64,000 nucleotides of DNA from contig JAMLHF010000002.1 of the NCBI GenBank assembly GCA_023957275.1, forward strand, positions 84,888 through 148,887, read 5' to 3'. A program made the translations under genes and the position numbers. This stretch comes from Lentimicrobium sp. GTDB lineage: Bacteria; Bacteroidota; Bacteroidia; Bacteroidales; Lentimicrobiaceae. The notes below the pieces were generated by a model, which was not told the DNA's origin, searched no databases, and worked only from the letters and a program-made list of their open reading frames with translations. Position 1 is the stretch's first letter. The number at the start of each line of letters is the position of its first letter. Shown one piece after another: positions 1 to 64,000 of the stretch.

Positions 1-35
1 AAATTTTTACTCAAAATTAGTTATTCTCGAGCGAT

Positions 36-458
36 TCAACAAGAGGATTGAAGATTTTTGATAAGATTATTAAGAGTATCTTCTCGTTTTTTTTCTTTTA
101 GCTGACACTCCCAAATAATTAAGACTTTCCAACCATCACTTTTCAAGATTTCAATGTTTTCTTTATCTCGTGCAATATTTCTATCAATTTTATCTTGCCA
201 AAATTGAGCGTTTGTCTTTGGCATTACATAGATTTTGCAGTTTTTGTGTCCGTGCCAAAAACAACCATTGATAAAAATTAATGTTTTGTATTTTGTTAGT
301 TTAATGTCAGGTTTCCCCGCCAATTTTTTATCATAAATGCGAAATCTAAATCCATTCGCAAATAAGAATTTTCTAACGATAATTTCGGGCTTCGTGTTTG
401 AGCTTTTTACGTGGCTCATTATTTCACTTCTTCTTTCTTTGCTTACTGTATCGGACAT
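36..458 (-). CDS. vsr: Very short patch repair (Vsr) endonuclease
   Basis: Vsr nicks DNA 5' of T:G mismatches left by deamination of 5-methylcytosine next to a cytosine methyltransferase. The 140-residue length is typical. Visible family blocks are the N-terminal RRSEIMSHVKSSNTKPE segment, GKPDIKL (metal-binding Asp), FINGCFWHGH (zinc and active-site region) and the C-terminal GWKVLIIWEC block. The ATG at 458 follows directly on the family's usual N-terminus. The gene is AT-rich compared with the next 30 kb and the partner methyltransferase is not in the window; it would have to lie beyond the left edge or be absent. The family call is secure; the biological partner is unknown. Confidence 0.93.
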   Translation of the reverse strand: MSDTVSKERRSEIMSHVKSSNTKPEIIVRKFLFANGFRFRIYDKKLAGKPDIKLTKYKTLIFINGCFWHGHKNCKIYVMPKTNAQFWQDKIDRNIARDKENIEILKSDGWKVLIIWECQLKEKKREDTLNNLIKNLQSSC

Positions 459-536
459 CTTTTTTGTTCCAAATTGCTAACTGCCTTTTCTTTAGAGTGA
501 AACACAACTGCCATATATTTTTGCAATTCCCGGATT

Positions 537-2531
537 CTAATTTTCTGAAACAATAAGTTTTTCCGTGAATATCCGGTTCCCGGATTGTAAGGTAACCAGG
601 TACGCACCTGCCGGATAGTTCCGGATATCGACGGGCAGTGAATGGATGCCCGGCAGATAATTTCTTACACCCGTATCAAACAGTTTTTTACCTGACAGGT
701 CGGTAAGGTATAATCTTACCGGCATCCGGGTCAGCAGGTTAAAGCTGATGACCGCCTGTCTGTTTGCCGGATTTGGTGTGATCAGGATATCGCTTGTACT
801 GGAAATGCTCAAGGGATCAGTGCCCACAAGCGTGGTTCCCTGTTTAAGCAGGATATGGTTACCGGGATCGAAGGTAAGGGCGACGGGCTCCTGATCGAAC
901 TGAAAAATAAACACCTGGCCGTTTTCATCATTGGTCACCCTGATCAGCGTATCTCCGCCATTTTTGAATGAAACCAGGATTTCTAAAGGCATTTCAAAGA
1001 ACGGGGCGTTTGTTTGTATCTGGCTGGCTTGGAAGTAAACATTCCAGAGTCCGCTCTCAACTTCCAGGAAACTATAGGTGTTGTTGTAAACAGGATGATT
1101 GGGCTCAAACAACCACTGGTTGAAAAACCAATCCAGTTCCTGCCCGGTGGCTTCATTCATTTTTTCAATGAAATCAGGGATGGTTGCTGATTGATATCTG
1201 AAGTTTACTGTATCGTTGGCATACTCATAAATACTATGGAAAAAGAGGGAGTCGCCCACCACGTAACGATACATATAAAGCACGCACGATGCTTTCATAT
1301 ATGTTATTGCGTAGTTGAAAAGCGTTGAGTTGGGAGGGGGATTGGTTGCCCAGGCCGGATTTGATATGGCCCAACCCGGGTTTTGCGCCAGGTAATAGCC
1401 GGCATTGCTTTCCATTTCTTCCTTATAAGCCTGATGTCCGTTAACTTCTCCCGTCCACGTTGCTTCAAAGTAAGTGGCAAAGCCCTCGTTCAGCCAAAGA
1501 TCTGCCCAGGTGGCACAGGTAATCATATCACCGAACCACTGGTGGGCAAATTCATGGGCGATAAGACTGGAATACCAGCATCCCTGGCAGAGGCTGGTCA
1601 GGGTCTGATTTTCCATCCCGCCCCACATAAACTGGGGGCTGAGTGTGGCAAATCCGTCTTTTTCGAAGGGATGGTCGCCAAACATCGAATAATAGAAGTC
1701 GGCCAGGGGGATGATCATATTTTGCATCTGCGACGGATTCTCCCCGGGGTTATAATAGAATCTGATCGGTAACGTGTCGTTCGGCTGTCCGGGTTTGGTC
1801 CAGTAAACGATATCCATATTGTAGTTCACCCTTGAGGAGATTACCATAAGATAGGTAGCGACCGGATCGCGGCTCACCCAGGTATACCAGGTTGTATCGT
1901 TCACCGCTACCGAATCGGTGAGGCTTCCGTTTGAGCCGAGTTTAACGTTTGACGGAACTTTGGCCCTTAGTGTCAGGGTTGCTTTATCATAAGGCTGGTC
2001 GTAACACGGGAACCATTTGCGTGCACCCTGTGGTTCGCAATCGGTAAAAACAAATCCATTGCCCACATAAAAAGCCAGATCGGGTACATCAAGGTGTTCA
2101 TATTCAATGCTGACCGATGCAACTTCTCCGGGTTGATACGCGCGGTCAAGCATAATAGTAAGGGTGTCCTGATCGTGGATAAATGAAGTTGCAGCCAACC
2201 CCACGGCGTTGATTTGCAGCGATGTCTGATCTGCATTGAGTTTAATGGCTGACAGTAAGGTGTCGATCCTGAATGTTATGATGTTAGATGCCGTGAATGT
2301 TCTGGGATAGGGCGGTGTATAACAATGGAAAATATCCAGATCAAGTTCGTAGTTCAATACATCGAAAGTGTGCAGCGGCGAATTGGGTGAGCGCAGGTTC
2401 AAAGGTTCCTGTTGCGGGCGCATCTGTTTGCCATGGGCGCAAAATTCGCTTCCCCTGGTGGTTTCAGTTACCTGGGCGTTGGCAATGATCACTGATATCA
2501 GCAGGCTTGAAATAATTGTCAGAAGTTTCAT
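537..2531 (-). CDS. M1 family aminopeptidase with T9SS sorting domain
   Basis: Zinc-dependent aminopeptidase predicted to be exported through the Sec system and then the type IX system. From the ATG at 2531 the protein has 664 residues: signal peptide 1-20 ending in ANAQ, M1 N-terminal beta domain, exopeptidase motif GGMEN (about 304-308, the family's GAMEN), zinc site HEFAHQWFGD (326-335) with the third ligand Glu near 349 (LWLNEGFATYFE), helical domain, and a C-terminal sorting domain from about 585 (TPNPANRQAVISF... to EKLIV). An in-frame ATG 33 bp upstream (2564) would only add residues ahead of the signal peptide, and the promoter box at 2553-2560 would then overlap the coding start. Divergent from the solute-binding lipoprotein gene. 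Confidence 0.93.
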   Translation of the reverse strand: MKLLTIISSLLISVIIANAQVTETTRGSEFCAHGKQMRPQQEPLNLRSPNSPLHTFDVLNYELDLDIFHCYTPPYPRTFTASNIITFRIDTLLSAIKLNADQTSLQINAVGLAATSFIHDQDTLTIMLDRAYQPGEVASVSIEYEHLDVPDLAFYVGNGFVFTDCEPQGARKWFPCYDQPYDKATLTLRAKVPSNVKLGSNGSLTDSVAVNDTTWYTWVSRDPVATYLMVISSRVNYNMDIVYWTKPGQPNDTLPIRFYYNPGENPSQMQNMIIPLADFYYSMFGDHPFEKDGFATLSPQFMWGGMENQTLTSLCQGCWYSSLIAHEFAHQWFGDMITCATWADLWLNEGFATYFEATWTGEVNGHQAYKEEMESNAGYYLAQNPGWAISNPAWATNPPPNSTLFNYAITYMKASCVLYMYRYVVGDSLFFHSIYEYANDTVNFRYQSATIPDFIEKMNEATGQELDWFFNQWLFEPNHPVYNNTYSFLEVESGLWNVYFQASQIQTNAPFFEMPLEILVSFKNGGDTLIRVTNDENGQVFIFQFDQEPVALTFDPGNHILLKQGTTLVGTDPLSISSTSDILITPNPANRQAVISFNLLTRMPVRLYLTDLSGKKLFDTGVRNYLPGIHSLPVDIRNYPAGAYLVTLQSGNRIFTEKLIVSEN

Positions 2532-2552
2532 GATCAGATGTTTTAATGAGTC

Positions 2553-2585
2553 CAAAGATATCATTTAAGCCAGCAACTTTTACAA
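2553..2585 (-). promoter_or_regulatory. Bacteroidota-type promoter for the M1 peptidase
   Basis: Read on the minus strand, a TATCTTTG box (2553-2560) matches the TAnnTTTG -7 consensus, and TTG at 2583-2585 lies 22 nt upstream as the -33 element. It sits about 20 nt before the chosen ATG at 2531. Confidence 0.6.
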
Positions 2586-2617
2586 AAAAGACATAGGGGC
2601 GGCTGCATGGCAGATTT

Positions 2618-2649
2618 TTGGGCAGGATGCCGCAATTATCCTAATTTTG
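2618..2649 (+). promoter_or_regulatory. Bacteroidota-type promoter for the solute-binding lipoprotein
   Basis: TTG at 2618-2620 (inside a TTTTTG run), 21-nt spacer, then TAATTTTG at 2642-2649, matching TTG-N19/21-TAnnTTTG. The ATG is 17 nt downstream at 2667, so the leader would be very short. Confidence 0.6.
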
Positions 2650-2666
2650 CGAGATGATTTCAGGAT

Positions 2667-4310
2667 ATGCCTCACAAGTTTAAGGGTCTGATTTTAGTTT
2701 CATCAATACTTTTCGTTTCCTGCAAAGGGATTCCCGATCAGCAGGCAGGTCAGACTGTTTTCCGGTATAACGAATCGTCAGGAGTTACCTCTCTGGATCC
2801 TGCATTTGCCCGTGACCAGGCAAATATCTGGTCTGTCAACCATCTGTTTAACAGTCTGGTACAGCTTGACAGCAACCTGAATGTTCAGCCATGCCTTGCC
2901 GGCAGCTGGACCGTGTCAGAAGATGGGACAGTATATGAGTTTCACGTTCGCAGTGATGTCAGTTTTCACGACAGTGAGGTTTTCGCCGGAGGAATTGGCA
3001 GAAAGTTGACGGCACGGGATGCTGAATATAGTTTAAAACGGCTTCTGGACCCCGGTCTGGCGTCTCCCGGAGCCTGGGTGCTGGCACCGGTAAAAATTCA
3101 GTCAGGGAAACCCGCCATCCGGGCGGTTGATGACACTACGCTTGTTATTGAGTTGACTGAACCATTTCCTCCCTTCCTTGGAATGCTCAGCATGCAGTAT
3201 TGTTCGGTTATTCCGCGCGAAGCTGTTGATTTTTACGGCGACGACTTCAGGGCCAATCCGGTCGGAACGGGACCTTTCCGGTTTGGGATGTGGAAAGAAG
3301 GGGTAAAACTTGTTCTTCTGAAAAACAAGAACTACTTTGAATCGCAGGGTAACAGGAAGCTTCCGTTTCTGGATGCGGTTGCCATAACTTTTATCGTTGA
3401 CAAGCAGACGGCTTTTCTTGAATTTGTGAAAGGAAATCTCGACTTTATGTCAGGCCTGGATGCTGCCTATAAGGATGAGATGCTGACGCCTTCCGGGAAA
3501 CTGAACCCAAAGTACCGGGGAAAAATAAACCTGTTGAGTCAGCCCTACCTGAATACAGAGTATCTGGGAATACTTATGGACCTTGAGAATCCATTATTAA
3601 AGGATAATCCTTTGTCGGACAGAAGAATCAGGCAGGCGATCAGCATGGGTTTTGATCGCAACAGACTGATAAGGTATCTCAGGAACAGTACCGGAACACC
3701 GGGCACGCATGGTTTCATTCCAAAAGGATTGCCCGGTTTTGCTGATTCAGGGCAATTCGGGTATGACTATAATCCTGAAAAAGCCAGACAACTCCTGGCT
3801 GAAGCCGGTTACCCGGGCGGGAAAGGCCTGCCACCCATTACTTTATCGACCAACGCCTCATACCTTGATATTTGTCAGTTTATTCAGAACCAGCTTTCTG
3901 TGATTGGCATAGATATGAAGATTGATGTTAGTCCGCCGGCAACCCTCAAGGAGAATATTGCACGTTCGAGGGTGTCATTTTTCAGGGGTTCCTGGATTGC
4001 TGATTATCCGGATGCCGAGAACTACCTGTCATTATTTTATTCCCGCAATTTCACCCCGGCCGGACCGAATTATACCCGTTTCGGCAGCGCTGAATTCGAC
4101 CGGCTGTACCTGTTGGCATCCGGGGAGAATAACTACGGAAAAAGGATGCAATATTACCGTCAGATGGATAGTCTGATTATGGAAGAAGCTCCGGTCATTG
4201 TGTTGTTTTACGATCAGGTGCTGCGTTTTGTAAGAAGCGACGTTTCAGGTCTGGGGTCAAATCCTTTGAATTTGTTGAATCTTAAAACAGTGCGAAAAAA
4301 TGGAGAATAA
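2667..4310 (+). CDS. ABC transporter substrate-binding lipoprotein, family 5 (peptide type)
   Basis: Periplasmic solute-binding lipoprotein of the oligopeptide/dipeptide (SBP_bac_5) family, 547 residues, usual length. Signal peptide with lipobox FVSC and acylated Cys19. Family landmarks include SLDPAFARDQ near the N-terminus, the LAGSWTVSEDGTVYEFHVR block, NPVGTGPFRF and the late block that reads WIADYPDAENYL. No ABC permease or ATPase lies beside it, so it is an orphan binding protein here or works with components elsewhere. The substrate cannot be assigned. It overlaps the next gene by 11 bp, suggesting co-transcription. Confidence 0.88.
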   Translation: MPHKFKGLILVSSILFVSCKGIPDQQAGQTVFRYNESSGVTSLDPAFARDQANIWSVNHLFNSLVQLDSNLNVQPCLAGSWTVSEDGTVYEFHVRSDVSFHDSEVFAGGIGRKLTARDAEYSLKRLLDPGLASPGAWVLAPVKIQSGKPAIRAVDDTTLVIELTEPFPPFLGMLSMQYCSVIPREAVDFYGDDFRANPVGTGPFRFGMWKEGVKLVLLKNKNYFESQGNRKLPFLDAVAITFIVDKQTAFLEFVKGNLDFMSGLDAAYKDEMLTPSGKLNPKYRGKINLLSQPYLNTEYLGILMDLENPLLKDNPLSDRRIRQAISMGFDRNRLIRYLRNSTGTPGTHGFIPKGLPGFADSGQFGYDYNPEKARQLLAEAGYPGGKGLPPITLSTNASYLDICQFIQNQLSVIGIDMKIDVSPPATLKENIARSRVSFFRGSWIADYPDAENYLSLFYSRNFTPAGPNYTRFGSAEFDRLYLLASGENNYGKRMQYYRQMDSLIMEEAPVIVLFYDQVLRFVRSDVSGLGSNPLNLLNLKTVRKNGE

Positions 4311-4815
4311 CGGTGCCTTTAAAATAATTGAACCGGCCGGACTGGAGCGGAGCGCAATCAGGCTGATAGGGGAGGAGTGGATGCTGATAACGGCAGGAAG
4401 CCCGGATAATTACAATACCATGACGGCCAGCTGGGGAGGTCTGGGGATGCTCTGGAATAAACCGGTGGCATTTATTTTTATCAGGCCCCAGCGGTTTACC
4501 TTTCATTTTGTTCAGGAAAACGACCTTTTTACCTGTAGCTTCTTCAAACCTGAATTCAGACCAGCACTGCAGTTTTGTGGCTCTCATTCCGGACGTGATG
4601 TGAATAAAGCTTCTTCTACTGGTTTGTCGGCCTGTCTGACTCCCTCCGGCAGTGTTACCTTTCTGCAGGCAAGTATTTACCTGGAGTGCCGGAAACTCTA
4701 TTTTGATGACCTCAGGCCGGAGAACTTCCTTGATAATTCAATCGGACGGAATTATCCGGACAGGGATTATCACCGGATGTTTATTGGCGAAATCATAAAT
4801 TGCGGAATAAAATAA
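4300..4815 (+). CDS. Flavin reductase-like domain protein
   Basis: Cytoplasmic 171-residue protein resembling the flavin reductase-like (FMN-binding split barrel) domain: early WMLITAGSPDNYNTMTASWGGLG (residues about 27-49) is the family's flavin-contact block, followed by PVAFIFIRPQRFT and a central CSFFKPEFRPAL. These proteins bind FMN and reduce flavins or act as flavoprotein electron carriers. The start overlaps the end of the substrate-binding protein gene by 11 bp, so the two are probably translated from one message, although no functional link between them is obvious. Confidence 0.75.
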   Translation: MENNGAFKIIEPAGLERSAIRLIGEEWMLITAGSPDNYNTMTASWGGLGMLWNKPVAFIFIRPQRFTFHFVQENDLFTCSFFKPEFRPALQFCGSHSGRDVNKASSTGLSACLTPSGSVTFLQASIYLECRKLYFDDLRPENFLDNSIGRNYPDRDYHRMFIGEIINCGIK

Positions 4816-4955
4816 GTATTTCAGTAAAAAAACACAGCAGACTGCCTTAACAGACCAATTGTTTTATATTTTTATGCTTTATTATCAGGTTTAATATTTC
4901 AGATTGATCTGTCCGTTGATCAGCCTGTTAATCGCAACGATATAAAACTTCAGGA

Positions 4956-5513
4956 TTGAGTCTGATTAGAAATTTAAGGATAGCATTCGGCAAGCGTGCT
5001 TTGCGCAAGGAAGCTGCGAGAAACGGCCGGATGCGACGGGCAGTAAATCTTGCCGAAGCCCGTGATGTCGGTATACTTTTCAATATGACTTCCGAGACTG
5101 AGTACGACCGGGTTAGCCGGTTTGCACGCAGCCTGCAGGAACAGGGTAAAAAAGTTCAGGTAATCGGATTTTACAAATACCAGAAATTGCCGCCATATTA
5201 TGCACAAAAGCTGGCATACGATATCATGCAGCCGCAACACCTTGATCTTTTTTACCGGCCGAAGGCTGGATTTGTCACCCATTTTATCAATCATCCGTTT
5301 GATATGCTGATTGATCTTGGGATAACCGATGAGTTCCCGCTGTATTATATTGCAGTATTATCTAAGGCAGGGTTCAAACTTGGCCGCAGGCGCGAAGCGG
5401 AAGCCGGTATCATTCCTTATGATCTGATGATTGAAGCAAAGCAGGAAACAGACAGTGAAGAGTTGATCAGGCACCTTATTTATTACACCAGTTCATTCAG
5501 GTTTAACGGATAA
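4956..5513 (+). CDS. DUF6913 family protein
   Basis: 185-residue cytoplasmic protein that I recognise as the Bacteroidota family DUF6913; function unknown. It begins with TTG at 4956 (TTG AGT CTG ATT AGA); no upstream in-frame ATG was seen. Basic N-terminus (FGKRALRKEAARNGRMRR), then an alpha/beta part with VGILFNMTSETEYDRV and a conserved HPFDMLIDLG block. It sits 36 bp upstream of dapA on the same strand, an arrangement that suggests co-transcription. No catalytic motif was recognised. Confidence 0.7.
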   Translation: MSLIRNLRIAFGKRALRKEAARNGRMRRAVNLAEARDVGILFNMTSETEYDRVSRFARSLQEQGKKVQVIGFYKYQKLPPYYAQKLAYDIMQPQHLDLFYRPKAGFVTHFINHPFDMLIDLGITDEFPLYYIAVLSKAGFKLGRRREAEAGIIPYDLMIEAKQETDSEELIRHLIYYTSSFRFNG

Positions 5514-5549
5514 GCGGCAGCTCTTTATAAAACATTATAAATCAAAGGC

Positions 5550-6449
5550 ATGAAGAAAAAATTAAAAGGAACAGGGGTGGCACTTGTTACCCCCTTTCAC
5601 AAACAGGGGACCATCGATTTCGGATCGCTCGGAAAATTGATTGAACACACCATCTCGAACGGGGTCAACTACCTTGTCGTACTTGGGACAACCGGAGAAG
5701 CGGCTACTTTGTCGAAAGACGAGAAGAATGCGTTGATTCAATATGTCAGGGATCAGGTAGCTCAGCGTTGTCCTTTGGTTCTGGGCATGGGAGGTTATAA
5801 CACACAGGAGGTGATCAACAATCTCCAGGTCTTTGATCCTGATGGCTTTGATGCTATTTTATCGGTGACACCTTATTACAACAAACCATCCCAGAGGGGG
5901 CTTTACCTGCACTACAAACATATTGCCAGTGCAAGTCCGTTGCCGGTTATACTTTATAATGTTCCTGGCCGCACGAGTGTAAATATGAAAGCTGAAACCA
6001 CGCTTGAGCTTGCCGCGGAGTTTGAGAATATTATTGGTGTTAAGGAAGCCTCGGGCAACATGAGCCAGATTATGGAAATTATCCGCAATAAACCCAAAGA
6101 TTTTCTGGTGATATCGGGGGATGACGGCATTACCATGCCTTTGATTGCCGCCGGCGCCAATGGGGTTATTTCGGTGGTAGCCAATGCATATCCTGCAGCC
6201 TTTTCTTCTATGGTGAATGCAGCCCTGCAGGGAAAGATGGACGAAGCCCGCCGCCTGCATTACCTGCTGATTCCTTTGATAGATGCCCTGTTTTCCGATG
6301 GAAGTCCCGGGGGAATCAAAGCAGCACTGGATTGCATGAAGATTGTTCCCAATAACCTCAGGTTGCCGGTGGTGAAAGTGAACAAAGCTACGCAGAATCT
6401 TATCAACAGCCTGATCGCAGAGCTTAAGGATAAGGGAATTGAGTGCTGA
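5550..6449 (+). CDS. dapA: 4-hydroxy-tetrahydrodipicolinate synthase
   Basis: Condenses pyruvate with aspartate semialdehyde, the first committed step of diaminopimelate and lysine synthesis, in the cytosol. The 299 residues match the family length. Visible motifs: GVALVTPF at the N-terminus, LGTTGEAATL (substrate loop), YNVPGRT containing the catalytic Tyr, and IGVKEASGN with the Schiff-base Lys. TIM-barrel throughout, no signal peptide. The ATG at 5550 gives the standard N-terminus. No other dap gene is nearby. Confidence 0.96.
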   Translation: MKKKLKGTGVALVTPFHKQGTIDFGSLGKLIEHTISNGVNYLVVLGTTGEAATLSKDEKNALIQYVRDQVAQRCPLVLGMGGYNTQEVINNLQVFDPDGFDAILSVTPYYNKPSQRGLYLHYKHIASASPLPVILYNVPGRTSVNMKAETTLELAAEFENIIGVKEASGNMSQIMEIIRNKPKDFLVISGDDGITMPLIAAGANGVISVVANAYPAAFSSMVNAALQGKMDEARRLHYLLIPLIDALFSDGSPGGIKAALDCMKIVPNNLRLPVVKVNKATQNLINSLIAELKDKGIEC

Positions 6450-6473
6450 TCTGTTAATGAAAAACTTTTGAAA

Positions 6474-8783
6474 ATGAAAAAGCTTACCTTTTTTTTACTC
6501 TTGCTTGCTGCCGTATCTGCCTTTGCTCAGCGAAATATCACGGATTTTAGTCCGGACGAACTTTTTTTGACAACCGGAGAAATATATTTCGCGCTGCCTG
6601 ATGCCGCCCCGGAAGCAAACAGATTGACCAAAATCATCAGTATTGATAAAATTGATGGAAATACAATTTATGCTTACGCCAGCCGAAAGGAATTTGAAAT
6701 CCTGATGAATTCAGGGATTTCTGCCTTTGAACTGTTGCCCCATCCCGGTGATCAGGCTGATATTGAGATGTCGTCAGATCCGAGGCAGGTAATGGAATGG
6801 AATTATTATCCAACTTACACCGCCTATGAAGAGATTATGGCGCAGTTTGCTGCCGATTATCCTGATATCTGTAGTCTTCATACCATAGCAACCCTTCCCA
6901 GTGGTCGCAAGTTGCTGGCCGTGAGGATATCCGACAATGTGGATGTGGAGGAAAATGAACCGGAGTTTCTTTATACCGCAACCATCCATGGTGATGAAAC
7001 CACCGGATATATTCTGACATTGCACCTGATTGACTATCTGCTTGCCAATTACAATCAGGACCCCAGGGTTACCAATATGGTAAACAGTACCGATATCTGG
7101 ATCAATCCGCTGGCAAACCCTGATGGTACCTATTACGGAGGCAACCAGTCGGTAAATGGTGCCAGGCGTTACAATGCCAACAATGTGGATCTGAACAGGA
7201 ACTATCCTGACCCGGCAGATGGGCCGCATCCCGACGGCAACCCGTGGCAACCGGAAACCGTTGCCTTTATGAATTTTGCAGAAGAACGCGATTTTGTGAT
7301 GGGCGCCAATTTTCATGGCGGCGCTGAGGTCGTAAATTATCCATGGGATACCTGGAGCCGGGTAACAGCCGATAATAACTGGTGGGTAATGGTTTCGCGC
7401 GAATATGCGGATACCGCGCAAGCGCACAGCCCCAGCGGTTATTTGGACGATTTGGATAACGGAATTACCCATGGCTACGCGTGGTATCGTATAACCGGCG
7501 GTCGTCAGGATTACATGAACTATTTCCAGCAATGCCGTGAGGTTACGCTTGAGATTTCAAATACGAAACTCCTGCCAGCCAGCCAGTTGCTGAATTTTTG
7601 GGAATATAACTACCGCTCCATGCTGAATTATCTTGAACAGGTACAATTCGGGGTGCACGGGGTGGTCACCGATACCGTTACGGGGGAGCCTGTCGCAGCC
7701 CAGGTGCTGATCAGCGGACATGATATGGACAGTTCCATGGTCTTTTCATCGTTGCCGGTGGGGAACTATCACCGGCTGCTTAAGGCGGGCACCTATAACC
7801 TGACTTTTATCGCTGAGGGATACCTGCCGAAAACAGTCAGAAATGTGGTTGTGAACGATAAATCAACCACAGTACGAAATGTAAAGTTGTGGGACGGATC
7901 AGCTATTCCTGCTTTTACCTCCTCAACAACAACAACTTACCCAGGCGGAAGCGTGCAGTTTTTCGATAATTCAGGAGGAAATCCGACCAGTCGTCTCTGG
8001 ACATTCGAAGGTGCTGATATCCAGACTTCAACAGAGCCATCGCCGGTTGTTACATATAGCCAGCCGGGAAGTTACGATGTCACCTTATATGTGGAGAATA
8101 TGATTGGCGGCAACCAGCTTACGATGGAAAACTACATCACCGTAGAGCCTGATTTCTATATCGGCAATCCGGGAAGCACCACCTGTAACGCCAGGTTTTT
8201 CGACAGCAACGGGCCTGATGGATCATACAGCAACAATGAAAACCTGACCACCACCTTTTATGCTGATGATCCCGACAGGGTTTTCAGAATTCATTTTATA
8301 AGTTTTGATGTTGAAAGCACCCCTGATTGTTCGGGAGATGCCCTGCTGGTTTACGACGGGCCTGATGCGACAGCTACATTGATAGCCAGGCTTTGCGGAA
8401 ACACACTCCCTGACGACATCCTTACCTCGGTGGGAGGGGGCGCCGTTACCTTTGTTTTTATTTCTGACGCTCAGAATACCGGAAGCGGTTGGGAAGCAAT
8501 AATTACCTGCGACAGCGGTGTAGGTATTCACCAGCATGATATGCCTGATCCTGTTCAGGTATATCCGAACCCTTCAGGAAAATCCGGGTTTATGATCCGC
8601 TCGGATAATGATCCGATTATGGAAGTCCGGATTTATGATATCTCGGGTAGAATGGTTTATTCAGCCTTCGCAGACCGGGATTTTGTCAGAGTGCCGGAGA
8701 TGCTGGCAGGAGATGGATTATATCTGCTTACTGTCAGAACTTCCAAAGGGAATTACACCCGGAAACTGATCATCCGGAATTAA
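6474..8783 (+). CDS. M14 zinc carboxypeptidase with PKD, CUB and T9SS domains
   Basis: Exported metallocarboxypeptidase. The start is taken at ATG 6474 (MKKLTFFLLLLAAVSAFAQ signal peptide) rather than the TTG two codons upstream. Zinc ligands HGDE (His172, Glu175) and His281 (FHGG), the substrate Arg in DLNRNYPDP and the catalytic Glu360 (VTLEIS) are all present. After the catalytic domain come a carboxypeptidase-regulatory-like beta domain (from about 393), a PKD-like domain (about 485-560), a CUB-like domain (Cys-containing, about 565-680) and a C-terminal T9SS sorting domain (YPNPSGKSGF...). It therefore probably acts at the cell surface or outside. Its stop overlaps the convergent membrane protein gene by 4 bp. 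Confidence 0.92.
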   Translation: MKKLTFFLLLLAAVSAFAQRNITDFSPDELFLTTGEIYFALPDAAPEANRLTKIISIDKIDGNTIYAYASRKEFEILMNSGISAFELLPHPGDQADIEMSSDPRQVMEWNYYPTYTAYEEIMAQFAADYPDICSLHTIATLPSGRKLLAVRISDNVDVEENEPEFLYTATIHGDETTGYILTLHLIDYLLANYNQDPRVTNMVNSTDIWINPLANPDGTYYGGNQSVNGARRYNANNVDLNRNYPDPADGPHPDGNPWQPETVAFMNFAEERDFVMGANFHGGAEVVNYPWDTWSRVTADNNWWVMVSREYADTAQAHSPSGYLDDLDNGITHGYAWYRITGGRQDYMNYFQQCREVTLEISNTKLLPASQLLNFWEYNYRSMLNYLEQVQFGVHGVVTDTVTGEPVAAQVLISGHDMDSSMVFSSLPVGNYHRLLKAGTYNLTFIAEGYLPKTVRNVVVNDKSTTVRNVKLWDGSAIPAFTSSTTTTYPGGSVQFFDNSGGNPTSRLWTFEGADIQTSTEPSPVVTYSQPGSYDVTLYVENMIGGNQLTMENYITVEPDFYIGNPGSTTCNARFFDSNGPDGSYSNNENLTTTFYADDPDRVFRIHFISFDVESTPDCSGDALLVYDGPDATATLIARLCGNTLPDDILTSVGGGAVTFVFISDAQNTGSGWEAIITCDSGVGIHQHDMPDPVQVYPNPSGKSGFMIRSDNDPIMEVRIYDISGRMVYSAFADRDFVRVPEMLAGDGLYLLTVRTSKGNYTRKLIIRN

Positions 8784-9583
8784 AACTGAACCGGATAATT
8801 CAGCACAATGCGGTATGCTCCGAGGATTACAAGAGCGGCAATTATCAGGTTGCCGCTTATTTTTATTTTCCTGGGGGTTTCATCATAATATAGATCCGTC
8901 GACCCCTGGCTGTTGAGCCAAACCGGAAAAACTACCATTGCAGGGGTGACAATCCTCAGTAATTCATAAAAGCTGACAGGAAGCCGGAGCAAAATAATAA
9001 TCATGGTTCCTGCGATGAAAGGGATGATGAGCTGGTAGTTCAGAAAAGATGTAATGTCTTCTGTTTTCAGGTTGTTGTAATAACTGTTTCCGCTCAGCAG
9101 AAACAACCTTGTAATGGCAAAACCGGCAGCGGCAAGCAGAAAAAGTGAGATAAGGGTGATAATAAGCTTTCCGGTATCGGGCAGGAACATCCAGATCAGC
9201 ACATGACCGAAGCCCTCCCCGAGTAAAGATCCTGCATAGGCCGATCCCAGCAGCATACTCAGGCTGTGAACAAACCCCCATAGAAAGAAAAGCTTCAGTT
9301 TTCCAGAATATTCCCTGTAGCGGAAGGCTACAACGATCATAAATACAGCTAGCAACAGACACGCCAGGGGCCCTGCACTGTATATAATCTTGACTGAGTC
9401 AAAATACCATGCGTAGCGCGAAACCAAAAACCGGATGTCAGTGTAATCAATCTCAAGGTCAAAGCCAAAAATACTGGCAGATATAATGGTAAAAGCCTGA
9501 TGCAGGATAAAAACTATAAAATAAGACAGCAGATAGTAAGCCATTGAATTGGCTGCTATAATAAGTTTTTGCGAAATTTTCAT
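8780..9583 (-). CDS. Polytopic membrane protein, function unknown
   Basis: 267 residues with about six or seven hydrophobic segments: about 12-36, 64-86 (SAGPLACLLLAVFMIVVAF), 98-120, 138-160, 183-203 and 243-262. The AGPL motif recalls site-2 protease-like proteins, but the HExxH zinc motif is missing, so a protease call is not supported. A TATCTTTA box on the minus strand at 9589-9596 sits just before the ATG. The gene is convergent with the M14 peptidase and overlaps its end by 4 bp. I do not recognise the family. Confidence 0.7.
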   Translation of the reverse strand: MKISQKLIIAANSMAYYLLSYFIVFILHQAFTIISASIFGFDLEIDYTDIRFLVSRYAWYFDSVKIIYSAGPLACLLLAVFMIVVAFRYREYSGKLKLFFLWGFVHSLSMLLGSAYAGSLLGEGFGHVLIWMFLPDTGKLIITLISLFLLAAAGFAITRLFLLSGNSYYNNLKTEDITSFLNYQLIIPFIAGTMIIILLRLPVSFYELLRIVTPAMVVFPVWLNSQGSTDLYYDETPRKIKISGNLIIAALVILGAYRIVLNYPVQF

Positions 9584-9843
9584 GTTTGTAAAGATACGAA
9601 GTCATGATCTTATATAAAGTCCTGATTCCAAATTTTCAAGAAATGATTCATACAGCATGCTTTGGATGGACAGCATGCATAAATTTTTGTAAATGATTGT
9701 ATTCGTGATCATTGTAATTATAATTCAGGAATTTACCTGTACTTGTCCGGTTAACATAAACTTAATATTCATTTAAACGTGGCTTAAAATACTTCCGGTT
9801 TTGAATGGGTTACTTTGCAGCCATAAATCAACCCATAAAAACC

Positions 9844-11277
9844 ATGAAAAAGATTTTGATGTTTGCCCTTGTTGCATCGGTAGCCCTTTTTACTGCCTGC
9901 AAGGATGATGAAGAGACCTTCAACGCTCCGTCAGTAGCTACTCCGGACCCCTCGTCTGCAGAATTCAATGCGGAAGTTGAGCTTACTTTTAATTATACCA
10001 CTGATGCAGGATATAAATCGGCCAGTGTTTCAGCAACCAACGGAACCGCAACCATTAAGACCGGTGGAACAGTTGGTTCGGCATCAGGAACCGTTGTTGT
10101 TACTTTTGTCGCTGGCGATCAGGCTGGTGCCGGGAGTGTGGAACTTTCAATTACAGACAATGCTGATCAGACCTCAAAAGCCACCGCGGTAATCAGCGTG
10201 CTTGAGGAGCAGATCATCTTTAATGTTGATGGCAATATCACCGCCAATACCACCTGGGAAACCGGAAAGGTGTACGTTTTAAAAAGCCGTATATCTGTCG
10301 TTTCCGGAGTTACCCTGACGATTGAGCCTGGTGTTGTAGTAAAAGGCGAAGCCGGAACAGGCGCCAACGCCACCGCCCTGATCATTGCCCGGGGAGCACA
10401 GATCAAGGCTGAAGGTACTGCTGAAAAGCCGATTATCTTTACTTCGATTGCCGACGAAATCATGCCCGGCCAGGTAGCCAGTCCCAACCTTGACCCGACC
10501 CTGAACGGTTTGTGGGGAGGTTTGCTGGTGCTGGGGAACGCCCCCATTTCAGCAAGTGCGGCATCGGTGCAGATTGAAGGAATTCCTCCTTCAGACCAGA
10601 ACGGTTTGTATGGTGGTTCTGATGCGAATGACAACTCTGGTGTTATCAAATTCATCTCTATCCGTCACGGTGGCGCCAATATCGGCGAAGGAAATGAGAT
10701 CAACGGTCTTACCCTGGGTGGGGTAGGAGCTGGTACGATCATTGAAAATGTGGAAATTGTAAGCAATCAGGACGATGGTATAGAATGGTTTGGCGGTACC
10801 GTTAATGTTAAAAACGCGGTTATCTGGAATACCGGTGACGATGCTGTGGATACCGATCAGTCGTGGGGAGGAACACTTGATAATTTTATAGTGATCAATC
10901 CCGGGGATGAATGTTTTGAGCTTGATGGTCCTGAAGGAGCAATGGCGGCCAAACATACCATCAAAAACGGAACCGTTTATGCAATGGACGCCGATGGTTT
11001 GGTTGATAATGACGCCAACTCTTATGTTGACATGATGAACGTTTACTTCCGCGATCTTAAAACAGGGCAGGATTTTGATCAGCTCCCGGTTGATTACGCC
11101 TGCACATTCAGTAGCCTTGAGGCTACAATACCTGATGGAGCAGCTGTCGCTGATTTCTTCAAAGATGGATCAGAAGCTTTTGTAACCGCTGTTGCAGCCG
11201 GTGCCAGCACAGTTGGTGCTGACCTCTCGAAATTCGAAGGATGGTCCTGGGCCCATGTTTCAGGTTCATTAAAATAA
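9844..11277 (+). CDS. Surface lipoprotein with predicted right-handed beta-helix
   Basis: 477-residue lipoprotein from ATG 9844; an in-frame ATG at 9805 would only add residues ahead of the signal peptide. Signal peptide MKKILMFALVASVALFTAC, acylated Cys19 followed by acidic DDEE, a type often displayed on the Bacteroidota surface. Residues about 30-125 look Ig-like, then a segment containing LTIEPGVVVKGEAG and repeated strands (GVIKFISIRHGG, TIIENVEIVSNQDDGIEWFGG, VNVKNAVIWNTGDDAVDTD) typical of a parallel beta-helix. It precedes a TonB-dependent receptor with a terminator-like hairpin between, so it is probably the receptor's lipoprotein partner. No ligand can be inferred. Confidence 0.82.
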   Translation: MKKILMFALVASVALFTACKDDEETFNAPSVATPDPSSAEFNAEVELTFNYTTDAGYKSASVSATNGTATIKTGGTVGSASGTVVVTFVAGDQAGAGSVELSITDNADQTSKATAVISVLEEQIIFNVDGNITANTTWETGKVYVLKSRISVVSGVTLTIEPGVVVKGEAGTGANATALIIARGAQIKAEGTAEKPIIFTSIADEIMPGQVASPNLDPTLNGLWGGLLVLGNAPISASAASVQIEGIPPSDQNGLYGGSDANDNSGVIKFISIRHGGANIGEGNEINGLTLGGVGAGTIIENVEIVSNQDDGIEWFGGTVNVKNAVIWNTGDDAVDTDQSWGGTLDNFIVINPGDECFELDGPEGAMAAKHTIKNGTVYAMDADGLVDNDANSYVDMMNVYFRDLKTGQDFDQLPVDYACTFSSLEATIPDGAAVADFFKDGSEAFVTAVAAGASTVGADLSKFEGWSWAHVSGSLK

Positions 11278-11297
11278 TCAGATTTATTAAATAATTC

Positions 11298-11327
11298 AAA
11301 GCCCGCGGGTTATACCCGGCGGGCTTT
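11298..11327 (+). terminator. GC-rich hairpin between lipoprotein and receptor genes
   Basis: A strong inverted repeat with AAAGCCCGC on the left and GCGGGCTTT on the right, with a further GGGT/ACCC pairing inside. It lies 20 nt after the lipoprotein stop and 36 nt before the receptor ATG. The T-run after the stem is short (TTT), so it could terminate partially or set the ratio of the two products. Confidence 0.65.
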
Positions 11328-11362
11328 ATCAACGCCTGGTGACTAATAACAAACCCAAAATT

Positions 11363-14263
11363 ATGCGTTCTATTAAATTGTTTCTTGTTTTGCTGTTGAC
11401 AACATCGATGGTTGCTGTTCTTCACGCTCAGAATGGTTTTATCCGCGGCAGCGTATTTGATGATGCGACCGGCGAAACATTGCCGGGAGTAACAATATTT
11501 GCGGAGGGAACGACAAATGGCACCCTCACGGATTTTGATGGTAAATTTAACCTTAGCATTGCTCCCGGCACTTACAATCTCAGGATTTCCTTCATATCAT
11601 ATGAAACCATTAATTTGAAAAATATTAAGGTTGAAGCGGGAAAGGTTAGTCTTTTTGAGAACCTCAGGCTGAAGGAAGCCAAAATTGAACTGACAGAAGT
11701 CACCATTACTGCTGAGGCCGTGCGGAATTCGGAAGTTGCGCTTCTGACTATGAAGCAAAAATCGGCAAATCTCATTGACGGAATTTCAGCAGCCAATTTC
11801 AGAAAAATAGGAGACTCCGATGCTGCCTCATCCATGAAAAGGGTAGCCGGTGTTTCAGTTGAAGGCGGTAAATATGTATATGTACGTGGGTTGGGCGACA
11901 GGTATTCCAAAACAATTCTAAACGGGATGGATATTCCGGGAATCGATCCTGACCGGAATACGGTGCAGATGGATTTATTCCCGACCAATATTGTGGATAA
12001 TATTATTGTCCACAAATCCTTCAGTGCCTATCTTCCGGCTGATTTTACCGGTGGTGTGGTTGATATTGAAACCAAAGATTTCCCCGAGTTAAAAACCGGC
12101 AATGTGTCTTTAAATCTCGGTTATAATCCGGAGTTTCATTTCAATAAAGATTATCTTACCTATGAGGGTGGAAAAAATGATTTTCTCGGGTTCGATGACG
12201 GAACCCGCGCCATACCCGCAACTGATAACATTCCGCAATTCTCGGAGGTAGCAGGAAATCCTGATGGGGAAAAAGGGTTGCGGTATAAAGAGATTCTTAA
12301 AGGATTTAACACCGTGATGGGTGCCACCCGCGAAACCAGTCTGATGGATTTCAGCCTGGGGGTTTCTGTTGGCAACCAGATACCGAAAAACAAAGTGACC
12401 TGGGGCTACAACGCATCTCTTTCTTACAAAAACACTACAGAGTATTACAAAAACGCGGAATATGGCCGGTATGGGGTTGATCCGGCAAAACCGGATTTTT
12501 ATGAAATGGAATACCGTGAGTTTCAGAAAGGCGACTATGGAGTCAACAGTGTTATGCTCAGCGCAATGGCTGGTATTGCAATGAAAACCAAATACTCCAA
12601 GTTCAGACTTAATATACTTCACCTTCAGAACGGAGAGAAAAGAGCCGGCATTTTTAATTACAGCAATTCGGATCTTGGAGCAGTTTTTGAAGGTGTTCAG
12701 CATAACCTGGAATATACCCAGCGGTCCATGACAAATGTTTTATTGAATGGTAAGCATATGTTTTCTGATAATAACTGGCAAATTGAATGGAAGCTATCTC
12801 CTTCACTTTCAAAACTGGATGACCCTGACATTCGTTTTACCAGATATGAAATAAAAGAGGAAAAATATATCATCGGAACGGAAGCTGGTTTTCCTGAGCG
12901 TATCTGGCGGGAACTTGATGAAGTCAGTTTAACCGGAAATTTTGACATCAGCAGGAATCTGCTTGTTTTTGGAAGCAAGTCTCAGTTGAGATTCGGTGGT
13001 CTTTTAACACGCAAGGACCGGAGTTTTATAATACGTAACTTTCAGTTGAATGTCAGGAATATACCTTTGACCGGCGATCCGGATGAATTGTTCTTCCCTG
13101 AAAATTTATGGCCATATAATGGGAATGCTTCACGGGGGACTACTTTTGAAACGCCCTTTATTCCGGTTAACCCAAATCAGTTTGATGCAAACAACCTGAA
13201 TACGGCAGGCTATCTTTCATGGGAAGTGTCGCCATTGAAATACCTTAAACTGATTGTGGGAGTAAGAACTGAAATGTATCAGCAGCGGTATACCGGACAG
13301 AATCAATTGGGTGATATTGTGCTTGACAATGAAAAAGTGCTGGACGATCTGGATGTATTTCCGGCTGCCAATGTTATCTTTAGCCTTAACCAAAGCCAGA
13401 ACCTGAGGTTTTCTTACTCTAAAACCATTGCACGCCCTTCTATGAAAGAACTTTCGTTTGCTGAAATTTTTGATGCAATTACCGGCAGGACTTTTATCGG
13501 AGGTTTATTTACTGACGCCAATGATCAGCTGGGCATTACCTATTGGGACGGTAATCTGACAAGCACCCGGATTGATAATCTTGATGTAAGATGGGAAATG
13601 TTCGGGAAGGGCGGTCAGACAATTTCATTCGGAGCTTTTTACAAATATTTTAAAGATCCCATCGAAATTGTACAGTATTTTACGCAGGCAGGTGCTTTCC
13701 AGCCGCGTAACGTCGGTGATGGCCAATTGCTTGGCCTGGAAGCTGAATTCAGGAAAAATCTTGATTTCCTGTTTCCTTCACTTTCCGGAATCAGTCTGAG
13801 CTCTAATTTTACTTATAGTTTTTCCCGGATCAGGCTCAGTTCCACCGAGTATGAATCGAGGCTTGCCAACGCTAGAACTGGCGAAACAATAGATGAATAC
13901 CGCAGCATGGCTGGACAAGCGCCCTTCATTATCAATGCCGGATTAGCTTACGATGGCTCCGGCAAAGGGATCTTCAACGGGCTTGAGGCTGGTTTATATT
14001 ACAATGTCCAGGGCCCCACCCTCGAAGTGGTGGGGATTGCCGACCGGCCGGACGTATATTCCAGGTCGTTCAACAGCCTGAACCTGAACATCAACAAAAC
14101 CTTCGGCGAAAGCAAAAAACTGCAGCTGGGGCTCAAAATTGAAAATATCCTGGGTGATGTTAAGGAATCTGTATTTCAGTCGTTTGAGGCTGCAGACCAG
14201 TTCTATACCTACCTCAATCAGGGACGCACGTTCCAGCTCAGGCTTGGATACAGGTTCTTTTAA
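11363..14263 (+). CDS. TonB-dependent outer-membrane receptor (SusC-like N-terminus)
   Basis: 966-residue receptor from ATG 11363 (MRSIKLFLVLLLTTSMVAVLHAQ signal peptide); the GTG eight codons upstream is rejected. Residues about 25-105 form a carboxypeptidase-regulatory-like domain (GSVFDDATGETLPGVTI, TDFDGKFNLS). The plug domain follows, with the marker VRGLGDRYSKTILNG, then the 22-strand barrel ending in the aromatic LRLGYRFF. It imports a ligand too large for porins using TonB energy. The preceding surface lipoprotein gene is likely its partner. No SusD homologue was seen, so this is not a standard SusCD glycan pair. Confidence 0.93.
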   Translation: MRSIKLFLVLLLTTSMVAVLHAQNGFIRGSVFDDATGETLPGVTIFAEGTTNGTLTDFDGKFNLSIAPGTYNLRISFISYETINLKNIKVEAGKVSLFENLRLKEAKIELTEVTITAEAVRNSEVALLTMKQKSANLIDGISAANFRKIGDSDAASSMKRVAGVSVEGGKYVYVRGLGDRYSKTILNGMDIPGIDPDRNTVQMDLFPTNIVDNIIVHKSFSAYLPADFTGGVVDIETKDFPELKTGNVSLNLGYNPEFHFNKDYLTYEGGKNDFLGFDDGTRAIPATDNIPQFSEVAGNPDGEKGLRYKEILKGFNTVMGATRETSLMDFSLGVSVGNQIPKNKVTWGYNASLSYKNTTEYYKNAEYGRYGVDPAKPDFYEMEYREFQKGDYGVNSVMLSAMAGIAMKTKYSKFRLNILHLQNGEKRAGIFNYSNSDLGAVFEGVQHNLEYTQRSMTNVLLNGKHMFSDNNWQIEWKLSPSLSKLDDPDIRFTRYEIKEEKYIIGTEAGFPERIWRELDEVSLTGNFDISRNLLVFGSKSQLRFGGLLTRKDRSFIIRNFQLNVRNIPLTGDPDELFFPENLWPYNGNASRGTTFETPFIPVNPNQFDANNLNTAGYLSWEVSPLKYLKLIVGVRTEMYQQRYTGQNQLGDIVLDNEKVLDDLDVFPAANVIFSLNQSQNLRFSYSKTIARPSMKELSFAEIFDAITGRTFIGGLFTDANDQLGITYWDGNLTSTRIDNLDVRWEMFGKGGQTISFGAFYKYFKDPIEIVQYFTQAGAFQPRNVGDGQLLGLEAEFRKNLDFLFPSLSGISLSSNFTYSFSRIRLSSTEYESRLANARTGETIDEYRSMAGQAPFIINAGLAYDGSGKGIFNGLEAGLYYNVQGPTLEVVGIADRPDVYSRSFNSLNLNINKTFGESKKLQLGLKIENILGDVKESVFQSFEAADQFYTYLNQGRTFQLRLGYRFF

Positions 14264-14354
14264 TTCAACAAAATTAAAAACTGAACCGCCAGGCCGGAAA
14301 TCCTGAAAATTCAGTATATTTATTAACCGGTAATTTTCAATACGACCTTAAACG

Positions 14355-14816
14355 ATGAAACAATCAATCATAACCGCCATATTGCTGCTGATCGCCGGAT
14401 TTGCGTTGGCGCAGGGGCTTGAATACAAGGATGGCTTGTATTACAAAAAGGGGATGCTCTATACGGGGATGCATACCGAGCATTTCGAAAACGGCAACGT
14501 CTCCGTTGAACTTTCGGTTAAAAACGGACTCGAAGACGGAACCGTGAATTACTACTTTGAGAATGGGCTCATAAAGGAGCAGCGTGAGTACCTCGAAGGA
14601 AAGAAGAACGGCACCTGGCAAACCTGGAACGAAAACGGGGTTAAAGTTGCCGAAGCGTCCTACAAGTCAGATGTTAAGCACGGACCATGGAATATCTGGA
14701 GCGCGGACGGTATAAAACTTTATGAAATGCATTATACCGAAGGCGTAAAAACCGGAATCTGGAAGCAATGGGATGAAGAGGGTAAGCTGATTATGGAGCG
14801 TGATTTCGGCAATTAG
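14355..14816 (+). CDS. Exported YwqK/MORN-repeat-like protein
   Basis: 153 residues with a signal peptide (MKQSIITAILLLIAGFALAQ) followed by tandem repeats of the MORN/YwqK type: YENGLIKEQREYLEGKKNG, WNENGVKVAEASYKSDVKHG, WSADGIKLYEMHYTEGVKTG and a final WDEEGK unit. Related proteins are often annotated as YwqK-family antitoxins, but the signal peptide makes a cytoplasmic antitoxin role unlikely here and no toxin gene is adjacent. It lies 91 bp after the TonB receptor on the same strand and has its own terminator downstream. Confidence 0.8.
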   Translation: MKQSIITAILLLIAGFALAQGLEYKDGLYYKKGMLYTGMHTEHFENGNVSVELSVKNGLEDGTVNYYFENGLIKEQREYLEGKKNGTWQTWNENGVKVAEASYKSDVKHGPWNIWSADGIKLYEMHYTEGVKTGIWKQWDEEGKLIMERDFGN

Positions 14817-14837
14817 GCTTATCATAACTTTCAAGAG

Positions 14838-14868
14838 AAGGACAGAGCGGGCGTTTCTGTCCTTTTTT
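14838..14868 (+). terminator. Rho-independent terminator
   Basis: Stem AAGGACAG / CTGTCCTT (14838-14845 and 14857-14864) followed by a TTTT run to 14868. It closes the lipoprotein-receptor-YwqK transcription unit. Confidence 0.8.
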
Positions 14869-15454
14869 GGTTTCAGTCGATCGCGGATTAAGTATCTGAC
14901 AATGCAAAAATGATCAGTTGCCTGTAATCAGCGCAATGCTGGTTGGGCTGATTACAGACACCAAACCGGGGTTGCCCGCATAAAATCAATAGCCCGGTCC
15001 AAAAGGGATTCCTATTGATTAATCCGGGTTTAACCGGCTTGCAGTTGACAGTTGCGGGACTCTCTTGTTTCTTTTCACAACTATGTAGTTATTGACCTCT
15101 TTCGGACGAGGAGGTACGCGCCAACAGGGTGCGGTGCAGACGCTCTTCGAAAATCAGATATACAAGACAGTCCCCGGAACACGTGGAGTGCTTCCAGTGC
15201 AAAGCTCTGCGGAATTCATTAAACGAACGCTGAAAATCCCGGCATCCGGAAGTAATGGAACGACGATGGTACGCTTGTGATAACGGGTGATTCTTAAAGA
15301 TGGCTTTATCGTAAAATTATATTATCCCGGTCAGAGAACTTCTGCCTTTATTTTATAATTTTATTAACTGCACCTGCCAGGCGCGGCCCATCTAAAGAGG
15401 GTTGTCTTGCTTTATTCTGTCTGAATGATTTATCTTATTTAAATTCATGAGTTT
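14869..15454. other. Intergenic region without a convincing gene
   Basis: About 590 bp before the deiminase gene. It holds one copy of the 35-bp direct repeat (14966-15000). A 62-codon open frame at 15092-15280 has no recognisable features and is not called. Confidence 0.5.
14966..15000 (+). repeat. 35-bp direct repeat, left copy
   Basis: Matches 17244-17278 at 33 of 35 positions. The homology is weaker but visible further upstream (shared CAGCGCAAT about 35 nt before each copy). The pair brackets the deiminase gene. Confidence 0.7.
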
Positions 15455-17116
15455 ATGATCAAAACCCTGCGAACTATTTCAATATTGATTCTGTTGGTTT
15501 TAATCAGTTCTGAAGGCTTCCCGCAGCGCCGTATGGTGGCCGAGTGGGAACCGGCTTTTGGCACCCTTATTCGCTGGCCGCTTGGTATACCGGGCGATCT
15601 TGTTGTTGAACTTGCCCGCCATGATACGGTTTATGTGCTGGTTGAAAATTCAGCTCAGCAGTCGCAGGCTTCCTATACTTTCTCTTCTTATGGTGTGAAT
15701 CTGAATCATTGCCGTTTCATTATTGCCAATACCTGGTCGCACTGGACGCGTGACTGGGGGCCGCATTATGTATTTAACGAAAACGGGCAGGCCGGAATAG
15801 CCGATCCCATGTTCGACGGTTATCCCTGGGTGCCGGGGTGCAATGCAAATACTGCTTCGTATTCAATTCGCGAACCGCGGGGTTATGAAGAAGATGATGC
15901 TGTTAATATTACGCTGGCTGAAGAATTAGGATTGCCACTAATCAGTTTCACGGCATATCTCACAGGTGGAAACATCATGACCGATGGTCAGGGGAGGGCC
16001 TTTTCCACCCGGCAGATGCTGGATGAAAGTGCACAGTTTTGCAACGAAGTATGTTTCATGAACATAGCGGAAGAGTTATTGGGGATACAACAGTATTTTA
16101 TTACTGAAAATCCTGAAGTATATGGAATACAGCATATTGATTGTTATGCCAAGTTCCTGGATGAGGAGCGTATTCTTGTGAAAGACCTTCCCCAGGGCCA
16201 TCCTGAATATGAGTGCGTCAGGCAACTGGCTGAATATCTTTCAGGCCAGAACAGTTGCTACGGAAGACCCTATGAAATTCACCGCATTTATTGCCCGGTC
16301 ATAACCGGAGATGAAGTTCCTGCATACACCAATTCATTGATACTAAACAAAAAAGTGCTTGTTCCTTTATTCGGCATACCGCAGGATGAGCAGGCATTGC
16401 AGACCTATCGTGACCTGATGCCGGGATATGAAGTCATTGGTTTTACCGGCAGCTGGTATTATTACGATGCCCTGCACTGCCGTACTATGGGTATATTTGA
16501 CCCGCAAATGCTTGTAATGCGGCACAAGCAGCCCCATATGACCGCAGCAGGTTTTCCGGCAAATATGATACTAAAAGTTGACGACCGCAGCGAAACCGGA
16601 TTGCTTCCTGAAAGTCTGAATCTTTACTGGAGGGAGCAGGGAAACATTCAGTGGAATGTTTTGCCGCTTCAGCCCATGACAGGACCCGATAGTCTGTATG
16701 CCCAATTACCGGCTTTTGCTGACGGCAAAGTAATTCAGTATTACTTTACCGCTGCTGATTTATCGGGCAGAGCGGAAAAGTTGCCGCGTACCGCTCCCGG
16801 AGGCTATTATTCCGTTGAGTATTCTGATCTGCTTGTCCCTGTCTCAAATAAGGAAAATGTCACCCGATTATCGGTTTTCCCGATGCCATTCAATACGTGT
16901 ATAACAGTTCGGTTTACCTCCCTTGTAAATGGAGAAGTGAACGCCAGGTTGTATGATGTTACAGGCCGGCTTGTTAGTGAAATAAGAAAGCAGGGAATCG
17001 CTTCAGAGGTAACTGAATTTAATTTTTTTACAGGTAATCTGGACAGCGGTTTTTATCTGTTGGGCGTTTACTCCGGCGATGCTGCGGTCTCAGTAAAGAT
17101 CTTAAAGGATGAATAA
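15455..17116 (+). CDS. Peptidylarginine deiminase-like enzyme with T9SS sorting domain
   Basis: 553-residue exported guanidino-group-modifying enzyme of the Porphyromonas-type peptidylarginine deiminase / agmatine deiminase family. Such enzymes convert arginine (or agmatine) side-chain guanidine to ureido with release of ammonia. Signal peptide about 1-24, then HWTRDWGP (Asp100), the LTGGNIMTDGQGRAF block, His227-x-Asp229 (IQHIDCYAKF), Asn293 (YTNSLILNKK) and catalytic Cys342 (ALHCRTMG). After an Ig-like stretch comes a C-terminal T9SS sorting domain (VFPMPFNTCITV... to VSVKILKDE). The architecture and length closely resemble P. gingivalis PPAD, but substrate (protein arginine, peptide or agmatine) cannot be decided from sequence. 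Confidence 0.88.
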   Translation: MIKTLRTISILILLVLISSEGFPQRRMVAEWEPAFGTLIRWPLGIPGDLVVELARHDTVYVLVENSAQQSQASYTFSSYGVNLNHCRFIIANTWSHWTRDWGPHYVFNENGQAGIADPMFDGYPWVPGCNANTASYSIREPRGYEEDDAVNITLAEELGLPLISFTAYLTGGNIMTDGQGRAFSTRQMLDESAQFCNEVCFMNIAEELLGIQQYFITENPEVYGIQHIDCYAKFLDEERILVKDLPQGHPEYECVRQLAEYLSGQNSCYGRPYEIHRIYCPVITGDEVPAYTNSLILNKKVLVPLFGIPQDEQALQTYRDLMPGYEVIGFTGSWYYYDALHCRTMGIFDPQMLVMRHKQPHMTAAGFPANMILKVDDRSETGLLPESLNLYWREQGNIQWNVLPLQPMTGPDSLYAQLPAFADGKVIQYYFTAADLSGRAEKLPRTAPGGYYSVEYSDLLVPVSNKENVTRLSVFPMPFNTCITVRFTSLVNGEVNARLYDVTGRLVSEIRKQGIASEVTEFNFFTGNLDSGFYLLGVYSGDAAVSVKILKDE

Positions 17117-17243
17117 ATTGCTGATCTTATGAATTTAACATTCTGAGTTTTAGTTCAGGTATAGTGGCACAGACGCGGACTTCCACGCCAACAGGAGATG
17201 CCCGTACTCAGCGCAATCAGCATTTTGCTGAACAAAAACCAGA

Positions 17244-17278
17244 CCGGGGTTACCCGCATAAAATCAATAGCCCAGTCC
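17244..17278 (+). repeat. 35-bp direct repeat, right copy
   Basis: Right-hand copy of the repeat at 14966-15000 (two mismatches), located 128 bp after the deiminase stop. Confidence 0.7.
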
Positions 17279-17308
17279 TGTTGGATTTTCTATAGAGTTT
17301 TCCGGGAT

Positions 17309-17342
17309 AAAAAAACAGCCCGGCGGAGTCCACCGGGCTGTT
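17309..17342 (-). terminator. Rho-independent terminator for the minus-strand gene at 17363
   Basis: On the minus strand, stem AACAGCCCGG / CCGGGCTGTT with a 9-nt loop is followed by a run of seven T (plus-strand A at 17309-17315). It is 20 nt beyond the stop of the small carboxypeptidase-regulatory protein. Confidence 0.85.
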
Positions 17343-17362
17343 CAGAAGATATATGGGAAAAA

Positions 17363-17716
17363 TCAGCGGTTATTGTCAAGTTTGATGTCGATTTCTTCCT
17401 GCTCATTGGCTTGCAGTTCAAGGTTCTCAACCAGGCTGCTTTTGTATGAGATCATCGACAACACCAGGTTATATTTTCCGGGCTCCAGTCCTTCGATGTT
17501 GAAATTTCCGTCAAAATCGGTGTATACCTTAGTATCGGTTCCTTCAACAAGGATCGCGACCCCTGCAAGTGTTTCACCTGACTGCAGGTCGACCACTTTT
17601 CCGCTGATGGAAGCCGTGGCGGCCGGAAGTTTTGTCGGGTGCAGGCCTGCAAATGCGGAAACAGACACCAGGGTGAGGGCGATGATTACTGTGAGTATGC
17701 TGATGGATTTTTTCAT
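17363..17716 (-). CDS. Exported stand-alone carboxypeptidase-regulatory-like domain protein
   Basis: 117 residues: signal peptide (MKKSISILTVIIALTLVSVSAFA) and a single beta-sandwich domain of the kind found at the N-terminus of TonB receptors, with ISGKVVDLQSGETLAGVAI and TDFDGNFNIEGLEPGKYNL. No plug, barrel or enzyme domain follows, and the gene has its own promoter box and terminator, so it is a complete single-domain protein. Its role is unknown; it may bind or scaffold at the cell envelope. Confidence 0.85.
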   Translation of the reverse strand: MKKSISILTVIIALTLVSVSAFAGLHPTKLPAATASISGKVVDLQSGETLAGVAILVEGTDTKVYTDFDGNFNIEGLEPGKYNLVLSMISYKSSLVENLELQANEQEEIDIKLDNNR

Positions 17717-17736
17717 GGCTTTTGTTTTTAATGATG

Positions 17737-17744
17737 CAAAAATA
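17737..17744 (-). promoter_or_regulatory. Probable -7 box (TATTTTTG)
   Basis: TATTTTTG on the minus strand fits TAnnTTTG and lies 20 nt upstream of the ATG at 17716. No TTG at the usual -33 distance was found. Confidence 0.45.
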
Positions 17745-17808
17745 ATCCGGCACCATTAAGCCAGTTTAAAGCCAATATTAAATGAATGTTAAGTTTTAAC
17801 CGCCTTGC

Positions 17809-18900
17809 TTATTTCAGTCGTGCAACAACGGGATGAAGCGGATTCAGCAGCGGCTGAAGCTGCCGGTAGGGCAGAAAGATATGGATTGCTCCGGTTTCAG
17901 GGCCTGCAATTTCATAGATATTATAATGACAGAGGATGCCGTACGCGGTTAAGGCGAAATGCTGCGGCGCAGGGATTTCATTGCTGAAGTAACCGTAACC
18001 GGTAAGGTCGGCGGTGGGATCGATGCCTGTTTTGCTGCATACTGCGTTACGCAGAAGTGCGGCAAGGGATGCGGAGGCTTCCGGCATGAAAATATCCGTG
18101 AATGACACCTTTTTGCCTTCCAGGGCGTCAAAAACAAGGAAGCGTCCCATCTCCAGCCCGCTGTCACCACCGGTGTAGGCATAATCACGCAGATAAAGGC
18201 TGATAATGTTATTCCCGTTGTAAACGACCGTCAGCAGCCGTGATTTCTCCCAGTTCAGAAAACGGTAATTGTCTTCAATGTCAATTCCGGCGTTGCTGGT
18301 CTGGTATTGACTGAAGAACGCGGATTCATTGTTCTTCAGCATGGCAACCGGCTCACCGGCCGGTTCACTTCTGAAGAGTTCCCTGAAAACCAGTCCGGTT
18401 AATTGGTCGCGGAGGATGCCGTATTTGTTGCCGGGAAGACTTAAAAATGTCGATTCATAAGAGGCCAGGGGTGAACCTGGCTGAGCGGTCAGCGGCTGTA
18501 TGGATGCCACGGCAATGACATCAAAAGGCCCGGACCCTTCCGGCAACTGAGGCGACATTTCGAAGGGACTTTCCTCATCATCATGATGCCATTTTCCAAA
18601 GAGAACTTCGCTTTCGCTGAGGCTTCCGCTGATAACAATTTTATCGGAAGTTTTATCGCGCAACTCAAGCAGGCCTTCCGGCGAAATCACACCATGCAGA
18701 AATACAGGCGCTCCGGCAGAAAAATGATTTTGAACAGTTCCGGTAATCTTTGAACCGAAAATGACAAAATCGGCGGTAACCGCTTCCTCGTTGTCGATGT
18801 TCCCTTTCAGATGAAGGTAACGGTCCTGGGCCTTTGCGGTAATAAAGCAGGCCATCAGCAGAATGGCCGGCAGGAAATATTTCGGAAATGTGCTTCTCAT
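17809..18900 (-). CDS. Exported RsiV/DUF3298-like protein
   Basis: 363 residues with a signal peptide ending at TAKAQ (about 24). The second half resembles the DUF3298/RsiV-like domain: YTGGDSGLEMGRFLVFDALEGKKVSFTDIF matches the family block usually reading YxGGAHG...L.DLF, and the C-terminus carries FALTAYGILCHYNIYEIA and FLPYRQLQPLL. RsiV-like proteins are lysozyme-binding anti-sigma factors or related envelope proteins, but no transmembrane anchor or sigma factor is seen here. The gene follows yggS with a 15-bp gap and is probably co-transcribed. Confidence 0.68.
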   Translation of the reverse strand: MRSTFPKYFLPAILLMACFITAKAQDRYLHLKGNIDNEEAVTADFVIFGSKITGTVQNHFSAGAPVFLHGVISPEGLLELRDKTSDKIVISGSLSESEVLFGKWHHDDEESPFEMSPQLPEGSGPFDVIAVASIQPLTAQPGSPLASYESTFLSLPGNKYGILRDQLTGLVFRELFRSEPAGEPVAMLKNNESAFFSQYQTSNAGIDIEDNYRFLNWEKSRLLTVVYNGNNIISLYLRDYAYTGGDSGLEMGRFLVFDALEGKKVSFTDIFMPEASASLAALLRNAVCSKTGIDPTADLTGYGYFSNEIPAPQHFALTAYGILCHYNIYEIAGPETGAIHIFLPYRQLQPLLNPLHPVVARLK

Positions 18901-18915
18901 GGTGCAAGGTTGTAT

Positions 18916-19590
18916 TTAATGATAATCTCTTTCCCCGAAAAGGGCAGTGCCGATCCTGACCATATTGCTGCCTTCCTCAATGGCAATGTGGTAGTCGCCC
19001 GACATGCCCATTGACAGCGTGTCAAATTCGTCCTTTCCGGAGAAAAAAGTGCGGGAAAGGTGGTCAAAAAAGGTTTTCAGTGCGGCAAATTCATTCCTGA
19101 CCACATTGTCATCGTCTGTAAATGTTGCCATGCCCATCAGGCCCCTGATTCTGACGTTTTTCATCGCCGGGAACTCATCATTGTGCAGTATTGCCTTCAC
19201 CTCCTCTTCGTCCAGTCCGAACTTGCTCTCTTCTTTAGCGATAAATACCTGAAGCAGGCAATCGATAACCCTGCCGGCCTTTTCGCCCTGGCGGTTGATT
19301 TCTGCCAGCAGTTTTAGCGAATCTACGCTGTGGATCAGGTGCACAAACGGCGCGATATATTTGACTTTGTTGGTTTGCAGGTGTCCGATCTGGTGCCAGC
19401 GGACATCGCCGGGCAGCAAAGGTTGTTTTTCGGTCATTTCCTGCACCCTGTTTTCGCCGAAATCGCGCAGACCCATCCTGTAGGCCTCTTCAAGAAGTTC
19501 AACGGGCCGGGTTTTGGTCACGGCAACCAGGGTTACGTGAGGCGGGAGCTCCTGCAGGATGTAATTGATATGCTCCGACAACATTTCCAT
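18916..19590 (-). CDS. yggS: YggS family pyridoxal-phosphate homeostasis protein
   Basis: Cytoplasmic PLP-binding protein that helps maintain the vitamin B6 pool. From ATG 19590 it has 224 residues, the family length. Motifs: VTLVAVTKTRPVE with the PLP-binding Lys, FGENRVQE, WHQIGHLQTNKVKY, and near the C-terminus LSMGMSGDYHIAIEEGSNMVRIGTALFG. An open frame extends upstream to 19692, but the first 34 residues do not belong to the family and a -7 box at 19611-19618 falls inside that extension. Followed after 15 bp by the RsiV-like gene. Confidence 0.95.
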   Translation of the reverse strand: MEMLSEHINYILQELPPHVTLVAVTKTRPVELLEEAYRMGLRDFGENRVQEMTEKQPLLPGDVRWHQIGHLQTNKVKYIAPFVHLIHSVDSLKLLAEINRQGEKAGRVIDCLLQVFIAKEESKFGLDEEEVKAILHNDEFPAMKNVRIRGLMGMATFTDDDNVVRNEFAALKTFFDHLSRTFFSGKDEFDTLSMGMSGDYHIAIEEGSNMVRIGTALFGERDYH

Positions 19591-19610
19591 TATACCAGTG
19601 ATTGTTTCTG

Positions 19611-19618
19611 CAAATGTA
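19611..19618 (-). promoter_or_regulatory. Probable -7 box for yggS (TACATTTG)
   Basis: TACATTTG on the minus strand fits TAnnTTTG, 20 nt upstream of the chosen yggS ATG. No clear -33 TTG. Confidence 0.45.
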
Positions 19619-19741
19619 GATAAAAAAGCGGGTTGCATCCGGAAGGAGCCATGAAGGGCCGGGAAATATAGCCTGTGAAAAGTATTGTGCAAAAATTCAG
19701 GAACTTACTCAGCCGGCAGAAATGCAGATCGCTGCGTTTAT

Positions 19742-19749
19742 TATCTTTG
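19742..19749 (+). promoter_or_regulatory. Probable -7 box (TATCTTTG) for the Ig-like lipoprotein
   Basis: An exact TAnnTTTG match, 15 nt before the ATG at 19765. It supports that start over an in-frame ATG at 19675. No clear -33 TTG. Confidence 0.5.
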
Positions 19750-19764
19750 CTTAAAAATCGAACA

Positions 19765-20616
19765 ATGCGACAGTTTATCAGATATATCCCGTTTTTCTTC
19801 CTGCTTTTCATGGCTTTTATCCTGCTGTCCTGTTCCGGCAAGGATAAAAATGATGAGCCGTTACCGGATAATTCAGGCCCTTCTTTTGAGGCATTGGAAA
19901 TTTTTCTGGCAAACCGTGCAGCCTACCTTGTTTTTTCGGAGCCGGTATATCAGGGCGGTACCATCCGCCAGCCTTTGACCGCCGAAAGTTTCAGCATTGT
20001 GTTGCAGGGAGGTACTGCGGTGCTCGACAGCGTGAAAGTCACTTCTGCAACGGGTGATTCGGTGGTAATTATTAATCTTCATATCCGCGGGCTGGTGAGC
20101 GGGGAAGAGACCCTTACCATCCGGCCGGCAGGCGCTGAAGCCATCGTCAATGCCCGCGCTGTACCCATGGATTCAGCAGCCGTTATTGCTGCAACCCTGC
20201 AAGATCCGGGAATCATTGGCAGCTGGATATCCACCGGCGAAAACCTCTCGGTACTTTTCGGGCAGTTCGGGTTTGATTCTGTTAAAATAGTCTATGGCCA
20301 TGACGGGAACTACACATATACATCGGTAACTACCGGCGGCATGAAAAATGTGCTTACCGGAACTTATGTACAGGAAAAAGTTCCGGGCAATGCCATCCGG
20401 AAAATCCGGATGAACCAGCTGAGCCCGGTTACCGCCACCATTGAGGGGATTTTTCAACTTGAAAACGGTGAACCCGTCAGGATGATCTACGAAACCGCCC
20501 AGACCGAACCTGCCGTTGCCGGACTCACGCCCCCTACGCCAGAGGCGGGCTTTGGCAGCACCGGGCTGACAGGCAGTGACAATACGCAGGTGTATGTCCG
20601 GGTGTTGCCGGAATAA
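19765..20616 (+). CDS. Lipoprotein with Ig-like domain (paralogue of 28460-29299)
   Basis: 283 residues from ATG 19765; lipobox ILLSC with acylated Cys23, then SGKDKNDE. Residues about 35-145 resemble an Ig-like domain of the SwmB type (AAYLVFSEPVYQGG ... ETLTIRPAGAEAIVNARAVPMD). A second domain starts near GIIGSWISTGENLS and ends with the signature YETAQTEPAVAGLTPPTPEAGFGST. A second gene at 28460 has the same two-domain plan and nearly the same C-terminal signature. Function unknown; probably envelope-located. Confidence 0.8.
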   Translation: MRQFIRYIPFFFLLFMAFILLSCSGKDKNDEPLPDNSGPSFEALEIFLANRAAYLVFSEPVYQGGTIRQPLTAESFSIVLQGGTAVLDSVKVTSATGDSVVIINLHIRGLVSGEETLTIRPAGAEAIVNARAVPMDSAAVIAATLQDPGIIGSWISTGENLSVLFGQFGFDSVKIVYGHDGNYTYTSVTTGGMKNVLTGTYVQEKVPGNAIRKIRMNQLSPVTATIEGIFQLENGEPVRMIYETAQTEPAVAGLTPPTPEAGFGSTGLTGSDNTQVYVRVLPE

Positions 20617-20648
20617 AGGAAGTAACCTGTCTGACTGAGGAGAACGCT

Positions 20649-22079
20649 ATGTCGGTACGTCTGAAAGATTTTACACAATTTGCCAATGCGCTGCTGCCGC
20701 ACGAAGTTGCGTACCTTAAATCGGTGAACCATTTCAAGGATCAGGAGAATATTGATATTCTGGACCTGATTTATCACAATACCCACAACCCCGAACATAC
20801 CTTTCCCTACAAAACATCCATCGATAAACGCAAGTACTCAAACCTGAAGATCTGGATCAATTCCAGGCTGAAGGCCCTGGATGTGGATGCCTACTACGAA
20901 TGGCTGATGGAGATTGACCGTAAGATCATGACCGATACCATACTGCCACGCGAAGAGGATGTGCTGATCCGCCTGATCCGGGGTTTCAGAAATCCGCCTT
21001 TTTACTTTGTCCGTTTTTACGAAATCATACGGAATTACCGGTTTTACCTGCTGATCCGGTTCCGTCACCATTATAACCGTATTGTTGACCGTTTCCTGGT
21101 TGATTATCAGGGCCTGTATGATGAATGCTTCGCGGTAAACAGGCAGTTGCACGAAGCTACCATTGACATTGTGAATCAGTATGCCCGCAACGATACGGAT
21201 TCACGGAAATGGGAAGCCTGGCTGACAGGGATTTTTTATAATGTCAACCTCGACGGATTGAACCGATATCTGGCCATTGTCAGGCTGACACTGATCTATT
21301 TTAACTACCGGGAATACGACAAGCTTGACCGCATTTACGATGATCTGGATGGTATGCTGCGAAACGGGGAGTTTTATGCGCGCCGGATTCTGCAGAATTA
21401 TTATGCCAACAGGGTTATGCTGCATTCAAGGCGAAACGAGCCTGAAAAAGCGATAGAATACGGATTTCTTTCCATCCGTCAGCATTCGGGCGATTACCTG
21501 CACTACGTGAACAACCTTTGTGCAGTATTGCTCCGGCAAAACCACAATTCCCGGGCGCTGAAGCTGATGCAGGATTCGTTTCCCGAATTGAAAAATACCA
21601 GAAGTCATCACAACCGTGTCGGATTCGCTTCATTCTATATACGGGCGCTGAATGAAAACAAACGTGCCCGTGAGGCCGAAAGCTATGCCGAAACCTTTCT
21701 GAACGGTTACAAAGAGCAGATATTTGAATTCCGCTGGCACACGTTTTTCTCTGCTTACTTTCAATCGCTTATTATGCTTGAAAAATACGGCAGGCTGCTG
21801 CATATTGCCCGGCGTTACCGCCTGATGGACCATGAACTGGAGTACCGGCAGCGGGCGGTATATATACCCACCATCAGCTGGTACCATTCCGTTGCCGCCT
21901 ACAAGGAGTGCCATATTAACGGGGAGGAGTTGCGCACCCGGATTCATGAGCCGGCTGTTCCATTGCTTCACGATGCCCATAAAACCCGGCTGATGTTATT
22001 GCTGGGCCGTGAGTTGCACCACCATATCCCGGAATTATTCCAGCCCGACGGGAGTTTTAACAAAGCGGAGAGTTCCTGA
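20649..22079 (+). CDS. Large helical (TPR-like) protein, function unknown
   Basis: 476-residue cytoplasmic protein without signal peptide or transmembrane segment. It is rich in Arg, Tyr and Leu and probably all-helical; the region about 215-400 shows irregular TPR-like helix pairs (for example YDKLDRIYDDLDGMLRNGEFYARR and EPEKAIEYGFLSIRQHSGDYLHYVNNL). No catalytic motif was seen. It starts 32 bp after the Ig-like lipoprotein gene, so it may be co-transcribed. I do not recognise the family. Confidence 0.78.
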   Translation: MSVRLKDFTQFANALLPHEVAYLKSVNHFKDQENIDILDLIYHNTHNPEHTFPYKTSIDKRKYSNLKIWINSRLKALDVDAYYEWLMEIDRKIMTDTILPREEDVLIRLIRGFRNPPFYFVRFYEIIRNYRFYLLIRFRHHYNRIVDRFLVDYQGLYDECFAVNRQLHEATIDIVNQYARNDTDSRKWEAWLTGIFYNVNLDGLNRYLAIVRLTLIYFNYREYDKLDRIYDDLDGMLRNGEFYARRILQNYYANRVMLHSRRNEPEKAIEYGFLSIRQHSGDYLHYVNNLCAVLLRQNHNSRALKLMQDSFPELKNTRSHHNRVGFASFYIRALNENKRAREAESYAETFLNGYKEQIFEFRWHTFFSAYFQSLIMLEKYGRLLHIARRYRLMDHELEYRQRAVYIPTISWYHSVAAYKECHINGEELRTRIHEPAVPLLHDAHKTRLMLLLGRELHHHIPELFQPDGSFNKAESS

Positions 22080-22317
22080 TACTGTCATTCAGGCAATTGA
22101 TGTCATGGTTTCTTTACGGATTCCCTGCTTTATTTGTGTTATGGAAGTCAGGCTATAGGATTTATTTAATATAACAGCTGATATACAATAATATAGCTAT
22201 ACATTAACTGGTAAAAGTGCCAAAAGTCAGCCCCATCGAATTGAGGATCCGGTTTTGTTGCCGGAGATAATGGTGATTACTTCGCTGTAGAAATAGAGAA
22301 ACCAAAGCGCAGTTATT

Positions 22318-23496
22318 ATGAGAGAAGTTGTGATTGCCTCGGCTGCCCGCACCCCCATAGGGTCATTCGGCGGCACGCTTTCCGGTCTGAACGCCGTTGA
22401 ACTGGGTACCATCGCCGCCAGGGAGGCCATCGTCAGGGCGGGAATTGATCCTGCATTGATTGACGATGTGATTGTTGGTAATATATTGTCTGCAGGGCTC
22501 GGGCAGAATGTGGCGCGCCAGATTTCCGTTTATGCCGGTGTCCCTGAAACGGTTACCGCGATGACCATCAACAAGCTGTGTGGTTCAGGCCTGAGGGCGG
22601 TAAGCATGGCGGCCCAGTTTATTATGCTTGGCGATGCAGACATCATACTTGCCGGCGGAACGGAAAGCATGAGCAATGCACCATACCTGCTTCCCAAGGG
22701 GCGTTTCGGCTACCGAATGGGCGATGGGAAAATCATTGACTCCATGATCCACGACGGGCTTACGGAGACTTTCAATAATTATCATATGGGCGTAACCGCT
22801 GAGAATATAGCCAAACGCTGGAACATCAGCAGGGAGGAGCAGGATGAGTTCGCACTCGGAAGCCAGCTGAAAGCGGAAGCCGCACAGAAATCCGGAAAGT
22901 TTACGGATGAGATTGTAAAGGTATCGATTCCCCAGCGCAAAGGCGAGCCTGTGGTTGTGGATACCGATGAATATCCCAGGCATGGCACAACCCTGGAGAA
23001 ACTTGCCAAGTTGCCTCCTGCTTTTGATAAGGCCGGCACCGTGACCGCGGGAAATGCATCAGGCATCAACGACGGGGCGGCAATGCTGGTGGTGATGTCG
23101 AAGCAGAAAGCCGATGAACTGGGCGTTAAACCACTGGTTACCATCCGGTCGTATGCCTCGGTAGCCCTTGACCCCACCATTATGGGATACGGACCTGTGC
23201 CCGCTTCAAGGAAGGCGCTTGAGAGGGCCGGCTTCACCGTTGATCAGCTTGATCTGGTGGAAGCCAATGAAGCATTCGCTTCCCAGTCGATTGCGGTAGT
23301 CCGCGACCTGGGCCTCAATCCCGAAAAAGTAAATGTAAATGGCGGCGCCATCGCGTTGGGTCATCCCATTGGCGCTTCCGGCGCAAGGATACTTACCACC
23401 CTGATTTACGAAATGAAGCGCCGGAACGCCCTTACGGGACTGGCAACCCTCTGTATCGGAGGCGGGATGGGAACTTCAATAATTGTACAGCAATAA
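22318..23496 (+). CDS. Acetyl-CoA C-acetyltransferase (thiolase)
   Basis: Catalyses reversible condensation of two acetyl-CoA to acetoacetyl-CoA, or thiolysis of 3-ketoacyl-CoA. The 392-residue length is standard. Acylated Cys in [10 protein letters not shown] (near residue 89), [12 protein letters not shown] with the catalytic His, and the second Cys in [10 protein letters not shown] are all intact, as is the NEAFA block. First gene of a six-gene run on the plus strand. Whether it works in degradation or in building chains depends on the partner enzymes downstream. Confidence 0.95.
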
Positions 23497-23531
23497 AAAA
23501 AGTCAGGATAAAAAACCTATAGAACAAACCA

Positions 23532-24275
23532 ATGAAAAGACTCGAAAATAAAGTAGCCATCATTACCGGAGGCGCCGACGGAATAGGCAAAGCTACCGCC
23601 ATCCGCTTTGCTGCGGAAGGGGCTGTGGCCGTTATATGGGACCTTAACGCTGAAAAAGGGATGCTGCTGGCGGAGGAAATCAGACAAACGGGCGGACAGG
23701 CTGAGTTTTTCAAAGTAAACACTTCCGATTACGGGCAGATTGAGAAAGCGGCAGCCGGCGTGGCCGGGAAATACGGTAAAATAGATATCCTCATCAATAA
23801 TGCCGGGATCACCCGCGATGCATCCATGAAAAAGATGAGCGTGGAACAATGGCAGCAGGTAATAGATGTTAACCTCAGCGGCGTGTTCTATTGTACCAAA
23901 GCCGTTTCCCCTTACATGGTCGACAAAGGTTACGGCCGTATTCTGACTACCTCCTCGGTAGTGGCGCTCTATGGCAATTTCGGCCAGACAAATTATGTGG
24001 CCACCAAAGCCGGCGTCATAGGGATGACAAAAACATGGGCGCGGGAGTTCGGCCGTAAAGGCATCACCGCCAATGCCGTTGCGCCCGGGTTTATCGCTAC
24101 CGAAATGGTAGCGGCCATGCCCGAAAACGTGCTGGCTTCCATGCGCGAAAAGGTTCCTTCAGGTAGGCTGGGAAAGCCCGAAGAGATTGCATCGGCTTTC
24201 CTGTTTCTCGCCTCGGATGAGGCTGCCTATATCAACGGGGCCGTATTGAGTGTCGACGGGGGAATAACCATTTAA
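23532..24275 (+). CDS. SDR oxidoreductase, FabG/acetoacetyl-CoA reductase type
   Basis: 247-residue classical short-chain dehydrogenase. Rossmann motif TGGADGIGKA, NNAG motif (ILINNAGITRD), catalytic Ser in TTSSVVALYG, and YVATKAGVIGMTK (Tyr-x-x-x-Lys). Reduces 3-oxoacyl or oxidises 3-hydroxyacyl groups, probably as a CoA ester given the adjacent thiolase (35-bp gap). Equally compatible with a PhaB-like acetoacetyl-CoA reductase; no PHA synthase is present in the window. Confidence 0.92.
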   Translation: MKRLENKVAIITGGADGIGKATAIRFAAEGAVAVIWDLNAEKGMLLAEEIRQTGGQAEFFKVNTSDYGQIEKAAAGVAGKYGKIDILINNAGITRDASMKKMSVEQWQQVIDVNLSGVFYCTKAVSPYMVDKGYGRILTTSSVVALYGNFGQTNYVATKAGVIGMTKTWAREFGRKGITANAVAPGFIATEMVAAMPENVLASMREKVPSGRLGKPEEIASAFLFLASDEAAYINGAVLSVDGGITI

Positions 24276-24286
24276 CACGACTTGCA

Positions 24287-25276
24287 ATGCGAAACGCAGT
24301 GATCCATTCCACCGGCGCTTACGCCCCCGAAAGGGTGGTGCCAAACAGCTATTTTGATGAGCTGCTGGGCGAAAATGTCAGCGACTGGCTGGTTGAGAAT
24401 GTACATATTCACGAACGCCGCTGGGCTGCCGAAAATCAGTCAACCGCCGATTTGTGCATACCTGCCGCCCGGCAGGCCTTGGAAAGGGGAGGGGTGAAAC
24501 CCGAAGAGATCGGCCTGCTGGTGATCTCTACCGATACGCCGGAATTTATTTCGCCCTCTACGGCCTCTAAAGTCCAGTACGAACTGGGATTGGTGAATGC
24601 CGGTACCTTTGACATCAATACGGCTTGTGCCGGATTTGTGACCGCCCTTGATATCGGCGCCAAATACATCAGGGCCGATGAACAATACCGGTATGTGATG
24701 GTCATTGGCGCCTATGCCATGAGCAAATATCTCAATCTTAAAGACAAAAAAACTGTCACCCTCTTTGCTGACGGTGCCGGGGTGGTGATACTGAAAGCAG
24801 AAGAGGATGCAAAACGCGGTTTCCTGGCCAGCGAATTGCTTACCCAGGGCCAGTATTACGGATATATGGGCATATATGCCGGCGGCACTTTTCAGCCGGT
24901 GAACAGCCAGGTAATTGAAAAAGAGGATCATCTGCTGAAGTTTGTTCAGAAATTTCCCAAAGAACTGAATCCGGAGATGTGGAGCAGGATGGCCACCGAC
25001 CTCACCCGCAGGATAGGGGAAACCCCTGGTTCGGTGGATCATTATTTTCTCACGCAGATCAACATCAACAGCATCTGGGAAACCATGGACCGGCTCGGCG
25101 TGGAGCGTGAAAAAGCCCATACCATCATGCAGTATTACGGTTATACAGGATCTGCCTGCATCCCCCTTGCCTTTGACGATGCTGTAACCAAAGGGAAGGT
25201 GAAGCGGGGGGATTTGCTGGTATTTATCGGTTCGGGAGGCGGACTGGCCTTCGCTTCTGCAGCCTTCAGGTACTAA
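24287..25276 (+). CDS. Ketoacyl synthase III-like protein with altered catalytic residues
   Basis: 329-residue thiolase-fold protein close to FabH in length and layout. The acyl-accepting Cys is present in NTACAGFVTALD (near residue 113). By eye, however, the PHQAN motif that carries the catalytic His aligns with LTQIN (His to Thr), and the HGNTSAASIPLAL motif with the catalytic Asn aligns with YGYTGSACIPLAF (Asn to Tyr). If the alignment holds, the decarboxylating condensation centre is lost and the protein may be an acyltransferase or use a different reaction. Gap to the SDR gene is 11 bp. Confidence 0.85.
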   Translation: MRNAVIHSTGAYAPERVVPNSYFDELLGENVSDWLVENVHIHERRWAAENQSTADLCIPAARQALERGGVKPEEIGLLVISTDTPEFISPSTASKVQYELGLVNAGTFDINTACAGFVTALDIGAKYIRADEQYRYVMVIGAYAMSKYLNLKDKKTVTLFADGAGVVILKAEEDAKRGFLASELLTQGQYYGYMGIYAGGTFQPVNSQVIEKEDHLLKFVQKFPKELNPEMWSRMATDLTRRIGETPGSVDHYFLTQININSIWETMDRLGVEREKAHTIMQYYGYTGSACIPLAFDDAVTKGKVKRGDLLVFIGSGGGLAFASAAFRY

Positions 25277-25340
25277 ACGGACCTCATCAGGAATCTCTAT
25301 GTAATGAAATTGCAGCATTAACAACCAATACGGATATCAA

Positions 25341-26897
25341 TTGGCAACATCAGCACAGGTTACGGGCGCATGGATTCTGGTAATCCTCTATATGGGGGTC
25401 ATCCTCTTTTTCGTGATCCGCGGGGCGCTTAAGATCAAAAGCATATCTGATTACGCGGTAGGAAATATCATGTTTTCTCCTGCTGCCGTGGCCCTTTCGC
25501 TGGCTGCCAGCATGACAAGTGCCGCAACTTTTGTGATCAACCCCGGATTTATCGCCAACTTCGGAATCAGCGGGGTCATCTCCTACGGCATTGTCCTGCC
25601 CCTGGCTTCCATGCTGTCGCTGGCCGTGCTCACCAAAAGTTTCAGAAAGTACGGACAGTCAGTGAAAGCCCTTACCCTGGCCCAATGGATAGGCGACAGG
25701 TACAAAAGCAGAAATTATGCATTGTTTATGGGGTTTCTGGCCCTGCTGCTGCTTACTTTTATCGTCCTTATTGCCGTGGCAATCACCCAGGTGCTGTCGA
25801 AGGCCCTGAATGCCGACCCGGTAATCGTACTCGTTTGCATAACCGTATTTATCTTTGGGTATATGATGTTCGGCGGAGCCAACAGCATGGTTTACACCAA
25901 CACCATACAGGCGGTCATCATGCTGGTAGTGGCTGTAATTCTGCTTACTTCGGGTTATGAACACTTCAGCCGGGGAATCGGTCAAATGATGCAGAAACTC
26001 TCGGCCATCGATCCGGTGCTTGTCAGTCCGGTAAATCCGGGAAGCCCTTTGTTCCGCGACTTCTTCGAGATTGTTTTTGCCCAGGTTGTGGTTGGTATCG
26101 CCATTGTGGTCCAGCCGCACATCATCACCAAATCGCTGCTGCTGAAACGCGAAAGCGACGTCAATAAATTCCTTGTGATTGCCATCGCGGCCGAACTGTT
26201 GTTCTTTTTTGTTGTCGTTACAGGACTTTATGCAAGGCTTTCATTTCCCGATCTCACCATCGGCGGACTTCCCCTGAAAAACGACGGCATTATCCCCGCT
26301 TATGTCATGCATGTATTTTCGAACGGGACGGTGGCGGTAGTGATAGGCCTGGTAGTTGTACTGGGGCTGCTGTCGGCCGGAATTTCCACCCTCGAAGGAC
26401 TGATTCAATCCGTGTCAACCACCATCACTTCAGATATTATCAAACCACTGGCGGGAAGCCGTCTGAGATCGGACAAATCGCTGATCTCACTGAATAAAAT
26501 TGTGATTGCACTCATGGCCGTTGTTACAATATGGTTGTCATACAGCCAGATTACCGCACCTAAACTGAGTGTGGGCATTTTTGCCCAGAACGGGGTATAT
26601 GCCTATTTCGCTTCCGCTTTTGTTCCTGTGATTTTCGGCATTTACCACAAAAAGATGAAAGCATCGGTCGCCTTTGCAGGCTCACTGATCGCCTTTGGCG
26701 TGCATTTTGCTGTCTATTACTTCATGCCATTTTTAGTGACATCCTATGGGATGACTTTCGGCTTTTTTACAAAATATCTCGAAGGGCCGGTCCGGAATCC
26801 GGCCATTGCCTGCGCGTCCGCTGTGGTAATTTCAACCCTGGCTGTACTGATTATGTTGTTGTCCGATAAAAAATCCGCAAACACCACGAAGGCATGA
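25341..26897 (+). CDS. Sodium:solute symporter family transporter
   Basis: 518-residue inner-membrane transporter of the SSS family, about 13 transmembrane segments. Family blocks: SLAASMTSAATFVINPGFI near residues 54-72, TLAQWIGDRYKSRNY, and FGYMMFGGANSMVYTNTIQ. Starts with TTG at 25341 (no in-frame ATG upstream was seen). Its stop overlaps the start of the acyl-CoA ligase (ATGA). Likely substrate is a small carboxylate that the ligase then activates; this is inferred from context only. Confidence 0.93.
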   Translation: MATSAQVTGAWILVILYMGVILFFVIRGALKIKSISDYAVGNIMFSPAAVALSLAASMTSAATFVINPGFIANFGISGVISYGIVLPLASMLSLAVLTKSFRKYGQSVKALTLAQWIGDRYKSRNYALFMGFLALLLLTFIVLIAVAITQVLSKALNADPVIVLVCITVFIFGYMMFGGANSMVYTNTIQAVIMLVVAVILLTSGYEHFSRGIGQMMQKLSAIDPVLVSPVNPGSPLFRDFFEIVFAQVVVGIAIVVQPHIITKSLLLKRESDVNKFLVIAIAAELLFFFVVVTGLYARLSFPDLTIGGLPLKNDGIIPAYVMHVFSNGTVAVVIGLVVVLGLLSAGISTLEGLIQSVSTTITSDIIKPLAGSRLRSDKSLISLNKIVIALMAVVTIWLSYSQITAPKLSVGIFAQNGVYAYFASAFVPVIFGIYHKKMKASVAFAGSLIAFGVHFAVYYFMPFLVTSYGMTFGFFTKYLEGPVRNPAIACASAVVISTLAVLIMLLSDKKSANTTKA

Positions 26898-28417
26898 TTA
26901 CAAACGACTGGGCCCGGCAATGGGCGAAATACAGCGCCGGCAAAGTGGCAGCAGAGGAATTCGAAACAGGTCGCAGCCTGACGTATTCAATGCTTAACCA
27001 GCTGTCTGTCAAATATGTAAATTACCTTACCGCTGAGTTTGCTTTAAAAAAGGGCGACCGCATTGCCATCCTTGCCGAGAACTGCCTGGAATATGTAATC
27101 CTGCTTTCCGTTGCCCAGAAAACCGGGATTATTCTGGTTCCCCTCAACTACCGGCTAACACCGCGGGAGATAGATTTTTTGATTCACGACAGCGATCCCG
27201 ACGTGTTGATCGTTGAATCGAAATTCAGGGATAAGATCAAAGACATTCCTTCCACCGCGCAGGTGAGTCATCTGCTCGATCTTGCCGTATTGCAGCAGAA
27301 AACCGGATTGTTCAGCAGTGAACCTTTCAGCGATCATCCTGAGCAATCTCAGGAAGGTACCACCCATGACGACCCGGCGCTGATCATATACACCAGCGGC
27401 ACCACTGCCTTCCCGAAAGGATCTGTTTACACCCACGGCATGATGTTCTGGAACAGCCTCAATACCCAGCTGCGCCTTGATATCACTTCGGCCGACCGCT
27501 CGGTTAACCTTGCACCTCCTTTCCATACCGGCAACTGGAATGTGCTGCTGACCCCTTTTCTGCATCACGGGGCTTACACGCTTATTATGAAAAGTTTTGA
27601 TGCAGATAAGGTGCTCGAAGCACTTGAAAAATACAATCTTACAATATTCTGGGCGGTGCCGACCATGCTGAAGATGATGTCGGATTCGCCCTTGTTCGAC
27701 CGTGCAGACCTGAGCAGGATAAGGTATTTCGTAGTGGGCGGCGAAGCCATGCCTGTGCCCCTGATCGGGCAATGGCATGCCAAGGGTGTACCTATCCGGC
27801 AGGGATACGGGCTGACCGAAGTGGGACCCAACGTTACCTCCCTCAACCATCAGGATGCCATCCGCAAAGCCGGCTCCATCGGGAAGGAAAATTTTTACTA
27901 TCAGGCGAAACTTGTGAACGATTCGGGCGATGAAGTGGCCCCCGGAGAGCTGGGAGAACTGGTCCTCAGCGGGCCCACCGTTACGCCCGGTTACTGGCGG
28001 AATCCTGAAGCCACCGCCGCAACCATCAGGGATGGCTGGTTTCATACCGGAGATATTATGCGCCGCGATGAAGAAGGATTTCTTTTTGTGGTGGACAGAA
28101 TAAAGAATATGTATATCTCCGGGGCCGAAAATGTGTATCCCGCGGAGGTGGAATTCTTACTACGCAGTCATCCCGGTATTGATTCAGTGGCCATCATCGG
28201 AGTGCCCGATGAAAAATGGGGGGAATCGGGTATGGCTTTCGTGGTGACCAGGGAAGGGTTCTCAGTGACAAAAGAGGATGTCCTTACATATTGCGAGGGC
28301 AAACTGGCAAAATATAAAATTCCGAAACACGTTCATTTTCTGGATGAATTACCCAGGAACGATGCCGGAAAAATTGACCGACAGCAACTGCGGATAATAT
28401 CAACATTAAATCAATAA
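26894..28417 (+). CDS. Acyl-CoA ligase, class I adenylate-forming enzyme
   Basis: 507 residues. Activates a carboxylic acid through an acyl-AMP to a CoA thioester. Motifs: YTSGTTAFPKGSVYTH (P-loop; the usual Gly after TSGTT is Ala), YGLTEVGP, WFHTGDI, RIKNMYISGAENVYP, and the C-terminal catalytic Lys in RNDAGKIDR. Four-base ATGA overlap with the symporter gene indicates translational coupling: a transporter followed directly by the enzyme that traps its substrate. Chain length or aromatic preference cannot be told from the sequence. Confidence 0.93.
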   Translation: MITNDWARQWAKYSAGKVAAEEFETGRSLTYSMLNQLSVKYVNYLTAEFALKKGDRIAILAENCLEYVILLSVAQKTGIILVPLNYRLTPREIDFLIHDSDPDVLIVESKFRDKIKDIPSTAQVSHLLDLAVLQQKTGLFSSEPFSDHPEQSQEGTTHDDPALIIYTSGTTAFPKGSVYTHGMMFWNSLNTQLRLDITSADRSVNLAPPFHTGNWNVLLTPFLHHGAYTLIMKSFDADKVLEALEKYNLTIFWAVPTMLKMMSDSPLFDRADLSRIRYFVVGGEAMPVPLIGQWHAKGVPIRQGYGLTEVGPNVTSLNHQDAIRKAGSIGKENFYYQAKLVNDSGDEVAPGELGELVLSGPTVTPGYWRNPEATAATIRDGWFHTGDIMRRDEEGFLFVVDRIKNMYISGAENVYPAEVEFLLRSHPGIDSVAIIGVPDEKWGESGMAFVVTREGFSVTKEDVLTYCEGKLAKYKIPKHVHFLDELPRNDAGKIDRQQLRIISTLNQ

Positions 28418-28459
28418 TCACATCCATTCATTGTTAAACCAACCTAAAATTCAAACAAA

Positions 28460-29299
28460 ATGAAAAACAAACAATTAAGCGTGCTTGCATTGATGCTTGG
28501 CATGATCATGAGTGCCGTTTCCTTTACCGCCTGCGACAAAGAGGATGATAAAGGCGATCCGCCCACTTTTGCGGCCTTCGCGGTATCCAACGACAATGAA
28601 ACAGCTACCGTTGTTTTCAGCGAAGCAGTATACAAAGCAGATAACCAGACCGGCAATCTCGACAAAGCCGCTTTCAGTGTAACCATTACCGGAGGTACTG
28701 CCACCCTGGCTGACTTTGAGGTTACCCACACTGCCGGTACCAATGAAGTAACCCTGGCACTTGATATCGATGGTGTTGCCGACGGTACCGAAGTGGTGAC
28801 CGTTAAGCCTTCGGGCGCTAATGCAATTTTCAATGCCAAAGGCGCTGCCATGGATGCTGCACAGAGCAGGACTGCCACCCTGAACGACATCGGGATCATC
28901 GGCAAATGGCAGTCATCGGGCGTCAACCTGGCCCCGCTGCTTGTTGCTTTCGGCGTGGATTCGCTTTATGCCCACTTCAGGGGAGATAACACCTACACCG
29001 TTGAGTCGTTTACCGCCGACGGATCCAAAACAACCCTTACCGGAACCTTTACCCAGCAGCGTTCGTCGGTTGCCGGCATCTGGGACATCACCGTAAGCCA
29101 GTCTTCACCTACCGCGCTTGTAAGTGTCGGCATTTTCCAGGTTATGGATCAGGATCCACAGATGATGAAATATGAGATTGCCCAGACTGAGCCCGCCGTG
29201 GTTGGAGTTACGCCTCCCACTGCCGCTGCCGGCTTTGGAAGCACCAGCTCCGGCGCATACGGGGTAATGAATGTGCAGACATACGTGAAGATAGACTAA
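28460..29299 (+). CDS. Lipoprotein with Ig-like domain (paralogue of 19765-20616)
   Basis: 279 residues; lipobox SFTAC with acylated Cys25, then DKEDDKGD. Same plan as the lipoprotein at 19765: Ig-like domain (TATVVFSEAVYKAD ... EVVTVKPSGANAIFNAKGAAMD), then a domain beginning GIIGKWQSSGVNL and ending YEIAQTEPAVVGVTPPTAAAGFGST. It closes the acyl-CoA operon before a strong terminator, which suggests an envelope role in capture of the operon's substrate. Function unknown. Confidence 0.82.
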   Translation: MKNKQLSVLALMLGMIMSAVSFTACDKEDDKGDPPTFAAFAVSNDNETATVVFSEAVYKADNQTGNLDKAAFSVTITGGTATLADFEVTHTAGTNEVTLALDIDGVADGTEVVTVKPSGANAIFNAKGAAMDAAQSRTATLNDIGIIGKWQSSGVNLAPLLVAFGVDSLYAHFRGDNTYTVESFTADGSKTTLTGTFTQQRSSVAGIWDITVSQSSPTALVSVGIFQVMDQDPQMMKYEIAQTEPAVVGVTPPTAAAGFGSTSSGAYGVMNVQTYVKID

Positions 29300-29321
29300 T
29301 CCTGATTTTCACAGCAAGGTT

Positions 29322-29373
29322 CAGGCCCGGTCGCTCAACTTTACCGGAAGGCATTACCGGGCCTGCCTTTTTT
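29322..29373 (+). terminator. Rho-independent terminator of the acyl-CoA operon
   Basis: Stem CAGGCCCGGT / ACCGGGCCTG (29322-29331 and 29356-29365) followed by CC and a T-run to 29373. Confidence 0.85.
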
Positions 29374-29398
29374 AATCTTTGATAATATCCTGCCAGAT

Positions 29399-30988
29399 AT
29401 GAAGAAAATTTACCTTTCATTATGCATGTTAGGGCTGGCCGCCCTCACATTTCAGGCTGGTGCACAATCCGCCCTGATCGATTACCAGACATCCGCTGTG
29501 CCCCGGAAAGCAAACAAGGAATTTCAGTTCCTGGCATTTTATATCAATCAGGGCGTTACTTCCAATTATTATCCCACCAGCGAATTTCTCAAAGGCCAGG
29601 TCGTGGGCAGACTGTTCGGACGAAACACCAGCACCACCTCCGATACCAACCAGACCTATTACGTTGAACAGCGGCTGATCCCTTTCTTTATCTATCAGCC
29701 CAACCTCTTCAACGGGAAAGCCATCCTAAGGGCTTCCTTCGAAATTGACTGGACCTGGGGCGATGCATCCTACGGAACCGGTGGAAATATCGGAGGCGGT
29801 ATTTCGGGGGACCAGGTAAATATCCAGACCCAGAATATCGAGCTGGAACTGATCCCGTGGAAAGGCTATGCCATCAATATGGGCCTGATGCGCATGTTCG
29901 ATTCACCCTATAATCCTTACCGGACGCTGGCCGATAAAATGCTGACCACCGGTTACCGTCTTGCCTACTGGGGCACCGATGCCGTGGGCGTTTCCATCCG
30001 CCGCGATATGGATTTTTCGCGCTGGAAAGCCGGATTTTACAAGCTTTATGAAAACGATATCCAGCTCGATGACGATGTGAATATGTTTGAAGCCATGTAT
30101 GAAAGGCAGGTGAGCAGACTCTGGAAAGCAGGGATATCAGCCAATTATGCACGCGACCGAAGCGAAGGAAAGGGAGGCGTTTCCATACTCGGGCAGGGAT
30201 TAAACAGCATGCTGGCACAATACAACGGAACCTTCCAGTTCAGGTTTGGCAGCGATCCCTATAAGGCCGATATATTCTGGCTCGGAGGCTTCTTTGGTCG
30301 CAACCAGGACTTTATGATGGACCGGTGGCAGGTTACCGGATTTTTCAATTACAACCTCGGCAAGGCCGATGTGAAAAAGAACGGAATTTGGGAAAAAGGA
30401 GCTGACATCTCCGGTTTCGGCGCCAATCTCAAAACCGCTTACCGCTATGGTCAAACTACCGACGATCAGGTGAAGCTTGACCTGATTTATACAACCGGTG
30501 ATAAAAACGGCCTGGATGACAAGAAATATTCAGGGGTAATGACCGCCAATACCTGGGGCGCTCCCGGGGCCATTTTTACCGCAGCGGCGCGTATATCCTC
30601 TTCCCGCATGCCAATGTGGTTAACCGCTATACGCCGGCTGTGGCCGATATCTCAAATATGGGATACGGTCTGGCGGGAGGAACCCTGGTGGCATCCAGAG
30701 GCATTATTCCTAATAAGCTGGTCGCCAAGGCGGGAACCGCCCTGGCATTCAGCAATGCAAAACCCCTGCTGGGCGGGTACCACCTTGGAACTGAAGCCAA
30801 TGCCGCCCTCATTTATAACCTGGGCACCTATATGAGCCTGGCTCCATGGCGCTTATATGTGGCTGGGCGATTTCTACGAAAGCAGCGATGATGCCTATGG
30901 CTCGCCCGTGAATGGCAGTTTCCCCTCAGGCACAAGACCTTACAACCCATTTACAGCCTTTGTGGTATTTAAATGGCTGATGTTCTGA
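29399..30988 (+). pseudogene. Outer-membrane beta-barrel protein, disrupted by two compensating frameshifts
   Basis: Starts MKKIYLSLCMLGLAALTFQAGAQ (signal peptide), then alternating-strand barrel sequence; may resemble alginate-export or OmpA-like porins, but the family is not certain. The frame is intact to about 30580, then continues in another frame (GAYILFPHANVVNRYTPAVAD ... LLGGYHLGTEANAALIYNLG) until about 30845, where an apparent extra C returns it to the original frame, ending FTAFVVFKWLMF and TGA at 30986-30988. All three segments read as one coherent barrel protein. Either recent decay or assembly/sequencing errors. The gene lies after the operon terminator and before an alpha/beta hydrolase. 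Confidence 0.75.
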
Positions 30989-31028
30989 CAGCCTGTCAAT
31001 AAGTGTGTTAAACTGAAAATGCGATAAC

Positions 31029-32011
31029 ATGAAAAATATACACAAACTGCTTTTCGCGATGGCCGTATTGCTGATTTCCGGACCGGTCAGCCTGCAGGCG
31101 CAGACGTCCGGCGGGTTTCTCAGACCCTATACTGAACTTGTTCCTTTAAAAAATATGGATGATCTGGTATATCCCTTTGCCGTAAAAAAGGTTACCCTGC
31201 CGTCGGGCCCGGAGATCGCCTACGTGGATGAAGGCAAAGGAGAGAAGGTGATAATTTTTATCCACGGACTGGGGAGTTACCTGCCCGCCTGGACCAAAAA
31301 CATCGAAGGACTGAAATCCGGCTACCGTTGCATCGCCATCGACCTTCCGGGTTACGGCAAATCATCGAAGCAGCCGCATAGCGGTAAGATGAGCTATTAT
31401 GCTGAGGTAGTAAAGGAATTTGCCGGAGAACTCGGCCTTGGAAAGGTCATTCTGGCAGGTCATTCCATGGGCGGACAGATTGCCATGGTGGCTGCCCTGA
31501 ATTATCCCGGAATGGTTGAAGGTCTTATCCTTATTGCCCCGGCCGGATTCGAAAGGTTTACCGAAGGGCAGAAGCAATGGTTCAGGAATGTGATGACCTC
31601 CGAAGGGGTGAAAAATACTTCCGCCGAAGATATACAGACCAACCTGGCCGTAAACTTCTACAATATGCCCGCCGACGCGGAATTTATGATTACCGACCGC
31701 ATTGCCATGCGCAGCGCCGCCGATTTTGACCACTACTGTTATGCCGTGGTGCAATCGGTCAACGGGATGGTGGATGAACCCGTGATTGAGGTGTTGACAA
31801 AATCACCCAGCCGGCACTCATTGTCTTCGGCGAAAACGACAACCTGATTCCCAACCGCTTTCTTAACCCCGGAAAGACCGCCGGAATTGCCGCTTACGGC
31901 CATAAAGCCATCAGGGGCAGCCGGTTGCTGATGGTAAAGAAAGCAGGTCACTTTGTACAATACGAGAAATCAGGCGAAGTGAACGATGCCATCCGGGAAT
32001 TTCTGAAATAG
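31029..32011 (+). pseudogene. Alpha/beta hydrolase with one frameshift
   Basis: Exported hydrolase: signal peptide ending SLQAQ, oxyanion HGLGSYLPAW, nucleophile elbow GHSMGGQ. The first frame ends at 31847 in a nonsense tail (SPSRHSLSSAKTTT). At the run ACAAAATCACC (about 31797-31803) an A appears missing; with one more A the reading becomes ITQPALIVFGENDNLIPN and goes on to GHFVQYEKSGEVNDAIREFLK, giving the catalytic Asp and His and a stop at 32009-32011. So only one base separates this from a complete serine hydrolase. Follows the barrel gene by 40 bp. Confidence 0.82.
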
Positions 32012-32032
32012 TTGGTTGAATAATGGAGTGTG

Positions 32033-32060
32033 AAAAGCCGGGAGGGATTCCGGCTTTTTT
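32033..32060 (+). terminator. Rho-independent terminator
   Basis: Stem AAAAGCCGG / CCGGCTTTTTT with a short loop, 22 nt after the restored hydrolase stop. Confidence 0.8.
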
Positions 32061-32409
32061 ACTAATTGCTGAGAATGAATGGTCCAATAGCTGCAATAAG
32101 GCTGAATAGGAGTGATTTGTTTAATGCATGACCAATTTATCTTATGTCTTAGCGGATATATCAGATTTGAGGAGGATATTCCGGATAACAAGGTGGTTTT
32201 GAAGTATAAAGTGCCGCTAGGATGTCCGGATATTTAATAAGTTGATATATTTGAGGTGAGAATGTAAAATCAGTAATTTTGCTTTGGGAGGGGTGAGAGT
32301 GATTCGGATTATACGCTGTTGTGCGGGTATGCAATCGTTATGGGGGATTTCAGTATTTCGAACATAAAGGAATTAATCTATTTTATAATAAAAATAAATT
32401 TTGTCAAAC
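32061..32409. other. AT-rich intergenic region with no gene seen
   Basis: About 350 bp marking the change from the higher-GC operon to the AT-rich accessory segment. No open frame with recognisable features. Confidence 0.5.
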
Positions 32410-32713
32410 ATGAAAAAGATTTATTTTGCAATCGCAGCCTTTATAATTATTTACGAGGTAAATGCACAAATCTGGCATGGTTAAATCCATTGCCACAAGG
32501 GTACCCCTTTTGGACATTGAATTTGATGCCGGCAACAATGCCTACATCAAGTCGGAGACCATAACACCGTATTAAAATCAGTTGATGGTGGTTTGACCTT
32601 GGAGTCCTCTTTCAACCGGTACGATGAATCTCTGGTCATCACTGTCCATTACGGATGCAGGAACCATATTCCTGGCAGGGATGGGTTATGTTTTGATAAG
32701 TTATTACTCATAA
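32410..32713 (+). pseudogene. Remnant of an exported YCF48/BNR-repeat-like protein
   Basis: Begins with an intact signal peptide (MKKIYFAIAAFIIIYEVNAQ) that meets a stop after QIWHG. In shifted frames the text continues as WLNPLPQGYPFWTLN, then NTVLKSVDGGLT, then STGTMNLWSSLSITDAGTIFLAG. These match the WQNPLPQG..L..V and TGTT..LWSVYFTDA.TGYVVG.. rhythm of YCF48/BNR-type repeats often seen in T9SS-secreted proteins. At least three frame breaks; clearly decayed and short. Confidence 0.6.
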
Positions 32714-32789
32714 TAGGCGGCTAATCATACTGCCGTAGCGTTGGGCATAATTTGAAATGACACCATCGTCACAACAAAAACTCTATAAT

Positions 32790-33905
32790 ATGAAAACAAT
32801 TATTAAGATTTTAGTTTTAGCAATAGGATTAACAACGCAATTATATGGTCAGGATTTTCCAGATGATTTTTATAATGCGGAAAAGAAAATTATTAAATCA
32901 GAAGTTCTTAATTTGGAAAAGCTCTTGTTTATATACTTACCAAATAACTATTATAAAGATACCACCAAATCATACCCGGTACATTATTTGACAGATGCTC
33001 CTACTACTTCAAATATCTACTTTGATTTATTAAGGTTACATAGTTTGGCGAATACTGTTCCCCAAAGCATTGTTGTTGGTTTGTCAAGTGATAATAGAAA
33101 TTACAACTTATATCCTGAAAAAGGAGCAGAAAAATATCTGCAATTTATAAAAAGTGAAGTTATTCCATATATTGATAAGAATTATAGAACTAATCTCTTT
33201 AAAGTCATAGCAGGGCATTCTCTTGGTGGAGATTTTGTAATCTATACAATGATTAAAGAACCTTCGCTTTTCAACGCATACATTGCAGGAAGCCCTGGTC
33301 CCATAGAAACTATAATTAGATTATTGGATACAACTGAATATAAACTAAACTCTACTGATTATAAATTCTTCTATTCTTCAATTGGTTCTGATGATTTCAC
33401 TGACACAGTGGCTTTTGACCAATTCAGAGAAAAACTGAAAGCAGAAGTTTCAAAAAAAGTTGATTGTAATTTTGATATTAATAAAGGCGAAAACCATATT
33501 TCAAATATTGTAATAAATTATCAAAAAGGGATTACTAAACTATATAGTGACTGGCAATTTATTTTGCCAGATAATTTAAACAAACCAATTAGTGAAGAAT
33601 TGAAATCCCACTATGATAAATTAGAAAATAAATTTGGATATAGACCAGAAATAGGTGAATGGGACGTCATTTTTCCAATAATGGATATTTTAGCAAAAAG
33701 GGGTGATTTTAAAAATGCAATAGATATATTGAAATATTGTATCGAGATACATCCAATGTCTGACCAAGCTTATGCATTTTTAGCCAAAGCACATTTTGAT
33801 GCAGGACAAATGGAATTAGGTATGAAATATTTAAAAAAATCACTTGAATTAAATCCCGAAAATCCATTTGCTCTGAGAATGAAAATGATGATTGAAAATA
33901 AATAA
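32790..33905 (+). CDS. Cassette 1: exported esterase-like alpha/beta hydrolase with C-terminal TPR
   Basis: 371 residues from ATG 32790 (MKTIIKILVLAIGLTTQLYGQ signal peptide); an in-frame ATG at 32757 only adds residues ahead of it. The middle is a putative esterase domain (PF00756-like): YPVHYLTDAP, FIKSEVIPYIDKNYRT, nucleophile elbow AGHSLGGDFV, and KGENHISNI with the likely catalytic His. The last ~90 residues contain a TPR pair (DFKNAIDILKYCIEIHPM, MELGMKYLKKSLELNPENP). Similar architecture to the chromosomal gene at 51181. AT-rich; occupies the first cassette, 44 bp after the GTTGGGC site. Confidence 0.85.
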   Translation: MKTIIKILVLAIGLTTQLYGQDFPDDFYNAEKKIIKSEVLNLEKLLFIYLPNNYYKDTTKSYPVHYLTDAPTTSNIYFDLLRLHSLANTVPQSIVVGLSSDNRNYNLYPEKGAEKYLQFIKSEVIPYIDKNYRTNLFKVIAGHSLGGDFVIYTMIKEPSLFNAYIAGSPGPIETIIRLLDTTEYKLNSTDYKFFYSSIGSDDFTDTVAFDQFREKLKAEVSKKVDCNFDINKGENHISNIVINYQKGITKLYSDWQFILPDNLNKPISEELKSHYDKLENKFGYRPEIGEWDVIFPIMDILAKRGDFKNAIDILKYCIEIHPMSDQAYAFLAKAHFDAGQMELGMKYLKKSLELNPENPFALRMKMMIENK

Positions 33906-33913
33906 CAAACTAT

Positions 33914-34045
33914 GCCCAACATTTTGTATAAGTAATGGCAGGGAATGTGGTAAATATCAAGGTTTGTAGCCCGCTCAAACAGTTTAGCGGTTTGACAGGA
34001 AACTACCACGCAATCTGCCACTACTCATACAATTTACCGTTATGT
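33914..34045 (+). repeat. attC-like recombination site 1
   Basis: 132 bp. R'' GCCCAAC at the left, R' GTTATGT at the right. The arms pair over more than 30 bp: TTGTATAAGTAATGGCAG on the left against CTGCCACTACTCATACAA on the right, with extra unpaired bases (GGTA complement near R') as expected of extrahelical bases in attC. An inner CCGCT/AGCGG stem is also present. Differs in sequence from sites 2 and 3. Confidence 0.78.
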
Positions 34046-34088
34046 GTGATTGTAAGTAAAACAGTAAAGTATTAACTGATTAATATTA

Positions 34089-34922
34089 ATGGTAATGGTC
34101 AAAATAGTTTTTTTTATTAGTATTCTTGCTTGCATAAGCAATATAGGTTTAACTCAAAATGCTATTCTAGCAGGACAAACTAGTGGTAATAACATTCAAT
34201 ATACTGATTTAGAGCCTGACTCTTCTCTAATAGCGTACAATCCTCCAGAAAGTTTCTTTTTAGATATTAATAATGATGGAATTGATGATTTGAGATTCTG
34301 CGGTTGTTTTGAAGGAGAATATAGTATGTATAAAAAAATATATACTTCCGTAGAGTCAATAAACAATAAAGTAACTATACTCGCTGATGGATCCATTGCT
34401 AAAAAACTAGAATTTGGAGATTCTATTTCTGAAAATCAAAATTGGAGCACTAATAATAGCATACTTGAGCTCGCAGTACATTATATCAGATATTATCCAC
34501 CACCAGAGTCTGACTCAGTCTATGGCTTTAGAGGTTCGGGTTATTTGGGCTTTAAGATAGAAGAGCAAAATGAGACTTTTTACGGTTGGATAAATATTAC
34601 AACATCCCAAAGTTCTATACAAGTAAAGGAAATAGGAATTTGTGGATTAACTGTTGGTGTATTAATAGCTGAAAAGAATCGCGATTTTCAATTATTCCCA
34701 AATCCCTGTAGAAATGAATTGGAATTTGATATTGATTTACTGAATGAAAACGAATTAAGCTATCAGGTATTAGACTTTTTAGGTAGAGTAGTCATTGAAA
34801 AAAATATTGTAGAAGGAAGGACAAAAATTAACACTTTGGAACTAGCTCCTGGCATCTATATACTTAGAATTGTAAATGGAGTGAAATTATTTAAGGTTGA
34901 AAAATTTATTAAACAAGGTTAA
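34089..34922 (+). CDS. Cassette 2: exported protein with T9SS sorting domain
   Basis: 277 residues; signal peptide up to about GLTQN (ATG 34089 or, two codons later, 34095). The N-terminal 190 residues are beta-rich with a possible calcium-like DINNDGIDD segment and no recognised enzyme motif. The C-terminus is a type A T9SS sorting domain (LFPNPCRNELEFDI ... APGIYILRI ... KVEKFIKQ). A cargo protein for the host's type IX machinery carried on a mobile cassette. Similar proteins often have unknown roles. Confidence 0.8.
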   Translation: MVMVKIVFFISILACISNIGLTQNAILAGQTSGNNIQYTDLEPDSSLIAYNPPESFFLDINNDGIDDLRFCGCFEGEYSMYKKIYTSVESINNKVTILADGSIAKKLEFGDSISENQNWSTNNSILELAVHYIRYYPPPESDSVYGFRGSGYLGFKIEEQNETFYGWINITTSQSSIQVKEIGICGLTVGVLIAEKNRDFQLFPNPCRNELEFDIDLLNENELSYQVLDFLGRVVIEKNIVEGRTKINTLELAPGIYILRIVNGVKLFKVEKFIKQG

Positions 34923-34946
34923 TAGCGAAAAAACAACAACAAACAC

Positions 34947-35078
34947 ACATAACAAAGGCTAAAACGCTATCGGGCGCATGGTTGTAAGGAGAAAGATTGT
35001 ACATTTATTGAAAATTGTGCTGTCCGGAAAGATATATTTTCAAAAGTGCCCGCCATCGTTTAGCCTTGGCCGTTAGTG
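34947..35078 (+). repeat. attC-like recombination site 2
   Basis: 132 bp. R'' ACATAAC and R' GTTAGTG. Left arm AAAGGCTAAAACGCTATCGGGCGC pairs with right arm GTGCCCGCCATCGTTTAGCCTT over about 25 bp. Nearly identical to site 3 except in the terminal arms. Confidence 0.78.
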
Positions 35079-35092
35079 GCAAGCAAAAAAGA

Positions 35093-35581
35093 ATGAAATA
35101 CTACCTAGTAATAATTTTTATAACATTATCCTTTTCTGTCGAAGGACAAAAAAGCATCTACTTATATTTTAATGATGTAGGGTTTTGTGGGCCAGGACCT
35201 TTAATCATGGAAGAATTAACCTTGTTTGAAGATAATTCATTTGAATATACATCCTTTCAATATCCTAATTTGAAAATAGAAACCTCAGGTCATTTCTCGA
35301 AAGGAAAGAAATATATTTCATTGGAATATCAAGTCTTAAAAATTGATACTCTTGATAAAAGCAAAGAAACAGGAGAAATTAACAACTTGCAATTTATCTC
35401 CGAGTTAAAAATTATTAATGACAAGGATTGGCTTAAGAATAAGGGTGGAATGCTTATTGAATGTGGCAAGTTGTTCGGGTCAAAAATAAAAATGCTTGAA
35501 CCAAGAAAAAGAAGAGTTATAATACTTAAAACAATTGATTACAAGACAGTTAACAAAATGCCAGCCACTAACAAAGGCTAA
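35093..35581 (+). CDS. Cassette 3: small exported protein, function unknown
   Basis: 162 residues from ATG 35093 (MKYYLVIIFITLSFSVEGQ signal peptide); the open frame extends upstream to 35015 but that part lies in the attC site. Body has a GFCGPGPLIMEELTLFEDNSFEY block, predicted beta-rich. No family recognised. The last codons (MPATNKG) run into the next attC site and the stop is inside it, a tight fit typical of cassettes. Confidence 0.75.
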   Translation: MKYYLVIIFITLSFSVEGQKSIYLYFNDVGFCGPGPLIMEELTLFEDNSFEYTSFQYPNLKIETSGHFSKGKKYISLEYQVLKIDTLDKSKETGEINNLQFISELKIINDKDWLKNKGGMLIECGKLFGSKIKMLEPRKRRVIILKTIDYKTVNKMPATNKG

Positions 35582-35696
35582 AACGCTATCTGGCGTATGG
35601 TTGTAAGGAGAAAGATTGTACATTTATTGAAAATTGTGCTGGCCGGAATGATACATTTTCAAAAGTGCCTGCCAGCGCAAAGCCTGGACGTTATGC
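35566..35696 (+). repeat. attC-like recombination site 3
   Basis: 131 bp. R'' CACTAAC and R' GTTATGC. Near-identical to site 2 through the central 90 bp. The right arm (GCCAGCGCAAAGCCTGGAC) pairs less perfectly with the left arm. Overlaps the 3' end of cassette gene 3 and the ATG of cassette gene 4. Confidence 0.78.
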
Positions 35697-36094
35697 GTAA
35701 TTTTATAATATTCACCATATTATTTTCAACTCTAATCTTAATCAGTGGATGCATCTTTTCTCAAAAGAATGATTGTTCCTCATTTAAAACAGGAAAATTT
35801 GAATTAATAGATGAACAGCACTCACTTCACTATTTGGTAGAAAGAGATGATTTTATTCAAACTGAGACTAATGTAAAAACTGGACAAATCTCAAGCTTTA
35901 AGATAAAGTGGTTAAACAAGTGTGAATATCAATTAGAAATGATATCTGGAAGCAATCAGGCCATGGAGTTTTATAAAGGGAAAAAGCTGATTGTCAATAT
36001 CGTTGAAACATATCCTGATGGATATAAATTCTCAACACAATTAGAGGGTGATGAGAGAATAAGGTATCAAACATTGAGAAGAGTAAACAAATAA
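35693..36094 (+). CDS. Cassette 4: small lipoprotein, function unknown
   Basis: 133 residues; the ATG at 35693 is part of the heptamer GTTATGC. Signal peptide MRNFIIFTILFSTLILISGC, acylated Cys20. The body (KTGKFELIDEQHSLHYLVERDDFIQTETN, then IKWLNKCEYQLEM) resembles small Bacteroidota proteins with a lipocalin-like strand pattern, but no firm family is assigned. Upstream codons of the open frame back to 35597 lie in the attC site and are not counted. Confidence 0.75.
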   Translation: MRNFIIFTILFSTLILISGCIFSQKNDCSSFKTGKFELIDEQHSLHYLVERDDFIQTETNVKTGQISSFKIKWLNKCEYQLEMISGSNQAMEFYKGKKLIVNIVETYPDGYKFSTQLEGDERIRYQTLRRVNK

Positions 36095-36106
36095 ACTACG
36101 CATAAT

Positions 36107-36580
36107 AAATAGGAATATGAGCGGTCTGCAATTCCGATTGCTGTCGGAACCAGCCATTATTACAGGTAAATTAACCGGACCATTATAATTGTTTCTTCCG
36201 CTAATTCAGCCTCCGCCATTCCACTTCAACCTGCACCAGCCTCTCCGGAACTTTAACGGATTTTCTTTTTTCGTTGCGCATCGCAGCGGAATTCGGGGTC
36301 AGGATGGTCCGGAATCTATAATAGATGGGGCGGGGAGAGATTACTTAAATATCGGGGAAAAAGCATTTTTGTATCTTTACGGGATGCTGCAGTAGGTTAG
36401 GTTCAGCATGTGTGTATGTGGCAATAACGGGTGAAGTGGTAAATCAAAGGTCCGTGCCTTTCAGAAATTTTGTGCTGAACTTACAGGTAAGTGCTTCCGG
36501 CCGCTGCTGCTTATGCCGCAAAACACCAGCCAAATGCGACAGCGCAATGGACAATGGAACAGAAAATTGAAGTAATATAA
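36107..36580. other. Intergenic region after the cassette array
   Basis: 470 bp without a gene. It contains copy A of a dispersed repeat (36244-36390). The sequence right after the last R''-like heptamer is not homologous to the attC sites, so the array appears broken here. Confidence 0.5.
36244..36390 (+). repeat. Dispersed repeat, copy A
   Basis: About 147 bp similar to 37116-37265, with shared blocks TCCGGAA, GATTTT.TTTTT, GGTCAGG.TG.TCCGGAATCT, GGGGAGAGATTAC, GCATTTTTGTATCTTT and GGGATGCTGC. It ends in TATCTTTA (36372-36379), close to the -7 consensus. Confidence 0.6.
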
Positions 36581-37096
36581 ATGAAAGAAAGCAATCAGAT
36601 GCAGAAAAAGGCTTTAGTGGTAATTGACCTTCAAAATGACATTACCAAAAACTACAAAGAAATCATTGACAATGTTAACCGGTCAATAGATTGGGCTGTA
36701 GAAAATGAAATACCTGTCGTTTACATAAAACATTATAACTTATCTGCCGGTACAAGGTCGTTCAAACCTGATACCCGCGGGTCCGAATTGGTTCCGGACA
36801 TGAAAATTGTTTCCAATAATATTTTTGAAAAGTCCAAAGGCAACGCGCTTACCAGCGAAAATTTCGCAGACTTTATAAGGAAAAATGAAATAAACGAATT
36901 TTATATAACGGGAGCAGACGCCATTGCCTGTGTGAAATCAACCGTATTTAACATGTGCAGGGAAAACTTCAAAGTTACAGTTATATCAGATGGTATTACG
37001 AGTTATGATAAAAGGAAAATTGACGAAATGCTGAAATATTACGAAAAAAATGGTTGTAAAATAATTACAATGAATGAGTTACTGAATTCTGAATAA
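36581..37096 (+). CDS. Isochorismatase-family cysteine hydrolase
   Basis: 171 residues (ATG 36581; an internal ATG at 36599 is an alternative). Catalytic triad residues visible: Asp in VVIDLQND, Lys in FEKSKGNALTS and Cys in ADAIACVKSTVFNM. Family members hydrolyse amides or vinyl ethers (nicotinamidase, N-carbamoyl hydrolases, isochorismatase). The substrate is unknown. Cytoplasmic, AT-rich, isolated between two copies of a dispersed repeat. Confidence 0.85.
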   Translation: MKESNQMQKKALVVIDLQNDITKNYKEIIDNVNRSIDWAVENEIPVVYIKHYNLSAGTRSFKPDTRGSELVPDMKIVSNNIFEKSKGNALTSENFADFIRKNEINEFYITGADAIACVKSTVFNMCRENFKVTVISDGITSYDKRKIDEMLKYYEKNGCKIITMNELLNSE

Positions 37097-37542
37097 AATT
37101 GCCGGCGCCTGCAAATCCGGAACTTCAGCAGATTTTGTTTTTCCGGCGTGTTTCGTTGCGAAATGCGGAGTCAGGTTGATCCGGAATCTGCAACAGGCGG
37201 GTTTTGGGGAGAGATTACCTTAAGAGCAGAAAAAAGGCATTTTTGTATCTTTGCGGGGATGCTGCCGGAGGTTTGGTCCGGCAAAGGGTGTAGCCATTGC
37301 GGGCTGATTTAGGTACTTCGAAGCTGAATCACCCGTTTGGGGCGGTCTTGTCGTGAGGCAAAACCGAAACCCGCCCTCCCGCAAACGCGCCGTCCCCGGC
37401 CGTTGTGCTTGTTTTAGACAAGAAGACACTGTTTCCTGACAGCAGAGAATTGATGTTATCAGCGAGAAACAAAATCACAAATTCAGGTTAAATCGGGAAA
37501 AAGGATTTCTGCTATTTTACAATTTAGAACGTGGTTAATCAT
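37097..37542. other. Intergenic region with repeat copy B
   Basis: 446 bp without a gene. Copy B of the dispersed repeat at 37116-37265, followed by GC-rich DNA with several inverted repeats (for example around 37346-37380). Confidence 0.5.
37116..37265 (+). repeat. Dispersed repeat, copy B
   Basis: About 150 bp homologous to 36244-36390. It ends with TATCTTTG (37246-37253), an exact TAnnTTTG -7 box, so the repeat may carry an outward promoter. Confidence 0.6.
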
Positions 37543-37944
37543 ATGGAACACCTTGGCTCTTGTTTATGCAAAGGAATTAAATTTAAAGTTGTAGGCGACT
37601 TTGAGCACTTTTATTTATGTCATTGCAGATATTGCAGGAAAGATACAGGATCGGCCCATGCTGCAAATTTATTTTCGACAACAGCTAAACTTGAATGGCT
37701 TAAAAGAGAAACTGAAATTAAAATATTTCAGCCACCTAAAAGTAATCATGTGAAAGCCTTTTGTACTAATTGTGGGTCAGCGCTGCCCAATTTACAAATG
37801 GACGGCAAACTTCTGGTTGTTCCGGCAGGATGTTTGGATACCAAATTGGAAAAACGACCTGATGCACATCTTTTTATCTCCAATAAAGCAAGTTGGGATG
37901 AATCGCCGGAAGAAATAAGAAAATTCGGGCGTCTCCCTGAATAA
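37543..37944 (+). CDS. GFA/CENP-V domain zinc protein
   Basis: 133 residues from ATG 37543 (MEHLGSCLCKGIKF), the usual N-terminus; a GTG at 37531 is an alternative. Zinc-binding Cys sets: GSCLCKG, CHCRYCRKDTGSAH and FCTNCGSALP, as in glutathione-dependent formaldehyde-activating (GFA) and CENP-V domain proteins. True formaldehyde-activating activity is proven for few members, so only the fold is claimed. Cytoplasmic, single gene. Confidence 0.9.
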   Translation: MEHLGSCLCKGIKFKVVGDFEHFYLCHCRYCRKDTGSAHAANLFSTTAKLEWLKRETEIKIFQPPKSNHVKAFCTNCGSALPNLQMDGKLLVVPAGCLDTKLEKRPDAHLFISNKASWDESPEEIRKFGRLPE

Positions 37945-37963
37945 ACAATTAATACAAAGGGAT

Positions 37964-38137
37964 TTACTTTTCTTTTTTAAAATCACTGTTGTTCCGAAAT
38001 CTCATAACTCCTTCCAAAGGTTTACCGGACAATATTGTTTCAGTAACTAAAATTGAAACGATTGTTGCCTCATTTCCTGACAAAGAATATACTTGTCCTG
38101 GACCAAATAAGTTGATATCAGCACGGCCGGTAAGCAA
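37964..38137 (-). pseudogene. Short ORF, probable C-terminal gene fragment
   Basis: 57 codons from a TTG at 38137, with protein-like text (LFGPGQVYSLSGNEATIV ... SGKPLEGVMRFRNNSDFKKEK). A stop lies two codons upstream, so it may be the end of a longer lost gene. 23 bp of it (38000-38022) recur exactly at 44558-44580 on the other strand. Family not recognised. Confidence 0.4.
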
Positions 38138-38783
38138 CGCATGTCATCCCGGTTATGGTTTCTGATCTATTCAAAGGGGGCGTTTCAGCTTTTCTTTTTG
38201 CCGGGCAGGCGATCCTCTGCTCCTGAAGTCTTTCGGTACGGCAGCTTTCTGCAGCCACCAATAGCCTTAGGTAAAAACAGGTTGATACAAGCATTGAAAC
38301 CTGATTATAAAATTGGAAAAAGCGATAGAAAAAGGCGGATCATTGATTTAAGGCTTGTACATGGAGAAGTATGCCCGTCCGCTTCTGCCATCCGGAACAG
38401 TAGGGGAACCCCAGGCACACTGAACATCCATATTTCTTTTCGACAAATCTCACAGGCTGAAAACGAATCAGAATTCGCAAAAAGATGCAACTGACCGAAG
38501 GTAGTTCGGGAATATCTTTGAAATAAAAACAATATGTTAGTACTTTTACCACCCCATGTGAAAAATACGCCTGCGGGTTTTATATTTTTCTAACTTTAAT
38601 GTAAAGTATAATCAAATGTCATTTAACAAGATACTAATCCCATCCGGAAAACGAACCTGTCCGGCTAGAGATAAAGCTACATGTTTCAATTTACCAATGC
38701 GACGATTTTTATTAACTAAAGCCATGTTTTCCGATAAATTCAATATTAACTGCCATACATACCGGAATTTAAAAAGAAATACA
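38138..38783. other. Intergenic region before the sensor kinase
   Basis: About 640 bp. No convincing gene; a 117-codon frame at 38141-38494 has Arg/Ser-rich text without a family. TATCTTTG at 38513-38520 is a possible -7 box. The open frame of the kinase begins at 38616 but its first ~56 codons look non-coding. Confidence 0.45.
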
Positions 38784-40688
38784 TTGACTAGAAAATACAT
38801 TCCTGCCCTGGTATTATTAACCGGTTTTTTTATGGCAGCCCTTGCGACCCCTGCCCAAAATAATAAAGCTGATAGCCTGATCGCCCTGGTTGAAACAACT
38901 AATGAAGTAGAAGAAAAGCAGGAGCTGCTTAAAAAAATCGCCAATATATACGAGTATTCGGGAGAATGGGACAACTATCATCAATGTGCCCGGCAAATGC
39001 TGGAATTGGCCCGGGAGGAAAATGACAGCGCCTGGATTGCCGAAGCATACAACAAGCTTGGGATATCGAGCTGTTATACAGGACAAAATGAACAAGCGAT
39101 TGAAAATTTTACTGCTGCCCTTGAAATAAACAAGGCCATGAACGAACAGGCCAGTGTAGCCAACAGCTATGAAAATCTTGGTATCGTATACAACGAAATG
39201 GGTGATTTTGACAATGCCATTGAGTGTCAGTTAAAATCCGTAGACATACGAAAGCCCATGAATTATTCCCGGCTGTTTAATAATTATATGAACCTGTCGA
39301 TACTATACGGAGCTATAGGCAACGCTGAAAAACAGGAGTTTTATATTGATCTGGCCAAGAAGGAGGTAGTTTCAAAGCCAGGAATAAGCGCCGAAAACAA
39401 AGCCATTTTTTATAGTGGATTGGGCGATTTATACCTTGACCAAGGGCTTATAGACAGCAGTATTGTATGTTACAAAAAAGTAATTCACTATTCTGCAGAA
39501 GCTGAATGGAAACGGGGCATAACCTCTGGACTGGGCAGTCTGGCCGGTATTTTTCAAGCAACCGGAGCGTTGGACAGCGCAATAGTTTACTACCATAGAT
39601 CATTGGAACTTTCGGAGCAGATAGACGAATGTATGAGCATCGCCGAAGGATTAACCGCCCTGGCAACAATTTACGCTCAAAAAAACGATGACCCCAAAGC
39701 GGTGAGTTACGCTCAAAGAGCATTGGAAAAAGCCCGCTCGTGCAAGTTGCTTGAAATTGAAAGCCAAATACTCGAATTTACTGCCGGCTACTATGCCGAT
39801 AAAGGCGAATATAAGAAGGCCTATGAATATTACATTAAATATAAAGCGGTAGAAGATTCAATTCTCTCGGCTGATGTCATTAATAAAATGGCTGAGCTCG
39901 AAACGCTGCACCAGACCAGGCAAAAAGAGCAGCAGATAGAATTGCTAACCGCTGAAAACATGCTGAAGAACCAGCGTATCGCTTTATTTATTGTGATTTC
40001 GATAATGCTGTTGCTGCTTATTGCGATAGGTTCGCTGCTTTATTATCGCAACAAAAAACAAAACGAACATAAGCAGGAAACCCTCCGCCAGCAGTTGCTC
40101 CGCTCGCAAATGAACCCGCACTTCCTGTTCAATGCATTGGGAAGCATCCAAAACTACATGTTCAACAACAATGCTAAAGAAGCGGCCGGGTTTCTCAACA
40201 ATTTTGCTTCCCTCACCAGGGCAATTCTCGAACACTCGGAGGCGGAAAGTATTTTACTCGAAGACGAAATCAGCGCCCTGCAAAACTATATTAAGTTGGA
40301 ACAGATGCGGTTGCAGTACAGTTTCAATTATGCCATTGAATTTGACGGGGAAGTAGAACCTGAATTTATAAAGATTCCTCCTATGCTTATTCAACCATTT
40401 GTGGAAAACGCCATAATACACGGGCTGAAAAACAGGGAAAAAAATGGTGAACTGAAAATATCATTCAAAGACCGTGATGATACCTTAGAAATAAGAGTTT
40501 GCGATAATGGCAATGGTTTCGAAGAAAATAATACGCAGGGCAAAGGGCATAAATCAATGGCTATGGCTATTTTTGTAAAAAGAATCAGCTTGCTGAAAAA
40601 GAAATACAGTAAAAAGGCGGGATACGAAATTCAAAGTTCCCCAAGTGAAGGAACAAAAGTTATTATTCATATACCGGTTATTGAATAG
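38784..40688 (+). CDS. TPR-containing LytS-type sensor histidine kinase
   Basis: 634 residues if translation begins at TTG 38784, which gives a clean signal peptide (LTRKYIPALVLLTGFFMAALATPAQ); the open frame runs back to ATG 38616. Periplasmic part: six or seven TPR units (for example YNKLGISSCYTGQNEQAIENF). Transmembrane helix IALFIVISIMLLLLIAIGSLLYY, then a His_kinase (PF06580) domain with NPHFLFNALGSIQ (His about 446) and an HATPase domain with FVENAIIHGLKN and DNGNGF. Four bases separate it from the response regulator, so they form one two-component pair. Confidence 0.93.
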   Translation: MTRKYIPALVLLTGFFMAALATPAQNNKADSLIALVETTNEVEEKQELLKKIANIYEYSGEWDNYHQCARQMLELAREENDSAWIAEAYNKLGISSCYTGQNEQAIENFTAALEINKAMNEQASVANSYENLGIVYNEMGDFDNAIECQLKSVDIRKPMNYSRLFNNYMNLSILYGAIGNAEKQEFYIDLAKKEVVSKPGISAENKAIFYSGLGDLYLDQGLIDSSIVCYKKVIHYSAEAEWKRGITSGLGSLAGIFQATGALDSAIVYYHRSLELSEQIDECMSIAEGLTALATIYAQKNDDPKAVSYAQRALEKARSCKLLEIESQILEFTAGYYADKGEYKKAYEYYIKYKAVEDSILSADVINKMAELETLHQTRQKEQQIELLTAENMLKNQRIALFIVISIMLLLLIAIGSLLYYRNKKQNEHKQETLRQQLLRSQMNPHFLFNALGSIQNYMFNNNAKEAAGFLNNFASLTRAILEHSEAESILLEDEISALQNYIKLEQMRLQYSFNYAIEFDGEVEPEFIKIPPMLIQPFVENAIIHGLKNREKNGELKISFKDRDDTLEIRVCDNGNGFEENNTQGKGHKSMAMAIFVKRISLLKKKYSKKAGYEIQSSPSEGTKVIIHIPVIE

Positions 40689-40691
40689 CAC

Positions 40692-41450
40692 ATGAAACGA
40701 ATGAAAGTAGTTATAATAGAAGACGAAATACCTTTGCGGGAAACCAACCGGAAACTGCTGCAAAGTAATTTTCCGCAGATGGAGATTGTAGGCGAAGCAG
40801 GCACTGTAGCAGAATCCATCGCAATACTCAAAATTACCAAACCCGATTTGGTTTTGATGGATATTGAACTTGCCGATGGTAATTGCTTTCAGGTATTGCA
40901 GAGTTGTAAACCATACGCTTTCAGGGTGGTTTATATTACTGCTTACAACCATTACGCCATAAAAGCTATAAAATTCAGCGCCATCGACTACATGCTGAAA
41001 CCAGTGAACGAATACGAGTTTTGCAATGCCATAAACAATGCCATAGAAAATATCCGGGAGGATGAATTGTTTATCCAGCATGCACATTTTGAAAAACAAT
41101 ACAATTCATTAAATAACCCGGAAAAAATTGTCTTGCGCACTTCTGACACCCTTCATATCGTAAATATTGAAGAAATCAGCTACTGTAAAAGCGACAATAG
41201 TTACAGTACTTTTTTTATCCGCGGGCAAAAACCCGTAATCGTGTCCAAAAGCATCAAAGAATACGAAGAACTGCTTTCTGCATATAATTTTATCCGCCCA
41301 CACCAGTCGTACCTGGTGAATATGGACGCCATAGCCTGTATCGATAAAACCGACGGTGGATTCATTATATTGAACGACAAAACCGAAATTCCCCTTTCTA
41401 AACGCCGTAAACAAGCTGTGCTTGACAAACTGGACGTTCTGTTAAAATAA
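40692..41450 (+). CDS. LytTR-family response regulator
   Basis: 252 residues. Receiver domain: acidic pocket IIEDE and phospho-acceptor Asp57 (LVLMDIEL), conserved Thr in YITAYNHYA and Lys in MLKPVNEYE. C-terminal LytTR DNA-binding domain from about 145 (ISYCKSDNSYSTFFI ... NFIRPHQSYLVNMDAI). Pairs with the upstream kinase. ATG at 40692, with an internal ATG at 40701 as alternative. Its target genes are not known; the solo LytTR gene and lipoprotein genes downstream are the nearest candidates. Confidence 0.95.
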   Translation: MKRMKVVIIEDEIPLRETNRKLLQSNFPQMEIVGEAGTVAESIAILKITKPDLVLMDIELADGNCFQVLQSCKPYAFRVVYITAYNHYAIKAIKFSAIDYMLKPVNEYEFCNAINNAIENIREDELFIQHAHFEKQYNSLNNPEKIVLRTSDTLHIVNIEEISYCKSDNSYSTFFIRGQKPVIVSKSIKEYEELLSAYNFIRPHQSYLVNMDAIACIDKTDGGFIILNDKTEIPLSKRRKQAVLDKLDVLLK

Positions 41451-41579
41451 TCATACCGCCGGTTCTACCGCTTTTTCTTCTTACAGGTTGATTTACAAGT
41501 TTTCCGCTGTCAGATTCAAATTCAGCAGGTTTTATTCCCTGTTATAGTATTTTTTTGAGGTTGAAAAATATAATAACAT

Positions 41580-41936
41580 ATGTATGGATCATTAAGCAAA
41601 CTCATTATTTCCACCTATGAGTTCTACCATCTTGTCAGTATTAATGACATACTTTATTGCCAAAGTAATAATTCCTATACCACTTTTTACGTCAAAAACT
41701 TCGGGCAGGTAAAGGTTTCGGCGTCTATTAACAAGGTGGAAGAAAAATTAAAAGGCCATAATTTCATTCGTCCGCACCAGTCATACTTAGTCAACGCAGA
41801 ATACATTCAACGTATTAGCAAAAGACAGGGAATGAAAATTTATATAGGCCATGATATAATCATCCCCGTAAGTAAACGCATGAAGAAAGACTTTTTAAAA
41901 AACATTGAGAATATGTGCCGCATTCAAATTCCGTAA
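41580..41936 (+). CDS. Solo LytTR DNA-binding protein
   Basis: 118 residues consisting only of a LytTR domain (ILYCQSNNSYTTFYV ... NFIRPHQSYLVNAEYI), no receiver domain. The core is very similar to the LytTR part of the regulator 130 bp upstream, so it probably arose by partial duplication. Could compete with or modulate the full-length regulator at shared sites; this is inference. Confidence 0.9.
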   Translation: MYGSLSKLIISTYEFYHLVSINDILYCQSNNSYTTFYVKNFGQVKVSASINKVEEKLKGHNFIRPHQSYLVNAEYIQRISKRQGMKIYIGHDIIIPVSKRMKKDFLKNIENMCRIQIP

Positions 41937-42037
41937 AACCTATTTCAAAGTATATCCCTACACATTCAAACCCTGGTTTTGTAACATGAAAACCCTCAAT
42001 ACATTTGCTGTAATAATTGAATCCTGAAATAAGTATT

Positions 42038-43255
42038 ATGAAAAAACAAGTGAGACTAATAGCCCTTCTGATTGTGGTTGCAGCTATGTCGGCATGTAAA
42101 ACAAACCAGGTTACTCAAAAATCTGCCAGGAAACCTGAATCGGATAAAGACCTGATTAAAACCACTTTGGTTACAAAGGATGTAGCCAAAGCAAAGACCA
42201 TCGAAGCCGATATTTACATGGGCATAACAGAAGTATCGCAAAAAGAATTTGAAACCTTGATGGGATTTAATCCATCAGAATTCAGAGGCGAAAACTTACC
42301 GGTTGAGAATGTTACCTGGTTCGATGCGGCCATGTTTTGCAACAAGCTCAGCGAAAAAGAAGGCCTTGAGGTGTATTATCAATTTAACGAAGTGCAAAAA
42401 ACCGATAACACCATAACCTTGGCCAGTGTAAGCGAAAACAAACAAACAAAAGGCTATCGCCTGCCCAGTAAAGAAGAATGGTGCTATGCTGCAGCTGGCG
42501 GCTCCCTATCGCAGGATTATAAATACAGTGGAAGCAACAATGCCGGCGAAGTAGCCTGGTATAAAGATAACAGCGAAGGGGAAACGCAACCCGTAGGTAC
42601 AAAAAAAGCCAACGAAACAGGTTTATACGATATGAGTGGAAATGTTTACGAGTGGACTAACAGCGGGACAGGAAATAAAGTCATTATGGGTGGTTCATGG
42701 GCCGAAAAGGAATATAATGTTGAAACAAAATCCGACAATTATGATAAACCTGAAAACCATAGCAAATACACCGGATTTAGAGTGGTAAGGTATGCCGAAA
42801 TAATTGCACCCGATGCCTCAGCGCCCGAAGGCATAGAATTTAAAAAGTACAGAAACTACAGAGAGGTTATTAAGGAAATTAATCTGCCATTAGCTGGTAA
42901 TGGATTTTCTCTGCTGGTATTTAACAATTACAATTATTGCAGCGGAGACCTTGACGAACAAATTGAAAACTTCAAAGTGAATTATGTGGATAAACAGATG
43001 GGAGGCAATTTCTTTCTTCCTCTTGACGAAAAATGCTTCAAAACCACAGTAGGCGATAAGGAGGTGTACCGTTTCGAATTATTTCGCAAACGCGACAGTC
43101 AGATTGAACGGTTTGGCTACATAGTTCCTTACGAAGGTGGCGCTGTTTGGGTATTTATGAATTTTGGAAACAGCCCCAAAATAGAAGATCGTCTTGCGGC
43201 AAAAACCACCATCGACAAAGTGCTGGACTACGTTGTAGAAACCATGAAATTCTGA
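42038..43255 (+). CDS. Formylglycine-generating-enzyme-like (SUMF1/FGE) lipoprotein
   Basis: 405 residues from ATG 42038; lipobox MSAC, acylated Cys20. FGE-sulfatase domain about 60-255: LPVENVTWFDAAMFCNKLSE, GYRLPSKEEWCYAAAGG, GLYDMSGNVYEWTNSG, MGGSW and TGFRVVR. A C-terminal ~150-residue extension of unknown fold follows (KYRNYREVIKEINLP ... VVETMKF). Related lipoproteins include gliding-motility GldJ/GldK, but the extension and context differ. The active-site Cys pair of true FGE is not evident, so catalysis is doubtful. Confidence 0.85.
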   Translation: MKKQVRLIALLIVVAAMSACKTNQVTQKSARKPESDKDLIKTTLVTKDVAKAKTIEADIYMGITEVSQKEFETLMGFNPSEFRGENLPVENVTWFDAAMFCNKLSEKEGLEVYYQFNEVQKTDNTITLASVSENKQTKGYRLPSKEEWCYAAAGGSLSQDYKYSGSNNAGEVAWYKDNSEGETQPVGTKKANETGLYDMSGNVYEWTNSGTGNKVIMGGSWAEKEYNVETKSDNYDKPENHSKYTGFRVVRYAEIIAPDASAPEGIEFKKYRNYREVIKEINLPLAGNGFSLLVFNNYNYCSGDLDEQIENFKVNYVDKQMGGNFFLPLDEKCFKTTVGDKEVYRFELFRKRDSQIERFGYIVPYEGGAVWVFMNFGNSPKIEDRLAAKTTIDKVLDYVVETMKF

Positions 43256-43358
43256 TCTGCGGACGGGATAGCCCCAGCTTTTCATAATAAAACCAATTAA
43301 CAAAAAAAGGCGGAACCGAAAAGCCTTATGAGTAGGAAAACAAACTAAAAAAAGTCTG

Positions 43359-44522
43359 ATGAAAAATTACAGTAACGTTAAAAACCTTATTGCAACAGTT
43401 ATATCAGTAGTTTTTGTTTTTACCGCATGTAAAAAAAATGAACCGGAAACACCTGAAGTCAATCAGGTGGAAGGTTGGGAAATAGAACTTGTTGACAGTA
43501 TCCCCGGGTCTGAAGCCGGCTTATTCAACATGCTTGCCTTTGATGCTGATAGCGGTGTCCATATTGCCTATGTAGTATCACAAAACAGCATATACAGTCT
43601 TAAATATGCCTACAAACCTTACAAGGGTAACTGGACAATCAGCCAGGTGGCTAGCCCGATTTCCGATAACATTATCGATATTGCGTTAGATAATCAAAAG
43701 AACGTTTTTATTGTGTATAGGGGCTATGCCCCTGATGAACCGGACAATGAACGTATGTTTATAGCGGAAAAAAGCATTAATGGGTCATTTAATGCGGTAA
43801 TGGTTGATGTTCTGGGGCAGAACCAAAGTTTCAGTGCGCGATATCCGTCGCTATATGCCGATGAAAATGATAGAATCCACCTGGCGTTTGAAAGGGCGAA
43901 TTACGGCATGCGTTATACAACTTACAGTTTTCAGGGAGAATTTACGCCCGTTGAAATATTTGATGATAATATTACCGGCAGCAGTTCCGATATTGTGGTT
44001 GACAGCGAAGGAAATAAACACATCGTTCATTTTAATAATGAAAACGTTTACTATTCCTTTTGCGGCTATGCTGACAATACCTGGATTGTAAGTCATATCG
44101 CCACTGGTGATGAGGGTAACGACTCATATGCAGGCATTAGTGTTGCCAGAGACCGGTTTGACAATCTTCATGTTGCTTACCGGCATTCATCGTATGATAA
44201 TAATATCCATTACCTTTTTAAACCCGCCGGAAGTAGTAACTGGATGGAGCAGGGTATTGGAAATACAGGAGGTTCAAACCGCTACGACAGGGCTATGGCC
44301 TGCGACACCCTGGGCAATCCGCATATTCTTTATGATGAAAGCTACGGGTTAAAAATAGCCTCGAAAAAAGGTTCCTGGTCTTCCGAACATATTCTGGGCA
44401 ATTCTGATTACCGTTGCGACTCGAATTACGACATTGAAATTACTGATAAAAACCGTGCGCATGTTTCATTTTATTGCCGGACAACAGGTGTGTTGCGGTA
44501 TGCTTCAAGAATTTTAAAGTGA
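43359..44522 (+). CDS. Lipoprotein with predicted beta-propeller repeats
   Basis: 387 residues; lipobox FTAC, acylated Cys24. Repeating pattern of Asp-containing blades: YPSLYADENDRIHLAFER, SSDIVVDSEGNKHIVHF, YAGISVARDRFDNLHVAYRH, RAMACDTLGNPHILYDES, each with HIxY/HLAF strands. This is the rhythm of sialidase-like or BNR-type propellers without the Asp-box catalytic set. Function unknown; probably surface or periplasmic ligand binding. Confidence 0.8.
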   Translation: MKNYSNVKNLIATVISVVFVFTACKKNEPETPEVNQVEGWEIELVDSIPGSEAGLFNMLAFDADSGVHIAYVVSQNSIYSLKYAYKPYKGNWTISQVASPISDNIIDIALDNQKNVFIVYRGYAPDEPDNERMFIAEKSINGSFNAVMVDVLGQNQSFSARYPSLYADENDRIHLAFERANYGMRYTTYSFQGEFTPVEIFDDNITGSSSDIVVDSEGNKHIVHFNNENVYYSFCGYADNTWIVSHIATGDEGNDSYAGISVARDRFDNLHVAYRHSSYDNNIHYLFKPAGSSNWMEQGIGNTGGSNRYDRAMACDTLGNPHILYDESYGLKIASKKGSWSSEHILGNSDYRCDSNYDIEITDKNRAHVSFYCRTTGVLRYASRILK

Positions 44523-45282
44523 CATATTTTTTATCATCATTTTAAATATGAATCATTAACCTTTGGAAGGAGTTATGAGAATACCTTCGGTGAGCTCCCT
44601 TTAATTGGTTCTTCATATCAGAATCCCGCTTGAGCGGGATTCTGAATTACAATACATTACCGATAATAAAAGGAGGCTTATTGGTGGTATAACCGTTACA
44701 AGGCTCCCTTGCCCTCGAACCCATGTAAGTCAATTCCATTCTGAGCGTTAGGTAAGAACCGATCCGCCGAAGACGGAAAACTCACTGAAAGTAGTCTTGT
44801 AATTTAACCGGACAACAGTGAATATGAATAAAAAGAACCTAAAATTGTTTTTTGGTATTCCTCTGCTACCGGATGCCTGTAAAGGCGGGAAAACTCAGAA
44901 GAAACTCTCTGAGATATCCCGGGAATTACAGGCGAAACATCCGGTAACTGCGCTCATTGGTGAAATGACCGGCGCACGTCTCATTCACCGGCGAAATGTT
45001 TTATTGTTCAATAATCTGTGGCAAGGGGCTTTTTAAACTGCGCGAAATGAAAACAAGTGTTAAGTTTCTTGATGAGGGGAAGCTGAATTGCCCATTTAGC
45101 TTTATTGAAACTATCATTCACGAAATAAACCTGAATACCTTAATCCGGTCAAAATATTAAAATCCTGCATAAAACATCCATGAAAATCATATTTAACACA
45201 CATGAGCATGATGGGGTGCGGATTGCCGGGTCTTCCGGAATTCATGGATGTTCCATCTGACAATTGAAAATAAATTTAACTG
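44523..45282. other. Intergenic region with palindrome; no firm gene
   Basis: 760 bp. Contains the 23-bp sequence shared with 38000-38022 (44558-44580) and a perfect palindrome at 44619-44644. A 70-codon frame from ATG 44824 to 45036 has no recognised family and is not called. Confidence 0.45.
44619..44644. repeat. Perfect 12-bp inverted repeat
   Basis: CAGAATCCCGCT, two-base loop TG, AGCGGGATTCTG. No T-run on either side, so not an ordinary terminator. The loop style (CTTGAG) resembles hairpins in the 52-53 kb repeats. Confidence 0.75.
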
Positions 45283-46695
45283 ATGAAAATTTTTCTATCC
45301 CCCTTAGTTCTCCTTTTTGCTGTTTACGCAACAGCCCAATCGCCGGAAGAATATCCCGGAAATTCCGTAAAGCTTCAAAGCCATCCAATTGTTTTGAACG
45401 AAAATGTAGAATTTTTCAGTGCCGATATCATTAATGTACTGCTGGCCACTAACCTTGGTGATATGCACAACGATGCACAGATTGCCGGCATGTATATCCT
45501 GAAAGATGAAACCGGGATATCCTTTTTCGAAAATATGCAGGAACTTTATAATTCCCCCGAATTCAGAAAAGCATTTCACACGAAAATAGAAACTTATGAA
45601 GATGCCGCACGCCTGAGTTCTTTCTTTCACTCCCTGTATAACGGGCTCTCGTTCGGCTACTACTTTTCAATTGCCGGCAAATGGTATTTCACTACTTCCG
45701 ACGGTGGATTTTTCGGTGCTGATGGCTTTGTAATTACCTGCTCAGAAAATGGTGTAATTGAAAACGTCGAAATGAAATACGATTTGAAGTTTGAAATGCC
45801 CGGGGAAGCCAAACGAAACGAAGATAAGCTTTATCAGGACCTTACAGGTTTTTCAATTCCGGCTAATGTAGAAGAAAAGGTAATGATGAAATTTAATGAG
45901 AAAGTTGATTATTCGTTGAGCACTTCGCCCGCGCCGGAATTCAGCCTGGGCAATATTGAAGTGCTCAATGGCGAACTAATGGTGACGGAAAAATTCTCCG
46001 ATATGGAAAGCGTTGGCACATATCCTTTCCTAATCATTAAAAACGGAGATGAATACATTCCGGTAGCGGGAAAAGACGACCTGCTGGAGAATGATTTGTA
46101 CTATGATGAATTAAAATCAAAATTTGCGCTCAGGACTGATGCCGATGCGCGGAATTTCAGATCATTCCTGGATAAACTAAGTGATGCCGGACCCGAAGTG
46201 AAATCGCATAAAAAAATAGCCGGTAATGCCTGGTTTTTTGCCAACAGCACAAGTTTCGATGACACTCTTGGGGTGCTTGTTCTCACCGATGAAAATGGTA
46301 AAATAAACGCAATTGCTTCAAACAGTCTTGCTACGAAAGAAAATATTTTAAGGTTGAAAATGAAAGATCCGGATTTTAAAGTCGATTATGAATTCAAATT
46401 GGTTTATCCTTCAGAAACCGAAATTGAAACTACGAATGATAAAGACATTGAAATAGAAATATCTTTTAACGAAGACCTTGTAAATGCCTCTGATGGCTGG
46501 ATTGCTACAATGGCAAATGGCAAACCTGTAGGTATTCTTGCAGCTTCAGACGGTTTAACATCACCTTTTGGTGATAAATTTCCCGCCAGTTATCTTGGCA
46601 AAGGCACGCACACCGTAGAATATGTTCTGATGAAACCGGGCGATGACTATGAAAATCCATTATCGAAAATCACAATAATGATTACCGTAAAATAA
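45283..46695 (+). CDS. Exported protein, function unknown
   Basis: 470 residues with signal peptide (MKIFLSPLVLLFAVYATAQ). Acidic, mixed alpha/beta body with no recognised enzyme motif; an internal similarity between residues about 80-160 and 285-350 (SFFHSLYNGLSFGYYFSIAGKWYFTTSDGG versus SFLDKLSDAGPEVKSHKKIAGNAWFFANSTS) suggests a duplicated domain. C-terminal ~80 residues are beta-rich and may be an Ig-like domain. No T9SS tail. Isolated gene. Confidence 0.75.
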   Translation: MKIFLSPLVLLFAVYATAQSPEEYPGNSVKLQSHPIVLNENVEFFSADIINVLLATNLGDMHNDAQIAGMYILKDETGISFFENMQELYNSPEFRKAFHTKIETYEDAARLSSFFHSLYNGLSFGYYFSIAGKWYFTTSDGGFFGADGFVITCSENGVIENVEMKYDLKFEMPGEAKRNEDKLYQDLTGFSIPANVEEKVMMKFNEKVDYSLSTSPAPEFSLGNIEVLNGELMVTEKFSDMESVGTYPFLIIKNGDEYIPVAGKDDLLENDLYYDELKSKFALRTDADARNFRSFLDKLSDAGPEVKSHKKIAGNAWFFANSTSFDDTLGVLVLTDENGKINAIASNSLATKENILRLKMKDPDFKVDYEFKLVYPSETEIETTNDKDIEIEISFNEDLVNASDGWIATMANGKPVGILAASDGLTSPFGDKFPASYLGKGTHTVEYVLMKPGDDYENPLSKITIMITVK

Positions 46696-47299
46696 TCCGG
46701 AAATGAGGAACATCCGTCAGGTAATGTCTTTTCTCTCATGTTGTGCCACGCGCATGGTGTCGCAAAAAGTAATGTCGGGGGAAAATAGTCCTGTTAATAT
46801 CCTTTCGGGAGATTAAAAAAAGCGCCGGAGAATTTTACCTTTCCCGGCTTTGCAAGCATGGGGGTAAGGGCGTTGAAGGGTATGCATATGCCAACAAATG
46901 CCAGAGAACTTAACTCAACGATTATGATTGTAGCTTCCTTTCGCAAAAACAGCATGACAGGGTGCAATCATTGCCTTTCTTCTGCATTATTCTGGCTTCA
47001 CTTTTATTACTTTGGGCATATCGGGTGTTTTCTTATAAAGTAAGGCGTGATTATCATGGCCGGAACCGGCTAAACGCGTTTATATCGGGCATGCATTTCT
47101 GCTGATACGATAATAAAATGTAGAATCGGATATCCCTTAGAATGTTAAAGTTAGAGACTGAATACTTCTGTGCCGGGGTGCATGCAGAGATATACCATTA
47201 TTGATTCCGGAAATACTTTACCAAAAGTGCGCTTCAGATTTAAAACCAAACAATACTGATTTACTGGTGTTGTAAACATATTATTCTAATTTGTCTGAT
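46696..47299. other. Intergenic region with no gene seen
   Basis: 600 bp. A 61-codon frame at 46858-47043 looks random. A weak inverted repeat (GCCGG ... CCGGC) near 46823-46850 lies beside an A-run. Confidence 0.45.
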
Positions 47300-48004
47300 A
47301 TGAAAAATAATGAGAAAAGGCAGGGCGTCATTGCGGGCGTTTCGTTGATTGTAATGGCCATACTGGCGGGTTTTTCTTTTGGTTATGCGCATAGTTCGCT
47401 CGTAGTTGAATCGCCTGAGTTAACTTTAAAAAATCTATTTGAAAATAAGCCATTGTTTCTGGCAGAAATATCGGGGTGGAGTCTGATTTTTGTTGCTGAT
47501 CTGCTTGTGGCGATATCGCTGTACTTCTTTTTCAGAAATACCTCAAAGCAGGTTTCATTGATCACGGCTTTGATAAGAATTGCCTACACATTGTTATTGG
47601 GCGTTGCCATCGTGCAGTTGTTTAAAATAATCCCGGTTTTAAATTCGGAAAATGCGGTATCAGATGCACTTATGATTGCAAAAACATCTGAGCATCTGCA
47701 ACTTTTCGAAAAAATATGGTCTGTTGGTCTCATTGTATTTGGATTGCATCTGATCGGACTGGGATATTTATCGGTTAAGTCAGCATCAGTGCATGCATTA
47801 ATAGGCTATTTACTGTATTTCGGCGGATTCAGTTATACCCTGCTGCATAGTGCCCGTCAGCTGAATTTATCAGATCCGGGCCTGCTGAATTCGGTTGAGG
47901 GAGTTCTTGCTTTACCGATGGCACTTGCTGAAATGCTGCTTGCTATCTGGTTGATCTACAATGGAGTCCGGAAATCATCACTCAAAAGCAAATCCGGGGT
48001 ATGA
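47300..48004 (+). CDS. DUF4386 family membrane protein
   Basis: 234 residues from ATG 47300 (TTG at 47291 rejected). About six transmembrane segments; residues about 8-30, 50-72, 80-105, 137-160, 165-185, 200-225. Layout and blocks such as AEISGWSLIFVADLLVAISLYFFF match DUF4386. Function unknown. Its stop overlaps the ATG of the next gene (ATGA), so it is translationally coupled to a serine hydrolase. Confidence 0.85.
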   Translation: MKNNEKRQGVIAGVSLIVMAILAGFSFGYAHSSLVVESPELTLKNLFENKPLFLAEISGWSLIFVADLLVAISLYFFFRNTSKQVSLITALIRIAYTLLLGVAIVQLFKIIPVLNSENAVSDALMIAKTSEHLQLFEKIWSVGLIVFGLHLIGLGYLSVKSASVHALIGYLLYFGGFSYTLLHSARQLNLSDPGLLNSVEGVLALPMALAEMLLAIWLIYNGVRKSSLKSKSGV

Positions 48005-49212
48005 AAAAAGCCGTTAAAATCATTGTCCTGACACCCGTTGTTCTTCTGATACTTTTACTTGCAGGATTAGCGGTGAAATATTCTCCGGTCTACCTCTACC
48101 GTCTTATTACCCAGAATGTAGCTGATGTTTACGATTATCAACGTTATCATAACAGAACTATAAAGGCTGCTGATCGTACATTTCAGTTCCCTGAAGCCAG
48201 GGACACGGCTTATGTGGAAGGTTTATTCAGCGACAGGGTTACTGCTTCCGGTTTTAAAGCCTTTGATGAATGGGCGGAGAAGTCGCAGACCACAGCCCTG
48301 ATTTTTATCCGGAGGGATACCGTTATATATGAGAAATACTTCAACGGTTTCGGCAGGGACTCCTATTTTCATTCACAGTCCATGGCGAAATCGTTTATTT
48401 CCTTTTTAATCGGCGCAGCCATTGATGATGGCATAATTTCAAGCGTTGATGATGCCATGACTAAGTATATTCCGGAGCTTTTGCAAAGAGATACGGGATT
48501 TGGAAAAATTACAATCAGGAATTTATTGGAAATGAGGTCGGGACTTGCCTACAATACCGGATATATTCCGGGGACTTATATTCATGCGCCCTGGCATGAT
48601 GAGGCGGTAGGCTATTACCATCCGGATGTCAGGAAGCTTTTGCTTAAAAGGGTTAAACCTGCTGCGGAGCCGGGCGGTGCTTTTCAATACTGCAACTACA
48701 ATACCAGTTATCTGGGACTGATCATTGAGAGGGCTGCCGGCATCACAGTTTCGGAATACCTTGAAAAGAAATTATGGTCAGAAATCATGGAATACGATGC
48801 TTTGTTTTCGGTCGACAGTGAAAAGGCGGGATTTGAATATATGCCCAGCCGGTTAATAGCAAGAGCAATTGATTATGCAAGATTCGGGCGGCTGTTTCTG
48901 AACAATGGCAACTGGGACGGGAAGCAGATTATCTCTTCCGGCTGGGTGGAAGAATCAACGCGGGAGGATAAATCGGTTCCCCGCGAAATATACCCGGAGT
49001 GGTTCGGAGATGGATGTAAAAAGGTTTACTACAGTTATCATTGGTGGGGGCATGCAAATTGCGACTCCACATTCCAGTTTACTGCTTCCGGAAATCTGGG
49101 ACAGAATATTTATGTAATCCCGGACAAGGAGGTGATCATTGTGCATTGTGGAAACTCGCTGGAACATTACGGGGACTTTGATTTATGGCATGTTGCTGAG
49201 CAACTGCAGTAA
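48001..49212 (+). CDS. Class C beta-lactamase-like serine hydrolase
   Basis: 403 residues. N-terminal membrane anchor or uncleaved signal (IIVLTPVVLLILLLAGLAV). Beta-lactamase/penicillin-binding fold with nucleophile in SMAKS (Ser127-x-x-Lys130), second motif YCN in FQYCNYNTSYLG and a C-terminal HCGNS in place of the KTG/HxG motif. Members act as esterases, amidases or D-aminopeptidases more often than as lactamases. Coupled to the DUF4386 gene and followed by a second serine hydrolase 39 bp downstream (to ATG 49252). Confidence 0.9.
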   Translation: MKKAVKIIVLTPVVLLILLLAGLAVKYSPVYLYRLITQNVADVYDYQRYHNRTIKAADRTFQFPEARDTAYVEGLFSDRVTASGFKAFDEWAEKSQTTALIFIRRDTVIYEKYFNGFGRDSYFHSQSMAKSFISFLIGAAIDDGIISSVDDAMTKYIPELLQRDTGFGKITIRNLLEMRSGLAYNTGYIPGTYIHAPWHDEAVGYYHPDVRKLLLKRVKPAAEPGGAFQYCNYNTSYLGLIIERAAGITVSEYLEKKLWSEIMEYDALFSVDSEKAGFEYMPSRLIARAIDYARFGRLFLNNGNWDGKQIISSGWVEESTREDKSVPREIYPEWFGDGCKKVYYSYHWWGHANCDSTFQFTASGNLGQNIYVIPDKEVIIVHCGNSLEHYGDFDLWHVAEQLQ

Positions 49213-49251
49213 TTTTGGAGTATCGTATAATTGAATCAACGGATGCGTTTT

Positions 49252-50970
49252 ATGAAAACACTGATAATCTTAATTTCTACAGTAGTACTTGTAAATTCAT
49301 GCCGTAACAACCCAAAAGAGTGGGGTGGCCCGGTGCTGGTGCATCCACGCGATCAGCTAACGGTTGAGCAGTTGCTCGGAGACAGCAGTCTTGCCTTTTT
49401 TGATATGAGTTATTTTGCAGAACCAGACTGGTCAGTTCCCGCCAGCACCGGTTTTTCAGGCACCATCCTGCTGGAAGATACCAGGATAAATTTTTTCAAG
49501 CAAAAAGCCTATTACCCCGGAGAAAATCTCTTTCCAAAGCTGCAACTGGATTTCATCACACATCAGGGAGTGCTGATCCCACTCCGGAAAGACCGGATCA
49601 TAACAAGGTTCCAAAGCGATAGTTACTGGGATGTGGTTGTAGGGGCCGGAAAAGTTTGGCATGAGCCGGAAGACGGAGAATGGAATCGCGCTTCATTTCC
49701 GCTTACGCTGACAGACAGGTGGGTGGGGCAAGCCAGAAATTGCGTGGCCGCCTTTGTTTATAAACCGGATACGATAAGCAATATCTGCCTGCAATGCAGT
49801 CAGGAAACGGCGGATATAGATGATATGCAGCTGGGCGATATCAACGGCATGCTCCCTGCCGGATTTGAGCCGAAACGATATGTTGATTCAGCGCAGATTG
49901 TTGAACGACATAAATCTTCAGTAGCAGGAAGAATTCCGGTTCATCCGCTTTCCGAAATCGATGAAGATAATATGATTGCAAGGCATTTTGACATAATGAT
50001 TCACTCGAATGCACCCACCAGCCTGGGGGCTGTATTCATGAACAATAAGCTATACCTGCACCCGCCTTCAACCCGGCACGGACCGTATCCTTATCCTGAT
50101 GAAATGCGTCATGGTTTGTATTCTGTTACCAAGAGCCTTGCCGGTGCATTGGCGCTGATGTATCTTGAAGAGCGATATGAAGAAGATGTATTCGGTGCGT
50201 TGATTACAGATTATGTGCCGGCATTGGCCACACATGCCGGATGGCAGGGGGTGACATTCTCGCACACGCTGAATATGGTTACCGGAACAGCCGGAGGCGA
50301 AGATGCTGAACGCTTGTATAGCACCTTAATAGTTGCCGAAACGGCAGAAGAGGCCATCCGTAATATCGCCGGCCTTGGCGACGCTCCCGAACCTCCGGGC
50401 CGGAAGTTTAATTACGCATCTACCAATCTTTTTGTGCTGTCATACGCCATGCAAAAGTTTGTTGAAAAAAAAGAAGGCAGGAACGTTAATTACTGGGATC
50501 TGGTTCATGACAATGTATTGGGGCCAATCGGAGCGGAACATTTCACGGTTTTGCACACATTGGAAAAAGATGAAGAGTCTGCAATTCCCCTGCTGGCGTA
50601 TGGAGCATTACCCACCATTGATGAAGCTGTGAAAATCGCTTTGTTGTTTGCCAATTATGGGAAACATGGAGAAAAACAGATTTTGCACGAAAATAGGGTA
50701 AAGGAGGTTTTTGGACAGACGCCCTGGAAAGGATACAGCACTGACAATGATTACCGCGGAACTGGCTACCGGCATGCATTCTGGTCTAAAGAGATTAAAA
50801 CAAAGGCAAGGCAAGGAAAAATAATGGTCACCTTTATGCTGGGGTTTGGAGAAAACTATATTGTATTTTTATCCGACAACACTGTTATTTTCAGATTCTT
50901 AGATGAGCATGATCTGGATATTGACGAATTGATAAAAGATGTGGTGACCCTGAAGTCCCCGGTTCCATAG
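49252..50970 (+). CDS. Serine hydrolase lipoprotein, beta-lactamase-like
   Basis: 572 residues from ATG 49252; in-frame TTG 49231 and ATG 49243 upstream are alternatives. Lipobox LVNSC, acylated Cys17. A ~220-residue N-terminal region without recognised family precedes the lactamase-like domain, with SVTKSLAGAL (nucleophile Ser-x-x-Lys) and NYASTNLFVL (YxN). Likely acts in the periplasm or on the surface. Second of two adjacent serine hydrolases, of different length, so not a recent duplication. Confidence 0.85.
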   Translation: MKTLIILISTVVLVNSCRNNPKEWGGPVLVHPRDQLTVEQLLGDSSLAFFDMSYFAEPDWSVPASTGFSGTILLEDTRINFFKQKAYYPGENLFPKLQLDFITHQGVLIPLRKDRIITRFQSDSYWDVVVGAGKVWHEPEDGEWNRASFPLTLTDRWVGQARNCVAAFVYKPDTISNICLQCSQETADIDDMQLGDINGMLPAGFEPKRYVDSAQIVERHKSSVAGRIPVHPLSEIDEDNMIARHFDIMIHSNAPTSLGAVFMNNKLYLHPPSTRHGPYPYPDEMRHGLYSVTKSLAGALALMYLEERYEEDVFGALITDYVPALATHAGWQGVTFSHTLNMVTGTAGGEDAERLYSTLIVAETAEEAIRNIAGLGDAPEPPGRKFNYASTNLFVLSYAMQKFVEKKEGRNVNYWDLVHDNVLGPIGAEHFTVLHTLEKDEESAIPLLAYGALPTIDEAVKIALLFANYGKHGEKQILHENRVKEVFGQTPWKGYSTDNDYRGTGYRHAFWSKEIKTKARQGKIMVTFMLGFGENYIVFLSDNTVIFRFLDEHDLDIDELIKDVVTLKSPVP

Positions 50971-51180
50971 CCACAGATGCAGGCAGATGCTTATTTGGCA
51001 TCATCACGGGTTATGTTGCTGAAAATGTTTTATTGTGAACCTCCGGGTGGTATAATCCTGAACCAGGGCCTGAATGTAGCAGAAATATACCGGCTTATTG
51101 CTCAATCCGGAATGCATGGTATATAAACGCTTCGGGATCCGGCCCGGTAGCAGTGAACTAATTAATACTTTACCCATCGA

Positions 51181-52338
51181 ATGAAAACTAAAATATTTTT
51201 TTTACTTGTATTTATTTTCTCTGCATCAATCATACCGGCGCAGGAAACGGATACGCTTTCGTTTTATTCGGAGGCATTTGGTGAACAAAGGACCGTGTAC
51301 ATCCACAAGCCCGGTTTTTACAAGTACAAATCCGGTTCCGTTAAGCTTCCCGTGATTTTCTTGCTTGATGGTCAGCATGAGTGGTTTATCAATCCCATAC
51401 TCTCTGACATTAAGTATTTACAGTACACCCACGAAATCCCGAATGCACTGGTTGTGGTTGTTCCGCATAAAAACCGGAACGATGAATGCGGGTTTTCCGG
51501 ACTGCAACCGGGCATGCCGTTGGATATCTTTATCACGGAAGAACTTACCCGGGCGTTGACAAAGTACAACCCCGGCGAAATCAGGATTATTGCCGGGCAC
51601 TCATTTTCAGCCTCTTTCGCGCTATATTCCTGGTTCATGCATCCCGGCTTTTATACTGCCGTGATGGCACATACGCCACTCCATGAACTTGAATCGCTGG
51701 TGGAGGCTCTCGGAAAAACCGGCCAGGCCGATAAAGACAGGATTTATATCAGTACAGGCGGCATTGCCGGTGAAAAGGATTATCATCACAGAAAAAAGTA
51801 TGATCAGTTAAAAAGCAGTCATCCTGACTTCTTTAGTGACATTGTTACCTTCGAAGCTGATTATTCCGCGCACAACGCGGTACCCATCGTGGCAACACCG
51901 GTTTTCCTGACCCGGATATTCGAAAGATTCAGGGGCAGGTATGCCGGAATCGCGAAGACAGATGATGAGTATAAGCTGATTGATATTCCCGAAACGGCTG
52001 AAGCGGAAATAGATAAAGTCCTCGAAGCTTCGGTTATTGGCGATTATTTTTATCCGCCCGGGATTGCGGAAATCAACGGCTTAGCCTCCCGCTACGCGTA
52101 TAATGGCTATAACAGTCAGGCGCTGGAAATCTACCGGCTGGGCATAACATACTATCCGGATTATTATGAGTTTTATCTCTCACTTTACGAACTGACATAC
52201 GGTCAGTATAGTGAACAAGCCCGGGAGTACCTGAGCCGGGCGGAATTCCTTTTAAAAACCGTTGAAACCGGATGGGACGGAAAAAATGCCCTGCTTGATG
52301 AGATCAGGATCGAAAAAGTTAAACATGGCTGGGAGTAA
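51181..52338 (+). CDS. Exported esterase-like alpha/beta hydrolase
   Basis: 385 residues; signal peptide ending IIPAQ. PF00756-like esterase core: LPVIFLLDGQHEW, IPNALVVVVPHKNR, nucleophile elbow AGHSFSASFALY and a late DYSAHNAVP His. The C-terminal ~110 residues are helical, TPR-like (YNGYNSQALEIYRLGITYYPDYYEFYLSL). Same architecture as cassette gene 1 at 32790. Iron-siderophore esterases belong to this family, but no siderophore genes are near. Confidence 0.85.
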   Translation: MKTKIFFLLVFIFSASIIPAQETDTLSFYSEAFGEQRTVYIHKPGFYKYKSGSVKLPVIFLLDGQHEWFINPILSDIKYLQYTHEIPNALVVVVPHKNRNDECGFSGLQPGMPLDIFITEELTRALTKYNPGEIRIIAGHSFSASFALYSWFMHPGFYTAVMAHTPLHELESLVEALGKTGQADKDRIYISTGGIAGEKDYHHRKKYDQLKSSHPDFFSDIVTFEADYSAHNAVPIVATPVFLTRIFERFRGRYAGIAKTDDEYKLIDIPETAEAEIDKVLEASVIGDYFYPPGIAEINGLASRYAYNGYNSQALEIYRLGITYYPDYYEFYLSLYELTYGQYSEQAREYLSRAEFLLKTVETGWDGKNALLDEIRIEKVKHGWE

Positions 52339-52357
52339 ACCGGCCGGTTGATTATCT

Positions 52358-53460
52358 GGCTTGAGGCGGGGGTCATCAGGCGCTGGCCAACACAGGGGCT
52401 TCAGCCCAAAAGGGCGCATAAGTTTATTTACACCCTGACATTAGAAAAATTCATTAAGCCCGGAAATACCCCTGTTCAGACTTTTCCCGGCTTTTCGGCT
52501 AAAGCCGGTTGGTTCGGTGGGTTGAATCTTCCCCGGGCTGAAGCCCGGAGTAAATAAAACTGATTTAACTTGCTAATCATCAGAATTCTGACGCCTGAAT
52601 ACGGACTTCGGCTTAATCAACGCAAGCATAGGTTATCTATATTTCACAGTTTCTGATGATGCTCAATTCCGGTTTATTACCCCCGGCTTGAGCCGGGGGT
52701 ATTGAAGAGCTGACAAACGTGGGGGCTTCAGCCCAAAAGACGGTAAAAGTTTATTTGCATCCCGGCAATAGTAAAAATTCGGCAAGCCCGGAAATTCCCC
52801 TGATCAGGCCTCTTCCGGATTTTCGGCTAAAGCCGGTTGGTTCGGGCATCAGCTTTTTCCCGGGGCTGAAGCCCGGAGTAAAGTAAACTGATTTAACTTG
52901 CTAATCATCAGAATTCTGACGCCTGAATACGGACTTCGGCTTAATCAACGCAAGCATAGGTTATCTATATTCCGCAGTTTCTGATGATGCTCAATTCCGG
53001 TTTATTACCCCCGGCTTGAGCCGGGGGTATTGAAGAGCTGACAAACGTGGGGGCTTCAGCCCAAAAGACGGCAAAAGATTATTTGCATCCCGGCATTAAT
53101 TAAATCCGGCAAGTCCGGAAACTCTCCTGTTCAGACTTCTCCCGGCTTTCCGGCTAAAGCCGGTTGGTTCGGGGGGCTGCATTTTTCCCGGGCTGAAGCC
53201 CGGCGTAAAGCAAACAGAATCTTCTGACGATTTATCTGAAATCTGACGTCTGAATACGGACTTCAGCTTACTCAGCGCAAGCTTAAGTTATCTATAGCCC
53301 GCAGTTACTGAAGATGCTCAATTCCGGTTTATAACCCCCGGCTTGAGCCGGGGGTATTGAAGAGCTGACAAACGTGGGGGCTTCAGCCCAAAAGACGGTA
53401 AAAGTTTATTTGCATCCAGGCATTAATAAAATCCGGCAAGCCCGGAAATTCCCCTGTTCA
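52358..53460 (+). repeat. Four tandem ~327-bp units rich in short palindromes
   Basis: Anchor GGCTTGAG(G/C)CGGGGGT recurs at 52358, 52685, 53013 and 53340, spacing 327-328 bp. Each unit has a CCCCCGGCT-TG-AGCCGGGGG hairpin (unit 1 diverged), a GGGGCTTCAGCCC hairpin, CCGGCTTTTCGGCTAAAGCCGG-type and CGGGCTGAAGCCCG hairpins. The unit 1 and unit 2 tails are almost identical for about 90 bp (52561-52650 and 52889-52978), so duplication is recent. Unit 4 is cut short near 53460. No coding capacity seen. Confidence 0.88.
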
Positions 53461-53554
53461 CATGACCTTTGTATTCCCGGTTTAAAGGATTAATTTTGCG
53501 TAACTTGAAATTAATAAAATTGCTATTGTTTGTTGAATATTTAAATCAAAGTAC

Positions 53555-54097
53555 ATGAAAAATTCGTTGGCTATTGCCCTGCTGGCCCTTATATTCGCAG
53601 CTTGTAAACAAGGATCAATAAAAAACAACGATATGACAGATCAATCGGCTCAAAACGGCAGCAATGCTGCTATTAACGATACCACACCGAAAGTTACCGG
53701 TATAGGCGGTATTTTCTTTTTTTCTGAGAATGTTGAGGAGACCAAAGCCTGGTATGCGGAAAACCTGGGGCTTGAAGTGAATGAGTGGGGCTCGAGTTTC
53801 GAATTCCGCAATGCCAACCGGCCGGAAGAAATCAACTATCTGCAGTGGAGTCCCTTTAAGCAGGGAAGCAGTTATTTTGAGCCCTCCAAAAAAGAGTTTA
53901 TGGTCAATTACCGGGTGCAGAACATCGAAGGCCTGGTGGAAAAGCTCCGGCAAAAAGGCGTCACCATTCTCGATACCATAGAAACCTATGATTACGGTAA
54001 ATTTGTCCATATCATGGATGCCGACGGTAACAAGCTGGAGTTGTGGGAGCCGGTCGACAGCGTTTTTACCGCCATGGGCCTGAAAACCACCAAATAG
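53555..54097 (+). CDS. VOC (glyoxalase-like) lipoprotein
   Basis: 180 residues; lipobox FAAC, acylated Cys17. Single vicinal-oxygen-chelate domain: GIGGIFFFSENVEETKAWYAENLGLEVNEWG near residues 50-80 and the C-terminal VHIMDADGNKLELWEP with the metal-ligand Glu. A periplasmic lipid-anchored VOC protein is unusual since most are cytosolic. First of a short run with YdeI-like and PhnB-like genes. A GC-rich hairpin follows the stop (about 54097-54125) without a T-run. Confidence 0.85.
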   Translation: MKNSLAIALLALIFAACKQGSIKNNDMTDQSAQNGSNAAINDTTPKVTGIGGIFFFSENVEETKAWYAENLGLEVNEWGSSFEFRNANRPEEINYLQWSPFKQGSSYFEPSKKEFMVNYRVQNIEGLVEKLRQKGVTILDTIETYDYGKFVHIMDADGNKLELWEPVDSVFTAMGLKTTK

Positions 54098-54188
54098 CGC
54101 CGGCCCGGGCAGGCCGGTGCCTGAACAATTGGTAAACGCGTTGGTTTTATTTACCTGCGCATGATATTGCCTTTCAAATAATTCAATT

Positions 54189-54752
54189 ATGGAATACAAC
54201 GAACGATGGGCGGAAGAACTTTCGTTGCTGTCATCCGTCATTGCTAAAGCCCCGCTCGAAAAAGCAATCAAATGGGGGTCAGAGGTATACACATACAATG
54301 GAAAGAATGTTGTCAGCTATGGCGGTTTCAGGAACTTTTTTGCACTTTGGTTTTACAATGGCGTATTCCTTCAGGATAAGTACGGGGTGCTGATTGCCGC
54401 ATCAGAGGGAAAGACCAGATCGTTGCGTCAGTGGCGTTTCACCTCCCTGGCAGAAGTGGATGAAAAACGCATTCTTGAATACATAACCGAAGCTATTGAA
54501 GTTGAAAAGAAAGGCCTGAAAATAAAGCCTGAGAAGTTTCAGGCGATGGCACCGTCGCCGTTGCTTGCCGGTGCCCTCAAAGCCGATGGAAATCTGCAGG
54601 CTGCATTCAGTAAGTTAAGCCCGGGAAAGCAGAAGGAATATATACTCTATCTGGATGAACCAAAGCAGGAAAACACCAAAGTCAGCCGGCTGGAGAAAAT
54701 AATTCCGATGATTCTTCAGGGAGTGGGTTTACACGATAAATACAAAAAGTAG
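54189..54752 (+). CDS. YdeI/DUF1801-like protein
   Basis: 187-residue cytoplasmic protein. N-terminal DUF1801-like part with IKWGSEVYTYNGKNVVSYGGFRNFFALWFYNG, and C-terminal YdeI-like part with ALKADGNLQAAFSKLSPGKQKEYILYLDEPKQENTKVSRLEKII. The family is common in Bacteroidota and of unknown function; often found near VOC genes as here. Confidence 0.85.
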   Translation: MEYNERWAEELSLLSSVIAKAPLEKAIKWGSEVYTYNGKNVVSYGGFRNFFALWFYNGVFLQDKYGVLIAASEGKTRSLRQWRFTSLAEVDEKRILEYITEAIEVEKKGLKIKPEKFQAMAPSPLLAGALKADGNLQAAFSKLSPGKQKEYILYLDEPKQENTKVSRLEKIIPMILQGVGLHDKYKK

Positions 54753-54817
54753 CGACAGATGAAACCCCTTGCCTTTCAAATTGTTATTAACCTTGTTGCA
54801 CAACTGATTTCCGGAAT

Positions 54818-55666
54818 ATGAACAAGACGATATATCCCTGCCTCTGGTTTGACAACAATGCGAGAGAAGCCGCTGGTTTTTACAAGGATGTTTTTGAGGA
54901 TGTGAACATCCTCTCAGAAAACCAGCTGGTGCTGATGTTTGAGATTTATGGAGTGAAATTTATGGGCCTGAACGGCGGAGAGATGTTCCGGCCCAATCCT
55001 GCCGTATCTTATTTCGTTTATTGCGGTGGCGATGATGCGAAGATTGAGCGTCTTTATGCCAGTCTCAGTAAGGACGGACGGGTGATGATGCCCCTGGAAA
55101 AATATGATTGGAGCGCGAAATATGCCTGGGTGGAGGACAGGTTTGGCATCAGCTGGCAACTGGATATAGATGCGATCAACAATCCGCAGAAGATCATTCC
55201 GGCCCTGCTTTTTGCCAATGATAAAAGGGCAATGGTGGGAGAGGCATTGAGTTATTATACTTCTATATTTGATGACAGCAGGCACATTATAAGTTTCCCG
55301 ATTCCTTCCGGGAGCAGTATGCCTGATGGTGCCCTGATGTTTACCCAATTCAGGCTGAAAGATTTAATTTTTAACGCTTTAAGCGGAGGTGAGCCGGTAC
55401 ATGAATTTGATTTCTGCGAAGGCAATTCCTTTGTAATTGAATGCGAAACCCAGAAGGAAATTGACCACTACTGGAGCCGGTTTGCTGAAGAAGGGATGGA
55501 GAGCATGTGTGGCTGGGTCAGGGATAAATACGGTGTATGGTGGCAGGTAATTCCATCCATGCTTGAATCCCTGATCGTGAACTCAGGAAAAGGTCAGCAG
55601 GTAGGGCAGGCCTTGCGCCAAATGAAAAAGATTGAACTGGACGTACTTATAAATGCAGCACAATAA
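54818..55666 (+). CDS. Two-domain PhnB-like VOC protein
   Basis: 282 residues made of two PhnB/3-demethylubiquinone-methyltransferase-like VOC domains: first with YPCLWFDNNAREAAGFY and WVEDRFGISWQLD, second with IPALLFANDKRAMVGEALSYYTSIF and WVRDKYGVWWQVIP. Cytoplasmic. Despite frequent methyltransferase annotation there is no SAM-binding motif. Thirteen bases before the DUF4199 gene. Confidence 0.9.
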   Translation: MNKTIYPCLWFDNNAREAAGFYKDVFEDVNILSENQLVLMFEIYGVKFMGLNGGEMFRPNPAVSYFVYCGGDDAKIERLYASLSKDGRVMMPLEKYDWSAKYAWVEDRFGISWQLDIDAINNPQKIIPALLFANDKRAMVGEALSYYTSIFDDSRHIISFPIPSGSSMPDGALMFTQFRLKDLIFNALSGGEPVHEFDFCEGNSFVIECETQKEIDHYWSRFAEEGMESMCGWVRDKYGVWWQVIPSMLESLIVNSGKGQQVGQALRQMKKIELDVLINAAQ

Positions 55667-55678
55667 AAAAACATCAAC

Positions 55679-56173
55679 ATGAAAAACCTGAAAATTGAAA
55701 TCAAGTGGGCCGTTATTTTTTCGCTGATGTCACTGCTCTGGATGATTCTGGAAAAAGTCACCGGACTTCATGGCAGGTATATCGATTATCATATTTATCT
55801 CACAAACCTTTTTGCCATTCCTGCTATCATTGTGATGGTGCTGGCGCTGAAGGATAAAAAGAAGAACTTCTACGACGGTCGTATTACCTACCTCCAGGGG
55901 CTGGTTTCGGGTATTATTATATCGGTGATGATTGCCCTCATCAGTCCGCTCACGCAATGGATCACCACCTATGTAATCACACCTGAGTATTTCCCGAATG
56001 TCATCAAGCGATCGGTGGAACTGGGCTATTACAACACCATTGCCGAAGCTGAAGCAAATTTCAATTACCTGAATTATGTAAAACAGGGAGCTATCGGAGG
56101 GTTGATCATGGGGACCGTAACCACCGCAATCGCGATGATTTTTATTTATACACGGAACAGAAAAAGTTCGTGA
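55679..56173 (+). CDS. DUF4199 membrane protein
   Basis: 164 residues, four transmembrane segments (about 9-27, 36-58, 77-97, 137-157) with the family block YIDYHIYLTNLFAIPAIIVMVLALKDKKKN and GLVSGIIISV. Function unknown, restricted mainly to Bacteroidota. Last gene of the VOC run; terminator-like hairpin 100 bp downstream. Confidence 0.9.
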   Translation: MKNLKIEIKWAVIFSLMSLLWMILEKVTGLHGRYIDYHIYLTNLFAIPAIIVMVLALKDKKKNFYDGRITYLQGLVSGIIISVMIALISPLTQWITTYVITPEYFPNVIKRSVELGYYNTIAEAEANFNYLNYVKQGAIGGLIMGTVTTAIAMIFIYTRNRKSS

Positions 56174-56272
56174 TGGGTATGGTCTGAACAGCCTATGCCG
56201 TAATCCGGCGTTCTGCTTCCGGAAGAGGTTGATAAAACGGGTTAGAAATCTCTGGATAAAAGAATTAAAGGG

Positions 56273-56297
56273 AAAGCCGGACAAATGTCCGGTTTTA
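56273..56297 (+). terminator. Probable terminator hairpin
   Basis: AAAGCCGGAC / GTCCGGTTTT with a four-base AAAT loop and one mismatch; the T-run is short. Confidence 0.5.
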
Positions 56298-56434
56298 AGA
56301 CATATTGATCGCAAATCCGGACACTACTACTTTGTTAATATTTTTATTCCGCACATATTCAGCGGTTTAATATGGCATGGTTTTTATAATACCTGAGCAG
56401 TAATTCTTATACAATTATCTGAAACGCTCGGGCA

Positions 56435-58789
56435 ATGCAGCATTTCTTCAGGCATACATTCAGGCTCTATATCCGGAATCCTTTTTATACCATTATCAAC
56501 GTAACAGGTCTTGCGATAGGCCTTGCAGCAGGAATTGCCATACTGGCCTACATATACGGCGAGCTGAGTTTCGACAGGTTTCACACTAACCGGCATGATA
56601 TTTACCGGGTAAATATGACAGCCGTCAGTCCTGACGGGTCATTCGGTTCCTGCACCATCCCTGCGGCCGTTGGTCCATCGCTTCAGGAACAGTTTCCCGG
56701 GATAGTATCGGTTACGCGGACAACTCAAGCGCAAGAATCTTTTTTCGAAGCCGGCGGGAAAATCACTGAAATTTCAAAAGTTTGCTATGCCGATTCCGGA
56801 TTTTTCAGGGACTTTTCATTTGTGCTGGAGGAAGGCGATATTAACACAGCGCTTTCCGGAATATTCAGTATCGTGCTTACCCGTTCTTCAGCCCGCAAGC
56901 TTTTCGGCGATGAACCTGCCATTGGAAAAGTGTTGAAGATGAACAACAGGGATCAGTTTACGGTGACCGGAATAGCCGGAGACCTGCCATATAACTCCTC
57001 CCTGCAGTTTGATGCCCTGATTTCATTTTCAACATTGTATCAGGATAAATCATTGTTCATGGATTGGAACGGGGGAAACCAGTACATCACTTTTATCAGG
57101 ACGCAGCCCGGCTTCAGCATCGCAAGCCTTGAATCGGCCCTGCCCGCATTCCTTGATGAGAAGATCAACAGAAGTATCAGGGAATCAGGTTGGCAGTATA
57201 AGCTTGGTTTTGAGCCGCTCAGCAACATTCATCTGCATTCGCTTGTAAACGATGGAAGCGGTGGAAACCTCAGTAATATCAGGATATTTTCAGGCATCGC
57301 CCTGCTGATCCTGCTGATTGCCTGTTTTAATTTTACCAGCCTGGCGACTGCCCGGGCCATGATCCGGAACAGGGAAACGGGCATCCGCAAAGTGGCCGGA
57401 GCGTCACGGTGCATGCTGATCAGGCAGTTTATAGCCGAAGCGCTGGTGCTGAGTTTTGCAGCTTTGCTGCTCGCGCTTTTTATCATCGAACTGATACGTC
57501 CCTGGTATTCGGCCGTTACAGGAAATCCCCTCGCGCTTTATGCGGCCGGCGGAATGCCGCTGATGCTTGGGATAATCCTGCTGGTGGTGTTCGCCGGAGT
57601 GCTTGCAGGCGCTTATCCCGCCTTTTATCTTGCATCCTTTAAGCCGGTGGATGTGCTCAAGGGAGGGTCCGGTTCGGTAAAAGTCAGGGCAATGCTGCCC
57701 AAAGTACTGGTTGTGATTCAGTTTGCCATATCGGCCGGATTGGTGGCTTCCCTCTTGCTGATGTTCGGTCAGATTCGCTATATCAGCAGTTTCGACAAGG
57801 GATATCGCTCCGACAACCTGCTTGTTGTGCGCGTTTCAGATGAAAATGATAAAAACATGCCTGCATTTGCGGGCAATTCGCTGGGCGGACTGCCGTTTGT
57901 CGAAAGCTGGACGGCGGTATCAAGTCCACCGGGCGCAGGGGTTCCAGCCAACGGATATCTGCCTGAGGGCAGGGACGAAGTGGTCATGATCAATGTGCTG
58001 GGCGTCGATTCAGCCTTTCTGAAAACAATGGGGATCAGGCTGATCGCCGGAAGGAACCTGACTTCCGGCAACGACAGCATTTCCTTTCTGGTAAATGAAA
58101 GCTACGCGCAGCGCTATGGAGTTACCCCGGGCAGCATACACCATATCAGGCGAAGTGCCAAACACCCTGTTATCGGGGTAGTGCAGGATTTTAACTTTCA
58201 CCCTGTCTATACCGGGGTAGAGCCACTGATCTTTACTACCCGCCCGGAGGAAGGTTTCAACGCCTTGCTGATCAGGGTAAATACCGATCTTCAAAGCGCC
58301 AGGGCAGGCCTTGAAAATGAATGGCAAAAGCACTTCCCGGGAGAACCTTTCGTTTGCTACCCGCTTGATACATACATAGCCGGCACTTATCAGCATATCA
58401 ACCGCTTCGCGCAATTGTTCTCCGGTTTCACCATTCTGGCCATTGTTGTGGCCTGTATGGGACTGCTGGGCCTTTCGGCTGTAATCCTGCAGCAACGGCG
58501 CAGGCAGTTCGGCATCAGGCGGATTCTGGGCGCATCACCCTTCAGCCTGACCCTCAGGGAAACAGCGGGTTTCTCGCTGCTGGTAATGATAGGAAATTTG
58601 CTGGCCGTTGTTCCGGTGTGGTTGTTTATGTCAGAGTGGCTTGCTGATTTTGCCTATCACATCAATATCACCGCCGCAACTTTTCTCCTTACAGCTGCGA
58701 TCACCCTGCTGGTGGCTTTTCTCACCATCGCCTGGCAGTCCTGGTCGGCTTCGAAACTGAATCCGGTGGAAGTGATCAAATACGAATGA
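56435..58789 (+). CDS. ABC transporter permease, MacB/FtsX type
   Basis: 784 residues: N-terminal transmembrane helix, MacB periplasmic core domain, then an FtsX-like membrane block (ARAMIRNRETGIRKVAGASRCMLIRQF), a second periplasmic domain, and a second FtsX block (RRQFGIRRILGASPFSLTLRE). The typical C-terminal NPVEVIKYE is present. No ABC ATPase gene is adjacent on either side, so it must use one encoded elsewhere. Likely mechano-transmits ATP hydrolysis to export a lipoprotein, peptide or antibiotic. Confidence 0.92.
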   Translation: MQHFFRHTFRLYIRNPFYTIINVTGLAIGLAAGIAILAYIYGELSFDRFHTNRHDIYRVNMTAVSPDGSFGSCTIPAAVGPSLQEQFPGIVSVTRTTQAQESFFEAGGKITEISKVCYADSGFFRDFSFVLEEGDINTALSGIFSIVLTRSSARKLFGDEPAIGKVLKMNNRDQFTVTGIAGDLPYNSSLQFDALISFSTLYQDKSLFMDWNGGNQYITFIRTQPGFSIASLESALPAFLDEKINRSIRESGWQYKLGFEPLSNIHLHSLVNDGSGGNLSNIRIFSGIALLILLIACFNFTSLATARAMIRNRETGIRKVAGASRCMLIRQFIAEALVLSFAALLLALFIIELIRPWYSAVTGNPLALYAAGGMPLMLGIILLVVFAGVLAGAYPAFYLASFKPVDVLKGGSGSVKVRAMLPKVLVVIQFAISAGLVASLLLMFGQIRYISSFDKGYRSDNLLVVRVSDENDKNMPAFAGNSLGGLPFVESWTAVSSPPGAGVPANGYLPEGRDEVVMINVLGVDSAFLKTMGIRLIAGRNLTSGNDSISFLVNESYAQRYGVTPGSIHHIRRSAKHPVIGVVQDFNFHPVYTGVEPLIFTTRPEEGFNALLIRVNTDLQSARAGLENEWQKHFPGEPFVCYPLDTYIAGTYQHINRFAQLFSGFTILAIVVACMGLLGLSAVILQQRRRQFGIRRILGASPFSLTLRETAGFSLLVMIGNLLAVVPVWLFMSEWLADFAYHINITAATFLLTAAITLLVAFLTIAWQSWSASKLNPVEVIKYE

Positions 58790-58869
58790 TGGAAAAACAT
58801 GTGTGACGCATTGTCTGATGCAGGAACAGGGATGAAACTTGGTTTGGCAAATGCAAAACAGGCTTCAGA

Positions 58870-59817
58870 TCAGCACATGCCCTGCTCAGAGAACATGCGG
58901 AGCAAACCCTTGTGTACCGGATATCCCGGGGAATAATTCAGCAGCCGGCGGGCCTTGCTGATGTCGGCATAGGTGATTTCCACATCGCCGGCCTGCATGG
59001 GCTTCCATTCGATGACAGCCTTCCTGCCCAATGTTTCCTCTATACCCCGCACCAGGTCGATCAGCGAAATGGTGTCGCTGTTGCCCAGGTTAAAGATCTC
59101 GTATCCCTTCAGATTGTTGGCGCAGGCAATGATGCCGGCAGTAATATCGCTGATGAAGGTGTAATCCCTTCGGGTGGTCCCATCGCCGAAGAGCGTGATG
59201 GGCGTGCCTTCACTGATCTTACGCCCGAACTGCTGTATGGCCATTTCGGGCCGTTGCCCGGGTCCGTAGACCGTGAAGAACCTCAGACAGTAGATATTGA
59301 AGTTATAAAGATGATGGTAAGTGTAGCAAAGCAATTCGCCGGCTTTTTTGGTGGCGGCATAAGGCGAAATGGGGTTGTCAACCGGGTCGGTTTCGCTGAA
59401 GGGCACTTTCCTGTTATTTCCGTAAACCGATGAGGAGGAGGCAAAGAGCATGTCTTTGATGCCTGCCGCCCGCATGGCTTCGAGCAATACCAGCGTGCCG
59501 GTGACATTCACATCGTAATATAGTTCAGGCTGTTCAATGGAAGGCCGCACCCCGGCCCGGGCAGCGAGGTGAATCACCAGATCCGGTTTCTCTGCACTGA
59601 AAATTTTATCGAGCGTTTCGCGATGTCTGATGTCGCCTTCGTGAAGTTTAAAAGAGTTATATCCGGCAAGACCGCCCACCGCTTTACGCTTGATCGCTGG
59701 ATCGTAAAACGTATCGAAATTGTCAAGGCCTGATACTTTGTATCCCTGCTCCAGCATGGTGCGGGCAAGACTTGAGCCGATAAATCCGGCGACACCGGTG
59801 ATAAAAACATGTTTCAT
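58870..59817 (-). CDS. NAD-dependent epimerase (UDP-glucuronate 4-epimerase-like)
   Basis: 315-residue extended SDR: TGVAGFIGSSLA NAD-binding, HLAARAGVRPS, SSSSVYG and YAATKKAGE (Tyr-x-x-x-Lys). The sequence around AARAGVRPSIEQPELY is characteristic of UDP-glucuronate 4-epimerases. Last gene of a minus-strand operon (3 bp after the flippase-like gene). Likely supplies a nucleotide sugar for envelope polysaccharide. Confidence 0.9.
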   Translation of the reverse strand: MKHVFITGVAGFIGSSLARTMLEQGYKVSGLDNFDTFYDPAIKRKAVGGLAGYNSFKLHEGDIRHRETLDKIFSAEKPDLVIHLAARAGVRPSIEQPELYYDVNVTGTLVLLEAMRAAGIKDMLFASSSSVYGNNRKVPFSETDPVDNPISPYAATKKAGELLCYTYHHLYNFNIYCLRFFTVYGPGQRPEMAIQQFGRKISEGTPITLFGDGTTRRDYTFISDITAGIIACANNLKGYEIFNLGNSDTISLIDLVRGIEETLGRKAVIEWKPMQAGDVEITYADISKARRLLNYSPGYPVHKGLLRMFSEQGMC

Positions 59818-59820
59818 TTT

Positions 59821-60714
59821 CTAAACTTTTGCTTCAGGTTCTTTTATGTCTGCACCGCATTCAAGCTTTATATCCAGTGCCTTTTCGTTCAGGGAGTAGT
59901 AAATCCCGCTCAGCGAAACCACCGCGGTAATCACGTAAAACAGCAGACTGAGTGCGATGGATAAATGAATGTCGAGATGCATGATTTCAGCCCCGAAAAG
60001 AAAAGTGATCTCGCGCGATCCGATGCCGCCTATGGTGATGGGTAGTGTAGCTACGATGGAGGATATGAGAAAAAGAAAAAGATAAGCCAGTATCTGTTCC
60101 TGGTGGTGGTTGGCCAGCAGGATCAGCCAGGCGGAGAGCAGCTGGGCAAGCTGAACACCCGCTGAATAGAGGTTTGTCAGGTGTATACTTTTTCTGAAAT
60201 CCTTGAAAAACCAATGAATGGAAAGATAATAAACTGCAATGGATACAGGGATTGCTGCCACTGCCAGATATTTATACAGTAACGGTAAGGCTATAAACGG
60301 AACCATCAGCATAGCCAGTACGAACAGCGCAAGCACCCCGTTCACCCTGTCGAGCAAAACCGCCCAGAACAGCTTTTTTGCCCCTGTCCCGAACTTTTTA
60401 TTGAGCAGGTAAATTTTATAACCGTCACCGCCAATGCCGCCGGGCAGGAAAAGGTTGTAATACATCCCGAGCAGGTATAGCCTCAGGTTGCTTTGTTCGG
60501 TGAGCCCGGCTCCGGTATTCCTGAAAAAGATGTTCAGGCGGTAAGATGAAAGCACTTTGGAGACTGCAAACAACAGGGTAGCGGCCAGCAGCCATCCATA
60601 ATGCACATGTCTGAAAATCAGCGCAACTTCCCTGACGTCAATTTTGGTATACACATACCAGAGTGCGGCGACGGAAAGCGCGATTTTCAGGAATGCTTTA
60701 AGCGGTCGGGACAT
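59821..60714 (-). CDS. Lysylphosphatidylglycerol-synthase-like TM (UPF0104) protein
   Basis: 297 residues with seven or eight transmembrane segments, including GGIGGDGYKIYLL and PITIGGIGSREI blocks typical of the UPF0104/LPG_synthase_TM family. Members are proposed flippases or lipid-linked sugar factors. One base separates it from the glycosyltransferase gene upstream. Confidence 0.88.
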   Translation of the reverse strand: MSRPLKAFLKIALSVAALWYVYTKIDVREVALIFRHVHYGWLLAATLLFAVSKVLSSYRLNIFFRNTGAGLTEQSNLRLYLLGMYYNLFLPGGIGGDGYKIYLLNKKFGTGAKKLFWAVLLDRVNGVLALFVLAMLMVPFIALPLLYKYLAVAAIPVSIAVYYLSIHWFFKDFRKSIHLTNLYSAGVQLAQLLSAWLILLANHHQEQILAYLFLFLISSIVATLPITIGGIGSREITFLFGAEIMHLDIHLSIALSLLFYVITAVVSLSGIYYSLNEKALDIKLECGADIKEPEAKV

Positions 60715-60715
60715 C

Positions 60716-61660
60716 TCAGGCTTCGAATGTGTGTACTTTGCGGATTTTATAAGGGCGTTTCTGCTGTGACTCGTAATAAGTTCGCATCAACAGCTCTGCC
60801 ATAATTCCGATGGTAATTAACTGAATGCCCGCGATCAGCATCAATATACCCAGTAAGAGCATTGGCTTTCCCCAGATGTCATGACCCATAATCTTCTCAA
60901 TAAGGAACCATCCGTTGATCAGTGAGCCCGCTATCAGAAATACCAGGCCGATCCCTCCGAAAAGATGCATGGGCTTACCCATATACTTTTTGAAAAATAC
61001 CATCAGCATCAGATCGCTGACGACTTTAAACGTCCGGTTGATGCCATATTTCGATTTGCCGAACTCCCGTGCATGGTGCTTTACGTCCACCTGGGTGATG
61101 GTCGCGCCTTCGAGGCTTGCCAGCACGGGAATAAAGCGGTGCAGTTCCCCGTAAAGACCGATGTTTTTGGCCAGATCGCTTTTAAACACTTTCAGGGTGC
61201 AGCCGTAATCTTTTATGTAAACCCCGGTACTTTTACGGATAATGGCATTGGCAATTTTACTGGGGATTTTCCTCAGAAACATCCCGTCCTGCCTGTTTTT
61301 CCTGACACCGGCCACCAGGTCCCAGTGTTCATCTTCCGCCAGTTTCAGCATCATGGGAATATCGCTGGGGTCATTCTGCAGGTCGCCGTCCATGGTAACA
61401 AGGTATTCTCCCTGTGCCTGTTCAATGCCTGCATAGAGGGCCGCGCTCTGTCCGAAGTTTTTTCTGAATTCCACCAGCACAACCCGGGGGTCATTCAGGG
61501 CAATGATTTCCTGCCGGGTGCGGTCGGTGGAGCCGTCATCCACATAGATAATCTCGTATTCCATGCCGGTAATGGATTCGTTGATCCATTTGTTCAGCGG
61601 CCTGATATTGGGTTCCTCGTTGTAAACGCAGATGATTATGGATAACTTCGGATTGTTCAT
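60716..61660 (-). CDS. Family 2 glycosyltransferase (ArnC/GtrB/DPM1-like)
   Basis: 314 residues. Catalytic part with VDDGSTDRT, MDGDLQNDP (DxD) and the DVKHHAREFGKSKYG block; two C-terminal transmembrane helices (GGIGLVFLIAGSLINGWFLI and LLLGILMLIAGIQLITIGIM). Such enzymes load a sugar onto undecaprenyl phosphate at the inner membrane. Overlaps the GT39 gene by 4 bp. Confidence 0.93.
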   Translation of the reverse strand: MNNPKLSIIICVYNEEPNIRPLNKWINESITGMEYEIIYVDDGSTDRTRQEIIALNDPRVVLVEFRKNFGQSAALYAGIEQAQGEYLVTMDGDLQNDPSDIPMMLKLAEDEHWDLVAGVRKNRQDGMFLRKIPSKIANAIIRKSTGVYIKDYGCTLKVFKSDLAKNIGLYGELHRFIPVLASLEGATITQVDVKHHAREFGKSKYGINRTFKVVSDLMLMVFFKKYMGKPMHLFGGIGLVFLIAGSLINGWFLIEKIMGHDIWGKPMLLLGILMLIAGIQLITIGIMAELLMRTYYESQQKRPYKIRKVHTFEA

Positions 61661-63264
61661 AGGGATTTCTTTAACAGGAAAAGCCTGGTTTCGCTTAGCT
61701 TGATGGTAAAGGTATGGATGATTTCGTAACCTTCGAGCCGGTCTGCAAAAGTAGCCAGATTTTTTTCATCCGCGATGTAACAGGTGCCGGAATCGCTGAT
61801 TTCCCATGTTCTCCTGATAATCTGCCGGCTTTCTCGGGCAATGTAAAACGAAGCATCGTGGTTGAAGGGAGTGTCTCCAAGCACATAGGTATTACACTCC
61901 TTAATAAGCTGACCTGCCGTGATTTCACCCTGCCGGTAACCCGCATCCGGATAGGAGTTATAGCGCGCCTGAAGGTTAAACATGCTGAAAGCTATGCGCA
62001 CCGTCAACATAACAATAATCAGCAACAGCATACGAAGCGGAACATGCTTTCGCATCAGCCAAACCGCTGAACCGGCAATGATAAAGAGCAAAGGAATGAT
62101 CAACCACACACCCCGCAGTTGATTTGTTTCGTCCCAAAACAGGTAATAAAGCAGGGAAGCTGTCCCAAGCAATCCCAGCACGCCGAAAACCACATCGGTG
62201 ATCTTTTGAAGATTGTTCCTTATTTCTGCAGATAAAGACCAGGCCTTTACCAGTATCACAAAGAGCAGGGGGAAAAGCATAAACAGGTAGCGCGGTCGCA
62301 TATCTGCCGAGATCCAGTAAATAATGATATTGCTACTGAATATCAGCAGGTTGAACATAATGAACTTGTCGGTAAACAGGGCAACCCGGATTTTTTTACT
62401 CAACAGCAATAAAAGCAGTATAGTCCACGGGGCGAATTCATAGATCATTTCAAACGGAAAAGTCACCAGGTGGAGCAGCCAGCTGAGTAAGGTGCCCTTT
62501 TTGTCGGAAAGCCTGTTCGACTGGTCGAACAGCGTGGAAAACACATCGTCAAGGGTGTTGGTCTGGAGGTAAGCATAGTAGTAGGTGCCTGTGATCAGCG
62601 CGAAGGTCAGGATGCCGGCCAGGTGCTGCCAGGAGAAAAGCTTACGGAATTGCTTGTCGTAGCTGAGCCATGCCAGCAGGCTGATGCCCTGAAACGCAAT
62701 GGAGGGGAGTCCTTTCATCAGGTAGCCGGCAGCGGCCAGCGCATAGGTGGCCGTAAACATCAGCAGCCATTTGCGTCGTTGCGAAAGGTGATAAAGCAGG
62801 GCAAATCCAGTGAACGTTACCAATGAATAGGTAATGTCGATCAGTCCCTGAAAAGAGTCCCAGAACAGGATGCGCGCCGAGGTGATCATCATCAGGGCTG
62901 CCATTACCGCATTCCTCCATCCCAGCGCTTTCCGGGCAAAAAGGGTTATTGCTAAGCCCATCAGCAGCAGAGAGATTACAGTCGGCAACCTGAAGATGAA
63001 CTCGTTCTCAACTCCGGCAACTTTGACAAAACCCGCAAGTATCCAGTTGAAGAGGGGAGGTTTGTTGTAATAAAAATCCCCGTTGATCGTGGGGGTGATG
63101 AAGTTCCCCGACAAGATCATTTCGAGTGTGACCACCGCCCGGGTAGGTTCATCGGAGATCAGCGGCATCAGCCCCAGGTTGGTGAAAAGCGCCAACGGCA
63201 AGAGCAGGATGATAATGATCAGGATGGTATCGCACAGGATAGATTTATCCTTCAGGCCATTCAT
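61657..63264 (-). CDS. Family 39 glycosyltransferase (ArnT/PMT-like)
   Basis: 535 residues, about 11 transmembrane helices. Acidic catalytic motif ISDEPTRAV in the first periplasmic loop and the NKPPLFNW block. Uses a polyprenyl-linked sugar to glycosylate lipid A, a protein or another acceptor at the periplasmic face. First gene of the four-gene minus-strand operon, whose GT2 probably makes the polyprenyl-sugar donor. Confidence 0.9.
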   Translation of the reverse strand: MNGLKDKSILCDTILIIIILLLPLALFTNLGLMPLISDEPTRAVVTLEMILSGNFITPTINGDFYYNKPPLFNWILAGFVKVAGVENEFIFRLPTVISLLLMGLAITLFARKALGWRNAVMAALMMITSARILFWDSFQGLIDITYSLVTFTGFALLYHLSQRRKWLLMFTATYALAAAGYLMKGLPSIAFQGISLLAWLSYDKQFRKLFSWQHLAGILTFALITGTYYYAYLQTNTLDDVFSTLFDQSNRLSDKKGTLLSWLLHLVTFPFEMIYEFAPWTILLLLLLSKKIRVALFTDKFIMFNLLIFSSNIIIYWISADMRPRYLFMLFPLLFVILVKAWSLSAEIRNNLQKITDVVFGVLGLLGTASLLYYLFWDETNQLRGVWLIIPLLFIIAGSAVWLMRKHVPLRMLLLIIVMLTVRIAFSMFNLQARYNSYPDAGYRQGEITAGQLIKECNTYVLGDTPFNHDASFYIARESRQIIRRTWEISDSGTCYIADEKNLATFADRLEGYEIIHTFTIKLSETRLFLLKKSL

Positions 63265-63349
63265 ACGTTGGTGATAAATAAATAATGCGGCTAAATTAAG
63301 GATAATTGGCCGGATTGCTATGATCCGGCCCTTACATCAGGGGAAGTTT

Positions 63350-63383
63350 TTGGGCGGGAATCGGCCAACTTAAATTAACTTTG
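63350..63383 (+). promoter_or_regulatory. Possible Bacteroidota-type promoter for the sulfatase gene
   Basis: TTG at 63350-63352, 23-nt spacer, TAACTTTG at 63376-63383. Resembles the promoter at 2618-2649, both with TTTTTGGGC at the -33 end. The ATG is 28 nt downstream. Confidence 0.5.
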
Positions 63384-63410
63384 CAGACTTATTTCGAACT
63401 ACGCTGGTAT

Positions 63411-64000
63411 ATGAAGCAGATATTGATTTCATTTTTCAGGCAGATGCTCTTCTGGTTATTGTTTTTTGCATTCGCCAGAACGGTTTTTATGCTCTACAAT
63501 TTTCAACTGCTGCGCATCGAAGGTGTGTCTTTCGGCGAAGCCATGGCCGCATACCGGCATGGCTTTCAGCTCGACTTTGCCACTACTTCGTATTTTATGC
63601 TTTTTCCTGCAGTTTTGCTGCTGATTCAGTCGTTGTGGAGCAGAAGCTGGATGGATAAGGTAAACCGGATCTATACCTATACGGCAATCACGCTTTTCAG
63701 CCTGCTGACCGCTGTTGAGCTGGGCATCTATCCTGAGTGGAAAACCAAACTGCCTTTCAAGGCCTTTGCCTATCTGAGCAATCCCACCGAAGTTTATGAT
63801 ACGGTCTCCAACGCGTTGTTTTTCTCCCTGATTGGTCTGTTTGTTGTAATGGTCCTGCTCACCTCGTGGATTTACAAAAAATGGTTTTATCAGGAAATCA
63901 GGCAGTCGGGGAGAAATTATTTTTTCAGCACCGTATTCCTGGTTGCTGCTCCGGTCTTGCTTTTTATCGGGGCCAGGGGAGGGGTGCAACCCATTCCGAT
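63411..64000 (+). CDS. LTA synthase-like sulfatase, N-terminal part (cut by window edge)
   Basis: From ATG 63411, 196 codons are visible without a stop. The text contains four or five transmembrane helices (FWLLFFAFARTVFML, TSYFMLFPAVLLLIQSL, YTAITLFSLLTAVELGIYPEWKTKLPFKA, FFSLIGLFVVMVLL, VFLVAAPVLLFIGARGG). This is the N-terminal membrane block of LTA-synthase/EptA-like sulfatases; the catalytic sulfatase domain would be outside the window. In Gram-negatives these modify lipid A or glycans, consistent with the divergent glycosylation operon. Confidence 0.85.
   Translation, partial: MKQILISFFRQMLFWLLFFAFARTVFMLYNFQLLRIEGVSFGEAMAAYRHGFQLDFATTSYFMLFPAVLLLIQSLWSRSWMDKVNRIYTYTAITLFSLLTAVELGIYPEWKTKLPFKAFAYLSNPTEVYDTVSNALFFSLIGLFVVMVLLTSWIYKKWFYQEIRQSGRNYFFSTVFLVAAPVLLFIGARGGVQPIP

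What the first reader, a model, noticed from the sequence alone, without database searches (positions are those of the whole stretch)
32740..36106. Integron-like cassette array in a Bacteroidota chromosome
Seen directly: four short same-strand genes, each enclosed by GTTNNNN at its start and the reverse-complementary heptamer after its end (three pairs match 7/7, the fourth 6/7). The pairs differ from cassette to cassette, yet match inside each cassette, which is what site-specific recombination of circles at G/TTRRRY predicts and chance does not. Spacers are 131-132-bp long imperfect palindromes, similar in size to Vibrio VCR sites. Integrons are best known from Proteobacteria.
Basis: partly seen in the sequence, partly recalled or inferred. 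Interest (0 to 1): 0.88.

Follow-up and report, generated by a model that had tools for sequence, protein, structure and literature searches.

The report
Second integron lineage in Bacteroidota
The four genes are interchangeable gene cassettes of an integron-like gene-capture system that is widespread in the Bacteroidota and appears to run on its own integrase, a sister of the classical integron enzyme that lacks one of its defining parts.

Summary
Window 32740-36106 holds four cassettes; each starts with GTT and ends with the 9-10 nt reverse complement (the last pair has one mismatch). The three sites between them are 123-124 nt from AAC to GTT. A covariance model of 11 such sites (95% of cells paired) finds 20 sites in this genome at E<=6.5e-6, and at least one site in 209 of 395 genomes of its class and 69 of 148 of its phylum. 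At 76 non-seed hits the cassette-specific 9-mer matches upstream in 37 of 65 testable cases, against 2.5% in permutations. One cassette lies in two genomes behind unrelated sites.

Classical IntI is not linked to these sites; a sister clade is (40 of 51 versus 29 of 97 genomes, p=1.6e-8). It lacks the IntI-specific insertion (18 of 18) and stands beside arrays. Members include a recombinase before gut immunity genes (rAID-type) and the "TnpF" next to tet(X3). The window's own genome has neither integrase.

Verdict: integron-like system with a non-IntI integrase; new variant of a known kind. Recombination itself is inferred.

The parts
32740..32749 (+). R' box at the start of cassette 1 (GTTGGGCATA); upstream boundary of the array, no attI-like hairpin found here
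   Evidence: hairpin test (none)
32790..33905 (+). cassette 1 gene: putative esterase with C-terminal TPR
   Evidence: Pfam PF00756 1.3e-17, TPR
33912..34047 (+). attC-like site 1 (ATGCCCAAC R'' ... GTTATGTGT R'); core 33918-34041, 124 nt
   Evidence: R1 97.3 bits
34089..34922 (+). cassette 2 gene: protein with secretion system C-terminal sorting domain (Por_Secre_tail)
   Evidence: Pfam PF18962 7.1e-10
34944..35080 (+). attC-like site 2 (CACACATAAC R'' ... GTTAGTGGC R'); core 34951-35074, 124 nt
   Evidence: R1 128.8 bits
35093..35581 (+). cassette 3 gene, 162 aa, no Pfam match; its end runs into site 3
35564..35699 (+). attC-like site 3 (GCCACTAAC R'' ... GTTATGCGTA R'); core 35570-35692, 123 nt
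   Evidence: R1 118.9 bits
35693..36094 (+). cassette 4 gene, about 133 aa, no Pfam match
36097..36106 (+). R''-like end of cassette 4 (TACGCATAAT, 9 of 10 complementary to its R'); the rest of the site is missing or decayed
   Evidence: no full-length R1 hit after it

Best explanation
A cassette array of an integron-like system of the Bacteroidota. Each cassette is excised as a circle and re-inserted by recombination at the G/TT of sites that fold as a hairpin of the bottom DNA strand: AAC/GTT at the base, an unpaired asymmetric spacer, and a 19-bp stem holding a kept G.T wobble that makes the bottom strand the better folder. The enzyme is a tyrosine recombinase family that is sister to IntI but lacks the IntI-specific insertion and usually bears an N-terminal extension, in some members weakly HARP-like. 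Where it was found with sites in the order, it lies just upstream of the array in the same orientation, with a first junction (attI) mostly 24-200 nt behind its stop codon. Shown here: the cassettes and matched ends, the covarying structure, one shared cassette, the integrase clade and its linkage to the sites. Inferred: circles, strand use, and that this enzyme does the recombination.
For: Matched ends at 76 non-seed hits: 37 of 65 upstream, 31 of 59 downstream, against 2.5% and 2.1%. Structure: 11 seed sites with 95% paired cells and covariation 0.547 versus 0.161 shuffled; 110 distinct sites with 95.7% paired, 689 double-change cells versus 195 shuffled, and one pair that is G.U in 109 of 110 (alignment fitted to the model). 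The bottom strand folds better in 82 of 110 whole sites and 101 of 110 stems. Same cassette in L029 and L028: 246 of 263 columns identical from the GTT on, 17 of 60 before it. Of 18 clade members fetched with flanks, 9 had R1 sites in the fetched stretch; in 9 of 9 the integrase is upstream of and co-oriented with the cassettes, and in 7 of 9 the first site's R'' matches a GTT 24-200 nt behind the int stop. Co-occurrence: 38 of 41 int-positive against 28 of 58 int-negative genomes of the order, p=2.8e-6 (recounted in 112); phylum 40 of 51 against 29 of 97, p=1.6e-8, while IntI gives 17 of 46 against 52 of 102. Among the best 150 hits listed, sites lie within 20 kb of the new integrase in 26 of 35 genomes that have both, of IntI in 1 of 17. 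Tree: IntI clade 100, new clade 96, sisters, with only two Xer proteins outside. Published by others: in Riemerella anatipestifer a resistance gene integrates from a PCR fragment without flanking homology, always with 27 bp of 5' and 140 bp of 3' sequence that folds attC-like (PMC13148043, section 11 read whole).
Against: No recombination was observed here. The window's own genome has neither integrase. 28 of 58 int-negative genomes of the order, and 23 of 68 phylum genomes with neither integrase, still have sites. 3 of 41 and 11 of 51 int-positive genomes have no R1 hit (some clade members stand before shorter sites that R1 misses). One genome (G005) has R1 sites next to a classical IntI. Two of nine loci (L128, L137) show no attI-like match close behind the integrase. 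The IMG/VR contigs show the opposite orientation. On the named Chryseobacterium plasmid two of four R1 sites have R'' matched upstream and two do not. R1 was not tested on R. anatipestifer, nor was its genome searched for the integrase.
Confidence: 0.85

Rival explanations
1. A classical integron remnant (CALIN): ordinary attC cassettes captured by a classical IntI that has been lost.
For: Classical IntI is common in the phylum, 105 of 395 genomes over the cut-off; R1 sites adjoin a classical IntI in G005; the window's genome has no integrase at all.
Against: IntI is rare in the order (2 of 99 over the cut-off) and not associated with R1 sites (17 of 46 against 52 of 102; listed hits within 20 kb in 1 of 17 genomes). 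R1 finds nothing in 16 of 16 IntI loci scanned (16 of the 30 held, about 1.5 kb flanks). R box differs from the classical rule (rule recalled).
Confidence: 0.08
2. Small transposon-like elements with 9-10 bp terminal inverted repeats, each 'cassette' being one element.
For: Each cassette has inverted-repeat ends.
Against: The ends differ from cassette to cassette but pair within each; elements follow head to tail with a structured site of near-constant length; no transposase match in the four window genes.
Confidence: 0.02
3. Repeated palindromes between genes acting as RNA terminators or attenuators, or REP/MITE-like elements, without recombination.
For: Long imperfect palindromes between co-oriented genes; sites 2 and 3 are 91% identical.
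Against: The matching boxes lie at the two far ends of each gene, outside the palindromes; the mRNA-sense strand folds worse; linkage to a recombinase; shared cassette with a boundary at the GTT.
Confidence: 0.03

Closest known systems
Classical integrons (IntI, attI, attC)
   Same: Cassette arrays, GTT junctions, R''/R' pairing inside each cassette, bottom-strand hairpin, in relatives an attI-like junction by the integrase gene, a cassette with a MazF-like toxin and a weak MazE-like partner (L029), a group II intron inside a site (L029)
   Different: Integrase is a sister clade without the IntI-specific insertion; R box is 9-10 nt and not GTTRRRY; near-constant site length (120-127 nt in 76 hits; those of odd length were dropped); kept G.T wobble; integrase co-oriented with the cassettes in 9 of 9 order loci
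rAID clusters (recombinase-associated acquired interbacterial defence) of gut Bacteroidales
   Same: Tyrosine recombinase followed by co-oriented short genes and conserved intergenic motifs (PMC12247911, passages). A Parabacteroides plasmid array with immunity genes, which I read as rAID-type, has a recombinase in the new clade, and its neighbouring ends match 8-11 nt in 7 of 7 pairs
   Different: Short sites (36-40 nt between the boxes), R' begins ATT instead of GTT, immunity-gene cargo. R1 does not find these sites. The 15 papers listed (20 of 39 listed) that hold the phrase 'acquired interbacterial defence' show no occurrence of 'integron'; the founding paper (recalled, Ross 2019) is not held
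TnpF/XerD gene next to tet(X) in Acinetobacter and Flavobacteriaceae
   Same: TnpF is 69.7% identical over 238 aa to L126 and groups with L126 and L134 (support 97); tet(X3) stands where a first cassette stands, behind a GTT with an inverted repeat upstream
   Different: Gene shortened; R1 finds no site behind tet(X3); the R'-like box before and the R''-like end behind tet(X3) do not match
XerA/XerC/XerD recombinases
   Same: Catalytic domain without the IntI insertion. The NCBI model NF040815 (XerA_Arch, named 'site-specific tyrosine recombinase/integron integrase') scores 199-219 bits in six of six, just under its cut-off of 220, about level with TIGR02249 at 207-220; NCBI gives that name to the Chryseobacterium member. 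Best PDB matches 4a8e (XerC-like), 5hxy (XerA) and 2a3v (IntI4) at 228, 216 and 212 bits
   Different: Forms a clade with IntI to the exclusion of the genome's XerC and XerD (archaeal XerA was not in the tree); linked to cassette arrays

Membership tests
Classical integron | Integrase with the IntI-specific additional domain (criterion as stated in PMC9668308, passage) | tested here: not met
   Distance K..DR to HxLRH 64-68 in 18 of 18 new integrases against 106 in 30 of 30 IntI; alignment; none of six scanned over the TIGR02249 cut-off of 265
Classical integron | attC sites: single-strand hairpin, bottom strand used | tested here: met
   As structure only: covariation; bottom strand better in 101 of 110 stems. 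Use of that strand in recombination could not be tested
Classical integron | R box GTTRRRY / RYYYAAC (consensus recalled) | tested here: not met
   Of 74 boxes 72 begin G, 69 have A or G at position 4, positions 5-7 are mixed, 60 have C or T at position 9
Classical integron | Cassette ends complementary within each cassette | tested here: met
   37 of 65 upstream and 31 of 59 downstream exact 9-mers against 2.5% and 2.1%
Classical integron | attI next to the integrase gene | tested here: met
   In relatives: 7 of 9 loci, GTT 24-200 nt behind the int stop. Not met in the window's own genome, which has no integrase
Classical integron | Site-specific integration and excision shown | not testable with these tools
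   Needs an assay; published homology-independent integration in R. anatipestifer is consistent
rAID cluster | Tyrosine recombinase, co-oriented short genes, conserved intergenic motifs | tested here: inconclusive
   Arrangement met in relatives such as L124-L130; the window array has no recombinase and no immunity-gene match
HARP-domain protein | PF07443 over its curated cut-off | tested here: not met
   4 of 18 members at E<=0.1, best 3.5e-5, 23.7 bits against a cut-off of 25
XerA_Arch (NF040815) | Score over the curated cut-off of 220 | tested here: not met
   Six of six below, 199.4-219.3 bits; a near miss

The most novel reading that the evidence does not exclude
The Bacteroidota run a second, phylum-wide integron lineage with its own integrase clade, sister to IntI and without its defining domain, which reads folded single-strand sites marked by a kept G.T wobble. 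Gut rAID immunity arrays, the XerD/TnpF-tet(X) elements and the unexplained homology-independent gene uptake of Riemerella are all this one system.
Probability: 0.6. Interest if true: 0.95.

Novelty: new variant of a known kind. Interest (0 to 1): 0.9.

Why it matters
Integrons are on record for Bacteroidota as a phylum (PMC8618304 and PMC9668308, passages), but the IntegronFinder 2.0 survey names one complete integron in Bacteroidetes proper, in Salinibacter ruber (PMC9024848, passages). Here more than half of the sampled genomes of the window's class carry at least one site of this kind (209 of 395). If the reading is right, it gives a mechanism for rAID immunity arrays, whose biogenesis is called an area of active research (PMC12247911, passages), and for integration without homology in R. 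anatipestifer (PMC13148043). It would place tet(X3) as a likely first cassette of a Bacteroidota integron, and it would show that the IntI-specific domain is not needed for integron-like arrays.

Tried and rejected
Rfam at relaxed threshold gave three matches below their cut-offs, none an integron site. DNA similarity of site 2 to the plasmid collection: no match. Own genome searched for IntI and for the new integrase: the XerD-like and XerC-like genes on C60 and C82 and two weaker frames on C128 and C127. R1 on the tet(X3) regions: none at E<=5. An attI-like hairpin upstream of the first GTT: 0 to 4 of 200 shuffles reach it in L126, L127, L129, L134, L029 and L228; none found in L124, L125, L130, L271 and the window; not significant in L269 (20 of 200). 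So the hairpin is not a general attI feature. HARP: too weak to claim. A first script for the rAID-type sites picked some wrong sites; one search replaced it, and there the seventh pair was placed 46 nt too early, while the box at 13137 matches 8 nt as well; pairs that are not neighbours reach 7 in 5 and 8 in 1 of 49. Phage records: best 41% identity over less than half of the query. Of 93 R1 matches, 17 were left out of the test: 12 repeats of sites held in overlapping loci, and 5 of odd length (83-170 nt) or cut by a locus end. No structure was predicted: the members with the N-terminal extension came from the fetch from genomes, which the structure tool's list of permitted sources does not name. 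IntegronFinder's own model was not available.
Full report
1. Observation. Window 32740-36106 has four short co-oriented genes. Each begins with a GTT box and ends with its reverse complement (GTTGGGCAT, GTTATGTGTG, GTTAGTGGC exact; GTTATGCGTA with one mismatch). The spacers are three palindromic sites of 123-124 nt from AAC to GTT. The genes are an esterase with TPR, a protein with a secretion-system sorting domain, and two without Pfam match.

2. Same sites elsewhere. A DNA search of the own genome found further copies on contig C83; the stretch (L029) is a second array with cassettes that include a MazF-like toxin with a weak MazE-like partner and an amidohydrolase. A pattern scan found a third array in a Chitinophagales MAG (L028). 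Scanned for spacers of 112-123 nt with exact 9-mer matches on both sides, the three arrays gave 10 sites, all with spacer 117 or 118.

3. Structure. Eleven sites, read as bottom strand, share a stem with 14 of 22 pairs changed on both sides and 95% of cells paired (two further sites of L028 were left out of the seed because they aligned out of register). With the covariance model R1 and 110 distinct sites, 95.7% of cells pair, 689 cells are double changes (shuffled mean 195), and one pair is G.U in 109 of 110, which is A.C on the top strand (this alignment was fitted to the model). The bottom strand folds better in 82 of 110 whole sites and 101 of 110 stems. Single folds of the three window sites were less clear: z -2.9, -2.0 and -0.5 for the bottom strand, -1.8, -1.5 and -1.1 for the top. 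I take the G.T as the cue for strand choice, by inference.

4. Distribution. Own genome: 20 full-length sites at E<=6.5e-6 and 3 weaker matches; 7 of the 20 are model seeds. Order: 66 of 99 genomes (E<=1e-3). Class: 209 of 395 (E<=1e-6, 8 candidates scored per genome). Phylum: 69 of 148 (E<=1e-6). Named carriers are a Chitinophagales MAG and plasmids of Chryseobacterium sp. SNU WT5 (4 sites) and Persicobacter sp. JZB09 (1 site).

5. Cassettes move. R1 does not model the boxes beyond AAC and GTT, yet at 76 non-seed hits from 52 loci the 9-mer R'' equals the complement of an upstream GTT 9-mer in 37 of 65 testable cases, and R' downstream in 31 of 59, against 2.5% and 2.1% in permutations (17 of 93 matches left out as repeats or odd). 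In L029 the gene behind site d is the same cassette as in L028: 246 of 263 columns identical from the GTT box on, as far as the contig reaches, and 17 of 60 before it. In L029 a group II intron sits inside that box.

6. The enzyme. IntI over its cut-off: 105 of 395 phylum genomes but 2 of 99 in the order. The latter search also showed partial matches of 109-137 bits, several on contigs with sites. These are tyrosine recombinases with open frames of 283-593 aa, 17 of 18 of them with 368 or more. They have no IntI-specific insertion and, with seven IMG/VR relatives and TnpF, form a clade (96) sister to IntI (100), the genome's XerC and XerD being outside (94 and 100 with six named members added). 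In 9 of 9 loci that hold integrase and R1 sites (of 18 fetched) it lies upstream of and in the orientation of the cassettes; in 7 of 9 the first site's R'' matches a GTT 24-200 nt behind its stop. Matches at E<=1e-70, some of them broken or partial frames, are found in 41 of 99 genomes of the order and 51 of 148 of the phylum. Co-occurrence with sites: 38 of 41 against 28 of 58 (p=2.8e-6) and 40 of 51 against 29 of 97 (p=1.6e-8); IntI shows no such link (17 of 46 against 52 of 102). R1 finds nothing in 16 of 16 IntI loci scanned. Against: sites without either integrase in 23 of 68 genomes, and R1 sites beside an IntI in G005.

7. Related systems. A Parabacteroides plasmid has a clade member (100 with an IMG/VR member) followed by genes annotated as T6SS immunity and SMI1/KNR4 proteins, which I read as rAID-type. 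Its neighbouring ends match 8-11 nt in 7 of 7 pairs, with ATT for GTT; pairs that are not neighbours reach 8 in 1 of 49. Rufibacter and Pontibacter plasmids have sites with spacer 52-53 nt. In Acinetobacter, tet(X3) lies about 190 nt behind a shortened clade member, TnpF, with a GTT box and an inverted repeat between. Its two ends do not match each other and R1 finds no site, so the cassette origin of tet(X3) is a suggestion. Papers report tet(X)-xerD adjacency (PMC11194056, PMC7473080, passages) and homology-independent integration in R. anatipestifer with an attC-like 140-bp 3' end (PMC13148043, section 11 read whole); the parts of that paper that I saw name no recombinase for it.

8. What is not in print, as far as searched: the listings (titles and starts of abstracts) showed no paper that describes this integrase clade with these arrays. 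NCBI already names one member 'site-specific tyrosine recombinase/integron integrase'. Subscription papers, the founding rAID paper among them, were not held.

9. Verdict. It works like an integron; it is not a classical integron by the IntI criterion. New variant of a known kind, very likely its own lineage.

Noticed in passing
L029:10969-12916: Group II intron (RF01999, RF00029, reverse transcriptase) inserted inside the GTT box of an attC-like site, like the attC-targeting group IIC introns of classical integrons (recalled).
   Followed up: partly
L153, L155, L158, L159 (IMG/VR contigs): Contigs classed as viral carry R1 sites beside compact clade relatives (276-301 aa) without the long N-terminal extension, with cassettes on the opposite strand to the integrase.
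   Followed up: partly
window 36230-36408 and 37102-37283: A second repeat pair, 70-83% identical in three blocks, just behind the array; a weak partial R1 match lies at 36421-36510 (E 0.0041, 0.08).
   Followed up: no
G000 contigs C6, C35, C89, C98, C141: R1 sites lie at low coordinates (229-3401) on several contigs of this assembly, and in other genomes many integrase matches lie near contig ends; arrays may break assemblies.
   Followed up: no
L269:13254-14255, L271:15929-16987, L272:11841-13196: IS110-family transposases sit inside or beside these arrays.
   Followed up: no
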